Below are positions 1 to 64,000 of a stretch of 64,000 nucleotides of DNA, in pieces (positions within the stretch are counted from its first letter, which is position 1; each line of letters begins with the position of its first letter). The position numbers were made by a program, and so were the translations under genes. The notes under the pieces are model-generated. The model searched no databases and was not told the origin of the DNA. It worked only from the letters and a program-made list of their open reading frames with translations. The DNA is from Plantibacter sp. Leaf314 (GTDB lineage: Bacteria > Actinomycetota > Actinomycetes > Actinomycetales > Microbacteriaceae). The stretch lies in NCBI RefSeq assembly GCF_001423185.1, contig NZ_LMOB01000001.1, forward strand, positions 823,437 to 887,436. Direction: 5' to 3'.

Positions 1-356
1 CTGTTGTCGATGACGTCCGGCGGGTTGCCTGCGACGAACCGCGGCTGGAGGGTCTGGGCGATGTTCGTCGCCGCCGTGACCTTGACGGTCGAGCCCTTCT
101 GCTGCTTCTCGACGAGCTTGCCGGCGAACTCGGTGTACTCGATGCCGTACCCGCCCTTGAAGATGACGGCGTCGACCGTCGAGTTGGCTGCCATGCCGAA
201 CGGGTTGTCGGCCGTGACCGGTCCGCCGGTGGTGGTCGCCCCGCCTCCACCGCCGACACAGGACGCGAGCGTCCCGCCGAGCGGGAGGAGGATCGCGGTC
301 GCGAGTGCCCCTCGGAGGAAATCGCGGCGTTGGAGCGTTGCTGGCTGCTTGTCCAT
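1..356 (-). CDS. Sugar-binding lipoprotein of an ABC importer, NgcE-like (partial)
   Basis: N-terminal 118 residues of an extracellular solute-binding protein; the rest lies beyond the window edge. The start (ATG at 354-356) follows a good ribosome site, GGAAGG. A twin-arginine stretch RRDFLRG (residues 10-16), a hydrophobic core and the lipobox LASC (Cys33) indicate export, probably by Tat, and lipid anchoring. A Gly run and the sequence around FGMAANSTVDAVIFKGG and GNPPDVIDN resemble NgcE, the N-acetylglucosamine/chitobiose-binding protein of actinomycetes. The SIS enzyme, RpiR regulator and sugar kinase beside it fit amino-sugar uptake. The family is confident; substrate is inferred from similarity and context. 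Permease genes would be expected outside the window. Confidence 0.8.
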   Translation of the reverse strand, partial: MDKQPATLQRRDFLRGALATAILLPLGGTLASCVGGGGGATTTGGPVTADNPFGMAANSTVDAVIFKGGYGIEYTEFAGKLVEKQQKGSTVKVTAATNIAQTLQPRFVAGNPPDVIDN

Positions 357-451
357 CGGTCTACCTTCCAGTGATTCGTGTCGTGCCCGGGTGTGGTGCT
401 GTCGGGGTGGTGCGGTCGGGTGTGTGGTGCGGGTGTCGGGGCGCCTCAGGC

Positions 452-1231
452 TCAGGCGTCACGTCGGATCCGGCCTCGGTAACGGTCCTCGAGCACACCG
501 TTGTGCTCGTCGCCGCCTGGGATGTTGGCCGAGATGTAGAGCGGTGGGGTCTCGCCGGTCGCCGCGATCCTGGTCGCGACGCCGATGGTGAGGAGTTGCG
601 CGAGGTACGCGGCCGTGATCGAGGAGACCGCGCCGACCGGGACGCCGTCCTGGACCTCGATGGTCGCGTCCCCGAAGGGGGCGCGGTTGTCGAGGACGAC
701 GTCGGCGACCTCGGAGAGCCGCAGTCCGCTCGGGTGCTTGGGCTCGACGCGCGAGGTGTGCTCGAGCGAGGTGACCGCGATGACGGGGTGGCCGTGCTCC
801 TTCGCGAGCAGGGCGAGCCCCACGATCGACCCGTTGACGCCGGAGTTCGAGGCGATGATGAACACGTCGCCCGGCCCCACGGGGGAGATCGCGAACAGTT
901 CCGCCGCGACGTCGCCGCTGCGTTCCAGTGCGGCACCACCGAGGTCGTCGACGGACCGGTCGCCGCGCAGGACGACGTCGCGCAGGGCGATCTTGTTCGT
1001 CGGGATCAGCCCGCCCGCACGGCCGGCGATCTCCATCGCGAAGGCCTCGGAGTGGCCGGTACCGAACGCCTGGATGACCGCGCCCTGGTCGAGCGCCGTG
1101 ATCAGGAGGTCGATCGCGGGGTCGAGCTCGCCGGACCGCGCCGCCCGGGTGATGTCGGCGATACGCGAGGTGACCTCCTCGGTGTACTGGTCGAGGTGAT
1201 CCGTCCAGCTCGTGGTGGATGCGGTGCTCAT
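452..1231 (-). CDS. SIS-domain sugar-phosphate enzyme (UPF0309/NagS-like)
   Basis: A 259-residue single SIS-domain protein. The phosphosugar-binding loops are visible as FGTGHSEAFAMEIAGRAGG (from about residue 55) and IIASNSGVNGS (about 128-138). It matches the UPF0309 'sugar isomerase domain' group; as recalled from the literature, the Streptomyces member NagS acts on GlcNAc-6-phosphate. It therefore probably works on an amino-sugar phosphate in the cytoplasm. Its start lies 10 nt downstream of the stop of the RpiR gene on the same strand, and the binding-protein gene follows 95 nt on, so the three probably form one transcript. Isomerase versus dehydratase activity cannot be told from sequence. 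Confidence 0.75.
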   Translation of the reverse strand: MSTASTTSWTDHLDQYTEEVTSRIADITRAARSGELDPAIDLLITALDQGAVIQAFGTGHSEAFAMEIAGRAGGLIPTNKIALRDVVLRGDRSVDDLGGAALERSGDVAAELFAISPVGPGDVFIIASNSGVNGSIVGLALLAKEHGHPVIAVTSLEHTSRVEPKHPSGLRLSEVADVVLDNRAPFGDATIEVQDGVPVGAVSSITAAYLAQLLTIGVATRIAATGETPPLYISANIPGGDEHNGVLEDRYRGRIRRDA

Positions 1232-1241
1232 GCGGTTCCTC

Positions 1242-2189
1242 TCAGACGCCAACGGGCGACGGGGTCTCGGAGAGGGCTCCGGCCCTCGTCGGTCGGCGGT
1301 GGGGGGCGACCGCGAGCGCGGAGGCCGCGAGGCGCTTGGTCGTGCGTTCGAAGTTCTGCTGGGCGACGAACAGGTAGAGCAGGTCGAGGACGAACAGCTG
1401 GCCGTGCTTGGCGGAGAGGTCGTCCGGCTGGAGGAACCGTTCGTGGGCCGAGGTGATGATGGCCAGGGCCGACTCGGCCACGAGCGGGGAATCCGGGTTG
1501 TTGCTGATCGCCACGGTGAGCGCGCCGGCGCGGCCGGCCTGGCGGAGCATCTGGATGGTCTCCTCGGTGCGTCCGGTGTTGCTGATACCGAGGGCGACCG
1601 TGTCGGGTCCCTGGATCGCCGCGCTCGTGAGGCCCGCGTGCACCTCCGACCAGGCGTGCGTGCTGATGCCGATCCGGTAGAGCCTCGCCTGCATCTCGTC
1701 GGCGAGCATCGCACTCCCGCCGACACCGTAGATGTCGACGTTCCGGCTCCTCGCGATCGCTCCGGCGATCTCGAGCATGACGTCGAGGTCGATCACCTCG
1801 GCGGTCTCGCGCAGCGTCCGCGTGTGGGCGTTGAGCAGGGTGCTCAGGACGTCGGGCGCCGAATCGTCGGGACCGAACGCCCGACCGATGTCGGTGCGCC
1901 AGGAGTCGCGGGCCGTGCTGCGACCGAAGTCCTTCGCGAGGTCGACCCGGAACGGCGCGTACCCCGTGTACCCGATGATGCGGCAGAAGCGGGTGATGGT
2001 CGCCGCGGAGACGCCGGTTTCGGCGGCGAGTTCACCGATCGTGAGGGTGAGGGGGGCGTCGGGGTTCTCCAGGAGGTAGTCCGCGATCCGCAGCATGACC
2101 CCGGACATCTCCGGCATCCGCGACCGAATCCGGTTGGTCACGCCGGTGGCGTGCTCGACCGGTGGGTCGGTGCGGACGGAAACAGTCAT
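1242..2189 (-). CDS. RpiR/MurR-family transcriptional regulator
   Basis: A 315-residue regulator. An N-terminal helix-turn-helix (about residues 22-85; LAAETGVSAATITRFCRIIG is the recognition region) is followed by a SIS domain (IYGVGGSAMLADEMQARLYR and LGISNTGRTEETIQMLRQAG) that should sense a sugar phosphate. It heads the leftward SIS-enzyme/binding-protein transcript and is divergent from the sugar kinase, so it probably controls both directions. The ribosome site AAGGA lies 6-8 nt before the ATG. The first 20 residues are less conserved in appearance. Effector unknown; GlcNAc-6-phosphate or a related product is the obvious candidate. Confidence 0.88.
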   Translation of the reverse strand: MTVSVRTDPPVEHATGVTNRIRSRMPEMSGVMLRIADYLLENPDAPLTLTIGELAAETGVSAATITRFCRIIGYTGYAPFRVDLAKDFGRSTARDSWRTDIGRAFGPDDSAPDVLSTLLNAHTRTLRETAEVIDLDVMLEIAGAIARSRNVDIYGVGGSAMLADEMQARLYRIGISTHAWSEVHAGLTSAAIQGPDTVALGISNTGRTEETIQMLRQAGRAGALTVAISNNPDSPLVAESALAIITSAHERFLQPDDLSAKHGQLFVLDLLYLFVAQQNFERTTKRLAASALAVAPHRRPTRAGALSETPSPVGV

Positions 2190-2230
2190 GGAAATTCCTT
2201 TTCTCCTTCGTTGGAGGGACGCGAAACTGA

Positions 2231-2259
2231 TTCTTACAGTACGTTGTGGCCCACGGCAA
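2231..2259 (-). promoter_or_regulatory. Candidate promoter of the RpiR-SIS-binding protein operon
   Basis: On the minus strand a TTGCCG box (2254-2259) and a TAAGAA box (2231-2236) are separated by exactly 17 nt, about 40 nt before the RpiR start. This is the best sigma-70-like pair in the 81-bp divergent gap. An RpiR operator probably overlaps it, but no clear palindrome was recognised. Confidence 0.4.
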
Positions 2260-2270
2260 CATGTTTCGAG

Positions 2271-3308
2271 ATGATGACGATGATGAAAACAACACTGGCG
2301 GTCGATGCCGGCGGCACCTCGTCCCGCGCGGCGCTCGTCGACGCCTCGGCCCGGCGCCTCGGCTCCGGGCGGGCGGGCGGCGGGAATCCGACCTCGTCGG
2401 GCGTCGACGCCGCTGCCGCGCAGATCGCCCTCGCGGTCCGTGCCGCGCTCGACCAGGCCGGGAGCACGCCGTCCGGCCCGGCCGTCGAGACCGGGTCGCC
2501 CGTGGTGATCACGCAGGCGGGACTGGTGTCCGACGCCTACCGGCGGGCCCTCGACGCGCACCTCAGCCCGCTCGGACTCGGACCGGTCGTCATCGAACCG
2601 GATCTCCTGGGCATGTACGGATCCGGCTCGGCGTCTCCCGACGGCATCGTCCTCGTCGCGGGCACCGGGAGCGTCGCCGGACGGATCAGGGACCGCCGGG
2701 TCGTCCGCGAGGTCGGTGGCGCCGGGTGGCTCCTCGGCGACGGCGGCTCCGGGTTCTGGATCGCCCGTCGGGTGATCCGCGCGGTCGCCGCCGACCTGGA
2801 CGACATCGGACCGAGGACCGCGCTCACCCCGTTGCTCTGCCGGATGATCGGCATCACACCGGAGACGACGACCTCCGACCACGCGCACCGTCGCCGATCG
2901 TCGGCGCTCGACGCGCTCATCCGGTCCGTGAACGACGGTCCGCCCATCGCCATCGCACGCCTCGCGCCGCTCGCCTTCCTGGCCACTGACGACGAGGTCG
3001 CGGTGGCGATCCTCGACGCCGCAGTAGACCGGTTGACGCTGCTCGTGGAGCGCGTCGCGGATCCGGGCTCGGAAGACCACGACGCCGCGCTCGTCGTCGG
3101 TGGGAGCGTCCTCGTGGACGGCCTCCTCCCGGCCGTCGGTTCTGCGAGGGACCGCCTGTCGGCCGCGGCCGCGGGAGCCCGACTCGTCCCGGTCGCCGAC
3201 GGCCTCGTCGGCGCCGCGGCCCTCGGCCTCAGAATGCTGGGCGAGGACGTCGACGACGCGACGCTCGGTCGGCTGCGCGACGACCTGGCGGCGGGGGCGA
3301 CCCGATGA
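2271..3308 (+). CDS. BadF/BadG-type sugar kinase, probable N-acetylglucosamine kinase
   Basis: A 345-residue ATPase of the BadF/BadG/BcrA fold. The phosphate-1 loop LAVDAGGTSSRAALVD is at the N-terminus, the phosphate-2 loop VLVAGTGSVAGRI lies near residue 130, and VREVGGAGWLLGDGGSGFWI matches the GlcNAc-kinase group. It should phosphorylate an imported amino sugar with ATP. Four in-frame ATGs (2271, 2274, 2280, 2283) compete as start; MKTT at 2283 would begin right at the fold. It overlaps the next gene by 4 nt, so the kinase and oxidoreductase are translationally coupled. Divergent from the RpiR regulator. Sugar specificity is inferred. Confidence 0.8.
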   Translation: MMTMMKTTLAVDAGGTSSRAALVDASARRLGSGRAGGGNPTSSGVDAAAAQIALAVRAALDQAGSTPSGPAVETGSPVVITQAGLVSDAYRRALDAHLSPLGLGPVVIEPDLLGMYGSGSASPDGIVLVAGTGSVAGRIRDRRVVREVGGAGWLLGDGGSGFWIARRVIRAVAADLDDIGPRTALTPLLCRMIGITPETTTSDHAHRRRSSALDALIRSVNDGPPIAIARLAPLAFLATDDEVAVAILDAAVDRLTLLVERVADPGSEDHDAALVVGGSVLVDGLLPAVGSARDRLSAAAAGARLVPVADGLVGAAALGLRMLGEDVDDATLGRLRDDLAAGATR

Positions 3309-4306
3309 CGCCGGGGCACATCGCCGTCATCGGCACCGGCGCCATGGGGCAGGCGCACGTCCGCGCCCTCGCCGGACTCGGCGCAGCCGACCGGATCGCC
3401 TACCTATGCTCGGCGCGCTCTCCGAGGCCCATGCCCGAAGCACCGGGCGCGCGGCTGACGACCTCCGTCGACGAGGTGCTCCACGACGCCTCGGTCGACA
3501 TCGTCGTCGTCTGCACGCCGACCGACACCCACCGGGACCTCGCGGTCCGCGCGCTCCGAGCCGGCAAGCACGTGCTGCTGGAGAAACCCATCGCCCTCGA
3601 ACTCGCCGACGCCCACGCGATCCTCCGTGCCGCCGAGGAGGCTGGACGCATCCTCATGGTCGCGCACGTCGTCAGGTTCTTCGGCGGGTACGAGGCGATC
3701 GACGACGCCGTGCGCGCCGGCGCCGTCGGCACGCCCCTCGCGGTCACGGCCGAACGATTGAGCGCCCCCGCTCCCCCGTCCCCGTGGTGGCAGGACGAGC
3801 GACGCTCCGGCGGCCCGTTGGTGGACTTCGCGATCCACGACTTCGACCAGCTGAACCGGCTCCTCGGCACGCCGCGTGCCGTCTCGAGCCGCCGGACCGG
3901 CTCAGACCGACCGATCGAGACGACCGTCGAGTACGCCGACGGCGGCATCGGGCGCGTCCTGACGTCGATGGACCTCCCGCCCGCCTTCGGGTTCAGCTCG
4001 GCCATCGAAGTACTCGGCAGCACCGGCCTCCTCGCGCACCGCTTCGTGGGCGCGTCCCCGACGCATCGCGCACCCCTCTCGATCGAGGCGCTCGGTTCCG
4101 CGACGCCGAGTCGGCCGTACGAGCTCGACGAGACCGACCCCTATCAGCGACAGATGGCCTCGTTCCTCGACTGCGTCGAGCGAGACGTCGAACCGGTGCG
4201 GGTGACCGGGCCGAGCGCGATCGCGGCGCTCGCCGTCGCTCTCGCGGCGAAAACCTCATTGGACACCGGGACACCGGTGCAGCTCGCCGAGCCCACCGAC
4301 GGCTGA
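3305..4306 (+). CDS. Gfo/Idh/MocA-family NAD(P)-dependent sugar oxidoreductase
   Basis: A 333-residue two-domain dehydrogenase. The Rossmann start IAVIGTGAMGQAHVRAL, the family signature LLEKPIAL (about 97-104, with the conserved EKP lysine) and a C-terminal substrate domain with GGPLVDFAIHDFDQLNRLLG are present. Members oxidise or epimerise sugars and inositols in the cytoplasm. The start overlaps the kinase stop by 4 nt, tying it to amino-sugar use. The particular substrate cannot be read from sequence; an anhydro- or N-acetyl-sugar is possible. No C-terminal oddities. Confidence 0.82.
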   Translation: MTPGHIAVIGTGAMGQAHVRALAGLGAADRIAYLCSARSPRPMPEAPGARLTTSVDEVLHDASVDIVVVCTPTDTHRDLAVRALRAGKHVLLEKPIALELADAHAILRAAEEAGRILMVAHVVRFFGGYEAIDDAVRAGAVGTPLAVTAERLSAPAPPSPWWQDERRSGGPLVDFAIHDFDQLNRLLGTPRAVSSRRTGSDRPIETTVEYADGGIGRVLTSMDLPPAFGFSSAIEVLGSTGLLAHRFVGASPTHRAPLSIEALGSATPSRPYELDETDPYQRQMASFLDCVERDVEPVRVTGPSAIAALAVALAAKTSLDTGTPVQLAEPTDG

Positions 4307-4343
4307 ACCGCCGGTAGGACGCTGACGGTGTGTGCCGCCGTTT

Positions 4344-4358
4344 GCCGCACGATGCGGC
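4344..4358. promoter_or_regulatory. Perfect palindrome GCCGCA-CGA-TGCGGC, candidate operator
   Basis: Two 6-bp arms (4344-4349 and 4353-4358) flank a 3-nt centre. The site lies about 20-36 nt upstream of a TAGCCT -10-like box at 4380-4385, so it abuts or overlaps the expected -35 zone of the fucosidase promoter. It is not followed by a T-tract, which argues against a terminator. A repressor site for a LacI- or GntR-type protein is possible; nothing in the window identifies the protein. Confidence 0.4.
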
Positions 4359-4379
4359 CAGACATCCGACCTTTCGTGT

Positions 4380-4385
4380 TAGCCT
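4380..4385 (+). promoter_or_regulatory. -10 box of the alpha-L-fucosidase gene
   Basis: TAGCCT, the -10 form seen repeatedly in this window. Transcription would begin near 4392, giving a leader of about 36 nt to the GTG at 4428 with its AAAGG ribosome site. This favours 4428 over the earlier GTG at 4398. Confidence 0.45.
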
Positions 4386-4427
4386 GCCCGCATCGCCGTG
4401 AACCCGCTCGACGATCGAAAGGCCGCC

Positions 4428-5750
4428 GTGACCGAGACCAACACCACCAGACCCGACGCCGCCTGGTTCGACGAGGCGAGATTCGGACTCTTCCTGCACT
4501 GGGGCCTGTACGCGCTCCCCGCCCGGCACGAATGGGTGCAGACGCGGGAACACCTGTCCGCCGCGCACTACGAGCGCTACCGCGAGCACTTCGACCCCGA
4601 CCGCTTCGACCCGCGCGCCTGGGCCAGGCAGGCGAAGGCCGCCGGCTTCCGATACGCCGTCCTCACGACGAAGCACCACGACGGCTTCTGCCTCTGGGAC
4701 TCGGCACTCACCGACTTCACCTCGATGCACACGCCCGCCGGCCGTGACCTCGTGGCCGAGTTCGTGGAGGCCTTCCGGGCCGAAGGGCTCCGCATCGGTT
4801 TCTACCACTCGCTGATCGACTGGCATCACCCCGACTTCACCGTCGACGGGATCCACCCGCTCCGGAACGACCCCGAAGCGCTCGCCGCCAACGCCGACCG
4901 CGACTGGGGCCGCTACCGCGATTACCTCCACGGTCAGGTGCGCGAACTCCTCACCGGGTACGGCACGGTCGACTACCTGTTCTTCGACTTCAGTTACTCG
5001 CAGGGCATCGAGGGACTGCCGGGCAAGGGTGCGGCGGACTGGGGATCCGAGGAACTCGTCTCGATGATCCGCGAGCTGCAGCCGGACATCCTCATCAACG
5101 ACCGACTGGAGCTCCCGGGTGATGTCACCACTCCGGAGCAGTACCAACCCGTCGAGACACCGGTCGACGCGGACGGTGGACCGCTCCGCTGGGAGGCCTG
5201 CCAGACGTTGAACGGGAGCTGGGGGTACGACCGGGACAACCTCGACTACAAGTCACCGGAACTCCTCCTGCGGATGCTCGTCGACTCCGTCTCGAAGAAC
5301 GGCAACATGCTCCTGAACATCGGACCGACGGCCCGCGGGACGATCGATCCTCGGGCCGTCGAACGCCTGGAGGTGCTGGCCGACTGGTTCGCGCTGCACG
5401 AACGCGCGATCCGCGGGTGCGGTCCGTCAGAGTTCGCGAGCCCGTCCGATGTCCGGTACACCCAGCGCGGTGACCGCCTCTACGTGCACGTCTTCGCCTG
5501 GCCGTTCGTGCATCTGCACCTGCCGGGACTCGGCGGCAGGGTGCGCTACGCACAACTCCTGTCGGACGGCTCCGAGGTCCCCTTCCAGGTGCATCGACCG
5601 GAGCACGACCTGCCGAACCAGCACACCCAGCCGAAGGGGCTCGGTCCGGACACGGTGACGCTGCATCTCCCGATCGGCGAACCCGCCACCCCGATCCCCG
5701 TCATCGAGATCTTCCTCGAGCCGGGCACGACCGGAGTGGCAACGGCCTGA
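4428..5750 (+). CDS. Alpha-L-fucosidase, GH29
   Basis: A 440-residue glycoside hydrolase family 29 enzyme that removes terminal alpha-L-fucose. Family landmarks are the early RFGLFLHWGLYALPAR, KHHDGFCLWDS, the nucleophile region DYLFFDFSYS (Asp following FF), INDRLELPGD and SVSKNGNMLLNIGPTARGT; a short C-terminal beta domain follows. There is no signal peptide, so it acts in the cytoplasm on imported oligosaccharide. The chosen GTG start has AAAGG 5 nt upstream; GTG at 4398 would add 10 residues. It lies 121 nt after the oxidoreductase and has its own promoter candidate, with a terminator following. Family assignment is firm; linkage specificity is unknown. Confidence 0.9.
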   Translation: MTETNTTRPDAAWFDEARFGLFLHWGLYALPARHEWVQTREHLSAAHYERYREHFDPDRFDPRAWARQAKAAGFRYAVLTTKHHDGFCLWDSALTDFTSMHTPAGRDLVAEFVEAFRAEGLRIGFYHSLIDWHHPDFTVDGIHPLRNDPEALAANADRDWGRYRDYLHGQVRELLTGYGTVDYLFFDFSYSQGIEGLPGKGAADWGSEELVSMIRELQPDILINDRLELPGDVTTPEQYQPVETPVDADGGPLRWEACQTLNGSWGYDRDNLDYKSPELLLRMLVDSVSKNGNMLLNIGPTARGTIDPRAVERLEVLADWFALHERAIRGCGPSEFASPSDVRYTQRGDRLYVHVFAWPFVHLHLPGLGGRVRYAQLLSDGSEVPFQVHRPEHDLPNQHTQPKGLGPDTVTLHLPIGEPATPIPVIEIFLEPGTTGVATA

Positions 5751-5770
5751 GGCCTCCCACAGACGACGAA

Positions 5771-5800
5771 ACGCCCGCCCCGACGGATCGGGGCGGGCGT
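5771..5800. terminator. Bidirectional terminator between fucosidase and ilvC
   Basis: A perfect 13-bp stem, ACGCCCGCCCCGA (5771-5783) with its complement (5788-5800) around a CGGA loop. It sits between two convergent genes, 20 nt after the fucosidase stop and 38 nt before the ilvC end. T-rich ends are short (TTCT to the right, TTCGTC to the left). Confidence 0.8.
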
Positions 5801-5838
5801 TCTGACTCGGTGCCGCTGAGCGACAGGACGAGCGGAGA

Positions 5839-6915
<1,077 letters not shown>

Positions 6916-7425
6916 CTAGTTCTTGAAGACGCGTTCGGTGATGGACTTGGACCCGCGCCCGATGGCGAGGAGGCCCGACTGGGCGATCTCCTTGATGCCG
7001 TAGGGCTCGAGCACCTTGAGGAAGGCCGTCGTCTTCCCCGAGTCACCCGTGACCTCGATGACGAGCGCATCCGTGGCCACGTCGACGACGCGGGCGCGGA
7101 ACAGGTTGACGGCCTCGAGCACCTGGGAACGGGTGGAGTTGTCGACGCGGACCTTGATCAGCAGGTGCTCGCGCTGGACGGACTGCGCCGGATCGAGTTC
7201 CACGATCTTGATGACGTTGATGAGCTTGTTGAGCTGCTTCGTCACCTGTTCGAGCGGGAGCTCCTCGACGTCGACGACGACCGTGATCCTGGACAGACCC
7301 TCGATCTCGCTGTGACCGACGGCGAGGCTCTCGATGTTGAAGCCCCGGCGGGCGAACAGCCCGGCGACGCGGGTCAGCAGACCGGGCTTGTCCTCGACGA
7401 GGAGGCTCAGGACGTGGCTGCTCAT
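6916..7425 (-). CDS. ilvN: Acetolactate synthase small (regulatory) subunit
   Basis: A 169-residue regulatory subunit of acetohydroxyacid synthase. An N-terminal ACT domain (HVLSLLVEDKPGLLTRVAGL; RRGFNIESLAVG) binds valine for feedback inhibition, and a second ACT-like half begins near residue 84. It activates the IlvB catalytic subunit. Its start is 2 nt after the ilvB stop, so the two are tightly coupled in one operon. Length and order are normal for actinomycetes. Confidence 0.96.
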   Translation of the reverse strand: MSSHVLSLLVEDKPGLLTRVAGLFARRGFNIESLAVGHSEIEGLSRITVVVDVEELPLEQVTKQLNKLINVIKIVELDPAQSVQREHLLIKVRVDNSTRSQVLEAVNLFRARVVDVATDALVIEVTGDSGKTTAFLKVLEPYGIKEIAQSGLLAIGRGSKSITERVFKN

Positions 7426-7427
7426 GC

Positions 7428-9233
7428 TCAGGCCTCCTCATCGAACGACGGACTGTGGTCCTTGGCGTACTGGACGTAGCTGTTGCTGACGCCCTGCGGC
7501 ACCATCGGCCACACCATCGCGTCGGCACTCACGACGAAGTCGATGACGACCGGGCGGTCGTTGGTCTCGAGCGCGAGCTTGATGGCCGCATCGACCTCCT
7601 CCTCCTTCGTCACACGGATCGCGAGGCAGCCGTAGGCCTCCGCCAGCTTGACGAAGTCGGGGATGCGGATGGTGTCGTGTCCGGTGTTGAGGTCGGTGTT
7701 GGAGTACCGGCCGTCGTAGAAGAGCGTCTGCCACTGGCGGACCATGCCGAGCGAGGAGTTGTTGATGATCGCGACCTTGATCGGGATGTTGTTGATCGTG
7801 CAGGTCGCGAGCTCCTGGTTCGTCATCTGGAAGCAACCGTCGCCGTCGATCGCCCACACGTGGCGGTCGGGCTGGGCCACCTTGGCGCCCATGGCGGCCG
7901 GGACCGAGTACCCCATGGTTCCGGCGCCGCCGGAGTTGAGCCAGGAGTTCGGGCGCTCGTACTTGATGAACTGGGCGGCCCACATCTGGTGCTGCCCCAC
8001 ACCGGAGGCGAACACACCCTCCGGTCCGGTGAGCTCACCGATGCGGGAGATCACGTGCTGCGGGGCCAGCAGGCCGTCGGTGGGTGCGGCGTAGCCGAGC
8101 GGGAACTCCTCGCGGAGACCGTCGAGGTACGCCCACCACTCGGTGATGTCTGGCGTGACCTCGCGGGAGGCTGCTTCGAAGGCCGACTGCAGGTCGACGA
8201 TGACGTCCTTCGCGTCGCCGACGATCGGGACGTCCGCGATACGGATCTTCGAGATCTCGGCGGGATCGACGTCGACGTGGACGACCTTCGCGTTCGGTGC
8301 GAACAGCGAGGCCTTCCCGGTCACGCGGTCGTCGAAGCGAGCGCCGAGGGACACGAGCAGATCGGACTCCTGCAGGGCGAGCACGGCGGGGACGGTGCCG
8401 TGCATGCCGGGCATGCCGAGGTGCTGGTGGTGGGAGTCCGGGAACGCTCCGCGGGCCATGAGGGTCGTGACGACCGGCGCGCCGACGGCTTCGGCCAGGG
8501 CGAGCAGTTCTTCCGAGGCCTTCGACCGGATGACACCGCCACCGACGTAGAGAACGGGCTTCTTCGCGTTCACCAGGAGCTGTGCTGCTGCCTGGATCTG
8601 CTTGCCGTGCGCCTTCGTCACCGGACGGTAGCCCGGAAGGTCGACCTTCGGCGGCCAGATGAACGGCGCCTCGGCCTGCTGGGCGTCCTTGGTGATGTCG
8701 ACGAGCACCGGACCGGGACGGCCCGTCCCGGCGATCTCGTACGCCGCCGCGATGGCGGCAGGAACGTCCTCCGGCGTCTTCACGAGGAAGGAGTGCTTCG
8801 TGATCGGCATGGTGATGCCGACGATGTCCGCCTCCTGGAACGCGTCCGTGCCCATGAGCGTCGAGAACACCTGACCGGTGATCGCGACCATGGGCACCGA
8901 GTCCATGTAGGCGTCGGCGATGGCGGTGACGAGGTTCGTCGCGCCAGGACCGGACGTCGCGATGCAGACGCCGATCCCGCCACCGGCCGCGGCGTAGCCT
9001 TCGGCCGCGTGGCCGGCACCCTGCTCGTGCCGGACGAGGATGTGACGGAGTTTCGTCGAGTCCATCAGCGGGTCGTACGTCGGCAGGATCGCTCCGCCGG
9101 GCAGTCCGAAGATGTCGGTGACCCCGAGCAGCTCGAGCGATCGGACGATCGCCTGCGCTCCGGTCAGGATCTCCGGGGCAGCCGCGGCCGCCGGTGTTCT
9201 GGGGTGAGGCACGGGTTGGGACTCCGTGGGCAT
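7428..9233 (-). CDS. ilvB: Acetolactate synthase large (catalytic) subunit
   Basis: A 601-residue thiamine-diphosphate and FAD enzyme that condenses pyruvate with pyruvate or 2-oxobutyrate. The catalytic glutamate is in [14 protein letters not shown] (Glu70). The central FAD region and the C-terminal ThDP motif ([14 protein letters not shown] to INN) are intact. The ATG at 9233 has GAAGGAA 7 nt upstream; an upstream in-frame start at 9260 would add nine residues without a ribosome site. It lies 42 nt after ilvD on the same strand. No leader peptide rich in branched-chain codons was seen in that gap. Confidence 0.97.
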
Positions 9234-9275
9234 GATGATTCCTTCAGCGATGAGATGCACGAACGAGATGCTCGG

Positions 9276-10970
9276 TTACCCCGTGATCGCGCCCTCCGCT
9301 GCGGAGTGCACGAGACGAGAGTACTTTGCGAGAACGCCACGGGTATAGCGCGGGGGAAGAGGCGCCCAGCCTTCGCGGCGGGCTTCCAGCTCTGCGTCGT
9401 CGACGAGTAGGTCGAGCGAGCGGCCAGCGATATCGACCCGTATCAGATCACCATCGCGCACGAAGGCGATTGGACCTGCGTCCACCGCTTCGGGTGCTAT
9501 GTGGCCGATGCACAGTCCGGTTGTGCCGCCTGAGAATCGACCGTCCGTCAAGAGTAGTACATCTTTGCCGAGCCCGGCGCCCTTGATGGCTGCCGTGATC
9601 GCGAGCATCTCGCGCATCCCCGGCCCGCCCTTCGGGCCCTCGTAGCGGATGATGACGACGTCGCCCTTGTTGATCTTGCCCTCGGTGAGCGCGTCCATGG
9701 CACCGCGTTCACGTTCGAAGACCCGCGCGGGCCCTTCGAAGACCTCGGCGTCGAAGCCGGCGGTCTTCACGACGGCTCCCTCGGGGGCGAACGAGCCCTT
9801 GAGGATGGTGATGCCGCCGGTCGCGTGGATCGGGTTGTCGAGCGTCCGGATGACCGTGCCGTCGATCGGGTCAGGGTTGATGTCGGCGAGATTCTCGGCG
9901 ACCGTCTTGCCGGTGACCGTGAGGCAGTCGCCGTGCAGGAGTCCGGCGTCGAGCAGGGCCTTCATGACGACGGGGACGCCGCCGTGGCGGTCGACGTCGT
10001 TCATGACGTACTGGCCGAACGGCTTGAGGTCGCCGATGTGCGGGACCTTGTCGCCGATGCGGTTGAAGTCGTCGAGCGTGAGGTCGACCTCGGCCTCGCG
10101 GGCGATCGCCAACAGGTGCAGGACGACGTTCGTGGAACCACCGAACGCCATCGCGACGGCGATCGCGTTCTCGAAGGCCTCCTTGGTGAGGATGTCGCGA
10201 GCGGTGATGCCGAGGCGGAGCATGTTGACGACGGCCTCACCCGAGCGGTGCGCGAAGTAGTCGCGGCGGCGGTCGGCCGAGGGCGGCGAGGCCGAGCCGG
10301 GGAGGCTCATCCCGAGTGCTTCGGCGACCGAGGCCATGGTGTTGGCCGTGTACATGCCACCGCACGCGCCCTCGCCCGGGGCGATGGCGCACTCGATGCG
10401 CTTGAGGTCTTCTTCGCTCATGTTCCCGGCCTTGCAGGCCCCGACCGCCTCGAAGGAGTCGATGATCGTGACCTCCTTCTCCGTACCGTCGCTCAGCTTG
10501 ACCCACCCTGGAGCGATCGAGCCCGCGTACAGGAACACCGAGGAGAGGTCGAGACGCGCGGCCGCCATGAGCATGCCGGGCAGCGACTTGTCGCAGCCGG
10601 CGAGCAGGACGGTGCCGTCGAGGCGCTCGGCCATGACGACGGTCTCGACGCTGTCGGCGATGACCTCACGCGACACGAGCGAGAAGTGCATGCCCTCGTG
10701 CCCCATCGAGATGCCGTCGGAGACGGAGATCGTGCCGAACTGGAGCGGGTACCCGCCACCGGAGTGGACGCCTTCCTTGGCGCCCTGGGCCAGGCGGTCG
10801 AGCGAGAGGTTGCAGGGCGTGATCTCGTTCCACGAGCTCGCGATGCCGATCTGCGGCTTGTCCCAGTCCTCGTCGCCCATGCCGACGGCGCGGAGCATGC
10901 CGCGCGAGGTGGTCGCCTCGATCCCGTCGGTGACGGCACGACTGCGTGGTTTGATGTCGATCTCTGGCAT
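9276..10970 (-). CDS. ilvD: Dihydroxy-acid dehydratase
   Basis: A 564-residue IlvD/Edd dehydratase that makes 2-oxo acids for valine and isoleucine. Three cysteines expected to hold the Fe-S cluster are seen in [14 protein letters not shown] and [24 protein letters not shown] near the C-terminus is the other family signature. The start codon follows the otsB stop by a single nucleotide (TAA-A-ATG). The nearest ribosome-site-like run, AAGGAAG, is about 15 nt away inside otsB, so translation probably depends on coupling to otsB. This places stress-sugar and amino acid genes in one unit. Confidence 0.97.
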
Positions 10971-10971
10971 T

Positions 10972-11793
10972 TTAAGAGTCTACGGCTTCCTTGTTGCTTC
11001 GATATTCCGCGAGCATGCCGAGGACTCGCGCGATCTCCGAGGGTCCTTCGACCCGGAAATCCGCGGCGGTCACGCCGGTGCCGCTCTTCACCCCGAGGTC
11101 TCCCGGGCCGAGCGCTCCGAACGCGTCCTCATCCGTGACGTCGTCGCCCGCATAGAACACGGCGTCTGCTTTCGTGTACCGCCGGAGGTGTTCGACGGCT
11201 TCGCCCTTGGTCGCGCTCCTGAGCGAGAACTCGAGGACGTTCTTGCCCTCGCGAACCGTCAGGGCGCCGAACTCGTCCTTGGTGTGGGCGAGTGCTTCGA
11301 GGTGGGCGATCCTGGAGTCTTCTTCACTGGCGAGCCTGGTGTGCAGGGCGAACCCTGCCGGCTTCCGCTCGATCCAGACATTATCGTAACCCCCGGCGAC
11401 GTCCTGGAGGATCCGCTGCAGCGTCTCCCGCTGCTCGCGTTCCTCGTCGTCGAGGGCGAGCGCGTCGTCGGGGTTGTCGAGGCGGATCTCGACACCGTGC
11501 GAGCCGGCGAACAGCGCGTGGTCGGGCAGTTCCGCCACCGCCACGAGGCTGTCGATCGCGCGTCCGGACACGAGCGCGACCCGGGTGCCCGGCAGGTCCA
11601 TGAGCGCGAGGACGGCTTTGCGTGCGGCAGGCAGGGCACGTGCCTGGTCTGGGTCGTCGACCTCGGGCGCCAGGGTGCCGTCGAAATCGAGGGCGACCAG
11701 GAGGCTCGGGACGTCGGCCAGGCGGCGCAACTCCGCGCGCAACCCGAGGGGAAGCCCCCCGAGGGTGTCGGTGGGCTCGTCGGTGGTGCTCAT
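10972..11793 (-). CDS. otsB: Trehalose-6-phosphate phosphatase
   Basis: A 273-residue HAD-superfamily phosphatase that releases trehalose from trehalose-6-phosphate. HAD motif I is [14 protein letters not shown] (nucleophile and acid Asp), motif [12 protein letters not shown], and motif [24 protein letters not shown] is the cap-side family feature. It overlaps the otsA stop by 4 nt and is followed 1 nt later by ilvD. Length is normal for actinobacterial OtsB. Confidence 0.94.
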
Positions 11794-13373
11794 GACTGGG
11801 TGGTGCTCCCCTGCTCGGTGGTCGATGCCGTGTCGCGGACGCGGTGCAGCTCGTCGAGGAAGGATGCGGACCAGCGGGCGACGTCGTACTCCATCACGCG
11901 CTTGCGCAACGCACGCATCCTCCGGCCGCGTTCGGCCTTCGTCATGTGGACCGCCTGCAGGATCGCGGACTTGAGCCCCTCGATGTCGTGCGGGTTGATC
12001 TTCAACGCCTGCTTCAGCTCGTCGGAGGCTCCGGCGAACTCGCTCAGCACCAGGACGCCGTCGTTGTCGTAGCGGGCCGCGACGTACTCCTTGGCGACGA
12101 GGTTCATCCCGTCGCGCAGGGCCGTCACCAGCATGACGTCGGCGGCGAGGTAGAGGGCGGCCATCTCCTCGCGCGGGTACCCGTGATGGAGGTATTGGAT
12201 CGCGGTGTGGCCGATCGTGCCGAAGTCGCCGTTGATCCGGCCCACCGTCTGCTCGATGTCGTCGCGCAGCTGGCGGTAGGTCTCGACCCGCTCACGGCTG
12301 GGGCTCGCGACCTGGACCAGCGTGACGTCCTCGACCGCGAGCTTGCCCTGCTCGAGGAGTTCCCCGAAGGCCTTCAGGCGGTGGCCGATGCCCTTCGTGT
12401 AGTCGAGCCGGTCGACGCCGAGCATGATCGTCTCCGGATTGCCCAGCTCCTCACGGATCTGCTTGGCCCTCGCGATGATCTCCGGGCGCTGGGCGAGCGC
12501 CTGGTAGCCCTGGCTGTCGATCGAGATCGGGAAGTGCCTCGCGATGACCGTGCGGTAGGGAGCGCCTCGCTTCGACGCGGCGGGCGCGGCGTCCGTCGTG
12601 ACGGACACGAGCGCGGCGTCGAGCGGGACCTGGATCGCGGCACCCTTGGTCTCGTAGCCGAACAGACGACGGACCGCCCGGGAGAAGTTCCCGGCGTCCG
12701 CCACGCGCTGGAACCCGATGACGTCCGCGCCGAGCAGACCCTCGATGATCTGGCGGCGCCACGGCAGCTGGGAGTAGATCCCGTAGGCCGGGAACGGGAT
12801 GTGGTTGAAGAATCCGATCGTGAGGTCGGGACGGAGCTCGCGGAGGATCTTCGGTACGAGCTGCAGCTGGTAGTCCTGCACCCACACGGTCGCGCCGTCG
12901 GAGGCGGCGGCCGCAGCGGCCTGGGCGAAGCGACGATTGACGGCCACGTAGGAGTCCCACCACTCGCGGTGGTAGCTCGGCGGCGCGATGACGTCGTGGT
13001 AGAGCGGCCAGATCGTGTCGTTCGAGAAGCCCTCGTAGTAGCGGGCGATCTCCTCCTCCGACAGCGGCACCGGGATGATCCACATGTCGTCGTTGTCGAA
13101 CGGCTCGATCTCGAGGTCGGCCGACCCGGCCCACCCGATCCAGGCACCGTCCGCGCCGCGCATGACGGGTTCGAGGGCGGTGACGAGTCCGCCGGGAGAG
13201 GTCCGCCAGCTCTCGGCACCGTCTGTATCGACGACACGGTCGACCGGCAGTCGGTTAGAGACCACGATGAAGTCGAAGGTCGACGCTGATCCGCCGTCAG
13301 GCGCGGAATATCTGGTGATGATGACCCTCCCGGGTTGCTCGGGTTCGCCCTTCAGGCTAGCAGCGTTCCGCAC
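11790..13373 (-). CDS. otsA: Trehalose-6-phosphate synthase
   Basis: A GT20 enzyme that joins UDP- (or other NDP-) glucose to glucose-6-phosphate. The conserved N-terminus FIVVSNRLPVDR, the phosphate loop region SPGGLVTAL, WVQDYQLQLVPKILRE, FFNHIPFPAYGIYSQLPWR, VDRLDYTKGI and LRDGMNLVAKEYVAAR are present. The only canonical start upstream of the core is GTG at 13373 (527 residues). However, a TAGCCT -10 box at 13354-13359 lies downstream of that GTG, and a strong GGGAGG is followed 6 nt later by ATC at 13319. The true start is therefore uncertain and may be non-AUG. First gene of the otsAB-ilvDBNC series. Confidence 0.92.
   Translation of the reverse strand: MRNAASLKGEPEQPGRVIITRYSAPDGGSASTFDFIVVSNRLPVDRVVDTDGAESWRTSPGGLVTALEPVMRGADGAWIGWAGSADLEIEPFDNDDMWIIPVPLSEEEIARYYEGFSNDTIWPLYHDVIAPPSYHREWWDSYVAVNRRFAQAAAAAASDGATVWVQDYQLQLVPKILRELRPDLTIGFFNHIPFPAYGIYSQLPWRRQIIEGLLGADVIGFQRVADAGNFSRAVRRLFGYETKGAAIQVPLDAALVSVTTDAAPAASKRGAPYRTVIARHFPISIDSQGYQALAQRPEIIARAKQIREELGNPETIMLGVDRLDYTKGIGHRLKAFGELLEQGKLAVEDVTLVQVASPSRERVETYRQLRDDIEQTVGRINGDFGTIGHTAIQYLHHGYPREEMAALYLAADVMLVTALRDGMNLVAKEYVAARYDNDGVLVLSEFAGASDELKQALKINPHDIEGLKSAILQAVHMTKAERGRRMRALRKRVMEYDVARWSASFLDELHRVRDTASTTEQGSTTQS
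13354..13359 (-). promoter_or_regulatory. -10 box candidate for otsA
   Basis: TAGCCT on the minus strand. Predicted transcript start is near 13347, which leaves GGGAGG (13326-13331) as the first ribosome site in the message and excludes the GTG at 13373. Confidence 0.4.
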
Positions 13374-13402
13374 GGCGAAACCGCGTGTTCAGACGGCGAG
13401 CA

Positions 13403-13408
13403 TATGCT
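13403..13408 (+). promoter_or_regulatory. -10 box (TATGCT), leaderless-type
   Basis: TATGCT ends 7 nt before the ATG at 13416, the spacing expected for transcription starting on the start codon. No ribosome site is present. The -35 region is not recognisable. Confidence 0.45.
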
Positions 13409-14264
13409 TGCGCTGATGATCCGCCACGGCATGAGCACCTCCTGCGTCTACCCCTCCGGCACCAGGCGCGCCTTCGAACTCGCCGCGGAAGCCGGCTACG
13501 ACGGCGTCGAGGTCATGGTGACCGAGGACCGGGTGACGCAGGACGCGGTCGCGCTCCGGTCGCTGGCCGACGAGACCGGGCTGGACATCCTCTCGATCCA
13601 TGCTCCGGTGCTCACGAGGACGGCGTTCGTGTGGGGGCGGGACCACCGCGTGAAGCTCCGTCGCTCCGCCGAACTCGCCGACGCCGTGGGCGCCTCGACG
13701 GTCGTCGTCCACCCGCCGTTCCGCTGGCAGCGACGGTATGCGGCGGCGTTCGTCGACCTCGTGGCGGAGCTCAGCGAGCAGTACGGCCTGGAGATCGCGG
13801 TCGAGAACATGGCGTGCTTCCGGAGCCGGGGGCTCCGCGTGCAGCCGTTCGCATTCGGATACGACCCCGGCCCGCTCGCGTGTGCGGCGCTCACGCTCGA
13901 CTTCTCGCACGCGGCCCTCGCCGGCGAGGACTCGCTGGAGATCGCCACCCGCTACGGCGACCGGCTCCGACACATCCACCTCTGCGACGGCACGTCCCCG
14001 TCACCCCGCGCCGCCTTCCTCGACGAACACCTCCTGCCTGGCGACGGCGACCAGCCGGTCGCCGCGGTGCTCGAGCGGCTCCGCGCGGCGGAGTGGTCGG
14101 GCAGCATCGTCGCCGAGGTGCACCTTCCGAGCGGTGGCGACGACGCCAGCCGCGTGGCGCAGCTCCGATCGTCGCTCGCCTTCGCCAAGCGAGCCTTCGC
14201 TAGCACACGCCGGCTGCCGGACGAAAGCCCGGATGCGGGGGGCCTCCCCTACCGGCTAGCGTGA
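13404..14264 (+). CDS. Sugar phosphate isomerase/epimerase-like TIM-barrel protein
   Basis: A protein of up to 286 residues of the AP-endonuclease-2/xylose-isomerase-like TIM-barrel superfamily. Early AFELAAEAGYDGVEVMV, SIHAPVL, VVVHPPFRWQ, IAVENMACF, LTLDFSHAAL, RLRHIHLCDG and VAEVHLP are the successive strand ends that carry metal ligands (His, Glu, Asp, His, Glu). Actual substrate is unknown. Starts at 13404, 13416 and 13431 are possible; 13416 fits the TATGCT box as a leaderless start. Divergent from otsA; the small membrane protein begins 5 nt after its stop. Confidence 0.75.
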   Translation: MLALMIRHGMSTSCVYPSGTRRAFELAAEAGYDGVEVMVTEDRVTQDAVALRSLADETGLDILSIHAPVLTRTAFVWGRDHRVKLRRSAELADAVGASTVVVHPPFRWQRRYAAAFVDLVAELSEQYGLEIAVENMACFRSRGLRVQPFAFGYDPGPLACAALTLDFSHAALAGEDSLEIATRYGDRLRHIHLCDGTSPSPRAAFLDEHLLPGDGDQPVAAVLERLRAAEWSGSIVAEVHLPSGGDDASRVAQLRSSLAFAKRAFASTRRLPDESPDAGGLPYRLA

Positions 14265-14268
14265 AGGC

Positions 14269-14457
14269 ATGCGCAAATACCTTTTCAACGGCAGCATGAT
14301 CTCCGCGGTCTTCGGCGGCATCTCGGCTCTCCAGGCCACGCGCCAGGGCCCCCGCGACTGGAAGCTCATCCTGCTGTGGCTGAGCTGGGGCATCTCGCTC
14401 GCCCTCGCGATCAGCACGGTCCTCGAAGAGAGCAAGCAGGCCGAGATCGGACGCTGA
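14269..14457 (+). CDS. Small membrane protein of unknown function
   Basis: A 62-residue protein with two hydrophobic stretches (about residues 8-22 and 31-49) and charged ends; probably sits in the cytoplasmic membrane. GAAGG is placed 1-2 nt before the ATG and the gene follows the TIM-barrel gene by 4 nt, so the two look co-transcribed. Coding is supported by that spacing and by high third-position G+C. Not recognised. Confidence 0.6.
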   Translation: MRKYLFNGSMISAVFGGISALQATRQGPRDWKLILLWLSWGISLALAISTVLEESKQAEIGR

Positions 14458-14594
14458 TCCGGCGCTACCACGGAGTACCCGGAATGCCGTGAACCCCGGC
14501 GTCGTCCGCGTGTCTCCGCGGCGTTCCGTACTCGGTGACCGACAATGAAGGCAGTCCTTTCCAGGGACGATCCGCTTTCGATGAAGGGCCCGCC

Positions 14595-15164
14595 ATGTTC
14601 GGTCGCCGACGCCACGCTGCACCTGTCTCCGCATCGAAGTTGACCGAGAAGCAGCTGTTCGACCTGGTGCACGCGCGACTGGCCGGCGAGCTCGGCGCGA
14701 ACGGCGCCTGGGTGCTGTCTCGGCGCACGCCGAGCTCCGGCGATGAGATCTTCCACGAGGTCTACGCGCAGCAGCTCGCGCACGAGATCGCCACCGACAT
14801 CGACCTCGAACAGGCCGCGGTCACGGTCCGGGCCGAAGCCGCACCGGCCCGCGGATGGCGCCTCTGGTCACGTCCGCAGGAGCAGCTCGACGCCGTCGAG
14901 GTGGAGCTCGAGGTCGCCGCGGGCACCACGTCGCCGGTCGAGCAGGCGGAGCCCGTGGAGACGCTCGTGCCGGCAGCTGGCACCGAGCAGGCCGAGCCCG
15001 AGCACTCCCCCGAAGCCGAGGAGGAGCCGGTCGCCGAACCGACCCTCGTGGAGCGGACGCTGCTGGAGCCTCAGCACTACCCGATCACCGTGTGGGCGGA
15101 ACCCGAGTTCATCGACGCCAGCCTCGTCAACCCGGTTCCCGCGCGGCGGAGTTCCGTCGCCTGA
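14595..15164 (+). CDS. Unrecognised acidic protein
   Basis: A 189-residue soluble protein. Residues 1-90 (basic start MFGRRRH, then LTEKQLFDLVHARLAGELGANGAWVLSRRT) look like a small folded domain. Residues 95-165 are a Glu/Pro/Ala-rich low-complexity link, and a short conserved-looking end (HYPITVWAEPEFIDASL) closes it. AAGGG lies 7 nt before the ATG. No family was recognised. It stands alone between the small membrane protein and a terminator. Confidence 0.6.
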   Translation: MFGRRRHAAPVSASKLTEKQLFDLVHARLAGELGANGAWVLSRRTPSSGDEIFHEVYAQQLAHEIATDIDLEQAAVTVRAEAAPARGWRLWSRPQEQLDAVEVELEVAAGTTSPVEQAEPVETLVPAAGTEQAEPEHSPEAEEEPVAEPTLVERTLLEPQHYPITVWAEPEFIDASLVNPVPARRSSVA

Positions 15165-15182
15165 ACCGACGCATCGACACGC

Positions 15183-15213
15183 ACGGCCGTCCACCTCGGT
15201 GGGCGGCCGTTTC
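15183..15213 (+). terminator. Terminator after the acidic protein gene
   Basis: ACGGCCGTCCACC pairs with GGTGGGCGGCCGT (one G-T pair, very tight loop), followed by TTTCGTCG. It begins 19 nt after the stop codon at 15164. Confidence 0.65.
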
Positions 15214-15496
15214 GTCGTCGCAGGACCTGAGCGGGCATGACGCCTCATCGAACCCGAATCGATGAGACGCCACGGCGACGGCGGGCACTGATGCGCGCTG
15301 TCGCTACGCCCCGAGCGGTGGGGTGACCACACGGAGGCCGTCGTCGGCAACGGCAGGACCCGATCCCGCCAGCTCGCCGACCCTTTCAGGGTCTCATGCC
15401 ATGACGCCTCGGGACGCCGATGACGCGAATCCGACGCGGGCTGGCGCGAAACGTTGCAAAATCGGTTCAGCTCCCGCAGGGTGGGCCCGAAACGAC
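15214..15496. other. Non-coding gap between terminator and tRNA-Lys terminator
   Basis: About 280 nt without a convincing gene. It holds one small stem, CTCATCG/CGATGAG around nine unpaired bases near 15243-15266. No RNA family or conserved coding signal was recognised. Confidence 0.4.
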
Positions 15497-15524
15497 GACG
15501 GCCCCATCCGAAGATGAGGCCGTC
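15497..15524 (-). terminator. Terminator of tRNA-Lys
   Basis: On the minus strand GACGGCCTCATC and GATGGGGCCGTC (12 bp with one G-T pair) close on a UUCG tetraloop, 10 nt after the tRNA 3' end. The stable loop makes this a confident intrinsic terminator even with a weak T-tract. Confidence 0.75.
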
Positions 15525-15533
15525 TCTGTGTTG

Positions 15534-15606
<73 letters not shown>

Positions 15607-15739
15607 GTGGTTTCGGAGTGTTCCGAACCGAGATATGACACTATCACCGAACCTGCTCCGGTGCGAAATCGAGCCCGTCGGCGTGTCGCGCGGACGGCCC
15701 CACGCGTCCGCATGTCCGAGGATCCGATCCGCGCGACCC

Positions 15740-15745
15740 TATCCT
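15740..15745 (+). promoter_or_regulatory. -10 box (TATCCT) for leaderless hisN
   Basis: TATCCT ends 6 nt before the GTG start at 15752; no ribosome site intervenes. Transcription would start at or beside the start codon. Confidence 0.5.
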
Positions 15746-15751
15746 GGACTG

Positions 15752-16555
15752 GTGACCGACCACTCCCCAGCTTCCTCTGCAGACCTCGAACTCGCCCTCC
15801 GGCTGGCCGACGCGGCGGACCGCATCGCCATGGACCGGTTCGAGGCACGCGACCTCGAGATCTCGACCAAGCCGGACCGCTCGCACGTCACGGACGCCGA
15901 CCTCGCCGTCGAACGGGCCATCCGCGGCATCCTCGAGACCGAACGGCCCGATGACGGGGTGTTCGGCGAGGAGTACGGTGCGCAAGGGCCGACGGACCGC
16001 CAGTGGATCATCGACCCGATCGACGGCACGGCGAACTTCCTCCGCGGCGTCCCCAACTGGGCGACACTCATCTCCCTCGCTGTCGACGGGGTACCGGTCG
16101 TCGGTGTCGTCAGCGCACCGGCCATGCACGCCCGCTGGTGGGGCGCCATCGGGCACGGGGCATGGGGACTCCGGTTCGGCGAGGTCGAACCGCGCCGGCT
16201 CGCCGTCTCCGCGGTCGCAGACCTCGCCGATGCGTCGTTCAGCTTCCAGAGCATCGCGCAGTGGGCCTCCGTGGGGCGTATCCCCCAGCTCCTGGCCCTG
16301 TGCGGCTCGCTCTGGCGTGATCGCGCCATCGGCGACATGTGGCCCTACATGCTGCTCGCCGAGGGCTCGATCGACGCCGTGGCGGAGTTCGGGGTCCAGG
16401 AGTACGACCTCGGCGCTCACGTGCCCATCGTGCTGGAGGCCGGCGGACGCTTCACGGACATCGACGGCAACCGGTCCATCTCGACACGGAGCTCCCTCGC
16501 GACGAACGGGCGCCTGCACGACGCCTTCCTCGCCGAGCTGCCCCCGGTCGACTGA
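15752..16555 (+). CDS. hisN: Histidinol-phosphatase (inositol-monophosphatase type)
   Basis: A 267-residue Mg2+-dependent phosphatase of the inositol-monophosphatase fold. VTDADLAVE, GEEYG and WIIDPIDGTANFLRGVP supply the metal-binding acids, and EYDLGAHVPIVLEAGG is the second signature. The N-terminal DLELALRLADAADRIAMDRF and TKPDRS pattern is that of the actinobacterial histidinol-phosphatase HisN, last but one step of histidine synthesis. SuhB-type inositol phosphatase is the alternative. It is preceded by a leaderless-type promoter and stands alone, as this gene often does. Confidence 0.78.
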   Translation: MTDHSPASSADLELALRLADAADRIAMDRFEARDLEISTKPDRSHVTDADLAVERAIRGILETERPDDGVFGEEYGAQGPTDRQWIIDPIDGTANFLRGVPNWATLISLAVDGVPVVGVVSAPAMHARWWGAIGHGAWGLRFGEVEPRRLAVSAVADLADASFSFQSIAQWASVGRIPQLLALCGSLWRDRAIGDMWPYMLLAEGSIDAVAEFGVQEYDLGAHVPIVLEAGGRFTDIDGNRSISTRSSLATNGRLHDAFLAELPPVD

Positions 16556-16606
16556 CACGATCAGCGGGCACCGCGCAAGCCCGGCGAGCGGTCCGATGAC
16601 GCGTCG

Positions 16607-16612
16607 TACGCT
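16607..16612 (+). promoter_or_regulatory. -10 box (TACGCT) for leaderless topoisomerase IB gene
   Basis: TACGCT ends 6 nt before the ATG at 16619, with no ribosome site between. Confidence 0.45.
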
Positions 16613-16618
16613 GAGCGG

Positions 16619-17602
16619 ATGGTACGACTGAGGCGCAGTGACGTCAGCGGGCAGGGCATCCGACGGGTTCGCTCCGGACGCGGCTTCAGCTATCGCCTGC
16701 CCGACGGTTCCCTCCTCGAGGACCAGGAGATCCGTGCCCGTATCGACGGCCTCGTGATTCCGCCCGCCTGGAACGAGGTGTGGATCACCCCCTACGCGAA
16801 CGGGCACATCCAGGCGACCGGCATCGACACGGCCGGCCGACGCCAGTACCTCTACCATCCCTCGTGGCGCGAACGCCAGGACCGCAACAAGTTCGACCGG
16901 GCGCTGGCCCTCGCCGAGGCCCTCCCGGCGGCACGAGGACGGGTCACGCGCGACCTCAGACTCGAGGGCTACCCGCTGGCCCGTGTGTCTGCCGGGGCGT
17001 TCCGCATGCTCGACACGGGGTCACTGCGCGTCGGCGGCGAACAGTACGCGGAGGCGAACGGGAGCCACGGCCTGTCGACGCTCGACGGCGCACACGCCCG
17101 GGTCAGCGGCGACACCGTCGCCCTGAAGTTCCCGGCCAAGAGCGGACAGCCCTGGGAGTCGGACATCGTGGACGCCGACCTCGCCTCACTCATCCGTTCC
17201 TTGAAACGGCGAGGCCCGCATGCCCGGCTCCTCGCTTGGAAGGACGGCAACCGGTGGAGGCACCTCCAGGCGAGCCAGATCAACGACTACGTCCGAGCGC
17301 AGACCAACGGTGCGTTCACGGCGAAGGACTTCCGCACCCTCCACGGCACCGTCGCAGCGGCCGAGAGCCTCGCGAAGGCCGGACCGGTCCGGAGCAAGAC
17401 CGCGCGATCGAAGGTCGTCGCCCAGGCCATGCGGGATGCCGCAGCGGTCCTCGGCAACACCCCGGCGATCGCCAAATCGAGTTACGTCGACCCACGCGTC
17501 GTCGACCGCTACGCGCACGGCGAGACGATCCCGCCGGACGGCCGGGGCTCCCCTGAGCTGGCCCTGCGCGTCCTGCTCGTCGGAACGGACGACGGGTCCT
17601 AG
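16619..17602 (+). CDS. DNA topoisomerase IB (poxvirus type)
   Basis: A 327-residue type IB topoisomerase that relaxes supercoils by a 3'-phosphotyrosyl nick. The N-terminal domain (GFSYRLPDGS, IPPAWNEVWITPYANGHIQATGID, RQYLYHPSWRERQDRNKFDR) is the usual bacterial form. The catalytic domain shows LEGYPLARVSAGAFRMLDTGSLRVGGE-type helix, RTLHGT (catalytic Arg and His region) and the catalytic Tyr in AKSSYVDPRVVDRY. Complete and of normal length. It is accessory, not essential, in bacteria. Convergent with the small protein that follows, 3 nt overlap of ends. Confidence 0.92.
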   Translation: MVRLRRSDVSGQGIRRVRSGRGFSYRLPDGSLLEDQEIRARIDGLVIPPAWNEVWITPYANGHIQATGIDTAGRRQYLYHPSWRERQDRNKFDRALALAEALPAARGRVTRDLRLEGYPLARVSAGAFRMLDTGSLRVGGEQYAEANGSHGLSTLDGAHARVSGDTVALKFPAKSGQPWESDIVDADLASLIRSLKRRGPHARLLAWKDGNRWRHLQASQINDYVRAQTNGAFTAKDFRTLHGTVAAAESLAKAGPVRSKTARSKVVAQAMRDAAAVLGNTPAIAKSSYVDPRVVDRYAHGETIPPDGRGSPELALRVLLVGTDDGS

Positions 17603-17964
17603 TCCTCACCGTGTTCGTGGCTGCCGTCGCTGTCATGCGACAGTCGACCGCCAGCGAGGTGCCGCTCGACCTCCGATTCCGGGATGAGCTGCAGCCCGCG
17701 CGGCGAATGGGATGTCTCCGAGAGCACCTCGAGCCAGGCCCGATTGAGTTCCGGAGGCCGGCTGCCGAAGAAGCGGAACTGCAGCGGGATGCTCGGAGAC
17801 AACCACAACGAACGCCGCCCGGAACCGTGTTCGGCGTCGTTCGCCCAGCTGAGGAAGAAGCCCTCCTGCCGACGGAGCTTCGCCCCGATCACGGCCTTGA
17901 GGTGTGCGAGCGCGCGGTCGTCGATCTCGTACTCGTCGCCGGATCCGTAGATGAGCATTCCCAT
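17599..17964 (-). CDS. Small protein of a Microbacteriaceae-type family (DUF7882-like)
   Basis: A 121-residue soluble protein starting MGMLIYGSGDEYEIDDRALAHLKAVIGAKLRRQEGFFLSWA. Proteins with this start are common in Microbacteriaceae and have sometimes been labelled 'ATP-dependent DNA ligase', but no ligase motif (KxDG) is present here. The middle FFLSWANDAEHGSGRRSLWLSPSIPLQFRFFGSRPPELNRAW-type core suggests a small beta-rich fold. Start is leaderless-type: CACAAT ends 6 nt upstream. Function unknown. Confidence 0.7.
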   Translation of the reverse strand: MGMLIYGSGDEYEIDDRALAHLKAVIGAKLRRQEGFFLSWANDAEHGSGRRSLWLSPSIPLQFRFFGSRPPELNRAWLEVLSETSHSPRGLQLIPESEVERHLAGGRLSHDSDGSHEHGED

Positions 17965-17970
17965 GAGGAC

Positions 17971-17976
17971 ATTGTG
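17971..17976 (-). promoter_or_regulatory. -10 box (CACAAT), leaderless-type
   Basis: On the minus strand CACAAT ends 6 nt before the ATG at 17964. Confidence 0.4.
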
Positions 17977-17979
17977 CCG

Positions 17980-18357
17980 CTACTCGGGCGTATGTCCCGG
18001 ATGTCGTTCCTCGCCGAGCTCTTCGCGTCCGGCGAGCTCGTCGCGGACGAGCAACGTCTCGTCGAAGTTCCCACTCCGGTACGCCGCGCGCGCGACCATG
18101 TGCGCCGAGATGGGCGCCGTCAGACTCTGGAAGACGATGATGGCGATGGCGATCGTGATCGTCCCGACCGTGGGACTGGACACGGCGACATCGGCGATGA
18201 TGGCGATGAGCCCGAGGATCTGCGGTTTCGTCGCCGCGTGCAGTCGCGAGAGGACGTCGGGGAAGCGCAGGAGACCGACCCCGGCGGCGAAGCACATGAT
18301 CGCCCCGACGATGACGAGCGCGCCGGTGACGATGTCGCGGATGAGATCGACGGTCAT
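17980..18357 (-). CDS. mrpG: Na+/H+ antiporter subunit G
   Basis: A 125-residue MnhG/MrpG subunit with three membrane helices (about 5-27, 38-58, 64-86) and a charged C-terminal tail. GVGLLRFPDVLSRLHAATKP is the family signature. It is the last gene of the mrpA-C-D-E-F-G operon, overlapping mrpF by 4 nt. The complex exports Na+ in exchange for H+ and supports pH and salt tolerance. Confidence 0.92.
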   Translation of the reverse strand: MTVDLIRDIVTGALVIVGAIMCFAAGVGLLRFPDVLSRLHAATKPQILGLIAIIADVAVSSPTVGTITIAIAIIVFQSLTAPISAHMVARAAYRSGNFDETLLVRDELAGREELGEERHPGHTPE

Positions 18358-18620
18358 GCGTCGTCCTGCTTCGACATGAACCGCGCGACGCTCACCGAAC
18401 CGACGATCGCGAACATCGCGAGCGCCAGGAGGACCGGCAGACCGTCGGTATGCCGGTTGACGGCCATCTCCGCCCCGATCGCGCACATCACGGTGGCGAC
18501 CAGCACGTCGGATGCGATCACGCGGTCGAGGAGGCTGGGCCCGCGGATGATGCGGTAGACCGCGGCGAGGGCGGCGGCGGCGAACAGCACGGACACGACG
18601 ATGACGACGACGAGCATCAC
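18354..18620 (-). CDS. mrpF: Na+/H+ antiporter subunit F
   Basis: An 88-residue MnhF/MrpF protein with three membrane helices. YRIIRGPSLLDRVIASDV is the conserved loop. The GTG at 18620 overlaps the mrpE stop by 4 nt; the following ATG at 18617 is better placed relative to GGAAGGGG and may be the real start. Part of the hetero-oligomeric Mrp antiporter. Confidence 0.92.
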   Translation of the reverse strand: MMLVVVIVVSVLFAAAALAAVYRIIRGPSLLDRVIASDVLVATVMCAIGAEMAVNRHTDGLPVLLALAMFAIVGSVSVARFMSKQDDA

Positions 18621-19186
18621 GCACCCCTTCCGGTCGAGACGTGGTCGTGGTCATGGCGGAGCGCGTCCGCCTCGGTGCGCGAACCGATCGCGAGGATGAG
18701 ACGCCGCTCCGTTCCGAGGACCTCGGCGACGACCTGCTCGATGTCGGAGTCGTCGTGCACGTTCAGGGCGTGCAGGTAGAGCGTCGACGCGGTGCGGTCG
18801 AGGTCCACCACGATCGATCCGGGCACGATCGACACCGCTTCGGCCGTCCAACTCATGATGAGGTCGGACGAGGTCCGGAGACGCACCGCGATGAGGGCGT
18901 TGCTCGACCGGAAGGACGGACGGAGGACGAGCCAGGTGATCTCGGCGCTCGCGCGGACGATGTCGACGAGCAGGCGGCCGAGGAACACCGCGGTCCGCCA
19001 GACGTTGATACGACCGCTCAGCTCGACGGCAGGGAGGTAGAACAGGAACGAGACCAGGAGAGCGACCCCGAGCCCGGTCACGAGCGTGAGGAGGTCGAAC
19101 ATGCCCCAGAGGAGGCACCAGAGCAGCACCAGTCCCGCCGTCAGGAGGGCCTGGCTGACGAACGCGCGACGACGTGACGGTTGCAT
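18617..19186 (-). CDS. mrpE: Na+/H+ antiporter subunit E
   Basis: A 189-residue MnhE/MrpE subunit: two N-terminal membrane helices, then FLGRLLVDIVRASAEITWLVLRP and a cytosolic domain with SIVVDLDRTASTLYLHALNV, typical of the family. ATG overlaps the mrpD stop (TAATG). Slightly longer than average due to the His/Arg-rich end. Needed for full antiport activity. Confidence 0.92.
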   Translation of the reverse strand: MQPSRRRAFVSQALLTAGLVLLWCLLWGMFDLLTLVTGLGVALLVSFLFYLPAVELSGRINVWRTAVFLGRLLVDIVRASAEITWLVLRPSFRSSNALIAVRLRTSSDLIMSWTAEAVSIVPGSIVVDLDRTASTLYLHALNVHDDSDIEQVVAEVLGTERRLILAIGSRTEADALRHDHDHVSTGRGA

Positions 19187-20754
19187 TACCTCAGGTGCTC
19201 CGTTCCGTCGGGGAAGACCGCGGTGATGTAGTTGTCCGGGTCTTCGATGTTCTCGGCGGCCCGCGTCGCGAGGCCGAACAACGGTCCGGCGAACACGGTG
19301 AGGGCGAGGGTCAGGGCGACCATGCCGGTCGTCGCGCCGATCATCGGGCGGGAGATGGTCTTGGTGTCGACCGACCCCGAGTCCTCCGGGCTCTCGGCGA
19401 GCTGGTCGAGGAGCGGCGACGAGTATCCGGCGACCTCGTCCTTGCCGCGCCAGAACCCCATGTTCCAGACCCGCGCCAGCGCGTAGAGGGTCAGGAGCGA
19501 GGTCGCAGCACCGGCCGCGATGAGGATGTAGGAGAGCGGGTCCCCCAGGGCGACACCGGCCTGGAAGAGGCCGATCTTGCCGAGGAACCCGGAGAACGGC
19601 GGGATGCCGCCGAGGTTCATCGCCCCGATGAAGAACAGCACCCCGACGATCGGCGAGGCCTTCAGGATCCCGCCGAGCCGGGAGATGGAGGTCGTCCCGC
19701 CGATCCGCTCGACGAGCCCGGTCGTGAGGAACAGGGTGGTCTGGACGACGATGTGATGGACGATGTAGTAGATCGTCGCAGCGGTGCCGGCGACCCCACC
19801 CACCGCGATGCCGAAGATCATGTACCCGATGTGGCTGACGAGCGTGAACGACAGCAGCCGTTTGATGTCCGCCTGTGCGACCGCGCCGAAGATCCCGATG
19901 AGCAGCGTCAGGAAGGCGATCACCATCAAGGGCGTCGCGAGCGGGACCTCCTTGAAGATGAGCGTGTCGGTGCGGATGATCGCGTACACACCGACCTTCG
20001 TCAGCAGGCCGGCGAAGACCGCGGTGACCGGCGCCGGTGCGGTCGGGTACGAGTCCGGGAGCCAGAACGAGAGCGGGAACACCGCCGCCTTCACCGCGAA
20101 GCCGAGCAGGAGGGCCGCGCAGAGGATCGCCTGGACCTCCATGGGGAGATCGCGGACGCGGTCGGCGACCAGGGCGATCGTGACCGTGCCCGTCGCGCCG
20201 TAGATGAGTGCGATCGCTGCGACGAAGAGGAGGGACGACATGAGGCTGATGACGATGTACGTCACGCCCGCACGGATCCGCGCGCCGGTCCCGCCCAAGG
20301 TGAGCAGCACGTAGCTGGATGCGAGCAGCATCTCGAACCCGACGTACATGTTGAAGAGGTCGCCGGCGACGAAGGCGTCGAACAGACCGGCCGCCAACAC
20401 CAGGTAGGTGGGGTGGAAGATCGACACCGGGGTCTCGCGGTCGCCGTCGACGATGCCCTGACCGATGGCGAAGACGAGGACGCCGAGCAGCATGAGCGCC
20501 GCGATGAGCAGCATGATCGCCGACAGGCGGTCGACGACGAGGACGATGCCCCACGGCGGGGACCAGCCGCCCAGTTCGACCACGATGGTGCCGCTCTGGT
20601 CGACCGCTGCCAGGAGCACGGCGCTGATCACGGTCACCGCGGTGAGCGCGACGACGCTGATGAGGACCTGGGTCTTCCGGCGGTTGCGGAACATGAGCGC
20701 GACGGCGGAGCCGATCAGCGGGATCATGACCACCAGGGGCACGAGTGCGTTCAT
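19186..20754 (-). CDS. mrpD: Na+/H+ antiporter subunit D
   Basis: A 522-residue complex-I-like membrane subunit with about 14 helices. The proton-translocation pattern of this family is visible: a Glu in VGFEMLLASSY, the Lys in GFAVKAAVFPLSFWLPDSYPTAP, Lys in LTKVGVYAIIR, and KRLLSFTLVSHIGYM. Start overlaps mrpC by 4 nt. The C-terminal segment after residue 440 is a more polar loop before the last helix. Confidence 0.95.
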   Translation of the reverse strand: MNALVPLVVMIPLIGSAVALMFRNRRKTQVLISVVALTAVTVISAVLLAAVDQSGTIVVELGGWSPPWGIVLVVDRLSAIMLLIAALMLLGVLVFAIGQGIVDGDRETPVSIFHPTYLVLAAGLFDAFVAGDLFNMYVGFEMLLASSYVLLTLGGTGARIRAGVTYIVISLMSSLLFVAAIALIYGATGTVTIALVADRVRDLPMEVQAILCAALLLGFAVKAAVFPLSFWLPDSYPTAPAPVTAVFAGLLTKVGVYAIIRTDTLIFKEVPLATPLMVIAFLTLLIGIFGAVAQADIKRLLSFTLVSHIGYMIFGIAVGGVAGTAATIYYIVHHIVVQTTLFLTTGLVERIGGTTSISRLGGILKASPIVGVLFFIGAMNLGGIPPFSGFLGKIGLFQAGVALGDPLSYILIAAGAATSLLTLYALARVWNMGFWRGKDEVAGYSSPLLDQLAESPEDSGSVDTKTISRPMIGATTGMVALTLALTVFAGPLFGLATRAAENIEDPDNYITAVFPDGTEHLR

Positions 20755-21230
20755 TCGCCCGCTCCCTTCCTGGCCGTGTTCCGATCGTCGCCGTGCTCGT
20801 TGCTCTCGTCGAGGACCCGTTGGATGGCCTCGTCGTCTAGGTCGACCTGGTTGAAGACCGCGTCCGTCGCCGCCTCCGTGTCGTCCGCGTGCTCGTCGCT
20901 GAGGGTGTCACCCTCGTCGCCGAGCTGCGCCAGCCACCAGGTCCGGTAGATCAGGGCGAGGATGAACGCCGTCACGCCGAAGTTGATGACGATGGCCGTC
21001 AGCATGAGCACCTGCGGCACCGGGTCGACCATGCGGTCGTCCGAAGCCGTCCCGGTGACGAGCGGCGCGGTACCGCTCGGTCCGCTCATGATCAGGATCA
21101 GGAGGTTCGTCGCGTTGCCGACGAGGACGAACCCGATGAGGAACCGCGTCAGGCTGCGTTCGAGCATGACGTAGACGCCCGTGCCGTACATGACGGCCAT
21201 CAGGACGACGAGGGTGAGGGAGGCGCTCAT
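20751..21230 (-). CDS. mrpC: Na+/H+ antiporter subunit C
   Basis: A 159-residue NuoK-like subunit. Three helices occupy residues 1-105, with GVYVMLERSLTRFLIGFVLVGNATNLL and DPVPQVLMLTAIVINFGVTAF as signatures. The last 50 residues form a strongly acidic tail not needed by the fold. Overlaps mrpA and mrpD by 4 nt each. Confidence 0.94.
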   Translation of the reverse strand: MSASLTLVVLMAVMYGTGVYVMLERSLTRFLIGFVLVGNATNLLILIMSGPSGTAPLVTGTASDDRMVDPVPQVLMLTAIVINFGVTAFILALIYRTWWLAQLGDEGDTLSDEHADDTEAATDAVFNQVDLDDEAIQRVLDESNEHGDDRNTARKGAGE

Positions 21231-24157
21231 CGTTCGACCTCACTCGCCGAGAACTCGTCCGTACTCTGCTCGTCGATGTCGGCTTCCTCCTGTTGACGGT
21301 CGACCTCGGCTCCGAGACTGCGCAGGATGTCGAGCGCGAGCCCGACGACCACGAGATAGACACCGATGTCGAAGATGCTCGACGTGCCGAAGGAGAGGTG
21401 GCCGAGGATCGGGACGTCGGCCGAGAAGTACGCGGATTGCAGGGCTTCCCCGCCGAAGAACAGCGACCCGACGGCGGTGCCGACCGCGAGGAGCAGGCCG
21501 ACGCCGAGCACCTTGCCGGCGTCGATGGGAACCGCCTCCCCCAACTCGTACCGGCCACCGGCCAGGTACCGCATCACGAGCGCCAGTCCGGCGAGCAGGC
21601 CACCAGCGAACCCACCACCCGGCTCGTTGTGTCCGACGAAGAGGAGGAAGATCGAGACGACGATCGCCGGGTGGAACAGGAGTCGGACGAGCACCTCGAG
21701 CAGGATCGAGCGGTTCGCCTCGGCGATGGCACGGCCGCCGATGAGCCACGAGTGGCGTCCGACGGCGTCGCGGGGAGCCTCCATCTCGCTGTCCGCCAGA
21801 TGCGGGTCCGACACGACCTGCGAGCGCAGGCTGGGCGTCCGACGGCGACGGGCGCCGCTCAAGCGCGGCACCTCCGCACCGCGCTGGGAGACGAACAACA
21901 GGCTGGCGATGCCGGTGGCGACGACGACGAGGACGGAGATCTCGCCCATCGTGTCCCACGCGCGGATGTCGACCAGCATGACGTTGACGATGTTCTTGCC
22001 GTGTCCCTCTTCGACCGCGAGGCGGGGCAGTTCGGTCGCGATGCTCTCCGCCTGGCGTGCGCCGAGGGCGATCACCCCGATGAGCCCCATGACGGCCCCC
22101 GTCAGGGTTCCGATCACGACGCGGCGGGTCCGGTGGACCGGAGCGTTCCGCTGGGCGATCTTGGCGGGGAGCCGACGGAGGACGAGGACGAAGACGACGA
22201 TGGTGATGGTCTCCACCAGAGCCTGCGTGAGGGCGAGGTCGGGGGCGCCGTGCAGGGCGAACAGCGCCACGAGGCCGAAGCCGGTGACACCCACGAGGAG
22301 GACCGCCGCCATGCGTTGCTTCGCCCTGGCCGCAGCGATCGCCGCGGTCGCCATGATGATGGCGATCGCCACCTGTGCCGGGTAGTCCCACAGGCGGACC
22401 TCGTCCGGCCAGGCCCGGCCGACGAGTGCGATCGTGCCGAGCGTCAGGACGAAGACCACGAGGATCGTGGACAGATACTGGACGAGCCCGCCGCGCTGCG
22501 CGAAGAGGGTGACCTTCGCCGAGAGCCGATCGATCCCCTGTGTCGCGGCCCAGTAGCCCTTCGACGAGTCGATGACCGACGGGAGGCGGTCCTGCAGTCG
22601 CGCGACCGGGAGACGCCAGCGGAAGAGCAGCACACCGAGGAGCACGACGACCGCCGAGATCCCGAGGGCGGGCTCGAAGCCGTGCCAGAGCGCGAGGTGG
22701 TATCCGCCCTCCCCCACCGAGTCCGCGTAGGGCGCGAGAACGGTGTCGATCGGGGTCGTCGCGAAGCCGAGCACGATGGTGGCGACCGCGAGGACACCGG
22801 GAGCGATCAGGATGCTGCCGGACTCCGCGTGCAGCTCGGTCGGTGCCGCGCCACGGCGGTCACCGAACGCGCCCCAGAGGAACCGAGCACTGTAGGCGAC
22901 CGTCAGGACGGAACCGACGGCGGTCCCGATGATCGCGACCCACCCCCAGACGTCGCCCTCGAGTGCGCCCTCGAGCAACGAGGTGAACACGGCCTCCTTG
23001 GCGACGAAGCCGAAGAGTGGAGGAATGCCAGCCATCGATGCGACGGCGATCGCGGCGATCACGGCGAGGACCGGCGTCTGGCGCCCGACACCGGAGAGAT
23101 GCCGCCAGTCGCGGGTCCCGGCCCGATGGTCGATGATCCCGACCACGAGGAACAGGGCGGCCTTGTAGATCGCGTGAGCGAGCAGCAGCGCCACCGCCGC
23201 CAACGCCGAGTCGCGCGTGCCGTAGCCGGAGACCACCATGAGGAACCCGAGCTGGCTGACGGTGCCGTACGCCAGGACGAGTTTGAGATCGTACTGACGG
23301 AGCGAACGCCAGGCTCCGGCCACCATCGTCAGGACGCCGAGACCGACGAGCATCGCATCCCAACCCGGGGTGTCGGCGTACCCCGGCGCGAACCGCGCGA
23401 CCAGGTAGATGCCGGCCTTCACCATCGCCGCCGCGTGGAGATAGGCGCTCACCGGCGTCGGGGCGGCCATCGCGGCTGGCAACCAGAAGTGGAAGGGGAC
23501 GAGGGCGGACTTCGAGATCGCACCCACGAGGATCAGGAGGATCGCGACGGTGGTCGCCGGACCGGTGAGGCCCTGCTCCACGATCGAGGCGAGGGAGGTG
23601 CTCTGCGCCTGCACCGAGATCATGATGACGCCGACCAGCATCACGAGCCCGCCGAAGGTGGTCACCAGCAGCGCCTGCAGCGCCGCTCCACGGCTCTCCT
23701 TGCGATCGGTGTAGTGCCCGATCAGCAGGTAGGAGAGCACACTCGTGATCTCCCAGAACATGAACATCACGATGATGTCGTCGGCCGTGACCAGCCCGAA
23801 CATCGTTCCGGCGAACGCGAAGAGGAACGCGGCGAACCGCCCGAGTCCGGGCTCGTCCGCTGAGAAGTACCGCGCGCAGTACACGAGGACGAGGGCGCCC
23901 ACCCCGGTCACGACGAGGGCGAGCAACCAGGCGAGCGTGTCCATCCGGAACGACAGCGCGATGCTCAGCTGCGGGATCCACTCGATGGTCTCGACGACGG
24001 TGCCGCCGGACGTCACCGTGGAGGTCTGGAAGAGCGTCCAGATGAATGCCGCCGCGGGAATACACGCGATGACGTAGAAGACCTTCGTCGACAGCACTCT
24101 CGTGAGTGTGGGCGTGGCGACGGCGATCGCAGCAAAAACAAGCAGGATTGTCGCCAT
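21227..24157 (-). CDS. mrpA: Na+/H+ antiporter subunit A, fused to a subunit B domain
   Basis: A 976-residue NuoL-like subunit. Residues 1-770 or so are MrpA: ADDIIVMFMFWEITSVLSYLLIGHY, SAYLHAAAMVKAGIYLVAR (ion-path Lys), KLVLAYGTVSQLG and the C-terminal MrpA extension. The last 200 residues (ILLEVLVRLLFHPAIVVSIFLLFVGHNEPGGGFAGGLLAG, ending in a polar tail) are the MrpB domain, normally separate in Bacillus but fused in actinomycetes. First gene of the operon, with CGGGAG before the ATG and a TAGCCT box at 24194-24199 on the minus strand. Confidence 0.95.
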   Translation of the reverse strand: MATILLVFAAIAVATPTLTRVLSTKVFYVIACIPAAAFIWTLFQTSTVTSGGTVVETIEWIPQLSIALSFRMDTLAWLLALVVTGVGALVLVYCARYFSADEPGLGRFAAFLFAFAGTMFGLVTADDIIVMFMFWEITSVLSYLLIGHYTDRKESRGAALQALLVTTFGGLVMLVGVIMISVQAQSTSLASIVEQGLTGPATTVAILLILVGAISKSALVPFHFWLPAAMAAPTPVSAYLHAAAMVKAGIYLVARFAPGYADTPGWDAMLVGLGVLTMVAGAWRSLRQYDLKLVLAYGTVSQLGFLMVVSGYGTRDSALAAVALLLAHAIYKAALFLVVGIIDHRAGTRDWRHLSGVGRQTPVLAVIAAIAVASMAGIPPLFGFVAKEAVFTSLLEGALEGDVWGWVAIIGTAVGSVLTVAYSARFLWGAFGDRRGAAPTELHAESGSILIAPGVLAVATIVLGFATTPIDTVLAPYADSVGEGGYHLALWHGFEPALGISAVVVLLGVLLFRWRLPVARLQDRLPSVIDSSKGYWAATQGIDRLSAKVTLFAQRGGLVQYLSTILVVFVLTLGTIALVGRAWPDEVRLWDYPAQVAIAIIMATAAIAAARAKQRMAAVLLVGVTGFGLVALFALHGAPDLALTQALVETITIVVFVLVLRRLPAKIAQRNAPVHRTRRVVIGTLTGAVMGLIGVIALGARQAESIATELPRLAVEEGHGKNIVNVMLVDIRAWDTMGEISVLVVVATGIASLLFVSQRGAEVPRLSGARRRRTPSLRSQVVSDPHLADSEMEAPRDAVGRHSWLIGGRAIAEANRSILLEVLVRLLFHPAIVVSIFLLFVGHNEPGGGFAGGLLAGLALVMRYLAGGRYELGEAVPIDAGKVLGVGLLLAVGTAVGSLFFGGEALQSAYFSADVPILGHLSFGTSSIFDIGVYLVVVGLALDILRSLGAEVDRQQEEADIDEQSTDEFSASEVER

Positions 24158-24193
24158 GCAGGTCTCCCGGGTGGTGGCGGCCTCTGGACTCCC

Positions 24194-24199
24194 AGGCTA
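24194..24199 (-). promoter_or_regulatory. -10 box candidate (TAGCCT) of the mrp operon
   Basis: TAGCCT on the minus strand, 37 nt before the mrpA ATG and downstream of the ssrA terminator, so it is the natural promoter position. -35 not recognisable. Confidence 0.4.
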
Positions 24200-24239
24200 G
24201 CAGCCCGTCGGGGGCCGCCTGACCTCAAGCACGACGAAA

Positions 24240-24262
24240 GGCCCCCGCTGAAAGCGGAGGCC
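24240..24262 (-). terminator. Terminator of ssrA
   Basis: Minus-strand stem GGCCTCCGCT/AGCGGGGGCC (10 bp, one G-T) with a TTC loop, followed by TTTCGTCGTGCTT. It lies 38 nt after the tmRNA 3' end. Confidence 0.75.
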
Positions 24263-24299
24263 CGACGTCGAACCGACGGCGTGCGACAACGACCAGGTG

Positions 24300-24665
24300 T
24301 GGAGATGGGGGGAATTGAACCCCCGTCCACTGCTGTGATTCTGCGCCTTCTACGGGCGTATCCCTTAATGCGTTCTACTCGGCCCCGACCATTGACAAGG
24401 GCATCTTGGTCGACGGGCCCAGCCGAGGAAAAGTCCCGGATGACGTCGCGGCTCCGTCATCCAGCAAGTCCCCTAGATGACGCCAGGATCCGAGACGGGG
24501 ACACGCTCGGTCTGACGGACTATCGGGCTCGCTTAAGCAGCGAGGGCGAAGTCAGTGCGCTTAGAGTTGGCACTTGTTGTTTTGCAGAGATCGTTAACGA
24601 GATAACCCTGCATCCTCGACCCGCTTCTCGCAGTTTCGCAGGCAATGTCGAAACCGATCATCCCC
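24300..24665 (-). ncRNA. ssrA: tmRNA
   Basis: A 366-nt transfer-messenger RNA. The 5' end GGGGATG pairs with the 3' CATCTCC (discriminator A); GGTTTCGACA and the T arm GGGGGTTCAATTCCCCCC are the tRNA-like part. The open frame encodes the degradation tag ANSKRTDFALAA followed by TAA, close to the standard actinobacterial tag. It rescues stalled ribosomes with SmpB, whose gene lies just upstream on the same strand. CCA is not encoded. Confidence 0.97.
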
Positions 24666-24801
24666 ATGCGCTCAGCACCCCGTCGCCGAGGTGAAGAGGG
24701 TCGTTGTCACACGCTGTCGAGTTGTCAATCCACCGCGAGCGGTGAACGAGCACCTTCCGGTGCAGCTTTCAAGTGTACCGCGCGCCGGCGGTGGTGTCAC
24801 C

Positions 24802-25278
24802 CTATTCGCCGAGTCGGTTCCTGGTGGCCATCGCGCGAGCCGCCTCGCGGGTGTCCTGCTTCTCGCGCAGGGCATGCCGCTTGTCGTACTCCTTCTTGCC
24901 CTTCGCCACGGCGATCTCGACCTTGGCCTTGCCGTCCTTGAAGTAGATCTTCAGTGGCACCAGCGTGAACCCACCCGGTGCGATCTTGTGCGCGATCTTG
25001 TCGATCTGCTCGCGGTGCAGCAGCAGCTTGCGCTTGCGCCGCGGCGGATGGTTCGTCCACGTCCCCTGGCCGTACTCGGGGATGTGCACCGCGTCGAGCC
25101 ACGCCTCACGGCGGTCGATGAAGGCGTATCCGTCCACGAGCGACGCGCGACCGGCTCGCAGCGACTTCACCTCGGTACCCGTCAAGACCATGCCGGCCTC
25201 GTAGGTGTCCTCGATCGTGTAGTCGTGGCGGGCCTTGCGGTTCGTGGCCACGACGTTCTCGCCCCGTTCCCTCGGCAC
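24802..25278 (-). CDS. smpB: SsrA-binding protein
   Basis: A 158-residue partner of tm[34 protein letters not shown], the OB-fold core [20 protein letters not shown] and the C-terminal basic tail [24 protein letters not shown], which enters the mRNA channel, are typical. Start is GTG at 25278 with AGGAG 6 nt upstream; a second possible start GTG lies nine codons in. Gene order ftsE-ftsX-smpB-ssrA is the usual actinobacterial one. Confidence 0.96.
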
Positions 25279-25389
25279 GGTGTACTCCTGACGTTCTGGT
25301 TCGGATCCATCGGAACGGACCGGCCGCGATCGCGGCAGCCTGTCAGTCTAACGCAGAGCGAACGGCGCGGTGTCCGCACCGCTCCCCCA

Positions 25390-26304
25390 CTAGACCTTGA
25401 GGTACCGCGAGATCGCGAAGTTGGCCGAGATCGCGGCCAACAGCACGCCGACGAGCAGCAGGATCGGCAACACCACGAAGGCGTCTCCGAGATCGACAAA
25501 GTTGACGTACCGCATGCGGTCCGCCAGGTATCCCTGGACGAACACCTGGACGATGGTGATCACCGCCCCGGCCGCGAGGACGGAGCCGATGAGTGCCGCG
25601 AACACGCCCTCGAGGATGAACGGTGTCTGGATGAACCGGTTCGACGCACCGACGAGCCGCATGATCCCGAGTTCCCGGCGTCTGGAGTAGGCCGACAGCC
25701 GGATCGTGGTCGCGATCAGGAGGGCTGCCGCGACGAGCATGAGCGCGGCGATCCCGATCGCGGTGTAACTGGCGATGTTCAGGACCGAGAAGATCTGGTC
25801 GAGATACTGGCGCTGATCCGTCACCTGCTCCACGCCCGCGACGCCGGAGAACGCCTCGACGAGCACGTCGGACTGCGACGCGTCCTTCATGTTCACCCAG
25901 AACGTCTCGGGGAGCTGATCGGCGGTGACGAACTGCGCGATGTCGTTGCCCTTGAACTGCTCCTGGAAGTTCGTGAACGCCTGCGCCTGATCCTCGAAGT
26001 AGAACTTGTCGACGAAGGGGGCGAGGGTCGACGACTCCAACGCGCTCTGCACGGCGGCGCGCTGTTCCTCCGTGGCCGCACCGGCGGCGCAGGTGTCGCC
26101 GGCACTGTCGGCGGTGCACAGGTAGATGGCGACCTGAGCGCGGTCGTACCAGTAGTTCTTCATCTGGCCGATCTGCATCTGCAGCAGCACGGCCGTTCCG
26201 ACGAAGGTCAGGGAGATGAAGGTCACGAGCACGACGGAGACCACCATCGAGACGTTGCGGCGCAGGCCGTTCCAGACCTCGGACCAGATCAGTGCGAGTC
26301 TCAC
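25390..26304 (-). CDS. ftsX: Cell division protein FtsX
   Basis: A 304-residue permease-like protein with four membrane helices: one at about 20-42, then an extracellular domain of about 130 residues, and three more from about 175 on (IASYTAIGIAALMLVAAALLI; FVVLPILLLVGVLLAA at the end). RRRELGIMRLVGASNRFIQTPF is the conserved cytosolic coupling stretch. With FtsE it activates peptidoglycan hydrolases at the septum. Start overlaps the ftsE stop by 4 nt. Confidence 0.95.
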   Translation of the reverse strand: MRLALIWSEVWNGLRRNVSMVVSVVLVTFISLTFVGTAVLLQMQIGQMKNYWYDRAQVAIYLCTADSAGDTCAAGAATEEQRAAVQSALESSTLAPFVDKFYFEDQAQAFTNFQEQFKGNDIAQFVTADQLPETFWVNMKDASQSDVLVEAFSGVAGVEQVTDQRQYLDQIFSVLNIASYTAIGIAALMLVAAALLIATTIRLSAYSRRRELGIMRLVGASNRFIQTPFILEGVFAALIGSVLAAGAVITIVQVFVQGYLADRMRYVNFVDLGDAFVVLPILLLVGVLLAAISANFAISRYLKV

Positions 26305-27611
26305 TTGGTCGGCCCCACGTTCTGCTCTCCGTCTTCGGAGCCGCGCGCGGCGGCGCGCAGGCCGAGCCGCTCGGCGAGCGACAGGTGTTCGACCTCGATC
26401 GGATCGATCTCGTTGCGCGCCGGGAGCCCGATGGGTCCGGTGGCATTGCTCAGGCGTTGTGGCGGCGCGACCTCCGGGACCGCGTCCGCCGGGGGCAGTG
26501 CGGTCTCGTCGTCCGGCGTCGCCGCCTCGGCCCCGGTCGTGTCCTGCACCTGCTCTTCGGCTCGCGCGACCGGCGATTCCGGCTCGGCGACCGACGTGAC
26601 GGCCGGTTCCTCGATCGGGGTCGCGACGGAAACGCGGGTCGTCGACTCCTCGGTGTCGTTCTGAGGCGAGGAGTCGCGCGGGACCGCGCTGGACGCGGCC
26701 GTTGCGGCGGGAGCCGTCGGCGTGGCGGCGGTGGCGGCGACCGCGGCGGCTGCCACGGCACTCGTCGTGGGCTCGGAACTCGCTGCGACGGAGGACGTCG
26801 TGGTCGTCACCGGGACCGCCGGGGTCTCTGCGACAGCCACCGCGGGCGTCGATGCAGTGACCGGCGCCTGCTGGGCGGACGGGGCGGCGGCCTTCGACGA
26901 CCCTCGGACGAGCCCGGGGATGGCGGCGGTCGTGCCGTACCCACCGTGTCGTTCGTCACGGACGATCTGGCCGTCCTGCAATTCGATCACCCGGCGCTGC
27001 ATCTGGTCGACGAAGCCGGCCTCGTGGGTGGCCATGACGACGGTCGTGCCACCGGCGTTGATGCGTTCGAGCAGCTGCATGATCCCCGCGCTGGTCGCCG
27101 GGTCGAGGTTGCCCGTCGGTTCGTCGGCGAGGAGGATCTGCGGCTTGTTCACGATCGCCCGCGCGATGGCGACACGCTGCTGCTCACCACCGGAGAGCTC
27201 GTGCGGGAGTCGCTGTGCCTTGCCGTCGAGACCGACCATCTTGAGGACGTCGGGGACGGCCTCCTGGACGAATCCGCGTGACTTGCCGATCACCTGCAAG
27301 GTGAAGGCGACGTTCTGGTAGACCGTCTTGCTCGGGAGCAGCCGGAAGTCCTGGAAGACGACACCCAGGCTGCGACGGAAGTACGGGACCTTGCGGTTCG
27401 AGATCGAACCCAGGTCGTGGCCGAGCACATGGATCTTGCCCTTGCTCGGCTTGTCCTCCTTCAGCATCAGGCGGAGGCAACTCGACTTCCCGGATCCCGA
27501 AGCACCGACGAGGAAGATGAACTCTCCGCGAAGGATCTCGAAATCGACGTCGTTGAGGGCGGGACGCGAGGTTCCCGCATACTTCTTGGAGATGTGATCA
27601 AACCGAATCAT
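26301..27611 (-). CDS. ftsE: Cell division ATP-binding protein FtsE with long C-terminal tail
   Basis: The first 228 or so residues are a complete FtsE ATPase: Walker A GASGSGKSS (36-44), FQDFRLLPSKTVYQNVAF, signature LSGGEQQR, Walker B ILLADEP, switch His in MATHEAGF. Residues 229-436 are an extra tail, absent from standard FtsE (about 229 residues): Ala/Thr/Pro/Val-rich low complexity, ending in a more ordered stretch (IDPIEVEHLSLAERLGLRAAARG). FtsEX controls septal wall hydrolases. The ribosome site AAGGAG is inside a hairpin directly before the ATG. It heads the ftsE-ftsX pair. Confidence 0.94.
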   Translation of the reverse strand: MIRFDHISKKYAGTSRPALNDVDFEILRGEFIFLVGASGSGKSSCLRLMLKEDKPSKGKIHVLGHDLGSISNRKVPYFRRSLGVVFQDFRLLPSKTVYQNVAFTLQVIGKSRGFVQEAVPDVLKMVGLDGKAQRLPHELSGGEQQRVAIARAIVNKPQILLADEPTGNLDPATSAGIMQLLERINAGGTTVVMATHEAGFVDQMQRRVIELQDGQIVRDERHGGYGTTAAIPGLVRGSSKAAAPSAQQAPVTASTPAVAVAETPAVPVTTTTSSVAASSEPTTSAVAAAAVAATAATPTAPAATAASSAVPRDSSPQNDTEESTTRVSVATPIEEPAVTSVAEPESPVARAEEQVQDTTGAEAATPDDETALPPADAVPEVAPPQRLSNATGPIGLPARNEIDPIEVEHLSLAERLGLRAAARGSEDGEQNVGPTK

Positions 27612-27612
27612 G

Positions 27613-27632
27613 GCTCCTTGAGCTTAAGGAGC
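27613..27632 (-). promoter_or_regulatory. Hairpin covering the ftsE ribosome site
   Basis: On the minus strand GCTCCTT (27626-27632) pairs with AAGGAGC (27613-27619) across a 6-nt loop; the second arm is the Shine-Dalgarno sequence, 1-2 nt before the ATG. Translation of ftsE may depend on opening this stem. Confidence 0.4.
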
Positions 27633-27711
27633 GGCGTGCCGATTACGGGCAGGACACGCCCGCGATCCGTACCCTGTACGAGGGCTGGGCGAACACTATG
27701 TCCGGGTCCGG

Positions 27712-28821
27712 CTACTCGGCTTTCGACATCGAACGCCACCGGATCCCGGCGGCGATGAATCCGTCGAGATCGCCGTCGAACACGGCTGCCGGGTTCCCCT
27801 GCTCGTGCTCCGTCCGCAGGTCCTTGACCATCTGGTACGGCGCGAGCACGTACGAGCGCATCTGGTCGCCCCAGCTCGCGGTGATGGTGCCGGCGAGCTC
27901 CTTCTTGGTGGCCGCCTCCTGCTCCTTCTGGATGAGGAGGAGTCGTGACTGGAGCACGCGCATGGCCGCGGCACGGTTCTGGATCTGGCTCTTCTCGTTC
28001 TGCATGGACACGACCGTGCCCGTCGGCAGGTGGGTGATCCGCACCGCGGAGTCGGTCGTGTTGACCGACTGACCGCCGGGGCCACTCGAGCGGAAGACGT
28101 CGACCCGGATGTCCGACTCGGGGATCTCGACGATCTCCGTCTCCTCCATGAGCGGGATGACCTCGACGGCGGCGAAGCTGGTCTGTCGCTTCCCCGCAGC
28201 TCCGAACGGGCTCATGCGGACGAGCCGGTGCGTCCCGGCCTCGACGCTGAGGGTGCCGAAGGCGTACGGTGCGTCGACCTCGAAGGTGGCCGACTTGATC
28301 CCGGCCTCTTCCGCGTAGCTCGTGTCCATGACGGTGACCGGGTACTTGTGCTGCTCAGCCCATCGCAGGTACATGCGGAAGAGCATGTCGGCGAAGTCGG
28401 CCGCGTCGACACCGCCGGCGCCCGCACGGATGGTGACGACGGCCGGACGCGGGTCGTACTCGCCGCTCAACAGGGTCTGGACCTCGAGGTCGCCGAGCAC
28501 CTTCTGGAGGCTGATGAGCTCCTGGCGGGCTTCCTCGGCCGACTCCTCGTCCTCGGCGTCCGTGGCGAGCTCGATGAGCACCTCGAGGTCGTCGAGACGG
28601 TTCGCGATGCTCGTGATCCGGGCGAGCTCGGACTGACGGTGGCTGAGCGCACTCGTCACCTTCTGCGCGTTGGTGGTGTCGTCCCAGAGATCCTGGGCAC
28701 CCGCCTGCTCGCTCAGCGTCGCGATCTCGGCTTCGAGACGGTCGACGCCGACGACGCTGCGGATGTCGTCGAAGGTCGAGCGGAGGGTACTGATCTGTGT
28801 GGAGAGGTCCAAGTCAAACAT
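27712..28821 (-). CDS. prfB: Peptide chain release factor 2
   Basis: A 369-residue class I release factor that ends translation at UGA and UAA. The stop-recognition tripeptide SPF (in [18 protein letters not shown]) and the catalytic GGQ ([18 protein letters not shown]) are present. The reading frame is continuous, so the frameshift autoregulation of E. coli prfB is absent, as is usual in actinomycetes. A TAGGCT box ends 8 nt before the ATG without a ribosome site, suggesting a leaderless or nearly leaderless message. It precedes ftsE on the same strand, gap 100 nt. Confidence 0.97.
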
Positions 28822-28829
28822 TTGGGATC

Positions 28830-28835
28830 AGCCTA
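28830..28835 (-). promoter_or_regulatory. -10 box (TAGGCT) of prfB
   Basis: Minus-strand TAGGCT ends 8 nt before the prfB ATG; no Shine-Dalgarno sequence in between. Confidence 0.45.
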
Positions 28836-28854
28836 CCGCGCAGTGCCGCGGGCG

Positions 28855-28860
28855 TACGAT
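28855..28860 (+). promoter_or_regulatory. -10 box (TACGAT) of the MFS gene
   Basis: TACGAT ends 7 nt before the ATG at 28868. The prfB and MFS promoters are back to back in a 46-bp gap. Confidence 0.45.
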
Positions 28861-28867
28861 CGAGCAG

Positions 28868-30136
28868 ATGACTTCCGAAGAACGCCCGTTCAACCTGCGC
28901 TCCGTCGCGGTCGCGGTCTTCCTCCCCACCCTCCTGTTCTCGATCGGCGAGGGTGCGATCATCCCGGTCATCCCCGCTGTGGCGGGGAACCTCGGCGCGA
29001 CGCTGGCCGTCGCCGGTGTCATCTCGTCGCTCATCATGCTCGGGGAGCTCGTCGGCGACGTGCCGTCGGGGTGGATCGTCAGCCGGATCGGCGAACGCTT
29101 CGCGATGATGTGGGCCGCTCTGCTCGCCGTCGTCGGTGTCGCGACCGCTGCGATCTCACCGAACCCGTTCGTCCTCGCGCTCGGGATCTTCTGCATCGGC
29201 CTCGCGACGGCGGTGTTCGGCCTCGCGCGGCATGCCTTCATGACGACGTACGTGCCGATCCGCTACCGCGCGAGGGCCCTCTCCTCGCTGGGCGGGGTCT
29301 TCCGCGCCGGCACCTTCATCGGCCCGTTCCTGGCCGCAGGCGTCATCCACCTGACCGGCACCTCGCAGGCGGCGTTCTGGGTCATGGTCGTGTGCTGCGT
29401 CGGGTCCGCGGTGACGCTGCTGGTGCTCCCCGACCCGGCCGAGATGTTCGGTCGGCCGAGCCCGACCCGAGGCCCGGAGGGCGAAGCCCGGACCGAGGGT
29501 GAGGAGCTCGCGGCAGCGGAGTCGAGCGGGCTGCTCGCGGCGATCCGCGCCCACGGCGTCGTCCTCACGCGGATGGGGACCACCGCCGCGCTCGTCGGGG
29601 CCATGCGGTCGTGCCGTGCCGTGCTCCTCCCCCTGTGGGCGGTGAGCATCGGCCTGTCCGAGACCGAGACGGCACTCATCATCGGCGTCGTCGGAGCGGT
29701 CGAGTTCGCGTTGTTCTACGCCAGCGGGCAGATCATGGACCGTTGGGGCCGGATCTGGACGGCCGTCCCCTCGATGATCGGTCTGGGCTCGGGGTTCATC
29801 ATCCTGGCGTTCACGCACGACCTCGACAGCGCCGCAGTCTGGTTCATCGCCGTCGCCCTGGTGCTCGCACTCTCGAACGGTCTCGGCAGCGGAATCCTCA
29901 TGACCCTCGGATCGGACCTCGCGCCGCCGGACCGCCCGGCGCCGTTCCTCGGTGCCTACCGCTTCCTCGGAGACGCCGGCACCGCCGCCGCTCCGCTGGC
30001 GATGTCCGGGATCACCGCGGCCGCATCGATCTCCCTCGCCGCGGGCACCATCGGCGGTGTCGGGCTGATCGGCGCGTTCCTCCTGTTCCGGTTCATCCCC
30101 CGCTTCATCGACCGCGGCTCTCGGCCCTTCCCCTGA
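28868..30136 (+). CDS. Major facilitator superfamily transporter
   Basis: A 422-residue protein with twelve predicted membrane helices and the loop 2-3 signature GDVPSGWIVSRIGERFAMM (MFS motif A form). A central cytosolic loop of about 35 acidic residues (PTRGPEGEARTEGEELAAAE) separates the halves. Drug or metabolite export is likely from the overall form, but no substrate can be given. The ATG at 28868 is chosen because of the leaderless-type promoter; an in-frame upstream extension has no start signals. Convergent with the tad operon. Confidence 0.85.
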   Translation: MTSEERPFNLRSVAVAVFLPTLLFSIGEGAIIPVIPAVAGNLGATLAVAGVISSLIMLGELVGDVPSGWIVSRIGERFAMMWAALLAVVGVATAAISPNPFVLALGIFCIGLATAVFGLARHAFMTTYVPIRYRARALSSLGGVFRAGTFIGPFLAAGVIHLTGTSQAAFWVMVVCCVGSAVTLLVLPDPAEMFGRPSPTRGPEGEARTEGEELAAAESSGLLAAIRAHGVVLTRMGTTAALVGAMRSCRAVLLPLWAVSIGLSETETALIIGVVGAVEFALFYASGQIMDRWGRIWTAVPSMIGLGSGFIILAFTHDLDSAAVWFIAVALVLALSNGLGSGILMTLGSDLAPPDRPAPFLGAYRFLGDAGTAAAPLAMSGITAAASISLAAGTIGGVGLIGAFLLFRFIPRFIDRGSRPFP

Positions 30137-30160
30137 TCGGTAGCGAGCCGTTCGGCGTGG

Positions 30161-30625
30161 TCACCAGAACACGCTGCGGGCGCTCGCCGTCGCCTCGATC
30201 CGCACACCCGCCGGCACGAACAGCGTCAGCATCGGCGGACGCCACTCGGATGCCAACGAGACCTCAGCGCCCCGCCCGTCCGGAGTGACGGCCTCGAGGA
30301 TCTCGACGCCGGTGAGCGCACCTGGGCCCTCGGCGGCCAGTGTCGCGCGGGCACTCGACGCCACGGCGGCGTCGTCGAGGACCGGCCGGAACGAGCCGTC
30401 GGGCAGCATGACGACGTCGTCGATCGAGAACGACTCGGCAGCCGTGGCGGCCAGTCGATCGGCGAGCCCGAGGAGGCGCTTGTGCTCGACGTACAGGGAG
30501 GTCGCGGCGATCCCGACGAGCACGACCGCGAGCGTCACCGCGGCGAAGCCGATCGTCAGGAGGATGGTGGATCCTTCGTCGGTGCGGAGGTCGCGGCCGG
30601 CCGGACCCGATCGCGTGCCCGTCAT
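30161..30625 (-). CDS. TadG/TadE-like protein with one N-terminal membrane helix
   Basis: A 154-residue protein: short basic start, RTDEGSTILLTIGFAAVTLAVVLVGIAATSLYVEHKRLLGLAD, then an extracytoplasmic domain. This is the third small prepilin-like protein of the tad operon and resembles the 'TadE-like' protein found near helicase/secretion genes in actinomycetes. The Glu at position 5 after the cleavage glycine is missing (GSTILL). ATG overlaps the preceding gene by 4 nt. Last gene of the operon; role in the pilus inferred. Confidence 0.7.
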   Translation of the reverse strand: MTGTRSGPAGRDLRTDEGSTILLTIGFAAVTLAVVLVGIAATSLYVEHKRLLGLADRLAATAAESFSIDDVVMLPDGSFRPVLDDAAVASSARATLAAEGPGALTGVEILEAVTPDGRGAEVSLASEWRPPMLTLFVPAGVRIEATASARSVFW

Positions 30626-31110
30626 CCTGCCTCACCGTCGCGGTCGTCGAATCGTGAGATCGGCGCCGTCGCGGATCCGGACACCGGCACCGCCGCCCAC
30701 GACCCGACGATGTCGGGCATGAGCGGCAGGGCCACCAGGATGTCGATCCTCACGCTGACGGATCCAGCCCGTTGGCCGCACGGCAGGCCGGCTGGCAGGC
30801 AGCCGAGCTGCGCCGAAGCCGCCGATCGGTCGAGCCCGAAGTCGGCCAGCGCGAGTGCGAGTGCATCGTCCACACGAGTCCGACCCGTGGCGTCGTCCGG
30901 TGCCCGTGCGTACGCTTTCGCCGCCTGCACGGCGGCACCGTCTGCCGCCAGCACCGCCGCCTGGATCTCCGAGAGCGCCACGATGAGGTAGACCAACGGG
31001 ACGAGCAGGACCAGGCCGACGGTGATGAACTCCAACGAAGCCGAACCGTCGTCGTCCCGCGCGCCCGCCGATCCGCCGGTCCGGTCACTCGAGCGTCTCC
31101 AGCACCGCAC
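30622..31110 (-). CDS. TadE-like minor pilin
   Basis: A 162-residue protein. RDDDGSASLEFITVGLVLLVPLVYLIVALSEIQ shows the TadE prepilin-type cleavage site, G-SASLEF with Glu at +5 and Phe at +6, and one membrane helix; an outer domain with a Cys pair (LGCLPAGLPCG) follows. No ATG is available; GTG at 31110 with GGAGG a few nt upstream is the best start and overlaps the preceding gene by 26 nt. Probably a minor subunit of the Tad pilus. Confidence 0.72.
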   Translation of the reverse strand: MRCWRRSSDRTGGSAGARDDDGSASLEFITVGLVLLVPLVYLIVALSEIQAAVLAADGAAVQAAKAYARAPDDATGRTRVDDALALALADFGLDRSAASAQLGCLPAGLPCGQRAGSVSVRIDILVALPLMPDIVGSWAAVPVSGSATAPISRFDDRDGEAG

Positions 31111-31510
31111 GGCCCTCCACCTCCAACGCGCCCGGGAGACCGAGGAGTCCGATGACGGGCAGCGGAGCACGGACGGTCACGGTGACGACGCCGGCGCCAC
31201 CACGATCGGCAAGCGACGCCCGGATGTCGCCCGTGTAGGCCTCCCCCACTGCCACGGCGACGAGATGCCGTGTCCGGTCGGCACCGTCGAGCAGTTCGGT
31301 GTCGGCGAGGGCTCCGAGACGGGCTCCCTCGGCGGCAGCGTCGATGAGGGTGTTCCGCACGTGCAACGCGAGGGCGAGCTGCACCACGGACATCATCAGG
31401 ATCGTCAGCATCGCACCGACGAACACGAACTCGGCGACGGCTGAACCGTCCTCCTCCCGAGCGCACCGGCGACGCAGGCGTCCTCCGCCGGCCTCAGATA
31501 CCGGAGACAC
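31085..31510 (-). CDS. TadE-family minor pilin
   Basis: A 141-residue protein. EEDGSAVAEFVFVGAMLTILMMSVVQLALALHVRN carries the TadE motif (G-SAVAEF) and membrane helix, then TLIDAAAEGARLGAL, which is characteristic of TadE. GTG at 31510 is the only start inside the operon spacing and overlaps the pilin gene by 17 nt. Thought to be processed by a prepilin peptidase and to prime or cap the pilus. Confidence 0.75.
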   Translation of the reverse strand: MSPVSEAGGGRLRRRCAREEDGSAVAEFVFVGAMLTILMMSVVQLALALHVRNTLIDAAAEGARLGALADTELLDGADRTRHLVAVAVGEAYTGDIRASLADRGGAGVVTVTVRAPLPVIGLLGLPGALEVEGRAVLETLE

Positions 31511-31688
31511 GCTCGATGGCCTGCTCGAACACCTGCGTGAGCGCCGGGCCGGCGACACCCCAGATCAGGAGGACGAGCCCCGCCGTCATGAGGGTGATGA
31601 GCACCCAACCGGGCACATCGCCGCGGTCCTCGTCGAGGAGGGCCCGGCCTCGGTCGCGGAGGCGTTGCGGGAGGAGGGGGGAGGACAT
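31494..31688 (-). CDS. Flp-pilin-like small membrane protein
   Basis: A 64-residue protein in the place of the Flp major pilin. A basic start precedes DEDRGDVPGWVLITLMTAGLVLLIWGVAGPALTQVF: a glycine, then a hydrophobic helix, but without the Glu+5/Tyr+6 of true Flp pilins. Proteins of this type are found in Microbacteriaceae tad loci. GTCCCACATG precedes with GAAAGG upstream. Whether it is processed and assembled is open. Confidence 0.65.
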   Translation of the reverse strand: MSSPLLPQRLRDRGRALLDEDRGDVPGWVLITLMTAGLVLLIWGVAGPALTQVFEQAIERVSGI

Positions 31689-31701
31689 GTGGGACCTTTC
31701 G

Positions 31702-32640
31702 TTAGAAGCCGGTGCGGAGCACGAAGACTCCGGGGAAGACGGCGATGATGATGGACAAGGGCAGGATCAGGAAGACGAGGGGCACGAGCATCGCGACCTC
31801 CTTCTTCCCGGCGGACTCCAGCAGGCGGCGTTTGGCGGTGTCGCGTCCGTCGTGCGCGTGGTCGAGGAGCACCGCGGCGACGGGGGTGCCACGTTCGAGC
31901 GCCCCGAGGATCTGGTCCACGCACCGGGAGAGCGTCGGCATCGCGAGTCTGGCCTCGAACTGACGGAACGACTGCGCGAACGGGATCCCCGTCGAGACCT
32001 CTGCCATGACCTGCCGGAACTCGTTCCCCAGTTCACCGCTGGAACCGATCCGTGCGACGCGGTCCATCGCGTCGGTGATCGCCTCGCCGGCGGCGAGGCT
32101 CAGGCTGAGGAACTCGAGGACCGTCGGGAGTTCCTCCTCGATGCGCGCCAGCCGGCGGCGGGCGGTGAGGTTGAGCAGTTGGTCGCGCAGGACGATGCCC
32201 GCGACCGCGCCCAGCGCGGGCAGCGCCGCAGCGAACGGGAGCGGGAGTCGACCGCCGCTGAACGCGAGCACGGCGAGCGCCGCTCCGATGGCGAAGCCCC
32301 CGAGCCCCCACAGCAGTTGCATCAGTCGGTAGCGCTCCAGCGTGGGACCTCCGGCCTGCCCGAGTCTGCGGACGACGAGTTCCTGGTCCGCTCCGACAAG
32401 GCCGAGCAGCCAGCGCAGACCGCGGAGGATCGGGACCAGCAGCGTTCCGATCACCGGCAACGGGTCCGTCGAACGTCGTGCCGCCCGCTGCCGGGCATCG
32501 CTGGAGAGGTCGACCAGATAGGGCGCGATGCGGTCCGCCAGCCGGGGCCTGCCGAGCGCGGGGAGGAGCATGGCGAGCGCCCACAGGCCGATGCCCAGGG
32601 TCGCTCCGAGACACAGCGCCCAGGCGCCGTCGGCGCTCAT
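31702..32640 (-). CDS. Tad pilus inner-membrane platform protein TadC-like (type II F domain)
   Basis: A 312-residue membrane protein. The T2SF domain (ARIEEELPTVLEFLSLSLAAGEAITDAMDRVA, then FRQFEARLAMPTLSRCVDQILGALERGTPV) is between helix pairs, and KKEVAMLVPLVFLILPLSIIIAVFPG is the characteristic end. Start overlaps the TadB gene by 4 nt. With TadB it anchors the assembly ATPase. There is an N-terminal helix at residues 6-28. Confidence 0.86.
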   Translation of the reverse strand: MSADGAWALCLGATLGIGLWALAMLLPALGRPRLADRIAPYLVDLSSDARQRAARRSTDPLPVIGTLLVPILRGLRWLLGLVGADQELVVRRLGQAGGPTLERYRLMQLLWGLGGFAIGAALAVLAFSGGRLPLPFAAALPALGAVAGIVLRDQLLNLTARRRLARIEEELPTVLEFLSLSLAAGEAITDAMDRVARIGSSGELGNEFRQVMAEVSTGIPFAQSFRQFEARLAMPTLSRCVDQILGALERGTPVAAVLLDHAHDGRDTAKRRLLESAGKKEVAMLVPLVFLILPLSIIIAVFPGVFVLRTGF

Positions 32641-33506
32641 CGGAACCACCGTCGTTCGGGTTGCAGGCGACCCACGCGGAGCATGGCCTGGTAGGCGAGC
32701 GCCGAGACGACGACGCCCGCGACGATCAGGACCGCGCCCTCGCGCGAGTTGTAGGCCGCCGAGGTCTCCGGCCGGGAGGAGAGCAGCAGGAGGATCGCCC
32801 ACGGCGCGGCGACACCGAGCCGGGCCGCGTTGACGACCCAGGATTGGCGCGCCTCGGCCTCGGCACGGATCGCCGACTCCTCGCGCAGACCGGCGGACAG
32901 CGCTCGCAGCACCGCTGGGAGCTCCGTGCCGCCGACGTCGCGCGCCATCCTGACCGTCTCGAGGATGCGGTCGGCGACGGGGTCCGCGAGTGCGGTCTTG
33001 AGGTCGTCGAGGCCGTCCGTGAATCGCCCTGCGGCCCGGTAGTCGGCGCTGAACGCTGCGAAGGCTGGGCGGAGCGGAGCTGGTCCGACGGTGTCGAGCG
33101 CGGCGACGGCGTCCGGGAGCGAGAGTCCCGACCGGATGGCGGACAGCAGGTGGTCGACGACGTCGGGCCAGAGCCCGCGTTGCAGGCGTCGACGGGCGGC
33201 GGCGCGGGCGCGCAGCACGATCACCGGTGCGACGAGTCCCGCGACGGCGACGACCGCGCTGAGCGGCATGACCCGACAGAGACCCTGCACGACGGCACCC
33301 GACACCAGACCGGCGAGCACGGCGACCACGAGGGTGGCGGCCCAATACCGGCCGGGGAGGCCGGCCAGGATGAGGAGCTCCCGAAGGGCAGCGACGGGAC
33401 GCCACCGCTCGAGCCTCGCCCGCAGCGGCTCGGGTTCGGGCCACCACCAGGGCGCCAGGGTGAGGAGCAGCCCGGCCGCGAGCAGCGCGCCGACGACGAG
33501 ACTCAT
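32637..33506 (-). CDS. Tad pilus inner-membrane platform protein TadB-like (type II F domain)
   Basis: A 289-residue membrane protein with N-terminal helices, then RGLWPDVVDHLLSAIRSGLSLPDAVAALDTVGP, the first helix pair of the T2SF fold, and RMARDVGGTELPAVLRALSAGLREE. Start overlaps the TadA stop by 4 nt. Slightly short for TadB; the early region carries GLPGRYWAATLVVAVLAG. Confidence 0.85.
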   Translation of the reverse strand: MSLVVGALLAAGLLLTLAPWWWPEPEPLRARLERWRPVAALRELLILAGLPGRYWAATLVVAVLAGLVSGAVVQGLCRVMPLSAVVAVAGLVAPVIVLRARAAARRRLQRGLWPDVVDHLLSAIRSGLSLPDAVAALDTVGPAPLRPAFAAFSADYRAAGRFTDGLDDLKTALADPVADRILETVRMARDVGGTELPAVLRALSAGLREESAIRAEAEARQSWVVNAARLGVAAPWAILLLLSSRPETSAAYNSREGAVLIVAGVVVSALAYQAMLRVGRLQPERRWFR

Positions 33507-34732
33507 CGCTCGCCAGCAGTGAGGATCGAGGCGAGCGAGATGCCTGCCGCCCGGTACTTGTCGTCGCGGAGTGGGAACCGCCCGGTCGCGCGCAACTCGC
33601 CGTCGCGGTGTTCGAACAGCGTGGAGGCCTCGATCGTGTGGGATTCCCCGCTCCCGCCCACCGCGATGATCTCGGCCACCCTCCGACGACCGGTGCGGTC
33701 GAGCTCACAGTGCACGACCAGGTCGACGCAGGACGCCACGGCTGGTCGGACGAACCCGGAGTCGATGTTGCGCCCGGCGAGCAGCGGCAGGGTGCAGAGC
33801 TTGCCGATCGCGTCGCGAGCGGAGTTCGCGTGGATGCTGCAGAGCCCGGGCAGCCCGCTGTTCAGGGCGATGAGGAGGTCGAGGCTCTCAGCCTCGCGGA
33901 CCTCCCCGACGACGATGCGGTCAGGCCGCATCCGCAGGGCCTCCTTGATGAGACGGCGGAGGGTGATCTCCCCCGTCCCCTCGAGACTGGCTTGTCGACA
34001 CTGCATCGCGACGACGTCGCGGTTGCCCGGCGCGAGCTCGAACGTCTCCTCCACGGTGACGATGCGGAGGGCGGGATCGAGTGCCGCGATGAGCGCGCCG
34101 AGCATGGTGGTCTTCCCCGCCTGCGTCGCCCCGGACACCAGGAGGTTGGCACCGGCGGTCATGCTGGCCCGCAGGAACTCCGCGGCCTGGTAACTGATCG
34201 ACCCGGCGGCGACGAGCTGACCGAGGTCGCGGATCCGCGCGGAGAACTTGCGGATGTTGATCGACATGTGGCGCCGGGTGACGTCCGGGATGACGACGTG
34301 CAACCGGGATCCGTCGGGGAGCGACGCGTCGACGAACGGGTTGGCCAGATCGACCCGACGTCCGGTCGCTCGGAGCATCCGTTCCACGAGGTCGCGGACG
34401 TCGCCCTCGCCGAGCATGACGTCGGTGAGTTCAGACACCCCGGAACGTGCCACGAAGACCTTGGTCGGCTCATTGATCCAGATCTCCTCGACGCTCGGAT
34501 CGTCGAGCAGGGGCTGGATCGCCCCGAAGCCGGTCACGGCTGCGAGCACCTCACTCGTCATGCCGTGCTCGTCGTCGATGAGCGGTGTGGCGTCGTTCAA
34601 CGCGTGCTCGTTGTACCGACGCACCTCTTCACGGGCGATCCGCCCTGCTCCACCGCGCCGGCTCGGTTCACCGAACTCCTCGCGCACCCGGTCGCGCACG
34701 CGCGCCGTGATGATCTCAGCCGCTGTCCCCAT
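33503..34732 (-). CDS. Pilus assembly ATPase TadA/CpaF
   Basis: A 409-residue secretion ATPase. N-terminal domain with VEEIWINEPTKVFVARSG, Walker A SGATQAGKTTMLGAL (about 205), Asp box VTVEETFEL, Walker B region RPDRIVVGEVREAESLDLL and His box GLCSIHANSARDA. This drives Flp/Tad pilus assembly. It is the first gene of the operon. No AAA/ParA-like CpaE, secretin or peptidase is beside it, in line with monoderm minimal tad loci. Upstream, 39-49 nt from the start, is a DnaA-box sequence. Confidence 0.92.
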   Translation of the reverse strand: MGTAAEIITARVRDRVREEFGEPSRRGGAGRIAREEVRRYNEHALNDATPLIDDEHGMTSEVLAAVTGFGAIQPLLDDPSVEEIWINEPTKVFVARSGVSELTDVMLGEGDVRDLVERMLRATGRRVDLANPFVDASLPDGSRLHVVIPDVTRRHMSINIRKFSARIRDLGQLVAAGSISYQAAEFLRASMTAGANLLVSGATQAGKTTMLGALIAALDPALRIVTVEETFELAPGNRDVVAMQCRQASLEGTGEITLRRLIKEALRMRPDRIVVGEVREAESLDLLIALNSGLPGLCSIHANSARDAIGKLCTLPLLAGRNIDSGFVRPAVASCVDLVVHCELDRTGRRRVAEIIAVGGSGESHTIEASTLFEHRDGELRATGRFPLRDDKYRAAGISLASILTAGER

Positions 34733-34771
34733 GCCGCCATCCTGACGAACACCGGCCGTAGCTCGCAGAAG

Positions 34772-34780
34772 TTATCCACA
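34772..34780. promoter_or_regulatory. Consensus DnaA box TTATCCACA
   Basis: Exact match to the DnaA-box consensus in the 93-bp divergent gap between the tad operon and the barstar gene. Isolated, so a replication origin is not suggested. Confidence 0.35.
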
Positions 34781-34813
34781 GCACCACCGCGCCGGGTGTC
34801 CGGGGCCGCTCGG

Positions 34814-34819
34814 TAGGCT
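34814..34819 (+). promoter_or_regulatory. -10 box (TAGGCT) for the leaderless barstar gene
   Basis: TAGGCT ends 6 nt before the GTG at 34826; no ribosome site. Confidence 0.5.
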
Positions 34820-34825
34820 CGGATC

Positions 34826-35218
34826 GTGCCGACCACCTTCCACATCGACGGGTCCGAGATCCACGACATCGCCTCGTTCTACGACGTGATGAACGCCCTG
34901 CTCATGCGGGATGAGGACTGGGATCTCGGCCCGAGCCTCGACGCCCTCGACGACGTCCTGTACGGCGGGATCGGTGCGCTCCGCGATCTCGACGAGGTCC
35001 GCTTCGTCTGGACCGGGCACGAACGCAGTCGCGCCGCGCTCGGCGTCGCGGCCACCCGTGCCTGGCTGCAGGAGAAGGTCGACCGAGGCGCTCCGTTCGA
35101 CACCGACCGCCTCACGGCGCAGCTGCACGACCTCGACACGGGTCGTGGGACGACGTACTTCGAGCTGATCCTCGAGGTCTTCGCCGGCCACCCTGGGCTC
35201 AGGCTCGACCTCGCCTGA
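34826..35218 (+). CDS. Barstar-family protein (ribonuclease-inhibitor fold)
   Basis: A 130-residue acidic protein. TFHIDGSEIHDIASFYDVMNALLM and LGPSLDALDDVLYGGIG match the barstar family (helix facing the barnase active site, with several Asp/Glu). The C-terminal third is unlike classic barstar (90 residues). No barnase-like or other toxin gene is adjacent, so it is either a solitary immunity protein or has an unrelated role. GTG start is supported by a leaderless-type promoter. Confidence 0.75.
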   Translation: MPTTFHIDGSEIHDIASFYDVMNALLMRDEDWDLGPSLDALDDVLYGGIGALRDLDEVRFVWTGHERSRAALGVAATRAWLQEKVDRGAPFDTDRLTAQLHDLDTGRGTTYFELILEVFAGHPGLRLDLA

Positions 35219-35245
35219 ACGGACGCCTGGTCGCGCACGAGCCGA

Positions 35246-35277
35246 CCGCAACCGCTTGCGGCCGCTCACGCGAGCGG
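35246..35277. repeat. Two abutting hairpins between barstar and nnrE genes
   Basis: CCGCAA-CCGC-TTGCGG (35246-35261) is followed at once by CCGCTC-ACGC-GAGCGG (35262-35277). Both have 6-bp perfect arms and 4-nt loops. They may terminate barstar transcription or shape the nnrE leader; no T-tract follows. Confidence 0.4.
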
Positions 35278-35291
35278 GAAGAGTGGGCGCC

Positions 35292-36035
35292 ATGATGAAC
35301 GGCTACACCGCAGACCAGGTCCGAGCCGCAGAGGCACCACTGCTGGCTGCAGGTGAACCACTCATGGCTCGAGCCGCCCACGGCCTCGCCGAGGAGTTGC
35401 GGGCCGTCCTGGTGGAGCGCGCGGCGGAACTCGACGGTACCGTGCCGGACGCCTGGAGGATCCTCCTGCTCGTGGGATCAGGCGACAACGGCGGGGACGC
35501 CCTGTTCGCCGCCGCCGAACTGGCCGGCTCGGAGGGCCCCGAGGGGGTCCCGCTCGACCTCGTCGTCGCACGCACCGGCGACCACGCGCACGAGGCCGGC
35601 TACGCCGCCGCCGTCGAGGCGGGCGTGCGCTTCCTCGTCAACTCCCCCGCCGAACCGGACGACGCCGCGGACGAGGCGAAGGGTGCGGCGCTCGTGGTGG
35701 ACGCGGTCTTCGGCATCGGCGCGAGCCGGAACCCGAGCCTCCGCGGCGCACCCAAGGCGATCGTCGAGGCCGTCCTTCCGATCGTACAGAGCGCCGGCGG
35801 GCCCACGGTGGTGGCCGTGGACGTCCCGAGCGGCATCGACCCCGACGAGGGAAGCGTGCCCGAGGGCGCCGTCCTCCCGGCCGAGGTCACGGTCACCTTC
35901 GGCGCGGTGAAGGCCGGACTCCTCATCCCACCCGGCTCCGCCTACGCGGGAGACGTGCGGCTGATCGACATCGGCCTCGGGCCGCAGCTCGCGGGCGTCA
36001 CCCCGTTCACGATGCTCGACCAGGCCGACGCCTGA
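35292..36035 (+). CDS. NAD(P)H-hydrate epimerase (NnrE-type)
   Basis: A 247-residue YjeF-N-domain protein. YTADQVRAAEAPLLAAGEPLMARAA is the standard start; ILLLVGSGDNGGDALFAAAEL and VVDAVFGIG, VVAVDVPSGIDPDEG and VTFGAVKAGLL follow in order. It epimerises the R form of damaged NADHX/NADPHX for repair. The C-terminal dehydratase half (YjeF-C/NnrD) common in bacteria is absent; it would have to be elsewhere. Start is ATG 35292 or 35295, with GGGAAGAG 10 nt upstream. Confidence 0.85.
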   Translation: MMNGYTADQVRAAEAPLLAAGEPLMARAAHGLAEELRAVLVERAAELDGTVPDAWRILLLVGSGDNGGDALFAAAELAGSEGPEGVPLDLVVARTGDHAHEAGYAAAVEAGVRFLVNSPAEPDDAADEAKGAALVVDAVFGIGASRNPSLRGAPKAIVEAVLPIVQSAGGPTVVAVDVPSGIDPDEGSVPEGAVLPAEVTVTFGAVKAGLLIPPGSAYAGDVRLIDIGLGPQLAGVTPFTMLDQADA

Positions 36036-36036
36036 C

Positions 36037-36065
36037 ACCGCCTCGAGGAGTCATCCCCAGGCGGT
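36037..36065. terminator. Weak inverted repeat between convergent nnrE and trpEG-type genes
   Basis: ACCGCCT (36037-36043) and AGGCGGT (36059-36065) with a 15-nt loop, right after the nnrE stop. It lacks a T-tract, so terminator function is uncertain. Confidence 0.3.
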
Positions 36066-36090
36066 CGCGGAGCGCGGCGTCGGGACGCGG

Positions 36091-38004
36091 TCAGGCGTCG
36101 ACCGGCGCAGCCGACACCCCTGACGCCACGCCGGCGAGCGCGTGCCCTGCGAGCGAACCGAGGGTGCGGAGCCCGTCCCTGGACAGCACCGATTCCAGGT
36201 GTCCCTGCACCGAGGCGAACCCGCGACCGCGCATGGCGAAGACGTCGCCGGAGACGGGGTCCGCGGCGATCTCGACCCCGCCCACCGGCGCATCTCCCGA
36301 GGAGCGGGCCGTGAAGGTGTTGTAGAACCCGATCAACGACTGCTCGCCGAAGAGGTCGAGGTCGAGTTGCAGCCCCTGGCGAGGAGCGTCGAGTCGGGCG
36401 ATCGGCAGACCGAGCTGGATCGCCAGCACCTGGTGGCTCAGGCACACCGCGAGGAGGGGGGCACCGGCCGCGAGGCGTGCTGACACGATCTCGTGGAGGC
36501 GGCGGACCCGGGGCTCGGCGAGGTCGAGCGGGTCGCCTGGTCCGGGTCCGGCGACGAGCAGGTCGGCGTCCAAGCGCGAGTCGTTCACCGTCGACCAGTG
36601 CTCGACGTCGACGGTCATGCCGAAGTGGCGAAGTTGGTGGGCGAGCATCGCGGTGAACTCGTCCTCGGCGTCGACGATGATCGCGGAACGGCCGGACAAC
36701 GGACCGGTTGGCGCCGCGTGCTGGGGCTGCAACCAGAAGGGTGCGAGCCGCTCGTTGCGGGCCCGAAGCGCCTCCTCGACCCCCGGCTCGGCGGCGAGGT
36801 CGACCGTCGGGCCGAGCTCGGGCGGAGCCATGACGCCGAGCGCCGTGAGCACACCGGCCGCCTTCGCAGCCGTCTCGGCCACCTCGGAGACGGGATCCGA
36901 ATGCCGGACCAGCGTCGCCCCGGCGGGGACCCGGACGAGCCCTGCGTCGTCGAGGTAGGCCGTGCGGATGAGGATCGGGGCGTCGAGTTCGTAGTCGCCG
37001 TCGTCCATCGGGGTGAACAGCGCGAGGACGCCCGAATAATAACCGCGCGGGTTGCGCTCGTGTCGGGCGATGACGGCGCAGGCGTTCTGCATGGGCGACC
37101 CCGTGACCGTCGGCGCGAACATCGTCAGCCGCAGCACCTCCCGGACGTCGAGGTCGCTCGTTCCGGCCAGCAGGTACTCGGTGTGCGTGAGGCGCGACAT
37201 CTGCTTGACGTAGGGCCCGAGGATGCGTCCGCCGGATGCACAGACCCGGCTCATCATCTTCATCTCCTCGTCGACGACCATGAAGAGTTCCTCGGTCTCC
37301 TTGACGTCACCCAGGAACGCGCGGAACTCGTCGCCGGTCGCGCCGGAGCGCGGGTGGCGGAACGTCCCGCTGATGGGGTTCATCGTCACGGTCCGCTCGC
37401 CCGTCGACGCGTCGCGGGAGACGGCGACGTGCCGCTCAGGCGTCGCGCCGGCCATCGAGACCCCCGGCGTGTGCACGGCGAACGTCCAGTAGGCTCCGGT
37501 CTCCCCCGAGAGGAGCGCCCGCAACCAGGCGAGGACCGCGCGCTCGGCGGGCACCTCGGTCGTCGCGGTGAACTCGCGGCGGATGACGAAGTTCGCGCCT
37601 TCACCGCGGCCGATCTCATCCTCGATCACGCGGCGGACGATCGCCGCGTAGTCCTCGTCGGAGACGTCGAACCCGCCGTCGAGCAGCGGGACCACGTCGA
37701 TCGGCAGCCGGTCGAGCAACTCGCCGAGGGCGACCGACTCCCGTTCCTCGACAACGAGGCATCGCAGCGGCGCGCCGTCGTCCATCGCTGCGAAGCCGCG
37801 CTCACGCACCTGTCGGTACGGCACGAGGGTGAGGACCTCCGGTCGGCGTGCGTCGCCGGCCGCTCCGAGCGGGATGTCGGCGAGCGAGTCGACGTCGACG
37901 ACGTCGCCGGTGTAGAGGTCGACGGTGTCGCTGCCGTGGCGGCGGATCACCGCGAACGGGAAGTCGGGGCCGGCGTTCAGCACGCGGTTGAGCAGGGTGG
38001 TCAT
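36091..38004 (-). CDS. Fused anthranilate synthase-type enzyme, TrpE(G)/PhzE-like
   Basis: A 637-residue fusion. Residues 1-410 or so are the chorismate-binding domain (MNPISGTFRHP, KETEELFMVVDEEMKMMSRVC, TPMQNA-like GSPMQNACAVIARHERNPRGYYSG). From about 430 comes a class I glutamine amidotransferase (VAGPGPGDP, nucleophile in LLAVCLSHQVLAIQLG, FYNTF, then VQGHLESVL for His and Glu). The layout is that of PhzE and of fused Streptomyces TrpE(G). The N-terminal LLES feedback element of TrpE is not seen. Product is anthranilate or 2-amino-2-deoxyisochorismate; the Trp-codon attenuator upstream argues for anthranilate/tryptophan control. GAGGACACCACC precedes the ATG. Confidence 0.88.
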   Translation of the reverse strand: MTTLLNRVLNAGPDFPFAVIRRHGSDTVDLYTGDVVDVDSLADIPLGAAGDARRPEVLTLVPYRQVRERGFAAMDDGAPLRCLVVEERESVALGELLDRLPIDVVPLLDGGFDVSDEDYAAIVRRVIEDEIGRGEGANFVIRREFTATTEVPAERAVLAWLRALLSGETGAYWTFAVHTPGVSMAGATPERHVAVSRDASTGERTVTMNPISGTFRHPRSGATGDEFRAFLGDVKETEELFMVVDEEMKMMSRVCASGGRILGPYVKQMSRLTHTEYLLAGTSDLDVREVLRLTMFAPTVTGSPMQNACAVIARHERNPRGYYSGVLALFTPMDDGDYELDAPILIRTAYLDDAGLVRVPAGATLVRHSDPVSEVAETAAKAAGVLTALGVMAPPELGPTVDLAAEPGVEEALRARNERLAPFWLQPQHAAPTGPLSGRSAIIVDAEDEFTAMLAHQLRHFGMTVDVEHWSTVNDSRLDADLLVAGPGPGDPLDLAEPRVRRLHEIVSARLAAGAPLLAVCLSHQVLAIQLGLPIARLDAPRQGLQLDLDLFGEQSLIGFYNTFTARSSGDAPVGGVEIAADPVSGDVFAMRGRGFASVQGHLESVLSRDGLRTLGSLAGHALAGVASGVSAAPVDA

Positions 38005-38053
38005 GGTGGTGTCCTCAGGCTGGGACCGATCCGACAGGGCCTCCGAACGAGAA

Positions 38054-38075
38054 CGACCGCCCTGTCAGGCGGTCG
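38054..38075 (-). terminator. Attenuator terminator hairpin upstream of the trpEG-type gene
   Basis: Minus-strand CGACCGCC-TGACAG-GGCGGTCG: 8 bp perfect stem, 6-nt loop, then TTCTCGTT. It lies 31 nt after the leader-peptide stop and 50 nt before the structural gene. The 5' arm includes CCGCCT, which is also the sequence that pairs with the leader's AGGCGG. Confidence 0.75.
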
Positions 38076-38101
38076 AGTCGTCGTGTGTGCACGTGCGCGG
38101 T

Positions 38102-38116
38102 CCGCCTAGGAGGCGG
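38102..38116 (-). promoter_or_regulatory. Attenuator pause/antiterminator element
   Basis: Minus-strand CCGCCT-CCT-AGGCGG, immediately after the tandem Trp codons and spanning the leader stop. The AGGCGG arm (38102-38107) can pair with this first CCGCCT (38111-38116) or, if a ribosome stalls at the Trp codons and masks it, with the identical CCGCCT in the terminator's 5' arm (38067-38072). Thus hairpins 1:2, 2:3 and 3:4 are mutually exclusive. Confidence 0.7.
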
Positions 38117-38147
38117 GCCACCAGCTCGTTGCACACGTCGTTCGCAT
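38106..38147 (-). CDS. trpL: Tryptophan leader peptide
   Basis: A 13-residue peptide, MRTTCATSWWPAS, ending in TAG. The two successive TGG codons (38118-38123) are the sensor: low charged tRNA-Trp would stall the ribosome there and favour the antiterminator. Size, WW position and following hairpins equal those of known actinobacterial trp leaders. No ribosome site precedes the ATG, but TATGCT ends 7 nt upstream, so the transcript is probably leaderless. Confidence 0.78.
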   Translation of the reverse strand: MRTTCATSWWPAS

Positions 38148-38154
38148 GGAGCCG

Positions 38155-38160
38155 AGCATA
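38155..38160 (-). promoter_or_regulatory. -10 box (TATGCT) of the trp leader transcript
   Basis: Minus-strand TATGCT ends 7 nt before the leader-peptide ATG. The -35 region shows no match to TTGACA. Confidence 0.5.
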
Positions 38161-38243
38161 CACGGCGCGGCACCGGCTCTGCTGGGCGTCGGAGCGGCCG
38201 CCGCGGCGCCACGAAGCACAGGACGTTCCCGACCTCGCTCCCG

Positions 38244-38249
38244 TAGACT
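38244..38249 (+). promoter_or_regulatory. -10 box (TAGACT) of tRNA-Leu
   Basis: TAGACT ends 10 nt before the tRNA 5' end. Consistent with the other -10 boxes of the window. Confidence 0.45.
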
Positions 38250-38259
38250 GAGCCGAGCC

Positions 38260-38341
38260 GCGGGAGTGGTGGAATTGGCAGACACGCAGGATTTAGGTTC
38301 CTGTGCTTTCGAGCGTGAGGGTTCAAGTCCCTTCTCCCGCA
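38260..38341 (+). tRNA. tRNA-Leu, anticodon TAG
   Basis: An 82-nt class II tRNA: acceptor GCGGGAG/CTCCCGC with discriminator A, D arm with TGGTGGAATTGGCA, anticodon loop ATTTAGG (TAG), a long variable arm TGCTTTCGAGCGTG and T arm GGGTTCAAGTCCC. CCA is not encoded. Reads CUA and related Leu codons. Confidence 0.96.
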
Positions 38342-38393
38342 CGCGACACCGTCGTACGCCGTTCCATCCCTCCCCCGACAGCAGGAGCTCCGC

Positions 38394-39140
38394 ATGGTCC
38401 ACACCGCCCTCATCCCCTGGCTCGACCCGGAGGGCATCATCACGGCCGTCGGTCCGTGGGCCCTGGTCGTCGTGTGCGCGATCGTCTTCGCCGAGACCGG
38501 CCTCCTCGTCGGGTTCCTCCTGCCCGGCGACACCCTCCTCGTCATCACCGGCCTCCTCGCGTTCGGATCCGCGCGCGTCATCGAGATCGACATCTGGTGG
38601 GTCTGCCTCGCCATCGGATTCGCGGCATTCCTGGGCGGTGAGGTCGGGTATCTGATCGGGCACAAACTCGGGCCCAAAGTCTTCGAGCGGAAGGAGTCCG
38701 GTCTCTTCAGCATCAAGAACGTCGAGCGAACGAACGCCTTCTTCGAGCGCTTCGGCGCCCTCGCGGTCATCCTGGCCCGCTTCGTCCCGATCGTCCGGAC
38801 CTTCGCACCGGTCGCCGCGGGCATCGGGCACATGAACTACAAGAAGTACTCGCTCTACAACCTCGTCGGCGCGTTGATCTGGGGCGCGGGCCTGACCTTC
38901 TTCGGCTACCTGCTCGGCTACATCCCCCCGGTCGCCACCTTCGTGCAGAACTACATCGACGTCATCCTCATCGGCGCGGTCGTCCTCACCCTCATCCCGA
39001 CCACGTGGCACTACATCCAGTCGAGCCGGAAGGCGAAGGCGCTCCAGGGCACCATCTCCGAAGAGGAGCGTCGCGCGGCGGCCTCCAAGCTGGCCGACCA
39101 GGACGTCTTCAACCGCGACCGCGGCAACGACCCGGCCTGA
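38394..39140 (+). CDS. DedA-family membrane protein
   Basis: A 248-residue membrane protein of the DedA/SNARE-associated (VTT) family, thought to move lipids such as undecaprenyl phosphate between leaflets. VFAETGLLVGFLLPGDTLLVITGLLA is the conserved first part (re-entrant loop acids Glu and Asp), FLGGEVGYLIGHKLGPKVF and ILARFVPIVRTFAPVAAGIGHMNYKKY carry the essential Arg/Pro pattern. The tail after residue 215 is charged and cytosolic. CAGGAGC precedes the ATG. Confidence 0.92.
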   Translation: MVHTALIPWLDPEGIITAVGPWALVVVCAIVFAETGLLVGFLLPGDTLLVITGLLAFGSARVIEIDIWWVCLAIGFAAFLGGEVGYLIGHKLGPKVFERKESGLFSIKNVERTNAFFERFGALAVILARFVPIVRTFAPVAAGIGHMNYKKYSLYNLVGALIWGAGLTFFGYLLGYIPPVATFVQNYIDVILIGAVVLTLIPTTWHYIQSSRKAKALQGTISEEERRAAASKLADQDVFNRDRGNDPA

Positions 39141-39185
39141 TCACCGGCGGCACCGTCGGCCCGCTACCGCGGCCACCGCGCCGGG

Positions 39186-40100
39186 TCAGCGGTGGTGGGA
39201 CTCCTCGTGTGAGGCGTGCTCCTCAGGCTCCAGCTGGAACGTGGAATGCTCCACGTCGAAGTGGTCGTGAAGACACGAGCCCAGACGGTCGAGCAGCTCC
39301 CCCGTCCCGCCGAGCGCGAACACCCGCTGCTCGACGACGACGTGTGCGGAGAACACCGGCTGCCCGGAGGTGATCTGCCAGACGTGGACGTCGTGCACGG
39401 CGACGACCCCGTCCGTCCCGATCAGGTGGTCCCTGATCTCCTGCACGTCGGTGTCGGAGGGCGCGGACTCGCTGAGGACGTGGACCACGTCGCGGAGCAA
39501 CGCCCAGGCGCGCGGCACGATCATCGCGGCGATCGCGAGCGACGCGATGGCGTCCGCCTGGGCGAACCCCGTCAGCAGGATGACGACCGCGGCGATGATG
39601 ACGGCGATCGACCCCAGGAGGTCGCCGAGGACCTCGAGGTACGCGCCGCGCATGTTGATCGAGGAGTCACGGCCTCCCCTGAGGATCCAGAGCGCCCCGA
39701 GGTTCGCGACGAGGCCGATGACCGCGACGACCAGCATCGGCAGGCTCTGGACCTCGCCCGACGAGGGCTCGACGAGCCGGGCGATCCCTTCGAGGAGCAC
39801 CGACACGGCCACGGCGATCAGGATCAACGCGTTGATCAGGGCCCCGAACACCTCGGCCCGCTGATACCCGAACGTCTGGCGGTCGGTGGCCGGTCGGGCA
39901 GCGACGATCGTCGCCACGAGCGCGATGACGAGCCCGGTCAGATCCGACAACATGTGCCCGGCGTCCGCGAGCAACGACAGCGAACCGCTCGCCCACGCGC
40001 CGACCAGCTCGACGACCAGGATGGTCGCGATGATGGCGATCGCCGCCACTAGTCGCGAACGGTTGGTGGCGCTGCCGGCGTGCGTGTGATCGTGACCCAT
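39186..40100 (-). CDS. Cation diffusion facilitator (Zn2+/Cd2+-type) exporter
   Basis: A 304-residue CDF protein with six membrane helices and a C-terminal cytosolic domain (VHDVHVWQITSGQPVFSAHVVVE). The first metal site in TM2 is LLADAGHMLSDL (HxxxD). In TM5 the expected His is Glu (YLEVLGDLLGS). His-rich ends MGHDHTHAG and HASHEESHHR suggest metal gathering. Metal identity is inferred as Zn/Cd/Co. Convergent with dedA. Confidence 0.88.
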   Translation of the reverse strand: MGHDHTHAGSATNRSRLVAAIAIIATILVVELVGAWASGSLSLLADAGHMLSDLTGLVIALVATIVAARPATDRQTFGYQRAEVFGALINALILIAVAVSVLLEGIARLVEPSSGEVQSLPMLVVAVIGLVANLGALWILRGGRDSSINMRGAYLEVLGDLLGSIAVIIAAVVILLTGFAQADAIASLAIAAMIVPRAWALLRDVVHVLSESAPSDTDVQEIRDHLIGTDGVVAVHDVHVWQITSGQPVFSAHVVVEQRVFALGGTGELLDRLGSCLHDHFDVEHSTFQLEPEEHASHEESHHR

Positions 40101-40177
40101 GATGTGACAACCGTACGAGCTTCCCGGGGCCCCGGGAAGGGTTCATGCCGAGATAGGAATGGTCCTGAGTATCATGC

Positions 40178-40807
40178 TCAGTTGGCGGCCGCCGGCGCGG
40201 GCAGGAGCCCCCGCAACACCGGGACCAGTTCGCGGAAGGCGATCGCCCGGTGACTCGACTCGTTCTTCTCCACCGGTGTCAGTTGGGCCGCGGTACGGTG
40301 GTCGCCGCTGGGGATGAAGGCCGGATCATAGCCGAAGCCGTTCGTGCCGATCGGCTCCGTGGCGAGCGCCCCGCGCCAGGTTCCGACCGCCACATGCTCG
40401 AAGGGGTCCGTCCCCGGGATCCCCGCGGGCACGACGAGCGCGAGGTGGCAGGCGAACCATGCCGAACGGTGCTCCGCACGCACGTCGCGCAGTTGATCGA
40501 GCAGGAGCGCGAGGTTCGCCGACGAGTCGTGGTGCGAGCCCGCCCAACGCGCCGAGAAGATGCCGGGCGCGCCACCCAGGATGTCGACACCGATCCCCGA
40601 GTCGTCCGCGAGGGCGATCGAGCCGGTGTGGGCGGCGGCCACGCGGGCCTTGATCAACGCGTTCTCGCTGAACGACGTGCCGTCCTCGACGGGCTCAGGG
40701 CCGTCGTAGCCGAGGACCGTGATGCCCGGCACATCGCGGCTCACCAGCCGCTGGAACTCCTCGACCTTGTGCTGGTTGTGCGTCGCGAGGACGATCTCGA
40801 CGGACAT
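40178..40807 (-). CDS. rdgB: Non-canonical purine NTP pyrophosphatase (RdgB/HAM1)
   Basis: A 209-residue ITP/XTP pyrophosphatase that keeps deaminated purines out of DNA and RNA. IVLATHNQHKVEEFQRL at the start, FSENALIKARVAA, LADDSGIGVDILGGAPGIFSARWAG and NGFGYDPAFIP are the family signatures. The ATG shares 1 nt with the rph stop (TGATG). Last gene of murI-rph-rdgB, an order common in actinomycetes. Confidence 0.95.
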   Translation of the reverse strand: MSVEIVLATHNQHKVEEFQRLVSRDVPGITVLGYDGPEPVEDGTSFSENALIKARVAAAHTGSIALADDSGIGVDILGGAPGIFSARWAGSHHDSSANLALLLDQLRDVRAEHRSAWFACHLALVVPAGIPGTDPFEHVAVGTWRGALATEPIGTNGFGYDPAFIPSGDHRTAAQLTPVEKNESSHRAIAFRELVPVLRGLLPAPAAAN

Positions 40808-41541
40808 CAGCGTCCGAGGGCCTCGAACTGGATCGCCTTGAGCGACGCCGCACCACCGACGGCCAGATCGAGCAACGAGTCGAGCTCCCGGCGGTCGAAC
40901 GGTGCCCCCTCGGCCGTCCCTTGCACCTCGACGAACGAGCCCCCTCCGGTCACCACGACGTTCATGTCGGTCTCGGCGCGCACGTCCTCGACATAGGCGA
41001 GGTCGAGCATCGGGACACCGTCGATGATCCCGACCGAGACGGCGGAGACGCTGTCCGTGAGTGGTGTGGCCTTCTGCGAGATGAACTTCTTCCCGCGCGC
41101 CCATTCGATGGCGTCGGCGAGGGCCACGTAAGCGCCCGTGATCGCGGCGGTCCGCGTGCCACCGTCGGCCTGCAGGACGTCACAGTCGATCACGATCGTG
41201 TTCTCGCCGAGCGCCTTCGTGTCGATCACGGCACGGAGGCTGCGGCCGATGAGCCGGGAGATCTCATGGGTCCGGCCTCCGATGCGTCCCTTGACCGCCT
41301 CACGGTCCATCCGCTCGTTGGTGGATCGCGGCAGCATGGAGTACTCGGCGGTGACCCAGCCCCGACCCTTGCCGTTCAGCCACCGGGGCACCCCGTTCGT
41401 GAACGACGCGGTGCACAGCACCTTGGTCCGCCCGAAACTGATGAGCGCCGAACCCTCGGCCTGCTCGCTCCAGCCCCGCTCGATGGTGATGGGACGCAGC
41501 TGGTCGTTGGTGCGGCCGTCGGCGCGCTGGATGTCACTCAT
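40807..41541 (-). CDS. rph: Ribonuclease PH
   Basis: A 244-residue phosphorolytic exoribonuclease that trims tRNA 3' ends. [74 protein letters not shown] and [17 protein letters not shown] are in order. It overlaps the murI end by 8 nt. Typical length. Confidence 0.96.
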
Positions 41542-42379
41542 GGATGTGCTCCTCGAACTGGTGGGATGGAAGGTCGATGACGCCGGTCTGGACGAGCGAG
41601 ACCGTCGAGATCTCCCGGCCCATCAGGCGGTTGGCGAGGGCGATGAAGTCGTCGGCGCTGCTCCCCGTCGCCTCGTACCGGTGGACGGGCGGTTCGCCGC
41701 TGTCGCGGAGCAGGTCGCGGGTGACGAGGACCCGATACACGTCGTTCGCGGTCTCCGTGTCGCTCGAGACGAGGGACACCTGCGGGCCCATCACGTAACT
41801 GATCGCACCCTTCAGGAAGGGGTAATGGGTGCAGCCCAGCACGACCGTGTCGACCCCGGCATGCCGGAGCGGCGCGAGGTACTCCTCCGCGGCCTCCAGG
41901 AGGTCCGGACCGGTCGTGACACCCGCCTCGACGAACTCCACGAACCGCGGGCAGGCCTGCCCGAACACCGTCAGCTCGGGGTTGACCTCGAACAGGTCCT
42001 GATAGGCGCGCGAGTTGATGGTGCCCTCGGTTCCGATGACCCCGATGCGGCCGTTACGGGTGCTGCGCACCGCGGTTCGGACCGCCGGCTGGATGACCTC
42101 GACCACCGGGACCGAGTACCGTTCGCGGGCGTCGCGCAGCATCGCCGCCGACGCGGTGTTGCACGCGATGACGAGCATCTTGACGCCCTGGTCGACGAGG
42201 GTGTCGAGCACCTCGAGCGAATACCGTCGGACGTCGGCGATGGGTTTCGGCCCGTAGGGCGAATGGGCGGTGTCGCCGATGTAGATCACGGATTCGGCCG
42301 GGAGCTGGTCGCTGACCGCTCTCGCCACCGTGAGTCCGCCGACGCCTGAGTCGAAGATGCCGATGGGTGCGTCGTTCAC
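41534..42379 (-). CDS. murI: Glutamate racemase
   Basis: A 281-residue racemase that supplies D-glutamate for peptidoglycan. Catalytic cysteines are in [10 protein letters not shown] and [28 protein letters not shown] is the start and [13 protein letters not shown] the phosphate-like loop. GTG start at 42379 is 8 nt after a TAGGCT box, without a ribosome site, so probably leaderless. First gene of murI-rph-rdgB. Confidence 0.95.
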
Positions 42380-42387
42380 GATGGTCC

Positions 42388-42393
42388 AGCCTA
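42388..42393 (-). promoter_or_regulatory. -10 box (TAGGCT) of murI
   Basis: Minus-strand TAGGCT ends 8 nt before the GTG at 42379. Confidence 0.45.
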
Positions 42394-42455
42394 CCGCGCA
42401 TGACCCCTCGTCATGCCGGACCGCCCGATCACCGCGATCCGTGCACCCGCGCGGC

Positions 42456-42461
42456 TAGGCT
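42456..42461 (+). promoter_or_regulatory. -10 box (TAGGCT) of pncB
   Basis: TAGGCT ends 6 nt before the GTG at 42468; no ribosome site. Confidence 0.5.
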
Positions 42462-42467
42462 GAACGG

Positions 42468-43796
42468 GTGCACGAGTCCTCAGCTCTCCTCACCGACCGT
42501 TACGAACTCACGATGCTGGACGCCGCCCTCCACCGCGGCACCGCCGATCGGGAGTGCCTCTTCGAGCTGTTCGCCCGCAGGCTCTCAGGCGGACGACGCT
42601 ACGGGGTGGTCGCCGGTACCGGCCGGTTCCTCGAACTGCTCAAGCGGTTCCGGTTCGGCGAGGCGGAACTGGAGTGGCTGCGCGAGGAAGGCGTGGTCAG
42701 CACGGCGGCACTCGACTGGCTCGCCGACTACCGCTTCTCCGGTTCGGTCTGGGGGTACCGGGAAGGCGAGGTGTTCTTCCCCGGTTCGCCGATCCTCGTC
42801 GTGGAGGGTACCTTCGCGGAGGCCGTCATCCTCGAGACCCTCGCGCTCAGCGTCTTCAACTACGACAGCGCGGTCGCCACCGCGGCCGCACGCATGACCT
42901 CGGCCGCCGGTACACGCCCCCTCGCCGAGATGGGCTCGCGCCGGACCGGTGAGCGGTCGGCGATCGCTGCCGCCAGGGCCGCCTACATCGCGGGCTTCAG
43001 CGCCACGTCCAACCTCGAAGCCGGCCGCAGTTGGGGTATCCCGACGATGGGTACCGCCGCACACTCCTTCACCCTCCTGCACGACTCCGAGGAGGACGCG
43101 TTCCGGGCACAGATCGACACGATGGGCGCGGGGACGACGCTGCTCGTCGACACCTATGACATCGAAGCGGCGGTGCGGCTCGGCGTGCGCCTCGCAGGGC
43201 CCGAGCTCGGCGCGGTCCGCATCGACTCCGGCGACCTGCCGATCGTCGTCGACCAGGTGCGGCGACTGCTCGACGAGCTCGGCGCCACCACGACCCGCAT
43301 CACGGTCACGAACGACCTCGACGAGCATGCCGTCGCCGCCTTGGCCGCCTCGCCCGTCGACTCCTACGGCGTCGGGACGTCCGTCGTCACCGGATCCGGC
43401 TCGCCGGCGATGGGGATGGTCTACAAGCTCGTGTCCCACCGCGACGACCAGGGCGACTGGATCAGCGTCGCCAAGAAGTCCGCTGAGAAGGCGACCGTCG
43501 GCGGCCGCAAGACCGCGGCACGCGCCTACGACCGCAACGGCGTCGCTCGGGAGGAGCGCATCTACCTCGGCGACGGGCCGGCCGGTCAGCACGAGGGGGC
43601 GGCCGACGCCGGTTCGGAACGCCCGCTCATGGTCCCGCTCGTGGTCGGCGGTCTCGTCGACGAGCAGTACCTCGGTGCCGCGGGAACGCGGCAGGCGAGG
43701 GAGCACCGTGAGCGTTCGGTCGCGGAACTGCCGCCGCGCGCCGTCAGCCTGACGCGCGGAGACCCGGTGCTTCCGACCGTCTACCTCGAGGGCTGA
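42468..43796 (+). CDS. pncB: Nicotinate phosphoribosyltransferase
   Basis: A 442-residue NAD-salvage enzyme that joins nicotinate to PRPP with ATP. LLTDRYELTMLDAAL is the standard start, VFNYDSAVATAAARM-, EMGSRRTGERSAIAAARAAYIAGFSATSN, GTAAHSFTLLHD (phosphohistidine region) and IRIDSGDLP-type strand VRIDSGDLP follow. The C-terminal half beyond residue 350 (PPRAVSLTRGDPVLPTVYLEG) is as in actinobacterial members. Leaderless-type start, divergent from murI. Confidence 0.94.
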   Translation: MHESSALLTDRYELTMLDAALHRGTADRECLFELFARRLSGGRRYGVVAGTGRFLELLKRFRFGEAELEWLREEGVVSTAALDWLADYRFSGSVWGYREGEVFFPGSPILVVEGTFAEAVILETLALSVFNYDSAVATAAARMTSAAGTRPLAEMGSRRTGERSAIAAARAAYIAGFSATSNLEAGRSWGIPTMGTAAHSFTLLHDSEEDAFRAQIDTMGAGTTLLVDTYDIEAAVRLGVRLAGPELGAVRIDSGDLPIVVDQVRRLLDELGATTTRITVTNDLDEHAVAALAASPVDSYGVGTSVVTGSGSPAMGMVYKLVSHRDDQGDWISVAKKSAEKATVGGRKTAARAYDRNGVAREERIYLGDGPAGQHEGAADAGSERPLMVPLVVGGLVDEQYLGAAGTRQAREHRERSVAELPPRAVSLTRGDPVLPTVYLEG

Positions 43797-43835
43797 CGCA
43801 CCCTCGCGCCGGCCACGTTCGGACCCGCAAGCGGA

Positions 43836-44141
43836 TCAGTCGCGCAGGAGCCGCTCGTAGATCTCCTTGCACGACGGGCAGATCGGGAACTTCTCCGGGT
43901 CGCGTCCCGGCGTCCACTTCTTGCCGCACAACGCCTTCACCGGCTTCCCGCTGAGCGCCGACTCGAGGATCTTCTCCTTCTTCACGTAGTGCGAGAAGCG
44001 CTCATGATCGCCGGGTTCGATGTTCTCGCTCTCGATGAGCTCCTCGAGCTCGCGATCCATGATCGCGGTGCTCCCCCCGTCCGGTGTCCCGCCGGGGTCG
44101 ATCGTGCTCATCTGCTGCTTCGTGCTGTCATGCTGCGCCAT
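43836..44141 (-). CDS. DUF3039 protein with a putative zinc ribbon
   Basis: A 101-residue actinobacterial protein. The C-terminal 55 residues, GDHERFSHYVKKEKILESALSGKPVKALCGKKW and ICPSCKEIYERLL, form the DUF3039 core with Cys pairs CGKKW and CPSC that could bind zinc. The N-terminal part is polar and probably unstructured. This family often sits near pncB/clpS in actinomycetes, as here. Function unknown. The gene is convergent with pncB. Confidence 0.85.
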   Translation of the reverse strand: MAQHDSTKQQMSTIDPGGTPDGGSTAIMDRELEELIESENIEPGDHERFSHYVKKEKILESALSGKPVKALCGKKWTPGRDPEKFPICPSCKEIYERLLRD

Positions 44142-44211
44142 GGCTCCATGGTACCGCCGCAGAGGGCCCGGGGTTCCTGTGGTCCCGTCGGGGGCGGTCG
44201 GAGCCCTGGGA

Positions 44212-45783
44212 TCAGTGGGAGCTGGCGAAGCCGACGATCTCGGGGCTGCGGCGGTCGAAGACCCGACCGCCGGCGAAGATCCCGATGACCAGGACGAGCA
44301 GGCCGGTGCCGACGCCCACCGCGAGCGCGCCGAAGTTCCAGTTGGGCTCGCCCGTGAGGCCGAGGACCGCCAGCCAGGCGGCCGGGATCGTGAGGACCAC
44401 GGTGCCCAGCAGGCTCATGAACTGTGCGGACAGTCCGCTGCTGCCGGGGACCTGCGGCTGCTGGAACGGGCTGTCACCCGGCAGCGAGGTCGGGTACGGG
44501 AACCGAGCGGACACGAAACTCGCGATACCGGCGCCGCTCAGCAACAGACACGTGCTCACCCCGATCATCGACGGGAGCGCGTCCCAGTCGCCGTAGAACA
44601 GGATGCTGAGCGTCGATCCGACGGCGATGAGCGGAATGCCGATGAGCAGTACCGGGAAGAGACGGCCGATGCGGTCGGCTCGCCCGCGGACCCCCGAGGC
44701 CACATGCAACCAGACCGCGGTCGAGTCGAAGGCCAGGTCGTTGTGCAGGAGCCAGCCGAGGAACCAGCACACGACCGGGAGCGGCACGAGTGCGAGGACG
44801 TTCAACGGGATGCCTGCGACCAGCAGCGGGACGAAGAAGATGAACGGGGCGATTGGAATGATCACCAGCGAGACGAGGTATCGCGGATCGCGCAGCCAGT
44901 AGGTCATGCTGCGAGCGGCGATCACGCCCGCCGGACGCCCTGGCAGGAGGTCGAACCATCCCAGGCCGGTGCTCTCGCGACCGGTTCCGATGCGTTCCGG
45001 TGCGACGAGCAACCGTGCGACGAAAGCCTGCCAGGCGAACCAGAGGAGCGCGATCGTCGCTGCGGTCAGCAACAGTTTGACCACCGCGGGCACGACGTCG
45101 CCGATGGCCGCGTCGCCCGGGAACGACCACACGGCACCCAGGGGCGTCCAGCTCAGGATGTCGGCCACCCGGCCCAGCACGGCGAAACCGTCGCGCTGCC
45201 AGTCGACCGTGGTCAGGGCGATGATGGCCGGGCTCACGGCGATGATGAGCACGAGTCCGAGCACACCCATGACCTCTTTGGCGCGCCGCGTCGACAGCAG
45301 GCTCGCGGAGATCGACGTCGCGATCCGTGCCAGGAGTGCGCACAGCAGGACGCCGAGCACTGCCGACATGACGGCGAGGACCGCCGGGAGCGGCGACCTC
45401 GACCAGGTCACGACGGAGGATGCAGCGAGCACGGCGAGGACGATCGACGGAACGGAGACGAGTGCGGCGACGATCAGGCCCGCCGACAGGGTCCGGTTGG
45501 GGAGACCGTAGAGCGAGAACGCCCTCGGGTCGAGCTGGTCGTCCACCCCGAACACGAGCGGCAGCACGATGAAGCCCAGGACGATGACGGAGCCGACGAG
45601 CACGAGGAGGTTCCGGGTCACTTCCGGATCGGTCGTGCGGAGCGCGACGAGCCCGGTGCTCGCGAGCACCACGACCCAGACACCGAGCGCGATCGCCAGG
45701 ACGAGTCCGACCAGTCGCCAGGGACTGCGGCGGAACGCGTTCAGCGTCAGCTGCAGTTTCAGTCGGAGAAGCTGTGCAACCAT
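44212..45783 (-). CDS. ABC exporter permease (ABC-2-like)
   Basis: A 523-residue polytopic protein with about twelve hydrophobic segments, beginning VAQLLRLKLQLTLNAFRRSPWRLVG and with the conserved-looking ARSMTYWLRDPRYLVSLVIIPIAP in the middle. The pattern fits large actinobacterial ABC transporter permeases. ATG at 45783 lies inside the ATPase gene (25 nt overlap), so the two are translated as a pair. Substrate unknown. Confidence 0.8.
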   Translation of the reverse strand: MVAQLLRLKLQLTLNAFRRSPWRLVGLVLAIALGVWVVVLASTGLVALRTTDPEVTRNLLVLVGSVIVLGFIVLPLVFGVDDQLDPRAFSLYGLPNRTLSAGLIVAALVSVPSIVLAVLAASSVVTWSRSPLPAVLAVMSAVLGVLLCALLARIATSISASLLSTRRAKEVMGVLGLVLIIAVSPAIIALTTVDWQRDGFAVLGRVADILSWTPLGAVWSFPGDAAIGDVVPAVVKLLLTAATIALLWFAWQAFVARLLVAPERIGTGRESTGLGWFDLLPGRPAGVIAARSMTYWLRDPRYLVSLVIIPIAPFIFFVPLLVAGIPLNVLALVPLPVVCWFLGWLLHNDLAFDSTAVWLHVASGVRGRADRIGRLFPVLLIGIPLIAVGSTLSILFYGDWDALPSMIGVSTCLLLSGAGIASFVSARFPYPTSLPGDSPFQQPQVPGSSGLSAQFMSLLGTVVLTIPAAWLAVLGLTGEPNWNFGALAVGVGTGLLVLVIGIFAGGRVFDRRSPEIVGFASSH

Positions 45784-47597
45784 TCCATTCCCTCTGCCGA
45801 CTTGCGGCCCCCGGCGAGTTCGACGAAGCGCTCTTCGAGCGTTCCCGTCCCCCGCACCTCGTCCACGGACCCGGCGGCGAGCACCTTGCCCTGGACGATG
45901 ATGGCCACGTGATCGCACACACGCTGGATGAAGTCCATGCCGTGACTCGAGAGCACGACGGTTCCGCCGTTGGCGACGTAGCGCTGCAGGATCTCGATGA
46001 CGTTGGCGGCCGACACCGGGTCGACCGACTCGAACGGCTCGTCGAGGATGAGGAGACGGGGCGAGTGGATGAGCGCCGCCGCGAGCGCGATCTTCTTCGT
46101 CATGCCGGCGGAGTAGTCGGACACGAGACGACCGAGCGCGTCGTCGAGACCGAACGCCCGAGCCAGGTCCGTGGTCCGCGACTTCACCGTCGCAGGGTCG
46201 AGTCCGCGGAGGACGCCGGAGTAGTAGAGCAGCTGGTTGCCCGTGAGGCGGTCGAAGAGCCGCAGGCGGTCCGGGAGGACGCCGATCGCACGCTTCGCCT
46301 CGGCGGGGTCCTGCCAGACGTCGACGCCCTGGACCCGGATGGATCCGGCATCGGGGCGCAGCAGGCCGGTGACCATGGACAGCGTCGTCGTCTTCCCGGC
46401 GCCGTTCGGACCGACGATGCCGTAGAAGGAGCCGCGTCGGACCTCGAGGTCGACGCCGTCGACGGCGACCGTGTCGCCGAACTGCTTCACGAGCCCGGAG
46501 ATCGACAGCACGATGGGGTTGGCCTCGGGCGCCGCGGTGTCGGCGCCCTTGCCAGCGGCCGGCGACTCAGCGGGCGTCGACGGCGGCTTCGTCGTCGTGG
46601 GACGGGCGACCGGACGCTTCGGCGCGACCGGCGGGGCTGCCACCGACGGCTGCGCGGCCTGCACGTCCGAAGCCGGCTCGGTGCGCGCCGACTCGACGGT
46701 CGGGCGGGGATCCTCCGTCGTGGTCGTCGCGGCGGTCTCGGGAGCGGTGACCGGGTCGACCGTCGTCGCGGTCGTCGGTTCCGAAGCGGCCGTGGATCCG
46801 TCGACGCGGTCGGACTCGGTCGGCGTCACCGTGGTGTCGACGTCCGGGGTGGACCCGGGCTCGGCGGCTGGCGCGGACGTGTCTCCGACCACCGGGGCTC
46901 GGACCTCGTCGAGGACACCGGCACTCGCGGCCGCCGTCTGTTCGTTCGGCTTCGGCGTCGTGGTGCGAGCGGTGCCGGAGCGGGCCGGCGTCCGCTTCGC
47001 GGGCGTCCGGGTCGTCGTGGACTTCGCGGCGGTGGTCCGGCTCGTGCCGGTCTTCGCTGCCGGCGTCTTGGTGCCCGACGAAGCTCCGGTCGTGCGCGTC
47101 GTCGTCCTGGGAGCCCTCGGCGTCGATGCCGGAACCGCGGGGGTCGATCCGTCGTCCGGGGACGCTGGCGTCGCGATGCTCGGGTCCGTCTCGGGCGCAG
47201 CCTTGGCGGGCGTGCGCTTCGCCGCGGTGGTCCGGGCCGTCCCGGTCTTGGCCGCGGTGGTCCGCGCCGTGCCGGTCTTCGCCGCCGTGGTCCGCGAACC
47301 CGTCGAGCGGGTCGCCGTCGTCTTCTTCGCGCCCGTGGCGTCCGTCGGGTCCGCCCCGGTGGTGGTGCGTGCAGCACTCGGGCGCTTCGCCGGGGCCTTC
47401 GCCGTGCCGGAGGCGCGCGGCGTCGTCGTCCGGGGTGCGCGTTTCGCGGCAGACGGTGCCGCCGCGGACTGATCGTCCGGTGCACTCGGCTGCGCCACCC
47501 CTGGTGCGTCGGGAGCGGACGCCGCCGGCGGACTCGTCGACGGCCCGTCGGCAGGCGCGGGCTGCTCGGCGGGATCTGGCGGAGTCGTGGAAGTCAC
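45759..47597 (-). CDS. ABC exporter ATPase with a long Lys/Thr/Ala/Pro-rich N-terminal extension
   Basis: Residues from about 362 to 612 form a normal ABC-2 ATPase: Walker A GPNGAGKTTT, Q-loop LPDRLRLFDRLTG, signature YSAGMTKK, Walker B LLILDEPFESVDP, switch SSHGMDF. The first 360 residues are low complexity. Residues 50-215 are basic, with repeats RTTAAKTGTA and AKRTPAK that recall histone H1 tails; 230-330 are acidic and Thr/Glu/Asp-rich. GTG at 47597 has TAGGTT ending 6 nt upstream, so it is probably leaderless. The permease gene overlaps its end. Confidence 0.85.
   Translation of the reverse strand: MTSTTPPDPAEQPAPADGPSTSPPAASAPDAPGVAQPSAPDDQSAAAPSAAKRAPRTTTPRASGTAKAPAKRPSAARTTTGADPTDATGAKKTTATRSTGSRTTAAKTGTARTTAAKTGTARTTAAKRTPAKAAPETDPSIATPASPDDGSTPAVPASTPRAPRTTTRTTGASSGTKTPAAKTGTSRTTAAKSTTTRTPAKRTPARSGTARTTTPKPNEQTAAASAGVLDEVRAPVVGDTSAPAAEPGSTPDVDTTVTPTESDRVDGSTAASEPTTATTVDPVTAPETAATTTTEDPRPTVESARTEPASDVQAAQPSVAAPPVAPKRPVARPTTTKPPSTPAESPAAGKGADTAAPEANPIVLSISGLVKQFGDTVAVDGVDLEVRRGSFYGIVGPNGAGKTTTLSMVTGLLRPDAGSIRVQGVDVWQDPAEAKRAIGVLPDRLRLFDRLTGNQLLYYSGVLRGLDPATVKSRTTDLARAFGLDDALGRLVSDYSAGMTKKIALAAALIHSPRLLILDEPFESVDPVSAANVIEILQRYVANGGTVVLSSHGMDFIQRVCDHVAIIVQGKVLAAGSVDEVRGTGTLEERFVELAGGRKSAEGMEWLHSFSD
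47221..47295. repeat. 30-bp tandem repeat in the ABC ATPase gene
   Basis: Two full copies and half of a third (47221-47250, 47251-47280, 47281-47295) that encode RTTAAKTGTA units. Copies differ at a few positions. A further diverged copy lies near 47029-47060. Replication slippage could change the length of the tail. Confidence 0.75.
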
Positions 47598-47603
47598 CAA
47601 GCA

Positions 47604-47609
47604 AACCTA
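47604..47609 (-). promoter_or_regulatory. -10 box (TAGGTT) of the ABC exporter operon
   Basis: Minus-strand TAGGTT ends 6 nt before the GTG at 47597. Confidence 0.45.
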
Positions 47610-47727
47610 CCAACAGCAGCGCCCGCAGCGGACAGCGGAGTCACAGGATGAACAGTTGACACATCTCCCCCAAGCTGTGTAAACGCCGGGTGGTCGATCA
47701 CGAAACGACAACGGACCCTGTGAACCC

Positions 47728-47757
47728 ATGACAGACGGAGTTCACCGCGGCTAGCCT
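47728..47757 (+). promoter_or_regulatory. Candidate promoter of the glycopolymer cluster
   Basis: ATGACA (47728-47733) and TAGCCT (47752-47757) spaced by 18 nt. The message would have about 105 nt of leader before the nucleotidyltransferase GTG at 47869. The whole gap is less G+C-rich than its surroundings. Confidence 0.4.
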
Positions 47758-47767
47758 GTATTTTGGC

Positions 47768-47812
47768 ATGACGGAGTGTCTTTCAATGCACGTCTTGGTA
47801 AATCCTCGGTGA
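47768..47812 (+). CDS. Possible short upstream ORF in the leader
   Basis: Fourteen codons, MTECLSMHVLVNPR then TGA, starting 10 nt after the TAGCCT box. Nothing shows that it is translated; it is listed because it sits at the probable 5' end of the leader and is followed within 2 nt by a DnaA-box sequence. Confidence 0.2.
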   Translation: MTECLSMHVLVNPR

Positions 47813-47813
47813 A

Positions 47814-47822
47814 TTGTCCACA
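47814..47822. promoter_or_regulatory. DnaA-box sequence TTGTCCACA
   Basis: Exact match to the G+C-rich actinobacterial form of the DnaA box, in the intergenic leader. Isolated copy. Confidence 0.3.
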
Positions 47823-47868
47823 GCTTCGTGGCACCGCGTGATTCCATACCCACACTGAGGAGAACAAC

Positions 47869-48561
47869 GTGACCACCCAGGTAGTGATCCTTGCCGCCGG
47901 AATGGGCAGCCGTCTCGGCCGCTCGCTCCCGAAGCCCCTGACCGAGCTCAGCGACGGCCGCACCATCATGCAGCAGCAGTTCGACAACATCCACCACGCG
48001 TTCGGAGCGAGCGCGAAGGTGACGATCGTCGTCGGATACAAGCTCGAGCACATCATCGAGGCCTTCCCCGACGCGTCCTTCGTCTACAACGAGCAGTACG
48101 ACCAGACCAACACCTCGAAGAGCCTCATGCGTGCACTCGCCGCATCGCAGGCCGGTGGCGTCCTCTGGATGAACGGCGACGTCGTCTTCGACCCGGCGGT
48201 TCTCGACCGCGCCGCGGCGATGATCGCCAAGGACCGCTCCTTCGTCACCGTCAACACCTCGAAGGTGTCCGACGAGGAAGTGAAGTACACGACCAGCGCC
48301 GAGGGGTACATCAAGGAACTCTCCAAGACGGTCGTGGGCGGGCTCGGCGAGGCCGTCGGCATCAACTACATCTCCTCGCAGGACAAGGCGATGCTGCACC
48401 GCTACCTCGCGAAGGTCGGCGACCAGGACTACTTCGAGCGCGGCATCGAGCTCGCCATCGAACGCGAGGGCATGCTCGTCGAACCGGTCGACATCTCGGA
48501 CCTGTACGCGGTAGAGGTCGACTTCGCCGAGGACCTCGAGCGAGCGAACCTCTTCGTCTGA
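47869..48561 (+). CDS. NTP transferase, probable CTP:phospho-alcohol cytidylyltransferase
   Basis: A 230-residue GT-A-fold nucleotidyltransferase. VVILAAGMGSRLGRSLPKPLTEL is the nucleotide-binding start, VWMNGDVVF-type LWMNGDVVFDP the metal Asp motif, and YNEQYDQTNTSKSLMRAL resembles LicC (phosphocholine) and inositol-phosphate cytidylyltransferases more than glucose-1-phosphate enzymes. GAGGAG precedes the GTG start. It stands at the head of a cluster with teichoic-acid-type export, a CDP-alcohol transferase and a TagF-like protein, so it probably makes a CDP-alcohol. Substrate inferred. Confidence 0.75.
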   Translation: MTTQVVILAAGMGSRLGRSLPKPLTELSDGRTIMQQQFDNIHHAFGASAKVTIVVGYKLEHIIEAFPDASFVYNEQYDQTNTSKSLMRALAASQAGGVLWMNGDVVFDPAVLDRAAAMIAKDRSFVTVNTSKVSDEEVKYTTSAEGYIKELSKTVVGGLGEAVGINYISSQDKAMLHRYLAKVGDQDYFERGIELAIEREGMLVEPVDISDLYAVEVDFAEDLERANLFV

Positions 48562-48583
48562 GCATCCCGTCCGCTCCGCACCC

Positions 48584-48621
48584 GAACGCCGTCCCGACGC
48601 TGAGCGTCGAGGACGGCGTTC
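48584..48621 (+). terminator. Terminator after the nucleotidyltransferase gene
   Basis: GAACGCCGTCC (48584-48594) pairs with GGACGGCGTTC (48611-48621); inside, CGACGC/GCGTCG extends the stem around TGA, with one unpaired A. It ends 27 nt before the permease start. Confidence 0.75.
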
Positions 48622-48635
48622 CTGCGCGACCTCGA

Positions 48636-48641
48636 TAAGGT
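48636..48641 (+). promoter_or_regulatory. -10 box (TAAGGT) of the surface-polymer exporter genes
   Basis: TAAGGT ends 7 nt before the GTG at 48649; lies after a terminator, so the ABC pair has its own start. Confidence 0.45.
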
Positions 48642-48648
48642 TGGTCCC

Positions 48649-49446
48649 GTGAGTTCTTCAGCTGAGACGCGGCCAAGGATGTCGCGTTCGGCCAGATACC
48701 GCCACGCGCTCTGGATCTTGACCGTCCGGGATCTGCGCGTGCGCTACTCGACGAGTGCGCTCGGATACGTGTGGTCCATCCTCGACCCGCTCGTCATGAG
48801 CGGGATCTACTGGTTCGTCTTCACGCAGGTGTTCCGGCGCGATGTCGGCGAGGAGCCGTACATCGTCTTCCTCCTCGCGGCACTGTTGCCGTGGATGTGG
48901 TTCACCGGGTCGGTGTCGGACAGCACCCGTGCGTTCCTGCGCGAGGCGAAGCTGGTGCGGTCGACGACGATCCCCCGCACCATCTGGGTCAATCGCATCG
49001 TGCTGTCGAAGGGCATCGAGTTCCTCGCAGCACTCCCCGTCCTCGCGGCGTTTGCCGTCTTCAGCGGCGCGTCGGTGAACCTCGACATCCTGCTCTTCCC
49101 GCTCGCGATCGCCATCCAGGCCGTCCTCACCGTCGGGCTCTGCCTGATCGTCGCGCCCCTCGTCGTGTTCTTCCGCGACCTGGAACGCGCGGTCAAACTC
49201 GTGCTGCGCTTCATGTTCTACGCGACCCCGATCATCTACAGCACGACCGCCCTGCCGGACCGCATCGAGCCCTTCGCCGCGCTCAACCCCCTGAGCGGCA
49301 TCTTCGCCCTGTACCGATCCGCGTTCTTCCCGCAGGAACTCGACTGGTACCTCGTGGGCGTCTCGGCCGGGATGTCCGCCGTGATCCTGGCGCTCGGCCT
49401 GCTGATCTTCAAGCGGTGCGAGCGCTCCGTGCTGAAGGAGATCTGA
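48649..49446 (+). CDS. ABC-2 permease for surface polysaccharide/teichoic acid export (TagG/Wzm-like)
   Basis: A 265-residue permease with six helices. The amphipathic start LTVRDLRVRYSTSALGYVWSILDPLVM, WMWFTGSVSDSTRAFLREAKLVRSTTIPRTIWV and IIYSTTALPDRIEPFAALNPLSGIFALYR are typical of O-antigen/teichoic acid exporters. It forms the channel with the ATPase that follows (stop and start share 1 nt, TGATG). GTG start with leaderless-type promoter. Confidence 0.9.
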   Translation: MSSSAETRPRMSRSARYRHALWILTVRDLRVRYSTSALGYVWSILDPLVMSGIYWFVFTQVFRRDVGEEPYIVFLLAALLPWMWFTGSVSDSTRAFLREAKLVRSTTIPRTIWVNRIVLSKGIEFLAALPVLAAFAVFSGASVNLDILLFPLAIAIQAVLTVGLCLIVAPLVVFFRDLERAVKLVLRFMFYATPIIYSTTALPDRIEPFAALNPLSGIFALYRSAFFPQELDWYLVGVSAGMSAVILALGLLIFKRCERSVLKEI

Positions 49447-50204
49447 TGTCGACCGACAGCTCCCCCACGACCCGCGCCGCCATCTCGGTGACCGACGCCG
49501 GCATCCGCTTCCGTCGGAACCGCGGCGGTCGGCGCAGCTTCAAGGACCTCTTCGCGGGACGGGACCGCCGATCGCGCCCGGGCGAGTTCTGGCCGTTGCG
49601 GCACGTCTCGTTCGAAGTCGCGCCCGGGGAGGCGATCGGCGTGGTCGGCCGGAACGGACAGGGCAAGTCGACGCTCCTGAAGCTCGTCGCCGGCGTCGTC
49701 CTGCCCGACGAGGGAACCGTGGGCGTCCGCGAGGGGGTCGCGCCCCTGATCGAGATCACGGGCGGCTTCGTTAACGACCTCACCGTCCGCGACAACGTCT
49801 ACCTGACCTCGGGACTCCACGGCATGTCGCGTCGCGAGATCGACGAACGGTTCGACGACATCATCGCCTTCGCCGAGATCGCCGATTTCGTCGACACCCC
49901 GTACAAGCACCTCTCCAGCGGCATGAAGGTCCGCATCGCGTTCGCGGTCATCGCGCAGCTCGAGGAACCGATCATCCTCGTGGACGAGGTGCTGGCCGTC
50001 GGCGACCGGGCCTTCCGTGAGAAGTGCTACCGCCGGATCGAGGAGCTCCTCGAGGGCGGGCGGACGCTGTTCTTCGTCTCGCACAACGAGAAGGACCTCC
50101 GCCGGTTCTGCACGCGCGGCCTCTACCTCGACAAAGGTGCCCTCGTCCTCGACGCGTCGATCGACGACGTGCTCGACCGCTACAACGCCGACTACAACAG
50201 CTGA
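49446..50204 (+). CDS. ABC ATPase for surface polysaccharide/teichoic acid export (TagH/Wzt-like)
   Basis: A 252-residue ATPase. Walker A VVGRNGQGKSTLLKLVAG, IEITGGFVNDLTVRDNVYL, signature KHLSSGMKVRIAFAV, Walker B IILVDEVLAVGD and FVSHNEKDL are those of the Wzt/TagH group. There is no C-terminal carbohydrate-binding domain, so the exported chain is probably not O-antigen-type with terminal recognition. Coupled to the permease by 1-nt overlap. Confidence 0.9.
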   Translation: MSTDSSPTTRAAISVTDAGIRFRRNRGGRRSFKDLFAGRDRRSRPGEFWPLRHVSFEVAPGEAIGVVGRNGQGKSTLLKLVAGVVLPDEGTVGVREGVAPLIEITGGFVNDLTVRDNVYLTSGLHGMSRREIDERFDDIIAFAEIADFVDTPYKHLSSGMKVRIAFAVIAQLEEPIILVDEVLAVGDRAFREKCYRRIEELLEGGRTLFFVSHNEKDLRRFCTRGLYLDKGALVLDASIDDVLDRYNADYNS

Positions 50205-50278
50205 GCCGCCGCAGCAACCGTCGGCGGTCCTGAAGGACCACGACGTAGACTGGCCGCCCCGCCCACGAGGAGGCCGAC

Positions 50279-51175
50279 ATGACCGGACCGCAGCAGGGAC
50301 CGGTTCCCGGTCCCGCCCACTACCCGAACCCCGCAACGCAACAGCCGATGCTCCCCGAGCCCGGGTGGGTGCGGGCCCTCGACCGCGTCCTCTGGGTGCA
50401 GCGGCCGGTGGTCGTGGCCCACATCCGGTCGATCCGACGTATGTACCCCAACGCGACGGCCGATCAGCTGATCCGCGTTCTGGAGCGTCGATACCTCGCG
50501 ACGGTGACGACGACCGGCGCCGCCGTCGGTGCGACCGCCGTCGTGCCCGCCATCGGGACCGCGACGACCCTCGCGCTCTCCGGCGTCGAAACGGCCGGCT
50601 TCCTCGAGGCCACGGCGTTGTTCGCGCAGTCGGTCACGGAGGTCCACGGCATCGCCCTGGCCGATCCGGTCAGGTCCCGCGCGCTCGTCATGACGATGAT
50701 GCTCGGGAAGGCCGGCACCGACCTCCTCCGCAACTTCGGGTCCCAGGCGACCGGCAAGGGCATCCCCCGACAGGCGTTCTGGGGTCAGACGATCACCCAG
50801 GGGCTGCCCTCGATGATCGTGGGACCGGTCGCAGATCAGCTGCGGGTGCGGTTCGTCAAGCACTTCGCCGCGAGCGGCGGCGCCGGCGTCATCGGCAAGG
50901 CCCTGCCGTTCGGTGTGGGCGCGGCCGTCGGCGGTATAGGCAACCACCTCCTCGGACGGCAGGTGGTCCGTGCCGCGCGCCAGGCGTTCGGACCGGCGCC
51001 GTTCGTTGTTCCGCTGGACCTCGAACCGCGGATGCGCGCGGTCACCGGCACGTCCCGCCTCGGCAGGTTCCGCGACCAGGTGTTCCGCCGAACTGGGCAG
51101 CAGGCCATCGAGTCCGGCCCTGGCGCGCCGGGCCACCCCGCAGGCCCTGCCCAGGACCCGCCAGTCGGTCCGTGA
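50279..51175 (+). CDS. Unrecognised protein with hydrophobic core
   Basis: A 298-residue protein. Pro/Gly-rich N-terminus (1-40), then IRSIRRMYPNATADQLIRVLERRYLATVTTTGAAVGATAVVPAIGTATTLAL with a weak hydrophobic stretch, and a second Gly/Ala-rich one (ASGGAGVIGKALPFGVGAAVGGIGN). Resembles a hypothetical protein type known in Actinobacteria; EcsC-like relation is possible but not claimed. GGAGG precedes the ATG; a TAGACT box is 30 nt upstream. Function unknown. Confidence 0.65.
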   Translation: MTGPQQGPVPGPAHYPNPATQQPMLPEPGWVRALDRVLWVQRPVVVAHIRSIRRMYPNATADQLIRVLERRYLATVTTTGAAVGATAVVPAIGTATTLALSGVETAGFLEATALFAQSVTEVHGIALADPVRSRALVMTMMLGKAGTDLLRNFGSQATGKGIPRQAFWGQTITQGLPSMIVGPVADQLRVRFVKHFAASGGAGVIGKALPFGVGAAVGGIGNHLLGRQVVRAARQAFGPAPFVVPLDLEPRMRAVTGTSRLGRFRDQVFRRTGQQAIESGPGAPGHPAGPAQDPPVGP

Positions 51176-51215
51176 GTCGCTGCAGGCGATGCGGCATCTC
51201 TCCAGGTCCGTCGCG

Positions 51216-51221
51216 TAGCGT
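51216..51221 (+). promoter_or_regulatory. -10 box (TAGCGT) of the GT4 gene
   Basis: TAGCGT ends 6 nt before the GTG at 51228. Confidence 0.45.
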
Positions 51222-51227
51222 CGAGTC

Positions 51228-52703
51228 GTGAAACTTCCCTTCCTTCGCCGTTCCCAGAGCCTCCTCCCCGAAGGTCGTCACTTCGCGGTCACGTGGGGCC
51301 TGACGGACGACTTCGGGGGGATGACCGAAGCGATGTTCCACCGTTCGCGGGCGTTCGTGCGTCTGGCCGGTACGCCCGTCGACATCCTCACCTTCGACCA
51401 GCGACCGGACTACCCCGCCCTCGAGCAGCGGCTCCGATCCCGTGGTGACCTCGTGGACGACATGCGGATCGTCAACCTCTACGACTGGTTGCGTTCGAAC
51501 CCGCTGCCGGGTGGCTCCCTGGACCTCGAGCGGTATCCCTTCACGCCGCTCCCCACGGTCGACGACGGCACCGAGCGGCGCCGCGGCGAGGCCGTCCTGA
51601 GCCGGGAGCGTCGCGACGACGCCGGCCAGGTTCTGCAGGTCGACGTCTACCGCACCGACGGCACCCTCCTCCTCTCCGACCGCCGCGACACCAAGGAGCT
51701 GGGCACGAAGGGCGGCCGCTCTGTCGTGTTGTGTGACGAACACGGTCAGCCGGTGCGCGCCTGGGGTCGGATCTGGTCGCTGTATCGGGCGTGGTTCGAC
51801 GCGATCACCGCCGGGGCCCCGGCCTGGATGATCGTCGACAGCAAGACCACCGCCCCGTTCGTCCTCAGCTATCGCAACCGGAACGTGGTCACGGCGCATG
51901 TCGTGCACGCCTCCCACCTCCAGGGCACCGAACGACCGCACGGTCGACTGCGGGAGTCGCGGCGCGCGGTCTTCGAGGCACTCGACGACTTCGACCTCGT
52001 CGCCCTCCTGAGTGAGCGTCAACTGGCCGACGTGCGGACCATGCTCGGTGACCACGCTTCGCTCGCGGTCATCCCGAACTCGCGCGACCTCGTCGAGAAG
52101 CACGTCGCGCAAGCGGCGCGCCCCCGTCATCGCGGGATGTTCCTCGGGTCGCTCACGGCGCGCAAGCGCCCCGCTCACGCCATCCGGGCCGTCCTGGCAG
52201 CGACACCCGCCGTCGGCACGCCTCCGACGCTCGACGTCTACGGCGGCGGCGAGCTGCTCGGCGAACTGCAGGCCATCCTGACCGCGGAGGATCCCGAGCA
52301 CCGCATCGTCCTCCACGGCTACGACCGCTCGGCCCGCGAACAGCTCGGCGCCGGCTCGTTCCTCGTCATGACCTCGACCTCGGAAGGCTTCCCGCTCGTC
52401 CTCGTCGAGGCGATGGCGGCGGGCTGCCTGCCGATCGTCGTCGACGTTCCGTACGGACCGGCCGACATCGTCACCGATGGACGCAACGGGTTCCTCGTCC
52501 CGTCCGCCGAGCCGGCCGTCGTCGCCGCTGCCATCGAACGGCTGCTCGCGCTCCCCGACCACGAGGTGGACGCCATGCGCCGCCACGCGCGGACCACCGC
52601 CGAGCAGTACGACGACGAGGCCGTCACCCGTCGGTGGGCTCAGGAGTTGCGCGCGGCCGATCGTCGGAAGAAGCGGAAGGCGCTCGTCCCCCGCGTCGGC
52701 TGA
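51228..52703 (+). CDS. GT4-type glycosyltransferase, poly(polyol-phosphate) glucosyltransferase-like
   Basis: A 491-residue transferase. The start (FAVTWGLTDDFGGMTEAMFHRSRAFVRLAG) and middle resemble TagE/TarM-type enzymes that decorate wall teichoic acid; the C-terminal domain carries the GT4 nucleotide-sugar site (FLGSLTARKRPAHAIRAV, TSTSEGFPLVLVEAMAAGCLPIVVDVPYGPADIV with the ExxxE form). GTG start, leaderless-type. Overlaps the convergent acyltransferase gene by 80 nt. Sugar unknown. Confidence 0.82.
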   Translation: MKLPFLRRSQSLLPEGRHFAVTWGLTDDFGGMTEAMFHRSRAFVRLAGTPVDILTFDQRPDYPALEQRLRSRGDLVDDMRIVNLYDWLRSNPLPGGSLDLERYPFTPLPTVDDGTERRRGEAVLSRERRDDAGQVLQVDVYRTDGTLLLSDRRDTKELGTKGGRSVVLCDEHGQPVRAWGRIWSLYRAWFDAITAGAPAWMIVDSKTTAPFVLSYRNRNVVTAHVVHASHLQGTERPHGRLRESRRAVFEALDDFDLVALLSERQLADVRTMLGDHASLAVIPNSRDLVEKHVAQAARPRHRGMFLGSLTARKRPAHAIRAVLAATPAVGTPPTLDVYGGGELLGELQAILTAEDPEHRIVLHGYDRSAREQLGAGSFLVMTSTSEGFPLVLVEAMAAGCLPIVVDVPYGPADIVTDGRNGFLVPSAEPAVVAAAIERLLALPDHEVDAMRRHARTTAEQYDDEAVTRRWAQELRAADRRKKRKALVPRVG

Positions 52704-53832
52704 CGGCCCACGAACGCACCGCTTCCGTCTGCGCCTGGACGGCCCGGCCGACGCGACGCGCGAGGCCGTGTGAGGGCCGCTCGACGAGCTGGAAGAACGC
52801 GGCGGCGACCAGCAGGCTGAGTGGGACACCGACGATGCCGACCAGCCACCAGCGTGCATCACCGAAGGAGAACGCCAGCGTCGCCAGGATCGGCGCGTGC
52901 ACGAGGTAGAGGCTGAACGACACTTTCCCGAGCCACAGGACCGGTCGGACCTCGAGCAGTCGTCGGGCGAGCGGGCTTCCGATGGCGACGACGATGAGTC
53001 CGGCCGCACCCACACCGGAGAGCCCCCAGAGCGCCTGGCCGAGCGACGAGGACGACTCGACGAAGGGACGGGACAACCAGCTGGCCACGAGGAGCAGGGC
53101 GGAGACGCCGGTCAGGATGCCCCACTGCCACGGGCGTGACCGCTCCGCCGCCCAGGCCCGGAGGCTCTCGAGCCGGACCGCGATCAACGTACCGATGAAG
53201 AAGGCCGGGAGGTACACGGCGGCGTCGACGCCCGCGACGCGACCGACGACCATCACGACCGACATGAGTGCCGCGATCGGCCACGCCCAGCGACGGAGCA
53301 GCCGTGCAAGCAGGACGGCGACGGGCAGGAGGAGCGTGAAGATGAGTTCCCACCGCAACGACCAGAGCGTGTTGACGAGCGTGTAGCTGACGGGCGTGAG
53401 GGTGGCCTCCGACAAGAGGTGTAGCGGGTCCACGCTCGTCGCGTTCGCGTTGGCGATCCACTCACCGGTCGTGACCGAGGCCTGATCCCGCGGGATGAGC
53501 AGGATGAGCGCGGCCGCGAAGAGGAGCGCTCCCCAGACCGGCAGGTACAGCCGCACGAAACGGGCGGCGAAGAAGCCAGGCCAGCTCGCCCCACCGCGCA
53601 ACAGCGGCAACGCCACGACGAGGCCGCTCAGGACGAAGAACACCTGCACTGCCTCGGTTCCGGCGAACAGCAGCTTGAGCGGCGTCTCCGTCGCGATGTC
53701 CCACGCCGGTTCCGAGATGCGGCCGGTGGCGAAGGGTCGCGCCAACAACGACACGTGGTAGAGCACCACGACGACGCTGGCGACACCACGGACTCCGTCG
53801 AGGGAGGCCAGGCGCCCGGAGGACGGATTCAC
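52624..53832 (-). CDS. Acyltransferase 3 family membrane protein
   Basis: A 402-residue protein with about ten membrane helices. LASLDGVRGVASVVVVLYHV (catalytic His of the family), GTEAVQVFFVLSGLVVALPLL, and FAARFVRLYLPVWG follow the OafA/NodX pattern. It probably acetylates a surface sugar. The GTG at 53832 is chosen over TTG at 53871 because TAGGGT ends 7 nt upstream. A charged Ser/Arg tail (about 55 residues) ends within the 80-nt overlap with the GT4 gene. Confidence 0.85.
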   Translation of the reverse strand: MNPSSGRLASLDGVRGVASVVVVLYHVSLLARPFATGRISEPAWDIATETPLKLLFAGTEAVQVFFVLSGLVVALPLLRGGASWPGFFAARFVRLYLPVWGALLFAAALILLIPRDQASVTTGEWIANANATSVDPLHLLSEATLTPVSYTLVNTLWSLRWELIFTLLLPVAVLLARLLRRWAWPIAALMSVVMVVGRVAGVDAAVYLPAFFIGTLIAVRLESLRAWAAERSRPWQWGILTGVSALLLVASWLSRPFVESSSSLGQALWGLSGVGAAGLIVVAIGSPLARRLLEVRPVLWLGKVSFSLYLVHAPILATLAFSFGDARWWLVGIVGVPLSLLVAAAFFQLVERPSHGLARRVGRAVQAQTEAVRSWAVSRRGGRAPSASSDDRPRATPEPTDG

Positions 53833-53839
53833 CTGCCCG

Positions 53840-53845
53840 ACCCTA
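53840..53845 (-). promoter_or_regulatory. -10 box (TAGGGT) of the acyltransferase gene
   Basis: Minus-strand TAGGGT ends 7 nt before the GTG at 53832. Confidence 0.4.
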
Positions 53846-53885
53846 CGTGGTTCTCCTGGGCGCGGACTCAACGATCCGGCGCGCC

Positions 53886-55178
53886 TCAGGCTCGATCCTC
53901 GTCGTCGTCCTCGTCCTCGTCGTCCTCATGCTCGTCGAGCTCCGGGCGGTCACCCGCGTGAAGGAGCGCGAACCGGTCCCATTCCGCCATCAGGTGCTCG
54001 ATGGCCTCGTGGAACCGGGCCGTCGTCACCCCGGGAGTCGTGTCGCCGAAGTAGTACTCGACCCAGTGATGCAGCCGTGCCACGGTGTCCGGATCCTGGA
54101 GCAGGCGGTCGATGCCGCCCACGATGTCCGACGCGTCCGACGCGTCGAGCCACTCGCAGGCCGAGAGGTATCCTCCGGTGTCGATCTCCGCCTCGGGATG
54201 CACCGGACGCGTGATCATGAGGGGTTTCCCGCTGGCCAGCCGGTCGTAGACCATGGCGGAGATGTCGACGATCGCCGCGTCGGCCGCCGCCAGTTGCCAC
54301 CCGAGTTCGGCGCCGGTGTCGACGACGTGCTGGGCGGAAGCGTCCGTGCGGTTCGCCTCCTGCAGGGCGGACATGATCTCTCGGTTGGCACTGGCGTAGG
54401 ACGCGTCGACGACACCGCTCCGCGGGTGCGGCCGGTACACGACACGGTGACGGCCCGTCGCGATGAGTGCCCGGACGAGGGCGACGCCGTGACTGGCGAT
54501 CGACCCGTACGCGGCGGCCGCGCGATCCCCTTCCCAGGTCGGGGCGTAGAGGACGACGATCCGCTCGTCAGGCGTGTACGGCAGCGCTCCCGAGTAATGG
54601 TCCGCCTGTGGACGGCCGATCATGATCGCGCGCTTGTCGAAGTCGTAGTCCCAGAGCACCCGCTCGAGTCGGTTCCTCGCGGCCTGACCGGCGATGAGGC
54701 TGTAGTCGTAGGCCTTGAACTGGTTCGTGGTCATGTACATCTTGTCGCTCTCGCCATGGTTGACGAACACGTGCCAGCGGGAACCGTACCGGAACATCTG
54801 GAAGTTCCTGGCGTTCTGGTTGACGTACAGCACGACGCGGATGTCCTGCTCGGCGAGCGTCCGTTCGAGCGCGACGACCGTCCGGACGTAGGCCGTGGGG
54901 ACGGGCGACTCCTCGAACAGCTTCGCGGCCGCCGTCGCTCCGCGGCTGAGGATGAGAACCGGCCAGCGCTTGGAGAGCTCGGCGAGCGGGCGGTACCACT
55001 GCCGGATCTGGTACATGTTCACGGCGCCATCGGCGAAGTACACCGCCACCTTGTAGCGGCCGGGTTCGATCACGGGAGCCGCCTGCATCTGGACGGCGAG
55101 GACGGCTCTCGCCCGCCGGTTGGCGAGCAGGTCCCGCGCCAGGGTGATGGCACGCCGACCGTCTCTGATCAGTCCCAC
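53886..55178 (-). CDS. CDP-glycerol:poly(glycerophosphate) transferase-like protein (TagF-type)
   Basis: A 430-residue GT-B protein resembling the glycerol/ribitol phosphotransferase domain of TagF/TarL. VLYAPTWEGDRA, RVVYRPHPRSGVVDASY and AAADAAIVDISAMVYDRLASGKPLMI are the conserved blocks. It should polymerise or cap polyol-phosphate units on a surface polymer. The C-terminus is a highly acidic run (ELDEHEDDEDEDDDEDRA) that no family member needs. The GTG at 55178 has GGAG 5 nt upstream; TTG at 55199 is the other option. Confidence 0.83.
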   Translation of the reverse strand: MGLIRDGRRAITLARDLLANRRARAVLAVQMQAAPVIEPGRYKVAVYFADGAVNMYQIRQWYRPLAELSKRWPVLILSRGATAAAKLFEESPVPTAYVRTVVALERTLAEQDIRVVLYVNQNARNFQMFRYGSRWHVFVNHGESDKMYMTTNQFKAYDYSLIAGQAARNRLERVLWDYDFDKRAIMIGRPQADHYSGALPYTPDERIVVLYAPTWEGDRAAAAYGSIASHGVALVRALIATGRHRVVYRPHPRSGVVDASYASANREIMSALQEANRTDASAQHVVDTGAELGWQLAAADAAIVDISAMVYDRLASGKPLMITRPVHPEAEIDTGGYLSACEWLDASDASDIVGGIDRLLQDPDTVARLHHWVEYYFGDTTPGVTTARFHEAIEHLMAEWDRFALLHAGDRPELDEHEDDEDEDDDEDRA

Positions 55179-55245
55179 GTCAGCTCCAGCATCCGTCAAG
55201 CGTAACGACGCCAGGTCACAGTGGGGTCACGACGGTGCCCGGTGG

Positions 55246-56130
55246 TCAGATGACCGGAGGCCGGCCCGCTCTGGCCATCCGCCAGACCGTCCGCCAGCGC
55301 AGTGGCCGGCGTCCGCCCGGGTCGGTCCTCCACCCCTCGCGCCACCCACCGAACCAGGGCCGGAGCGCCTCGGGCTTGCGCCACCACCGCGCGATCTGGA
55401 TCGCCGTCCAGGAACCGACGTAGAGCGGGACGAACGGGAGCGGGAGGTTCCGCCGGGCGAGCCAGACGCGATTCCGAGCGTTCAGGCGGTAGTACGCGGT
55501 GTGTCTGGTCGGCTCGGTGACCGGGTGGTTGGCCTCGAGCGACGCCTCGTACCAGGCGCGCCTCCCCTGATCCCAGACCCGCCAGGCGAGTTCGATGCCC
55601 TCGTGTGCGTAGAAGAACGGCTCGGCCCAACCGCCGACGGCGTCGAACACCCGGCGAGGCAGGAGGACCGCCGCCTCGAGGCAGGAGAAGACCGCGCTCG
55701 AGTGCTGTGGATCCTTGTCGCGGGTCCTGGGCACCCAGCGGGACGGCGTCGGGACACCGGTCGCGTCGGCGAGCCTGGGCTGGAGCAGCCCGATCGACCG
55801 GTCGGCGTCGAGGATCGCGATCGCGTCCTGGAGGAACGTCGTCGACGGGATGGTCGCGTCGTCGTCGAGGAAGAAGATGAACTCGCCGTTGACGGTGGCG
55901 GCACCACGGTTGCGACCGGCGGGGATCCCGAGGTTCTCGGCCAGCGCCAGCCCACGCACCCCCGATGGGAGCCCGGACGGTTCCCAGCCGTTGCCGACCA
56001 CCACGACATCGAGTTCGACGCCACGCTGGGCGAGCACGCTCGCGACACCGGCGGCCAGCTCGACGGGCCTGGTCCCCTGCGTCAGCACGACGACGCCGAC
56101 GGATCGGGTGACCGGGATCGGTCCCGACAT
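55246..56130 (-). CDS. GT2 family glycosyltransferase
   Basis: A 294-residue GT-A glycosyltransferase. VGVVVLTQGTRPVELAAGVASVL at the start, ENLGIPAGRNRGAA, FIFFLDDDATIP (DXD metal site) and GGWAEPFFYAHEGIELAWRV (acceptor side with ED-type motif) are present; no membrane helix is certain, though the end carries basic-aromatic WRKPEALRPWFGGWREGWR. The ATG shares 1 nt with the CDP-alcohol transferase stop. Donor sugar unknown. Confidence 0.87.
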   Translation of the reverse strand: MSGPIPVTRSVGVVVLTQGTRPVELAAGVASVLAQRGVELDVVVVGNGWEPSGLPSGVRGLALAENLGIPAGRNRGAATVNGEFIFFLDDDATIPSTTFLQDAIAILDADRSIGLLQPRLADATGVPTPSRWVPRTRDKDPQHSSAVFSCLEAAVLLPRRVFDAVGGWAEPFFYAHEGIELAWRVWDQGRRAWYEASLEANHPVTEPTRHTAYYRLNARNRVWLARRNLPLPFVPLYVGSWTAIQIARWWRKPEALRPWFGGWREGWRTDPGGRRPLRWRTVWRMARAGRPPVI

Positions 56131-56957
56131 CACGCGCGCAGTCGATTCGACGAGACGATCGCGACGAAGTGGCCGACGACCGTCAGGAGGGCCAGCGGCA
56201 CGAGGACCGCGAGGGTCCACCGCATCGCCTCGACGTCGCCGACGAAGAGTCCGACGACGGATGCCGCGAAGACGACCATCGTGAGTTCGACCGAGTGGAA
56301 GAGGCGGTGGAACGGCAGGAACCGCGCGACCCGTCTGGCCATCGCGAGGACTCCCCCTCGTGGTGCCGACTCCTCCGTCGAGTACGTGAGCTTGGGGGCA
56401 CCGAAGCCGGCGCGGGCGACGCGCACCATGTCGTTCAGGGCCTTGTTCAGCACGACGAACAGGGCGAGCGCGAACCCGAGCGTGATCCAGGTGAGGTCGG
56501 CCGGTGCGTCGACCGGCCATCCGGCCGCCCGGACACCGAGCGCGATGGCGATGAGCGACTCGGTCGAGTAGTGTCCCACGGAGTCGAGGAACGCTCCTGC
56601 GGGACTGGACGTCCTGCGCCACCGCGCGACCTCGCCGTCACAGCAGTCGACGAGCATCTGCGTCTGACCCAGGACGAGGGCGAGCGCGGCGCCGCCGAAG
56701 CCCGGGATGAGCAATGCCGCAGCAGCAGCCCAACCGGTGAGGATCATGAGTCCGGTCACGCCGTTCGCGCTGATGCTGGTGCGCAACAGCAGCCAGGTGA
56801 CGTACGGCGACAGGTCGCGGAGGTAGAGGTCCGCCGTCCAGTGTTCCGCGTTCTTGCGGGCTCGGACCTCGGGGGGCTGCGCCACGGCCCGGAGTTCGGC
56901 GATCGTCCGCGGCGGGGTGAGCCGCGGACCCGGAGCGTCTGCACGAGGATCCGACAT
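56130..56957 (-). CDS. CDP-alcohol phosphatidyltransferase-like protein with altered motif
   Basis: A 275-residue membrane protein with six helices. The CDP-alcohol phosphotransferase motif is seen as D-CC-DG-EV-AR-(8)-G-AFL-D-SVG-H: all acids are in place but the last, catalytic-base Asp is His (GHYSTES). Members join a CMP-activated alcohol to a lipid or polyol. The start is immediately after the stop of the upstream GT2 (TAGATG), and the GT2 downstream overlaps by 1 nt, so all three are one unit. Whether it is active is open. Confidence 0.82.
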   Translation of the reverse strand: MSDPRADAPGPRLTPPRTIAELRAVAQPPEVRARKNAEHWTADLYLRDLSPYVTWLLLRTSISANGVTGLMILTGWAAAAALLIPGFGGAALALVLGQTQMLVDCCDGEVARWRRTSSPAGAFLDSVGHYSTESLIAIALGVRAAGWPVDAPADLTWITLGFALALFVVLNKALNDMVRVARAGFGAPKLTYSTEESAPRGGVLAMARRVARFLPFHRLFHSVELTMVVFAASVVGLFVGDVEAMRWTLAVLVPLALLTVVGHFVAIVSSNRLRA

Positions 56958-58025
56958 CTAGACCGCCTTCGGTGGGTTGCGCAGAGCGGAGATGTCCTTC
57001 GCGAGCGAGCCGTAGCCGAGCACGAAACCGGTGCCCCAGCAGAAATGGATGCACGGGAGCACGACGAGCATCCACAGGCTCGTGCGCACCCCGTCCCGGC
57101 CGGTGACGACGATGCTCGCGAGCAACACGATGAGCGCGTACCCGATCGGCGCTGCGAACCCGATCAGGAGCCACGGCGGGATGCCGGAAGCGAGCTGGAG
57201 GAGTCCGCCGAGACCGAGCAGGGTGCCGAGGACGATCCCGAGTACGAGGACCGGCGGGGCGAAGTATCTGAGGGTGCCGCGCGTGGGGAAGCTCCGACTG
57301 AGCTCGCCGCGCCAGAGACCGGTGGAGAAGAACTGACGGGCAAGGGCGCGCAGGCTCGCCCGCGGACGGTACACGACACGCAGCTCGGGGGTGAACCAGA
57401 CGAGACCGCCCGCGTGCTTGATGCGGCGGTTGAGCTCCCAGTCCTGCCCGCGCTTGATGCGCTCGTCGAACATGCCGACGCGCACGAGCATCTCGCGGTC
57501 GAACACGCCGAGGTAGACCGTGTCGGCCGGCCCCTCACGCCCACCGACGTGGTGCGGCGTGCCGCCGAGTCCCACCCGCGAGCCGTACGCCCGTGCCACC
57601 GCCGTCTCGAACGCAGTGCGCCCGCGGGCGTCCATGATCCCGCCGACGTTCTGCGCACCGGTGCGCAGCATCGTCTCGACGGCGATCCTGGCGTAGTCGC
57701 TCGGGAGCTCCGAATGCGCGTCGACCCGGATGACGATCGGATGGGTCGACGCCGAGATGGCGAGGTTCAGCCCGGCCGGGGTCGAGCCGACGCGGTTCTC
57801 GAGCACGTGGATGCGCGGATCAGCGGCCTGGAGCGACCGGACCAGTTCCGTCGTCCCGTCGATGCTCGGACCGACGGCGATCGTGATCTCGACGTCGCCC
57901 GCGTAGTCCTGCGCGAGCAGGCTGTCGACGGCTGCTCGAACGTGCCGTGCGTCGTTCAACACGGGCATCACGTAGGAGACTCCGGGCAACGACGGTGCGT
58001 CGGCCTGGCCTCGGTCGTTCGACAT
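56958..58025 (-). CDS. GT2 family glycosyltransferase with C-terminal membrane helices
   Basis: A 355-residue transferase, similar in plan to SuccinoglycanExoA-type GT2 enzymes. VSYVMPVLNDARHVRAAVDSLLAQ, VIRVDAHSELPSDY (DXH-type metal site), GGRE-, FDERIKRGQDWELNRRIKHAGG, and FFSTGLWRGELSRSFPTRG lie before four helices (about 248-340). GGAG is placed 10 nt before the ATG and a TAGGCT box 30 nt upstream. First gene of this three-gene unit. Confidence 0.88.
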   Translation of the reverse strand: MSNDRGQADAPSLPGVSYVMPVLNDARHVRAAVDSLLAQDYAGDVEITIAVGPSIDGTTELVRSLQAADPRIHVLENRVGSTPAGLNLAISASTHPIVIRVDAHSELPSDYARIAVETMLRTGAQNVGGIMDARGRTAFETAVARAYGSRVGLGGTPHHVGGREGPADTVYLGVFDREMLVRVGMFDERIKRGQDWELNRRIKHAGGLVWFTPELRVVYRPRASLRALARQFFSTGLWRGELSRSFPTRGTLRYFAPPVLVLGIVLGTLLGLGGLLQLASGIPPWLLIGFAAPIGYALIVLLASIVVTGRDGVRTSLWMLVVLPCIHFCWGTGFVLGYGSLAKDISALRNPPKAV

Positions 58026-58055
58026 GTGGGGTTCACTCCGTGATTCGTTCGATCG

Positions 58056-58061
58056 AGCCTA
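58056..58061 (-). promoter_or_regulatory. -10 box (TAGGCT) of the GT2/CDP-alcohol operon
   Basis: Minus-strand TAGGCT, 30 nt before the ATG at 58025. Confidence 0.4.
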
Positions 58062-58091
58062 GCAGCCGGTCGCGGGCCCGGGCCCGGACGC

Positions 58092-58125
58092 GGAGACGCC
58101 CGCACGGTGCCGTGCGGGCGTCTCC
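58092..58125 (-). terminator. Terminator after the htrA gene
   Basis: GGAGACGCCCGCACGG and its full complement (16 bp) around TG, 20 nt after the htrA stop on the minus strand. It also separates htrA from the GT2 operon promoter. The stem is strong; the T-tract is missing. Confidence 0.7.
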
Positions 58126-58145
58126 TGGACTGCGGGTCGCGAGCT

Positions 58146-59828
58146 TCAGAGCGCGAGTTCCCCGAGGGTGACCTCGGCGCTCTGCGAATCGCTCCCCCGG
58201 GTGAAGGTGACCTTCGCCGTCGCCCCACCGGCGAGCGCCCGGACCTGCGCGGTCAGGTCGTTCGCTCCGGTGATCGGCACGCCGTTGAACTCCGTCACGA
58301 CGTCGCCCGACTTCAGGCCGGCGGCCTGGGCGGCACCGTTGTCGGTCACCTTGTCGATGAGCGCTCCGGCGACGGTGCTCTTCGCGTCGCTCGCGGCATC
58401 CTTCACGGTGGCGCCGAGCAAGCCGTGGGTCGCCTTCCCCGTCTTGATGATCTCGTCCGAGACGCGCTTGGCGATGTTGGCGGGGATGGCGAAGCCGACG
58501 CCGATGCTCCCGCTCTGCGAGGACGAGTCGGTGCTCCCGGCGCTCGCGATGGCGACGTTGACGCCGATGAGCTTCCCGGTGCCGTCGACGAGTGCGCCAC
58601 CGGAGTTGCCGGGGTTGATCGCCGCGTCGGTCTGGATGACCGCGATGGAGATCGAGGAGGTCGGCGCCGTCGGCGTCTTGCCCGGGACGTCGAAGTTCCA
58701 GGGGCTCTGGTTGTCGCCGTTCGGGTCGTCCGAGCCACCGTCGTCGCCGGAACCGGAATCCGGCACTGCGGACGAAGCGACGGTGATGCTCCGGTTCAGG
58801 GCGCTGACGATCCCGTCGGTCACCGTTCCGGCCAAGCCGAGCGGTGCGCCGATCGCGACGGCCGTCTCGCCGACGTTGAGCTTGTCGGAGTTCGCGAACT
58901 CCATCGGGCTGAGGCCGGATGCGTCTTCGAGCTTGATGACGGCGAGGTCGTAGACGGGGTCCGTGCCGACGAGCTTGGCGGAGTACAACTTGCCGTTCGC
59001 GTCCGTGACCCGGATGGTCGGGTCGGCGACCTGACCGTCGAGGGTCACGACGTGGGTGTTCGTCAGGACGTACCCGTCCTTGCTGAGCACGATGCCCGAA
59101 CCGGTACCGGCGCTCTGGCCTCCTTGCACCGACAGCGTCACGACGCTCGGCCCGGCCGTGGCGGCGATGGCCGTCGTGAGGCTGACGTCGGCATCGTCGT
59201 TGATCGCGAAGGCCTTCGATCCGGCCTCGTTGCTCGACACGCTGGACTTCGTCGCGTTCGTCACCCAGAGGGTCGCGCCCGCGCCGGACGCGCCGCCGAT
59301 GAGGGCTCCGACCGCGAGCATCGCGACCATCCCGGCGAGCGGGCGGTTCGTCTTCTTCGGGCGGGGTGCCGCCGGGGTCCCGACGTGCTGCTGCGCGTAG
59401 GGCGACGCACCGTAGGCCCCGGGCTGCTGACCGGGCTGGTACTGCCCCGTCCCGGGCTGGCCGGACTGCGGGTGGCCTGGCTGTGGGTGCCCTGCCTGCG
59501 GCTGGGCGGGCTGCTGCTGGTAGGCGCCGTACGCGTTCGGCTGCGGCTGACGCGTGAACGCCGCGCTCGGATACTGCGACGGCTGCTGGTAGGGAGACCC
59601 CTGCTGCGGCGACCCGAGCGGCTGCTGCGCGGCCTGGCCGTACAGCGGCTCGGTCGGCTGCGTCGCCGTCGGCGGCGGGAAGTACGCACCGGCCGTCGAC
59701 GGCCGGGTCTCACCCGCGGCGGCGGGACCGCCGGCCTGCTCAGCGGCTGCGGACTGCGGCGTGGTCTCCCCGGCGGGGGTGGACTCGGGGTGTTCGGCGG
59801 GCTGCTGTCCGTCTGCGGGTTCGGTCAT
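58146..59828 (-). CDS. HtrA/DegP-type membrane-anchored serine protease
   Basis: A 560-residue protease. Residues 1-160 are cytosolic, rich in Pro, Gln, Gly and Tyr; a membrane helix follows (about 163-190). The trypsin-like domain shows the triad as LTNTHVV (His), DPVYDLAVIKL (Asp) and NPGNSGGALVDG (Ser), with a long Gly/Asp/Ser insertion near residue 340. A PDZ domain (ALIDKVTDNGAAQAAGLKSGDVV to TLGEL) ends it. Degrades or refolds damaged envelope proteins. GGAAGGAG precedes the ATG. Confidence 0.93.
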   Translation of the reverse strand: MTEPADGQQPAEHPESTPAGETTPQSAAAEQAGGPAAAGETRPSTAGAYFPPPTATQPTEPLYGQAAQQPLGSPQQGSPYQQPSQYPSAAFTRQPQPNAYGAYQQQPAQPQAGHPQPGHPQSGQPGTGQYQPGQQPGAYGASPYAQQHVGTPAAPRPKKTNRPLAGMVAMLAVGALIGGASGAGATLWVTNATKSSVSSNEAGSKAFAINDDADVSLTTAIAATAGPSVVTLSVQGGQSAGTGSGIVLSKDGYVLTNTHVVTLDGQVADPTIRVTDANGKLYSAKLVGTDPVYDLAVIKLEDASGLSPMEFANSDKLNVGETAVAIGAPLGLAGTVTDGIVSALNRSITVASSAVPDSGSGDDGGSDDPNGDNQSPWNFDVPGKTPTAPTSSISIAVIQTDAAINPGNSGGALVDGTGKLIGVNVAIASAGSTDSSSQSGSIGVGFAIPANIAKRVSDEIIKTGKATHGLLGATVKDAASDAKSTVAGALIDKVTDNGAAQAAGLKSGDVVTEFNGVPITGANDLTAQVRALAGGATAKVTFTRGSDSQSAEVTLGELAL

Positions 59829-59941
59829 GGTGGTTCTGCTCCTTCCAAGCGCAGTCAGCTTCGCGCGCCGAGCTGTGTGTTTCATTCGCACGGGCTGTAC
59901 GCGGGCTAGGTCTTCGCCGCAAGCCGCCGTGGGTGATGTCC

Positions 59942-59972
59942 TAGATTGGAGGCGGCCTGTCACTCAGGCCGC
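59942..59972 (+). promoter_or_regulatory. -10 box and hairpin in the aminotransferase leader
   Basis: TAGATT (59942-59947) is followed by GCGGCCTG-TCACT-CAGGCCGC (59952-59972), a perfect 8-bp stem that would be at the very 5' end of the message. Such a stem may protect the transcript or serve as an operator. Confidence 0.4.
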
Positions 59973-59986
59973 GGAGGGAGATCGAC

Positions 59987-61183
59987 ATGGTGGTTGACGG
60001 ACCCTGGCGCCGCACTGCGGAGGGCGCCGGACTCGTGGACGAGGAGGGCGCCGTCTCCTCGACGATCTTCGCCGAGATGAGCGCCCTCGCCCTGCAGACC
60101 GGCGCGGTGAACCTCGGCCAGGGGTTCCCCGACGAGGACGGACCGGAATCCGTCCTCGCCGAAGCGATCGCCGCGATCGAGCGTGGCGAGAACCAGTACC
60201 CGCCGGGCCCCGGCACCCTCGACCTCCGCACCGCCATCGCGGAGCACCAACGACGCTCCTACGGTCTCGACCCCGATCCCCAAGGAGAGGTGCTCGTCAC
60301 GGCCGGAGCGACCGAGGCGCTCGCCGCCTCCCTGCTCGCCCTCGTCGAGCGCGGTGACGAGGTGGTGACCTTCGAACCGTTCTACGACGCGTACGGCGGC
60401 CTCATCGCGCTCGCCGGGGGCAGGCACCGGACCGTGAAGCTGCGCGCACCGGACTTCCAACCCGATCCGGAGGAACTCCGTGCCGCGGTGACCGACCGGA
60501 CGCGGATCATCCTGGTCAACACGCCGCACAATCCGACCGGCACGGTCCTGGACCGGTCGACCCTCGAACTCATCGTCGAACTCGCCGACCGCCATGACGC
60601 CCTCATCGTGACCGACGAGGTCTACGAACACCTGACGTTCGACGTCCCCCACGTCCCGATCGCGACCCTTCCGGGGGCCGCGGAGCGCACGCTGACGATC
60701 TCCTCGGGCGGGAAGACCTTCAGCACGACGGGCTGGAAGATCGGTTGGCTGACCGGCCCCCGCGAGCTCGTCGCAGCGGTGTCGACCGTGAAGCAGTACC
60801 TCAGCTATGTCAACGGCGCCCCGTTCCAGCCGGCGATGGCGACAGGGCTCCGACTCCCAGACGCCGCCTTCACCGCGATCGCCGACGGCCTCCGGGGAAA
60901 ACGCGACCTCCTGAGCGAGGGACTCTCCGCAGCCGGCTTCGAGACGTTCCGACCCGACGGCACCTACTTCATCGTGGCGGACGCGGCGCCACTCGGCCAT
61001 CGCGACGCGGCCGCGTTCTGTCGCGCCCTGCCGGAGCTCGCCGGCGTCGTCGCCGTGCCGTTGTCGGCGTTCTGCCTCGACCGGCGCGACCCGGACTATG
61101 CGTCACTCGTCCGATTCGCGTTCTGCAAACGCACCGAGGTGCTCGCGCGCGCCGTCGACGGACTCGCGCGGCTCGCACGCTGA
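59987..61183 (+). CDS. Class I/II PLP-dependent aminotransferase (DapC/kynurenine-aminotransferase-like)
   Basis: A 398-residue fold-type I aminotransferase. NLGQGFPDEDGP, NQYPPGPGTLDLRTAIAEH, TAGATEALAASLLAL, NTPHNPTGTVL, VTDEVYEHLTFD and SSGGKTFSTTGWKIGW (PLP Lys) are in order, and VRFAFCK carries the carboxylate Arg. The layout resembles M. tuberculosis Rv0858c, proposed as N-succinyldiaminopimelate aminotransferase, and kynurenine aminotransferases. Substrate cannot be fixed from sequence. GGAGGGAG precedes the ATG by 6 nt. Divergent from htrA. Confidence 0.87.
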   Translation: MVVDGPWRRTAEGAGLVDEEGAVSSTIFAEMSALALQTGAVNLGQGFPDEDGPESVLAEAIAAIERGENQYPPGPGTLDLRTAIAEHQRRSYGLDPDPQGEVLVTAGATEALAASLLALVERGDEVVTFEPFYDAYGGLIALAGGRHRTVKLRAPDFQPDPEELRAAVTDRTRIILVNTPHNPTGTVLDRSTLELIVELADRHDALIVTDEVYEHLTFDVPHVPIATLPGAAERTLTISSGGKTFSTTGWKIGWLTGPRELVAAVSTVKQYLSYVNGAPFQPAMATGLRLPDAAFTAIADGLRGKRDLLSEGLSAAGFETFRPDGTYFIVADAAPLGHRDAAAFCRALPELAGVVAVPLSAFCLDRRDPDYASLVRFAFCKRTEVLARAVDGLARLAR

Positions 61184-61193
61184 CCCCGGTGCC

Positions 61194-61235
61194 GACGACG
61201 ACGGGCACCGGATCGCTCCGGTGCCCGTCGTCGTC
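61194..61235. terminator. Bidirectional terminator between aminotransferase and betaine-binding protein genes
   Basis: A perfect 19-bp stem (61194-61212 with 61217-61235) around TCGC, between two convergent genes: 10 nt after one stop and 8 nt before the other. The arms repeat GAC/GTC triplets. Confidence 0.8.
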
Positions 61236-61243
61236 GTGAGCCG

Positions 61244-62140
61244 CTACTTCGTGAGCGAGTCCACGTACTCCTGGTTGTCGCTGATCCACTTCTCGACCAC
61301 CGGCGCGTAGTCCTTCGAGTCACCCTCGTTGAACATGGCGTTCTCGAGCGAGAACAGGCGTTCGGAGTCGAAGTCGAAGTCCTTCAGCCATCCGGCGAGC
61401 GTCGGGTACTCCTCGGCGAAGTCGGCCTTGCCGAAGCTATGGATGCCTTCGGCGTCGCCGAGCGCGCCCTTCGGGTCCTCGAGGTCCTTGATCGGGAACG
61501 CGTCGTAGGCCCAGTGCGGACGCCAGAGCGTGACGGCGATGTTCTCGCCGGCATCGGTGGCCGCCTTGAGCTCGGAGAGCATCGCGGGAGTACCGGAGGT
61601 GAGGAACTCCCAGTCCTCAAGACCGTACTCGGGGATGACCTTGTCCTGGGTCGCCTCGGTGAGGCCGGCACCCGGGTCGATGCCCACGAGGCGGTTGTCG
61701 AAGAGGTCGGCGTTCGCGGCCAGGTCCTCGAGGGAGTCGACGGGAGCGTCCTCGTTCACCGCGATCGTGAGCTTGGCGTCGGTGTTCCAGGCGCCGAGGT
61801 CGACGACGTCGTCCCCGAACTTCTCGATGTAGCTCGCGTGGGTGGTCGGCAGCCAGACGTCGAGCGTGAGGTCGTAGTCGCCCGTGCTCAATCCGGAGAA
61901 CACCGGGGCCGGCTCCGCCTCCTCGAGCGTGACGTCGTAGCCCTGCTCCTCGAGCACGGCCTTCCACAGCTCGGAGGCGGCGATGCCCTCGTCCCAGCCG
62001 CTGAAGACGGCGATGGTCACGGCCTGCTTGTCGCCGTTCTCGAGCGTCTCGTCGGAGGCGCCTGCGGAGCAGCCGGAGATGGCGAGCGTCGCCGCCGCCC
62101 CCGCTGCGATGGTGGTGGCGATCTTGGTGCGGTACTGCAT
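61244..62140 (-). CDS. Glycine-betaine/proline ABC importer, substrate-binding lipoprotein
   Basis: A 298-residue lipoprotein. Signal peptide with lipobox ISGC (Cys24); OpuAC-type domain with VTIAVFSGWDEGIAASELW, YDLTLDVWLPTTHASYIEKF, LVGIDPGAGLTEATQDKVIPEYGL and VTLWRPHWAYDAF (Trp residues for the cation cage). It captures betaine or a similar quaternary amine outside the cell. It is last in the ATPase-permease-binding protein operon, 68 nt after the permease gene. Confidence 0.92.
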   Translation of the reverse strand: MQYRTKIATTIAAGAAATLAISGCSAGASDETLENGDKQAVTIAVFSGWDEGIAASELWKAVLEEQGYDVTLEEAEPAPVFSGLSTGDYDLTLDVWLPTTHASYIEKFGDDVVDLGAWNTDAKLTIAVNEDAPVDSLEDLAANADLFDNRLVGIDPGAGLTEATQDKVIPEYGLEDWEFLTSGTPAMLSELKAATDAGENIAVTLWRPHWAYDAFPIKDLEDPKGALGDAEGIHSFGKADFAEEYPTLAGWLKDFDFDSERLFSLENAMFNEGDSKDYAPVVEKWISDNQEYVDSLTK

Positions 62141-62208
62141 GTTCGATGATTCCTTTCGTCCCGCGAACGGGGATCGGTGTCGTCGGTTGAAGTCGGGAGG
62201 GCCGGGCG

Positions 62209-63210
62209 TCAGCGTGAGCCGGCCGGGGACGGAGCGGGCTTCCCGCTCGGCTCGACATGGCTGGTCGAGTCCGTCGTGGTGGTGCTCGAGGCAGGCGCGG
62301 GGCGGATGCCACCCGGTGCCGACGTCGGCTTCACGCGCCGCCCACGCTTGCGACCGGCGCCGAGCGAGGCGGTGAGGCGGTCCAGGAAGATCGCCAGGAT
62401 GACGACCGACAGGCCCGCTTCGGAGCCGAGCTGGATGTCGATCCTGGAGAGGCTCTTCACCACGTCGCCACCCAGTCCACCGGCGCCGACCATCCCGGCG
62501 ATGACGACCATGGAGAGCGAGAGCATGATGACCTGGTTGACGCCGGCCATGATGTTCGGCATCGCGAGCGGCAGTTGGATCTGGCGCAGGATCCGCCACG
62601 AGGAGGCTCCGAACGCGTTGCCGGCCTCGACGACCTCCCGGTCGACGTTGCGGATGCCCAGCTCCGTGAGCCGGACGGCCGGGGCCAACGCGAAGACGAT
62701 CGTCGCCACGATGCCCGGGACGACGCCGATGCGGAACAGGATGAGCGCCGGGATGAGGTAGACGAACGCCGGGGTCGTCTGCATGAAGTCGAGCAACGGC
62801 CGGATGATCGACGAGGCGACCTTCGAGCGGGCAGCCAGGATCCCGAGCGGTATGCCGATGACGATCGCGATGAGGCCGGCGACGAGGACGAGCGAGAGCG
62901 AGTCCATCGCGTTCTCCCACTGCTCCACGCCGACGATGATCAGCAGACCGACGGCCGAGCCGATCGCGAACACAGGGCCGCGGACGATGAGCGCGAGGAT
63001 CGCTGCGACGAGGATGATCACCCAAAAGGGCGGTCCGCTGAGGATCGTGTCGACCCCGTCGTAGAGTCCCTGGAAGACCGCGCGGATCACGTCGAACACC
63101 GGCTGGAACACGTCGGTGATGAAGTCGACGAACGCTTCGACCCACGCTCCGATCTCGGGGCGGGTGATGGCGTCGATGAGGTCGGACGATTGGAGACGGA
63201 GGCCGTTCAT
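62209..63210 (-). CDS. Glycine-betaine/proline ABC importer, permease
   Basis: A 333-residue permease with six helices. The coupling loop GNAFGASSWRILRQIQLPLAMPNIMAGVNQVIMLSLSMVVIAGMVGAGGLG is that of ProW/OpuAB. The N-terminal 40 residues are cytosolic or amphipathic. A C-terminal Ser/Thr/Pro-rich tail of about 55 residues is unusual. Start overlaps the ATPase stop by 4 nt. Confidence 0.92.
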   Translation of the reverse strand: MNGLRLQSSDLIDAITRPEIGAWVEAFVDFITDVFQPVFDVIRAVFQGLYDGVDTILSGPPFWVIILVAAILALIVRGPVFAIGSAVGLLIIVGVEQWENAMDSLSLVLVAGLIAIVIGIPLGILAARSKVASSIIRPLLDFMQTTPAFVYLIPALILFRIGVVPGIVATIVFALAPAVRLTELGIRNVDREVVEAGNAFGASSWRILRQIQLPLAMPNIMAGVNQVIMLSLSMVVIAGMVGAGGLGGDVVKSLSRIDIQLGSEAGLSVVILAIFLDRLTASLGAGRKRGRRVKPTSAPGGIRPAPASSTTTTDSTSHVEPSGKPAPSPAGSR

Positions 63211-64000
63211 CGGACGTTCCCTTCCTGGAGGGCGGCGGAGGGTTCGGTCGTGGACGGTTCAGCGGCCGTCGGGTCGACGGATCCACCGTCGTCGGGGTGC
63301 TGCGGGTCTTCCGCGGTCGACCGCAGGGTCGCCGTGATGAGCTCGACGGGCACAGTCGCCGGCGGACCGACGAGGCTGATCTCGTCCGTGTTGGTGGAGA
63401 CGTTGCCGACGGCAGCGAGCAGGGTCACCCGCGGGACGACGCCGAGGAGACGCGTCCGCTCGTCAACGACGGCGACCGGGAGGGCACTCTCGACCGCGGA
63501 CTCGAACAGGTCCACGAGCGCGGCCTCCGGGGAGACGGTGGCGAGGTCCGCGGTGATGACGCTACTGAGCTCGTGGTCGCCCGCCCGGACGAGACGAAGG
63601 ACGTCCTTGTCGCGGACGACGCCGAGCAGCTGGCGTCCCGGGCCGACGACGAACGCGGTCGAGGTCTGCAGATCGCGCATGATGCGCAACGCCGCCCGCG
63701 GACCGGCGGACGCGGACACGACGGAACGCGCAGGCTCCATCACGCCGCCGGCCGTGAGCACGCGAGCGCGGTCGACGTCCTGGACGAACTGCGCCACGTA
63801 GTCGTTCGCCGGGTCGGTGAGGATGTCGTTCGGCGTACCGACCTGGACGATCCGACCGTCGCGCATGACGGCGATCCGGTCGCCGAGGAACATCGCCTCG
63901 TTGAGGTCGTGGGTGATGAAGATGATCGTCTTCCCCAGCTCAGCCTGCAGCTCGACGAGCTGCTCCTGCATCTCGCGACGGATGAGCGGGTCGAGCGCGG
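63207..64000 (-). CDS. Glycine-betaine/proline ABC importer, ATPase with CBS domains (partial)
   Basis: The C-terminal 263 residues of an OpuAA/ProV-type ATPase; Walker A lies outside the window. ALDPLIRREMQEQLVELQAELGKTIIFITHDLNEAMFLGDRIAVMRDGRIVQVGTPNDIL shows the D-loop, switch His and family end. Two CBS domains follow (about 63300-63740), which in OpuA sense ionic strength. A Pro/Ser/Glu-rich end of about 35 residues follows. First gene of the operon. Confidence 0.92.
   Translation of the reverse strand, partial: ALDPLIRREMQEQLVELQAELGKTIIFITHDLNEAMFLGDRIAVMRDGRIVQVGTPNDILTDPANDYVAQFVQDVDRARVLTAGGVMEPARSVVSASAGPRAALRIMRDLQTSTAFVVGPGRQLLGVVRDKDVLRLVRAGDHELSSVITADLATVSPEAALVDLFESAVESALPVAVVDERTRLLGVVPRVTLLAAVGNVSTNTDEISLVGPPATVPVELITATLRSTAEDPQHPDDGGSVDPTAAEPSTTEPSAALQEGNVR

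Follow-up and report, generated by a model that had tools for sequence, protein, structure and literature searches.

Candidate ribosome-mediated tryptophan attenuator upstream of a fused TrpEG-type gene in Plantibacter sp. Leaf314

On the minus strand of the window, the whole 64-kb stretch of Plantibacter sp. Leaf314 DNA that was analysed, a gene for a fused chorismate-binding and glutamine amidotransferase protein is preceded by a short open reading frame with two adjacent tryptophan (WW) codons and by a set of short repeats. This raises the question whether the leader is a tryptophan attenuator, and which enzyme it would control. A ribosome-mediated transcription attenuator governed by tryptophan very likely controls the fused TrpEG, which is probably the sole anthranilate synthase in this Plantibacter. 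We infer the tryptophan response, the transcription start and the enzyme activity from the anatomy of the leader, its conservation, a compatible geometry and the finding of no other trpE. The features of the locus are as follows.

38155..38160, minus strand: -10-like hexamer TATGCT of the putative leader promoter, ending 7 nt upstream of the leader ATG
38106..38147, minus strand: predicted leader ORF trpL, 13-residue peptide MRTTCATSWWPAS followed by a stop codon, with translation probably beginning at the 5' end of the RNA (leaderless)
38147-38145, minus strand: leader start codon ATG
38118..38123, minus strand: tandem Trp codons TGGTGG, the putative sensor, without variation in 80 distinct leaders that were themselves chosen for TGGTGG
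38111..38116, minus strand: segment 1, CCGCCT, forming the protector with segment 2 in the minimum-energy fold of the Plantibacter leader
38108-38106, minus strand: leader stop codon TAG
38102..38107, minus strand: segment 2, AGGCGG, a partner for segment 1 or 3 that overlaps the leader stop
38067..38072, minus strand: segment 3, CCGCCT, inside the 5' arm of the terminator
38054..38075, minus strand: predicted intrinsic terminator hairpin (3:4), CGACCGCCT-GACA-GGGCGGTCG, 9 pairs including one G-U
38046..38053, minus strand: T-rich tail TTCTCGTT
38012..38016, minus strand: GAGGA, 7 nt upstream of the fused-gene ATG at 38004
36091..38004, minus strand: fused chorismate-binding and glutamine amidotransferase gene, 637 aa (PF00425 and PF00117)

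The leader ORF ends in TGGTGG CCC GCC TCC TAG, and segments 1 and 2 flank the loop CCT. The tandem-TGG leader peptide of the original prediction is present on the minus strand, as is the hairpin CCGCCT-CCT-AGGCGG across the leader stop (arms 38116-38111 and 38107-38102). The single AGGCGG can pair with either CCGCCT, as had been claimed, and the sequence contains the competing hairpins 1:2, 2:3 and 3:4. The terminator carries the second CCGCCT in its 5' arm as described, but it is 9 pairs long rather than 8. It is separated from AGGCGG by a spacer of 26 nt, and a further stretch of 101 nt separates the leader stop from the start of the fused gene. The tail, with T at 5 of its 8 positions, is short and broken; it is weak here and longer in several relatives. 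A tRNA-Leu gene (anticodon TAG) at 38260-38342 on the plus strand is transcribed away from the leader and lies roughly 110 bp from the leader ATG.

A terminator scan of 601 bases returned exactly one site, at 38054-38075, against a mean of 0.1 in shuffled sequences. The 100-nt leader folds with -52 kcal/mol (z -4.07), and an equally good fold occurred in 0 of 200 shuffles. Because 126 of 1000 dinucleotide shuffles match helix 2:3, this helix is unremarkable by itself; helix 1:2 is matched 9 times, helix 3:4 13 times, and all three jointly never. The 22-mer running from TGGTGG to AGGCGG has one site in the genome at up to three mismatches. Its reversed control also occurs once, so only the exactness of the match is informative.

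An Rfam scan of the window gave only a tmRNA (24297-24665, minus strand) and two tRNAs, with no match to the leader at gathering score. A T-box or another Rfam RNA was considered and rejected; the best candidate at the leader was RcsR1, with 25.2 bits against the 60 required. The 19 strongest matches of a first covariance model, R1, stand at fused genes, and their leaders or identical ones were in the training alignment. These matches are not independent of the training set, and a second model, R2, was therefore built from 30 leaders of other genera without Plantibacter. R2 places the Plantibacter leader first in the window (38147-38033, minus strand, E 1.1e-19, E-values being rough). The second-best match in the window, at 27884-27946 on the plus strand, has an equally rough E of 1.1e-4.

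The leader was then compared across 104 loci with a homologue of the fused gene, 24 from whole-genome searches and 80 on contigs (the best 80 of 298), some genomes being represented twice. The original prediction would have been refuted by relatives without the WW codons and the shared repeats. Instead, a TGGTGG leader ORF lies upstream of the homologue in 102 of the 104 loci, and GGCGG begins 17-18 nt past the start of TGGTGG in 71 of the 80 distinct sequences to which the leaders collapse (alignment A1). The two loci without a WW leader are L039 and L058, the latter on a contig that ends too soon. L039 belongs to a 1.4-Mb genome (G033) whose fused gene sits on a long branch, and an NF010086 match at E 1e-60 is absent from that genome. 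Within the same family, Microbacteriaceae, a similar scan in front of canonical trpE genes found a WW ORF at 0 of 30 loci, which were the top scorers among the 110 genomes that passed the cut-off.

Across the 80 distinct leaders, 90.6% of cells are paired in helix 1:2, 90.0% in helix 2:3 and 95.4% in helix 3:4. Covariation in 1:2 and 2:3 does not go beyond shuffles, and 1:2 has no compensatory changes. Segments 1 and 2 are nearly invariant, in part because they overlap the codons for WWPAS and the stop; covariation therefore speaks neither for nor against these two helices. For helix 3:4, the covariation score is 0.145 against 0.071 in shuffles, and 36 cells are doubly changed against 19.0, neither value being reached in 500 shuffles. 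One pair holds 28 of these 36 cells, and the leaders share ancestry. Neither the count of changed pairs (3 against 2.1, with 72 of 500 shuffles as high) nor that of pair types is unusual. Thus the proposed comparison of relatives shows conserved Trp codons, but of the expected covariation only the 3:4 score rises above shuffles. Support for 1:2 and 2:3 is conservation and complementarity of sequence, not covariation. An unguided RNAalifold consensus of 30 leaders replaces 1:2 by another hairpin of 4 pairs (GGUG with CGCC).

A ribosome usually covers the RNA to about 15 nt past its P site. The 80 distinct leaders were folded with the RNA masked up to the expected reach of a stalled ribosome. 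When the ribosome is placed on the second Trp codon and the transcript extends as far as segment 3, helix 2:3 forms in 80 of 80 leaders, and with the ribosome on the first Trp codon it forms in 76. A ribosome placed at the stop codon leaves the terminator as the predicted structure in 79 of 80, although a loose count gives 2:3-like pairs in 24 of 80 nascent RNAs. These computed folds agree with the predicted mechanism, in which a stall at WW masks the first CCGCCT and frees AGGCGG. Complementarity, conservation and positional folding thus all point to 1:2, 2:3 and 3:4 as mutually exclusive helices. Once its sequence is complete, the terminator prevails in 73 of 80 leaders even in the stalled state, so that the antiterminator has to win kinetically and the switch depends on folding order. 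The trp attenuator of E. coli depends on folding order likewise. A longer folding window gives, for the stalled state, the terminator in 53 of 79 leaders and 2:3 in 41 of 79.

In the mechanism that we propose, transcription would begin at or beside the leader ATG, and a ribosome would load straight onto the 5' end. When charged tRNA-Trp is scarce, the ribosome would wait at WW and cover segment 1, and the emerging segment 3 would pair with segment 2 and pre-empt the terminator. When tRNA-Trp is charged, the ribosome would reach the stop codon and cover segment 2, 3:4 would form and transcription would end. With no ribosome present, 1:2 and the terminator would both form.

The leader ORF is probably leaderless, with transcription from at or next to its ATG, as judged by the fixed spacing of the -10 element. 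A TAnnnT hexamer ends 6 or 7 nt upstream of an in-frame leader start in 102 of 102 loci (the nearest start in 98; in 4 the next in-frame start, chosen for its -10), and the same spacing occurs at 0 of 733 other ATG or GTG codons in those regions. A Shine-Dalgarno-like tetramer precedes the leader start at 1 of 102 loci. Comparison gives the promoter pattern TGTGn-TAnnnT, with TGTG partly conserved and no clear -35 element; a scan with an E. coli sigma-70 model did not find a promoter at the leader. In the part of the S. lividans RNA-seq study considered here, trpL1 of trpE is leaderless and the mean distance from -10 to start is 6.3 nt (PMC8079986). The leaderless design is thus already known in S. 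lividans, and for Plantibacter it is suggested by this spacing.

Which enzyme the fused gene encodes is less evident from its sequence. The protein has a full-length PhzE-type sequence, and its closest solved structure is 3r74 (E 5e-167), which we take to be PhzE of Burkholderia. The source names of relatives are inconsistent, several of them being PhzE, and protein sequences are stated to give no indication of PhzE versus TrpE in the portion of PMC5958127 consulted. With the canonical TrpE model NF010086, the best E in the Plantibacter genome is only 5e-72, whereas 110 of 150 family genomes pass its cut-off. The cut-off of TIGR00564 is not reached in the Plantibacter genome either, which alone says little because just 5 of 14 control genomes pass it. 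The two other chorismate-binding genes of the genome score best as PabB and isochorismate synthase; with 326.9 against 328.4, the PabB-like protein falls marginally under its cut-off, and it might contribute some anthranilate.

Both trpB and trpD were found in the Plantibacter genome. Its his-trp operon reads hisG-hisF-hisI-Trp_oprn_chp-small membrane protein-trpC-trpB-trpA, where hisI and the small membrane protein were assigned from position and sequence. It lacks trpE and has no room for one; in another genome (G009), trpE lies directly upstream of Trp_oprn_chp. Because no canonical trpE was found in the genome or the trp operon, the fused enzyme is probably the cell's sole anthranilate synthase. 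Among 150 family genomes, 20 carry the fused gene. With canonical TrpE counted as present when an NF010086 match was stronger than E 1e-130, it is missing from 8 of these 20 against 9 of the 130 others, some of them incomplete (Fisher p 2.8e-4, uncorrected for kinship), and 12 of the 20 hold both genes. The fused gene thus probably encodes an anthranilate synthase, TrpEG, with a PhzE-like sequence, and gene content suggests that the attenuator controls a gene of the tryptophan pathway.

The alternatives differ in what they concede. The tryptophan attenuator may be real while the gene encodes a PhzE-type ADIC synthase for a secondary metabolite that has borrowed tryptophan control. The resemblance to 3r74, the PhzE names among relatives and TrpE models scoring far under their cut-offs for the fused protein would all fit, but the genome has trpD and trpCBA and yielded no canonical trpE. 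The scanned neighbours (a pilus-type ATPase, a cation efflux protein, a DedA protein and a YjeF-type protein) include no phenazine-type genes, and the fused enzyme of S. venezuelae is termed an anthranilate synthase, not an ADIC synthase, in the title of a paper. We consider an ADIC synthase improbable.

It is also rather improbable, slightly more so, that translation of the leader acts on translation of the gene by coupling or reinitiation, or works through Rho, and not through an intrinsic terminator. The T-tract is short and broken, and reinitiation at leader genes has been proposed for bacteria including Actinobacteria in the section of PMC4833913 consulted; against this stand the distance from leader stop to gene, the GAGGA ahead of the gene and the conservation of the terminator helix. 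Least credible, to the point of near dismissal, is an ordinary terminator beside a WW ORF that arose by chance. Hairpins are many in GC-rich DNA, and helix 2:3 alone is readily matched by shuffles, but the WW leader and its -10 spacing are kept across genera and families and a WW ORF occurs at none of the 30 canonical trpE loci scanned. Tryptophan attenuation of a fused anthranilate synthase gene accordingly remains the preferred reading.

Tryptophan attenuators and leaderless trpL are already published for Streptomyces, and the Plantibacter case joins this known type as a well-preserved example. The Streptomyces parallel drawn in the original prediction is in print: trpL1-trpE of S. lividans (leader MFAHSTRNWWWTAHPAAH), as described in the relevant part of PMC8079986, shares the tandem Trp leader, two hairpins, a T-rich stretch and a monocistronic trpE. 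The Plantibacter leader differs in ending with WWPAS, in a stop that overlaps segment 2 and in its CCGCC and GGCGG segments, and a second trpE was not found in the Plantibacter genome. The trpE attenuator of S. venezuelae, known here by name from references, is another close system. The Corynebacterium and Streptomyces trp attenuators in the first part of Seliverstov et al. 2005 (PMC1262725) share the competing antiterminator and terminator, a GC-rich terminator with T-tract and double or triple TGG; they have a conserved core gGCC-rGCy-GGCC and are also predicted upstream of trpS, and Microbacteriaceae are not named for trp in that part. In the S. meliloti trpL-trpE(G) system, according to the portion of PMC7298713 consulted, trpE(G) is also fused and the attenuated transcript also starts from the leader ATG, but this is a proteobacterium whose released leader RNA and peptide act in trans. 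Searches of open-licence papers found no published trp leader-peptide attenuator with Microbacterium and, among the matches listed, no paper on tryptophan biosynthesis or anthranilate synthase in Plantibacter.

Among 296 genomes of the class Actinomycetes, 109 have a strong homologue of the fused gene. At 86 examined loci (26 from the homologue search and 60 fetched from part of its list, 84 distinct places), a WW short ORF occurs at 55, and 54 of these also have a -10. Where a genome has at least two PhzE-type copies, exactly one has the WW leader in 9 of 9 examined. In a tree of 70 rows, 3 changes are required for the WW label: of the 11 rows that lack WW, 8 share a single branch, two from G263 pair with each other on long branches, and L039 stands among WW rows. 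One copy without WW adjoins a class II DAHP synthase, an EPSP synthase and a hydrolase, a setting reminiscent of phenazine-type pathways. A second such copy, at L158, has a fabG-like gene on one side and a fabI-like gene on the other. The pattern does not follow a simple rule: the WW leader with -10 occurs at 0 of 7 fetched fused genes of f23 and 6 of 16 of f33; two f23 genomes (G416 and G321) have a WW attenuator upstream of an unfused TrpE/PabB-type gene instead.

The covariance models also reach beyond the fused genes. R1 matches 41 of 150 family genomes at E <=0.01, nine weaker matches (L272-L280) being set aside as resembling plain terminators or unrelated DNA, and R2 matches 118 of 296 genomes at E <=0.001, of which the weaker ones may be plain terminators. 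Twenty non-fused matches picked from the upper part of the R2 results precede TrpE/PabB-type genes (11) or trpS (9, one weak), with a WW leader in 19 and a -10 in 14. Four further matches lie upstream of trpD (2) and trpS (2), and two R1 matches precede trpB, in G101 (L270, L289) and G140 (L271, L288). By sequence, then, similar WW attenuators stand upstream of trpD, trpS, trpB and unfused TrpE/PabB-type genes in other Actinomycetes. The trpB genes of G101 and G140 are stand-alone and lie behind WW leaders (MHSVSLWWTV; MQSWWAA, longer form MSRNAMQSWWAA) and terminators. TrpE was not found in genome G140, where the stand-alone trpB suggests tryptophan-controlled indole salvage.

More tentatively, and with somewhat less than even confidence, the leaderless WW attenuator may be a portable RNA module, without an Rfam match here, that goes with the enzyme committed to tryptophan in each case: fused trpEG in Plantibacter, and unfused trpE-type, trpD, trpB or trpS genes elsewhere. 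Loss of the operonic trpE in Plantibacter would then have left the entire pathway to an attenuated PhzE-like enzyme, and the terminated leader, a tiny leaderless mRNA, might also act in trans as in Sinorhizobium. The locus suggests that the entry enzyme of a pathway was swapped along with its regulation. The WW leader may serve as a sequence-only clue that separates tryptophan anthranilate synthases from inconsistently named PhzE-like enzymes. The many probably leaderless leader peptides compared here also bear on how a ribosome that initiates at the 5' end stays in step with RNA polymerase. In genome G094 (L269, L287:9154-9903), an attenuator with the leader MHMTTAWWPTFSVG lies before a methyltransferase-like gene.
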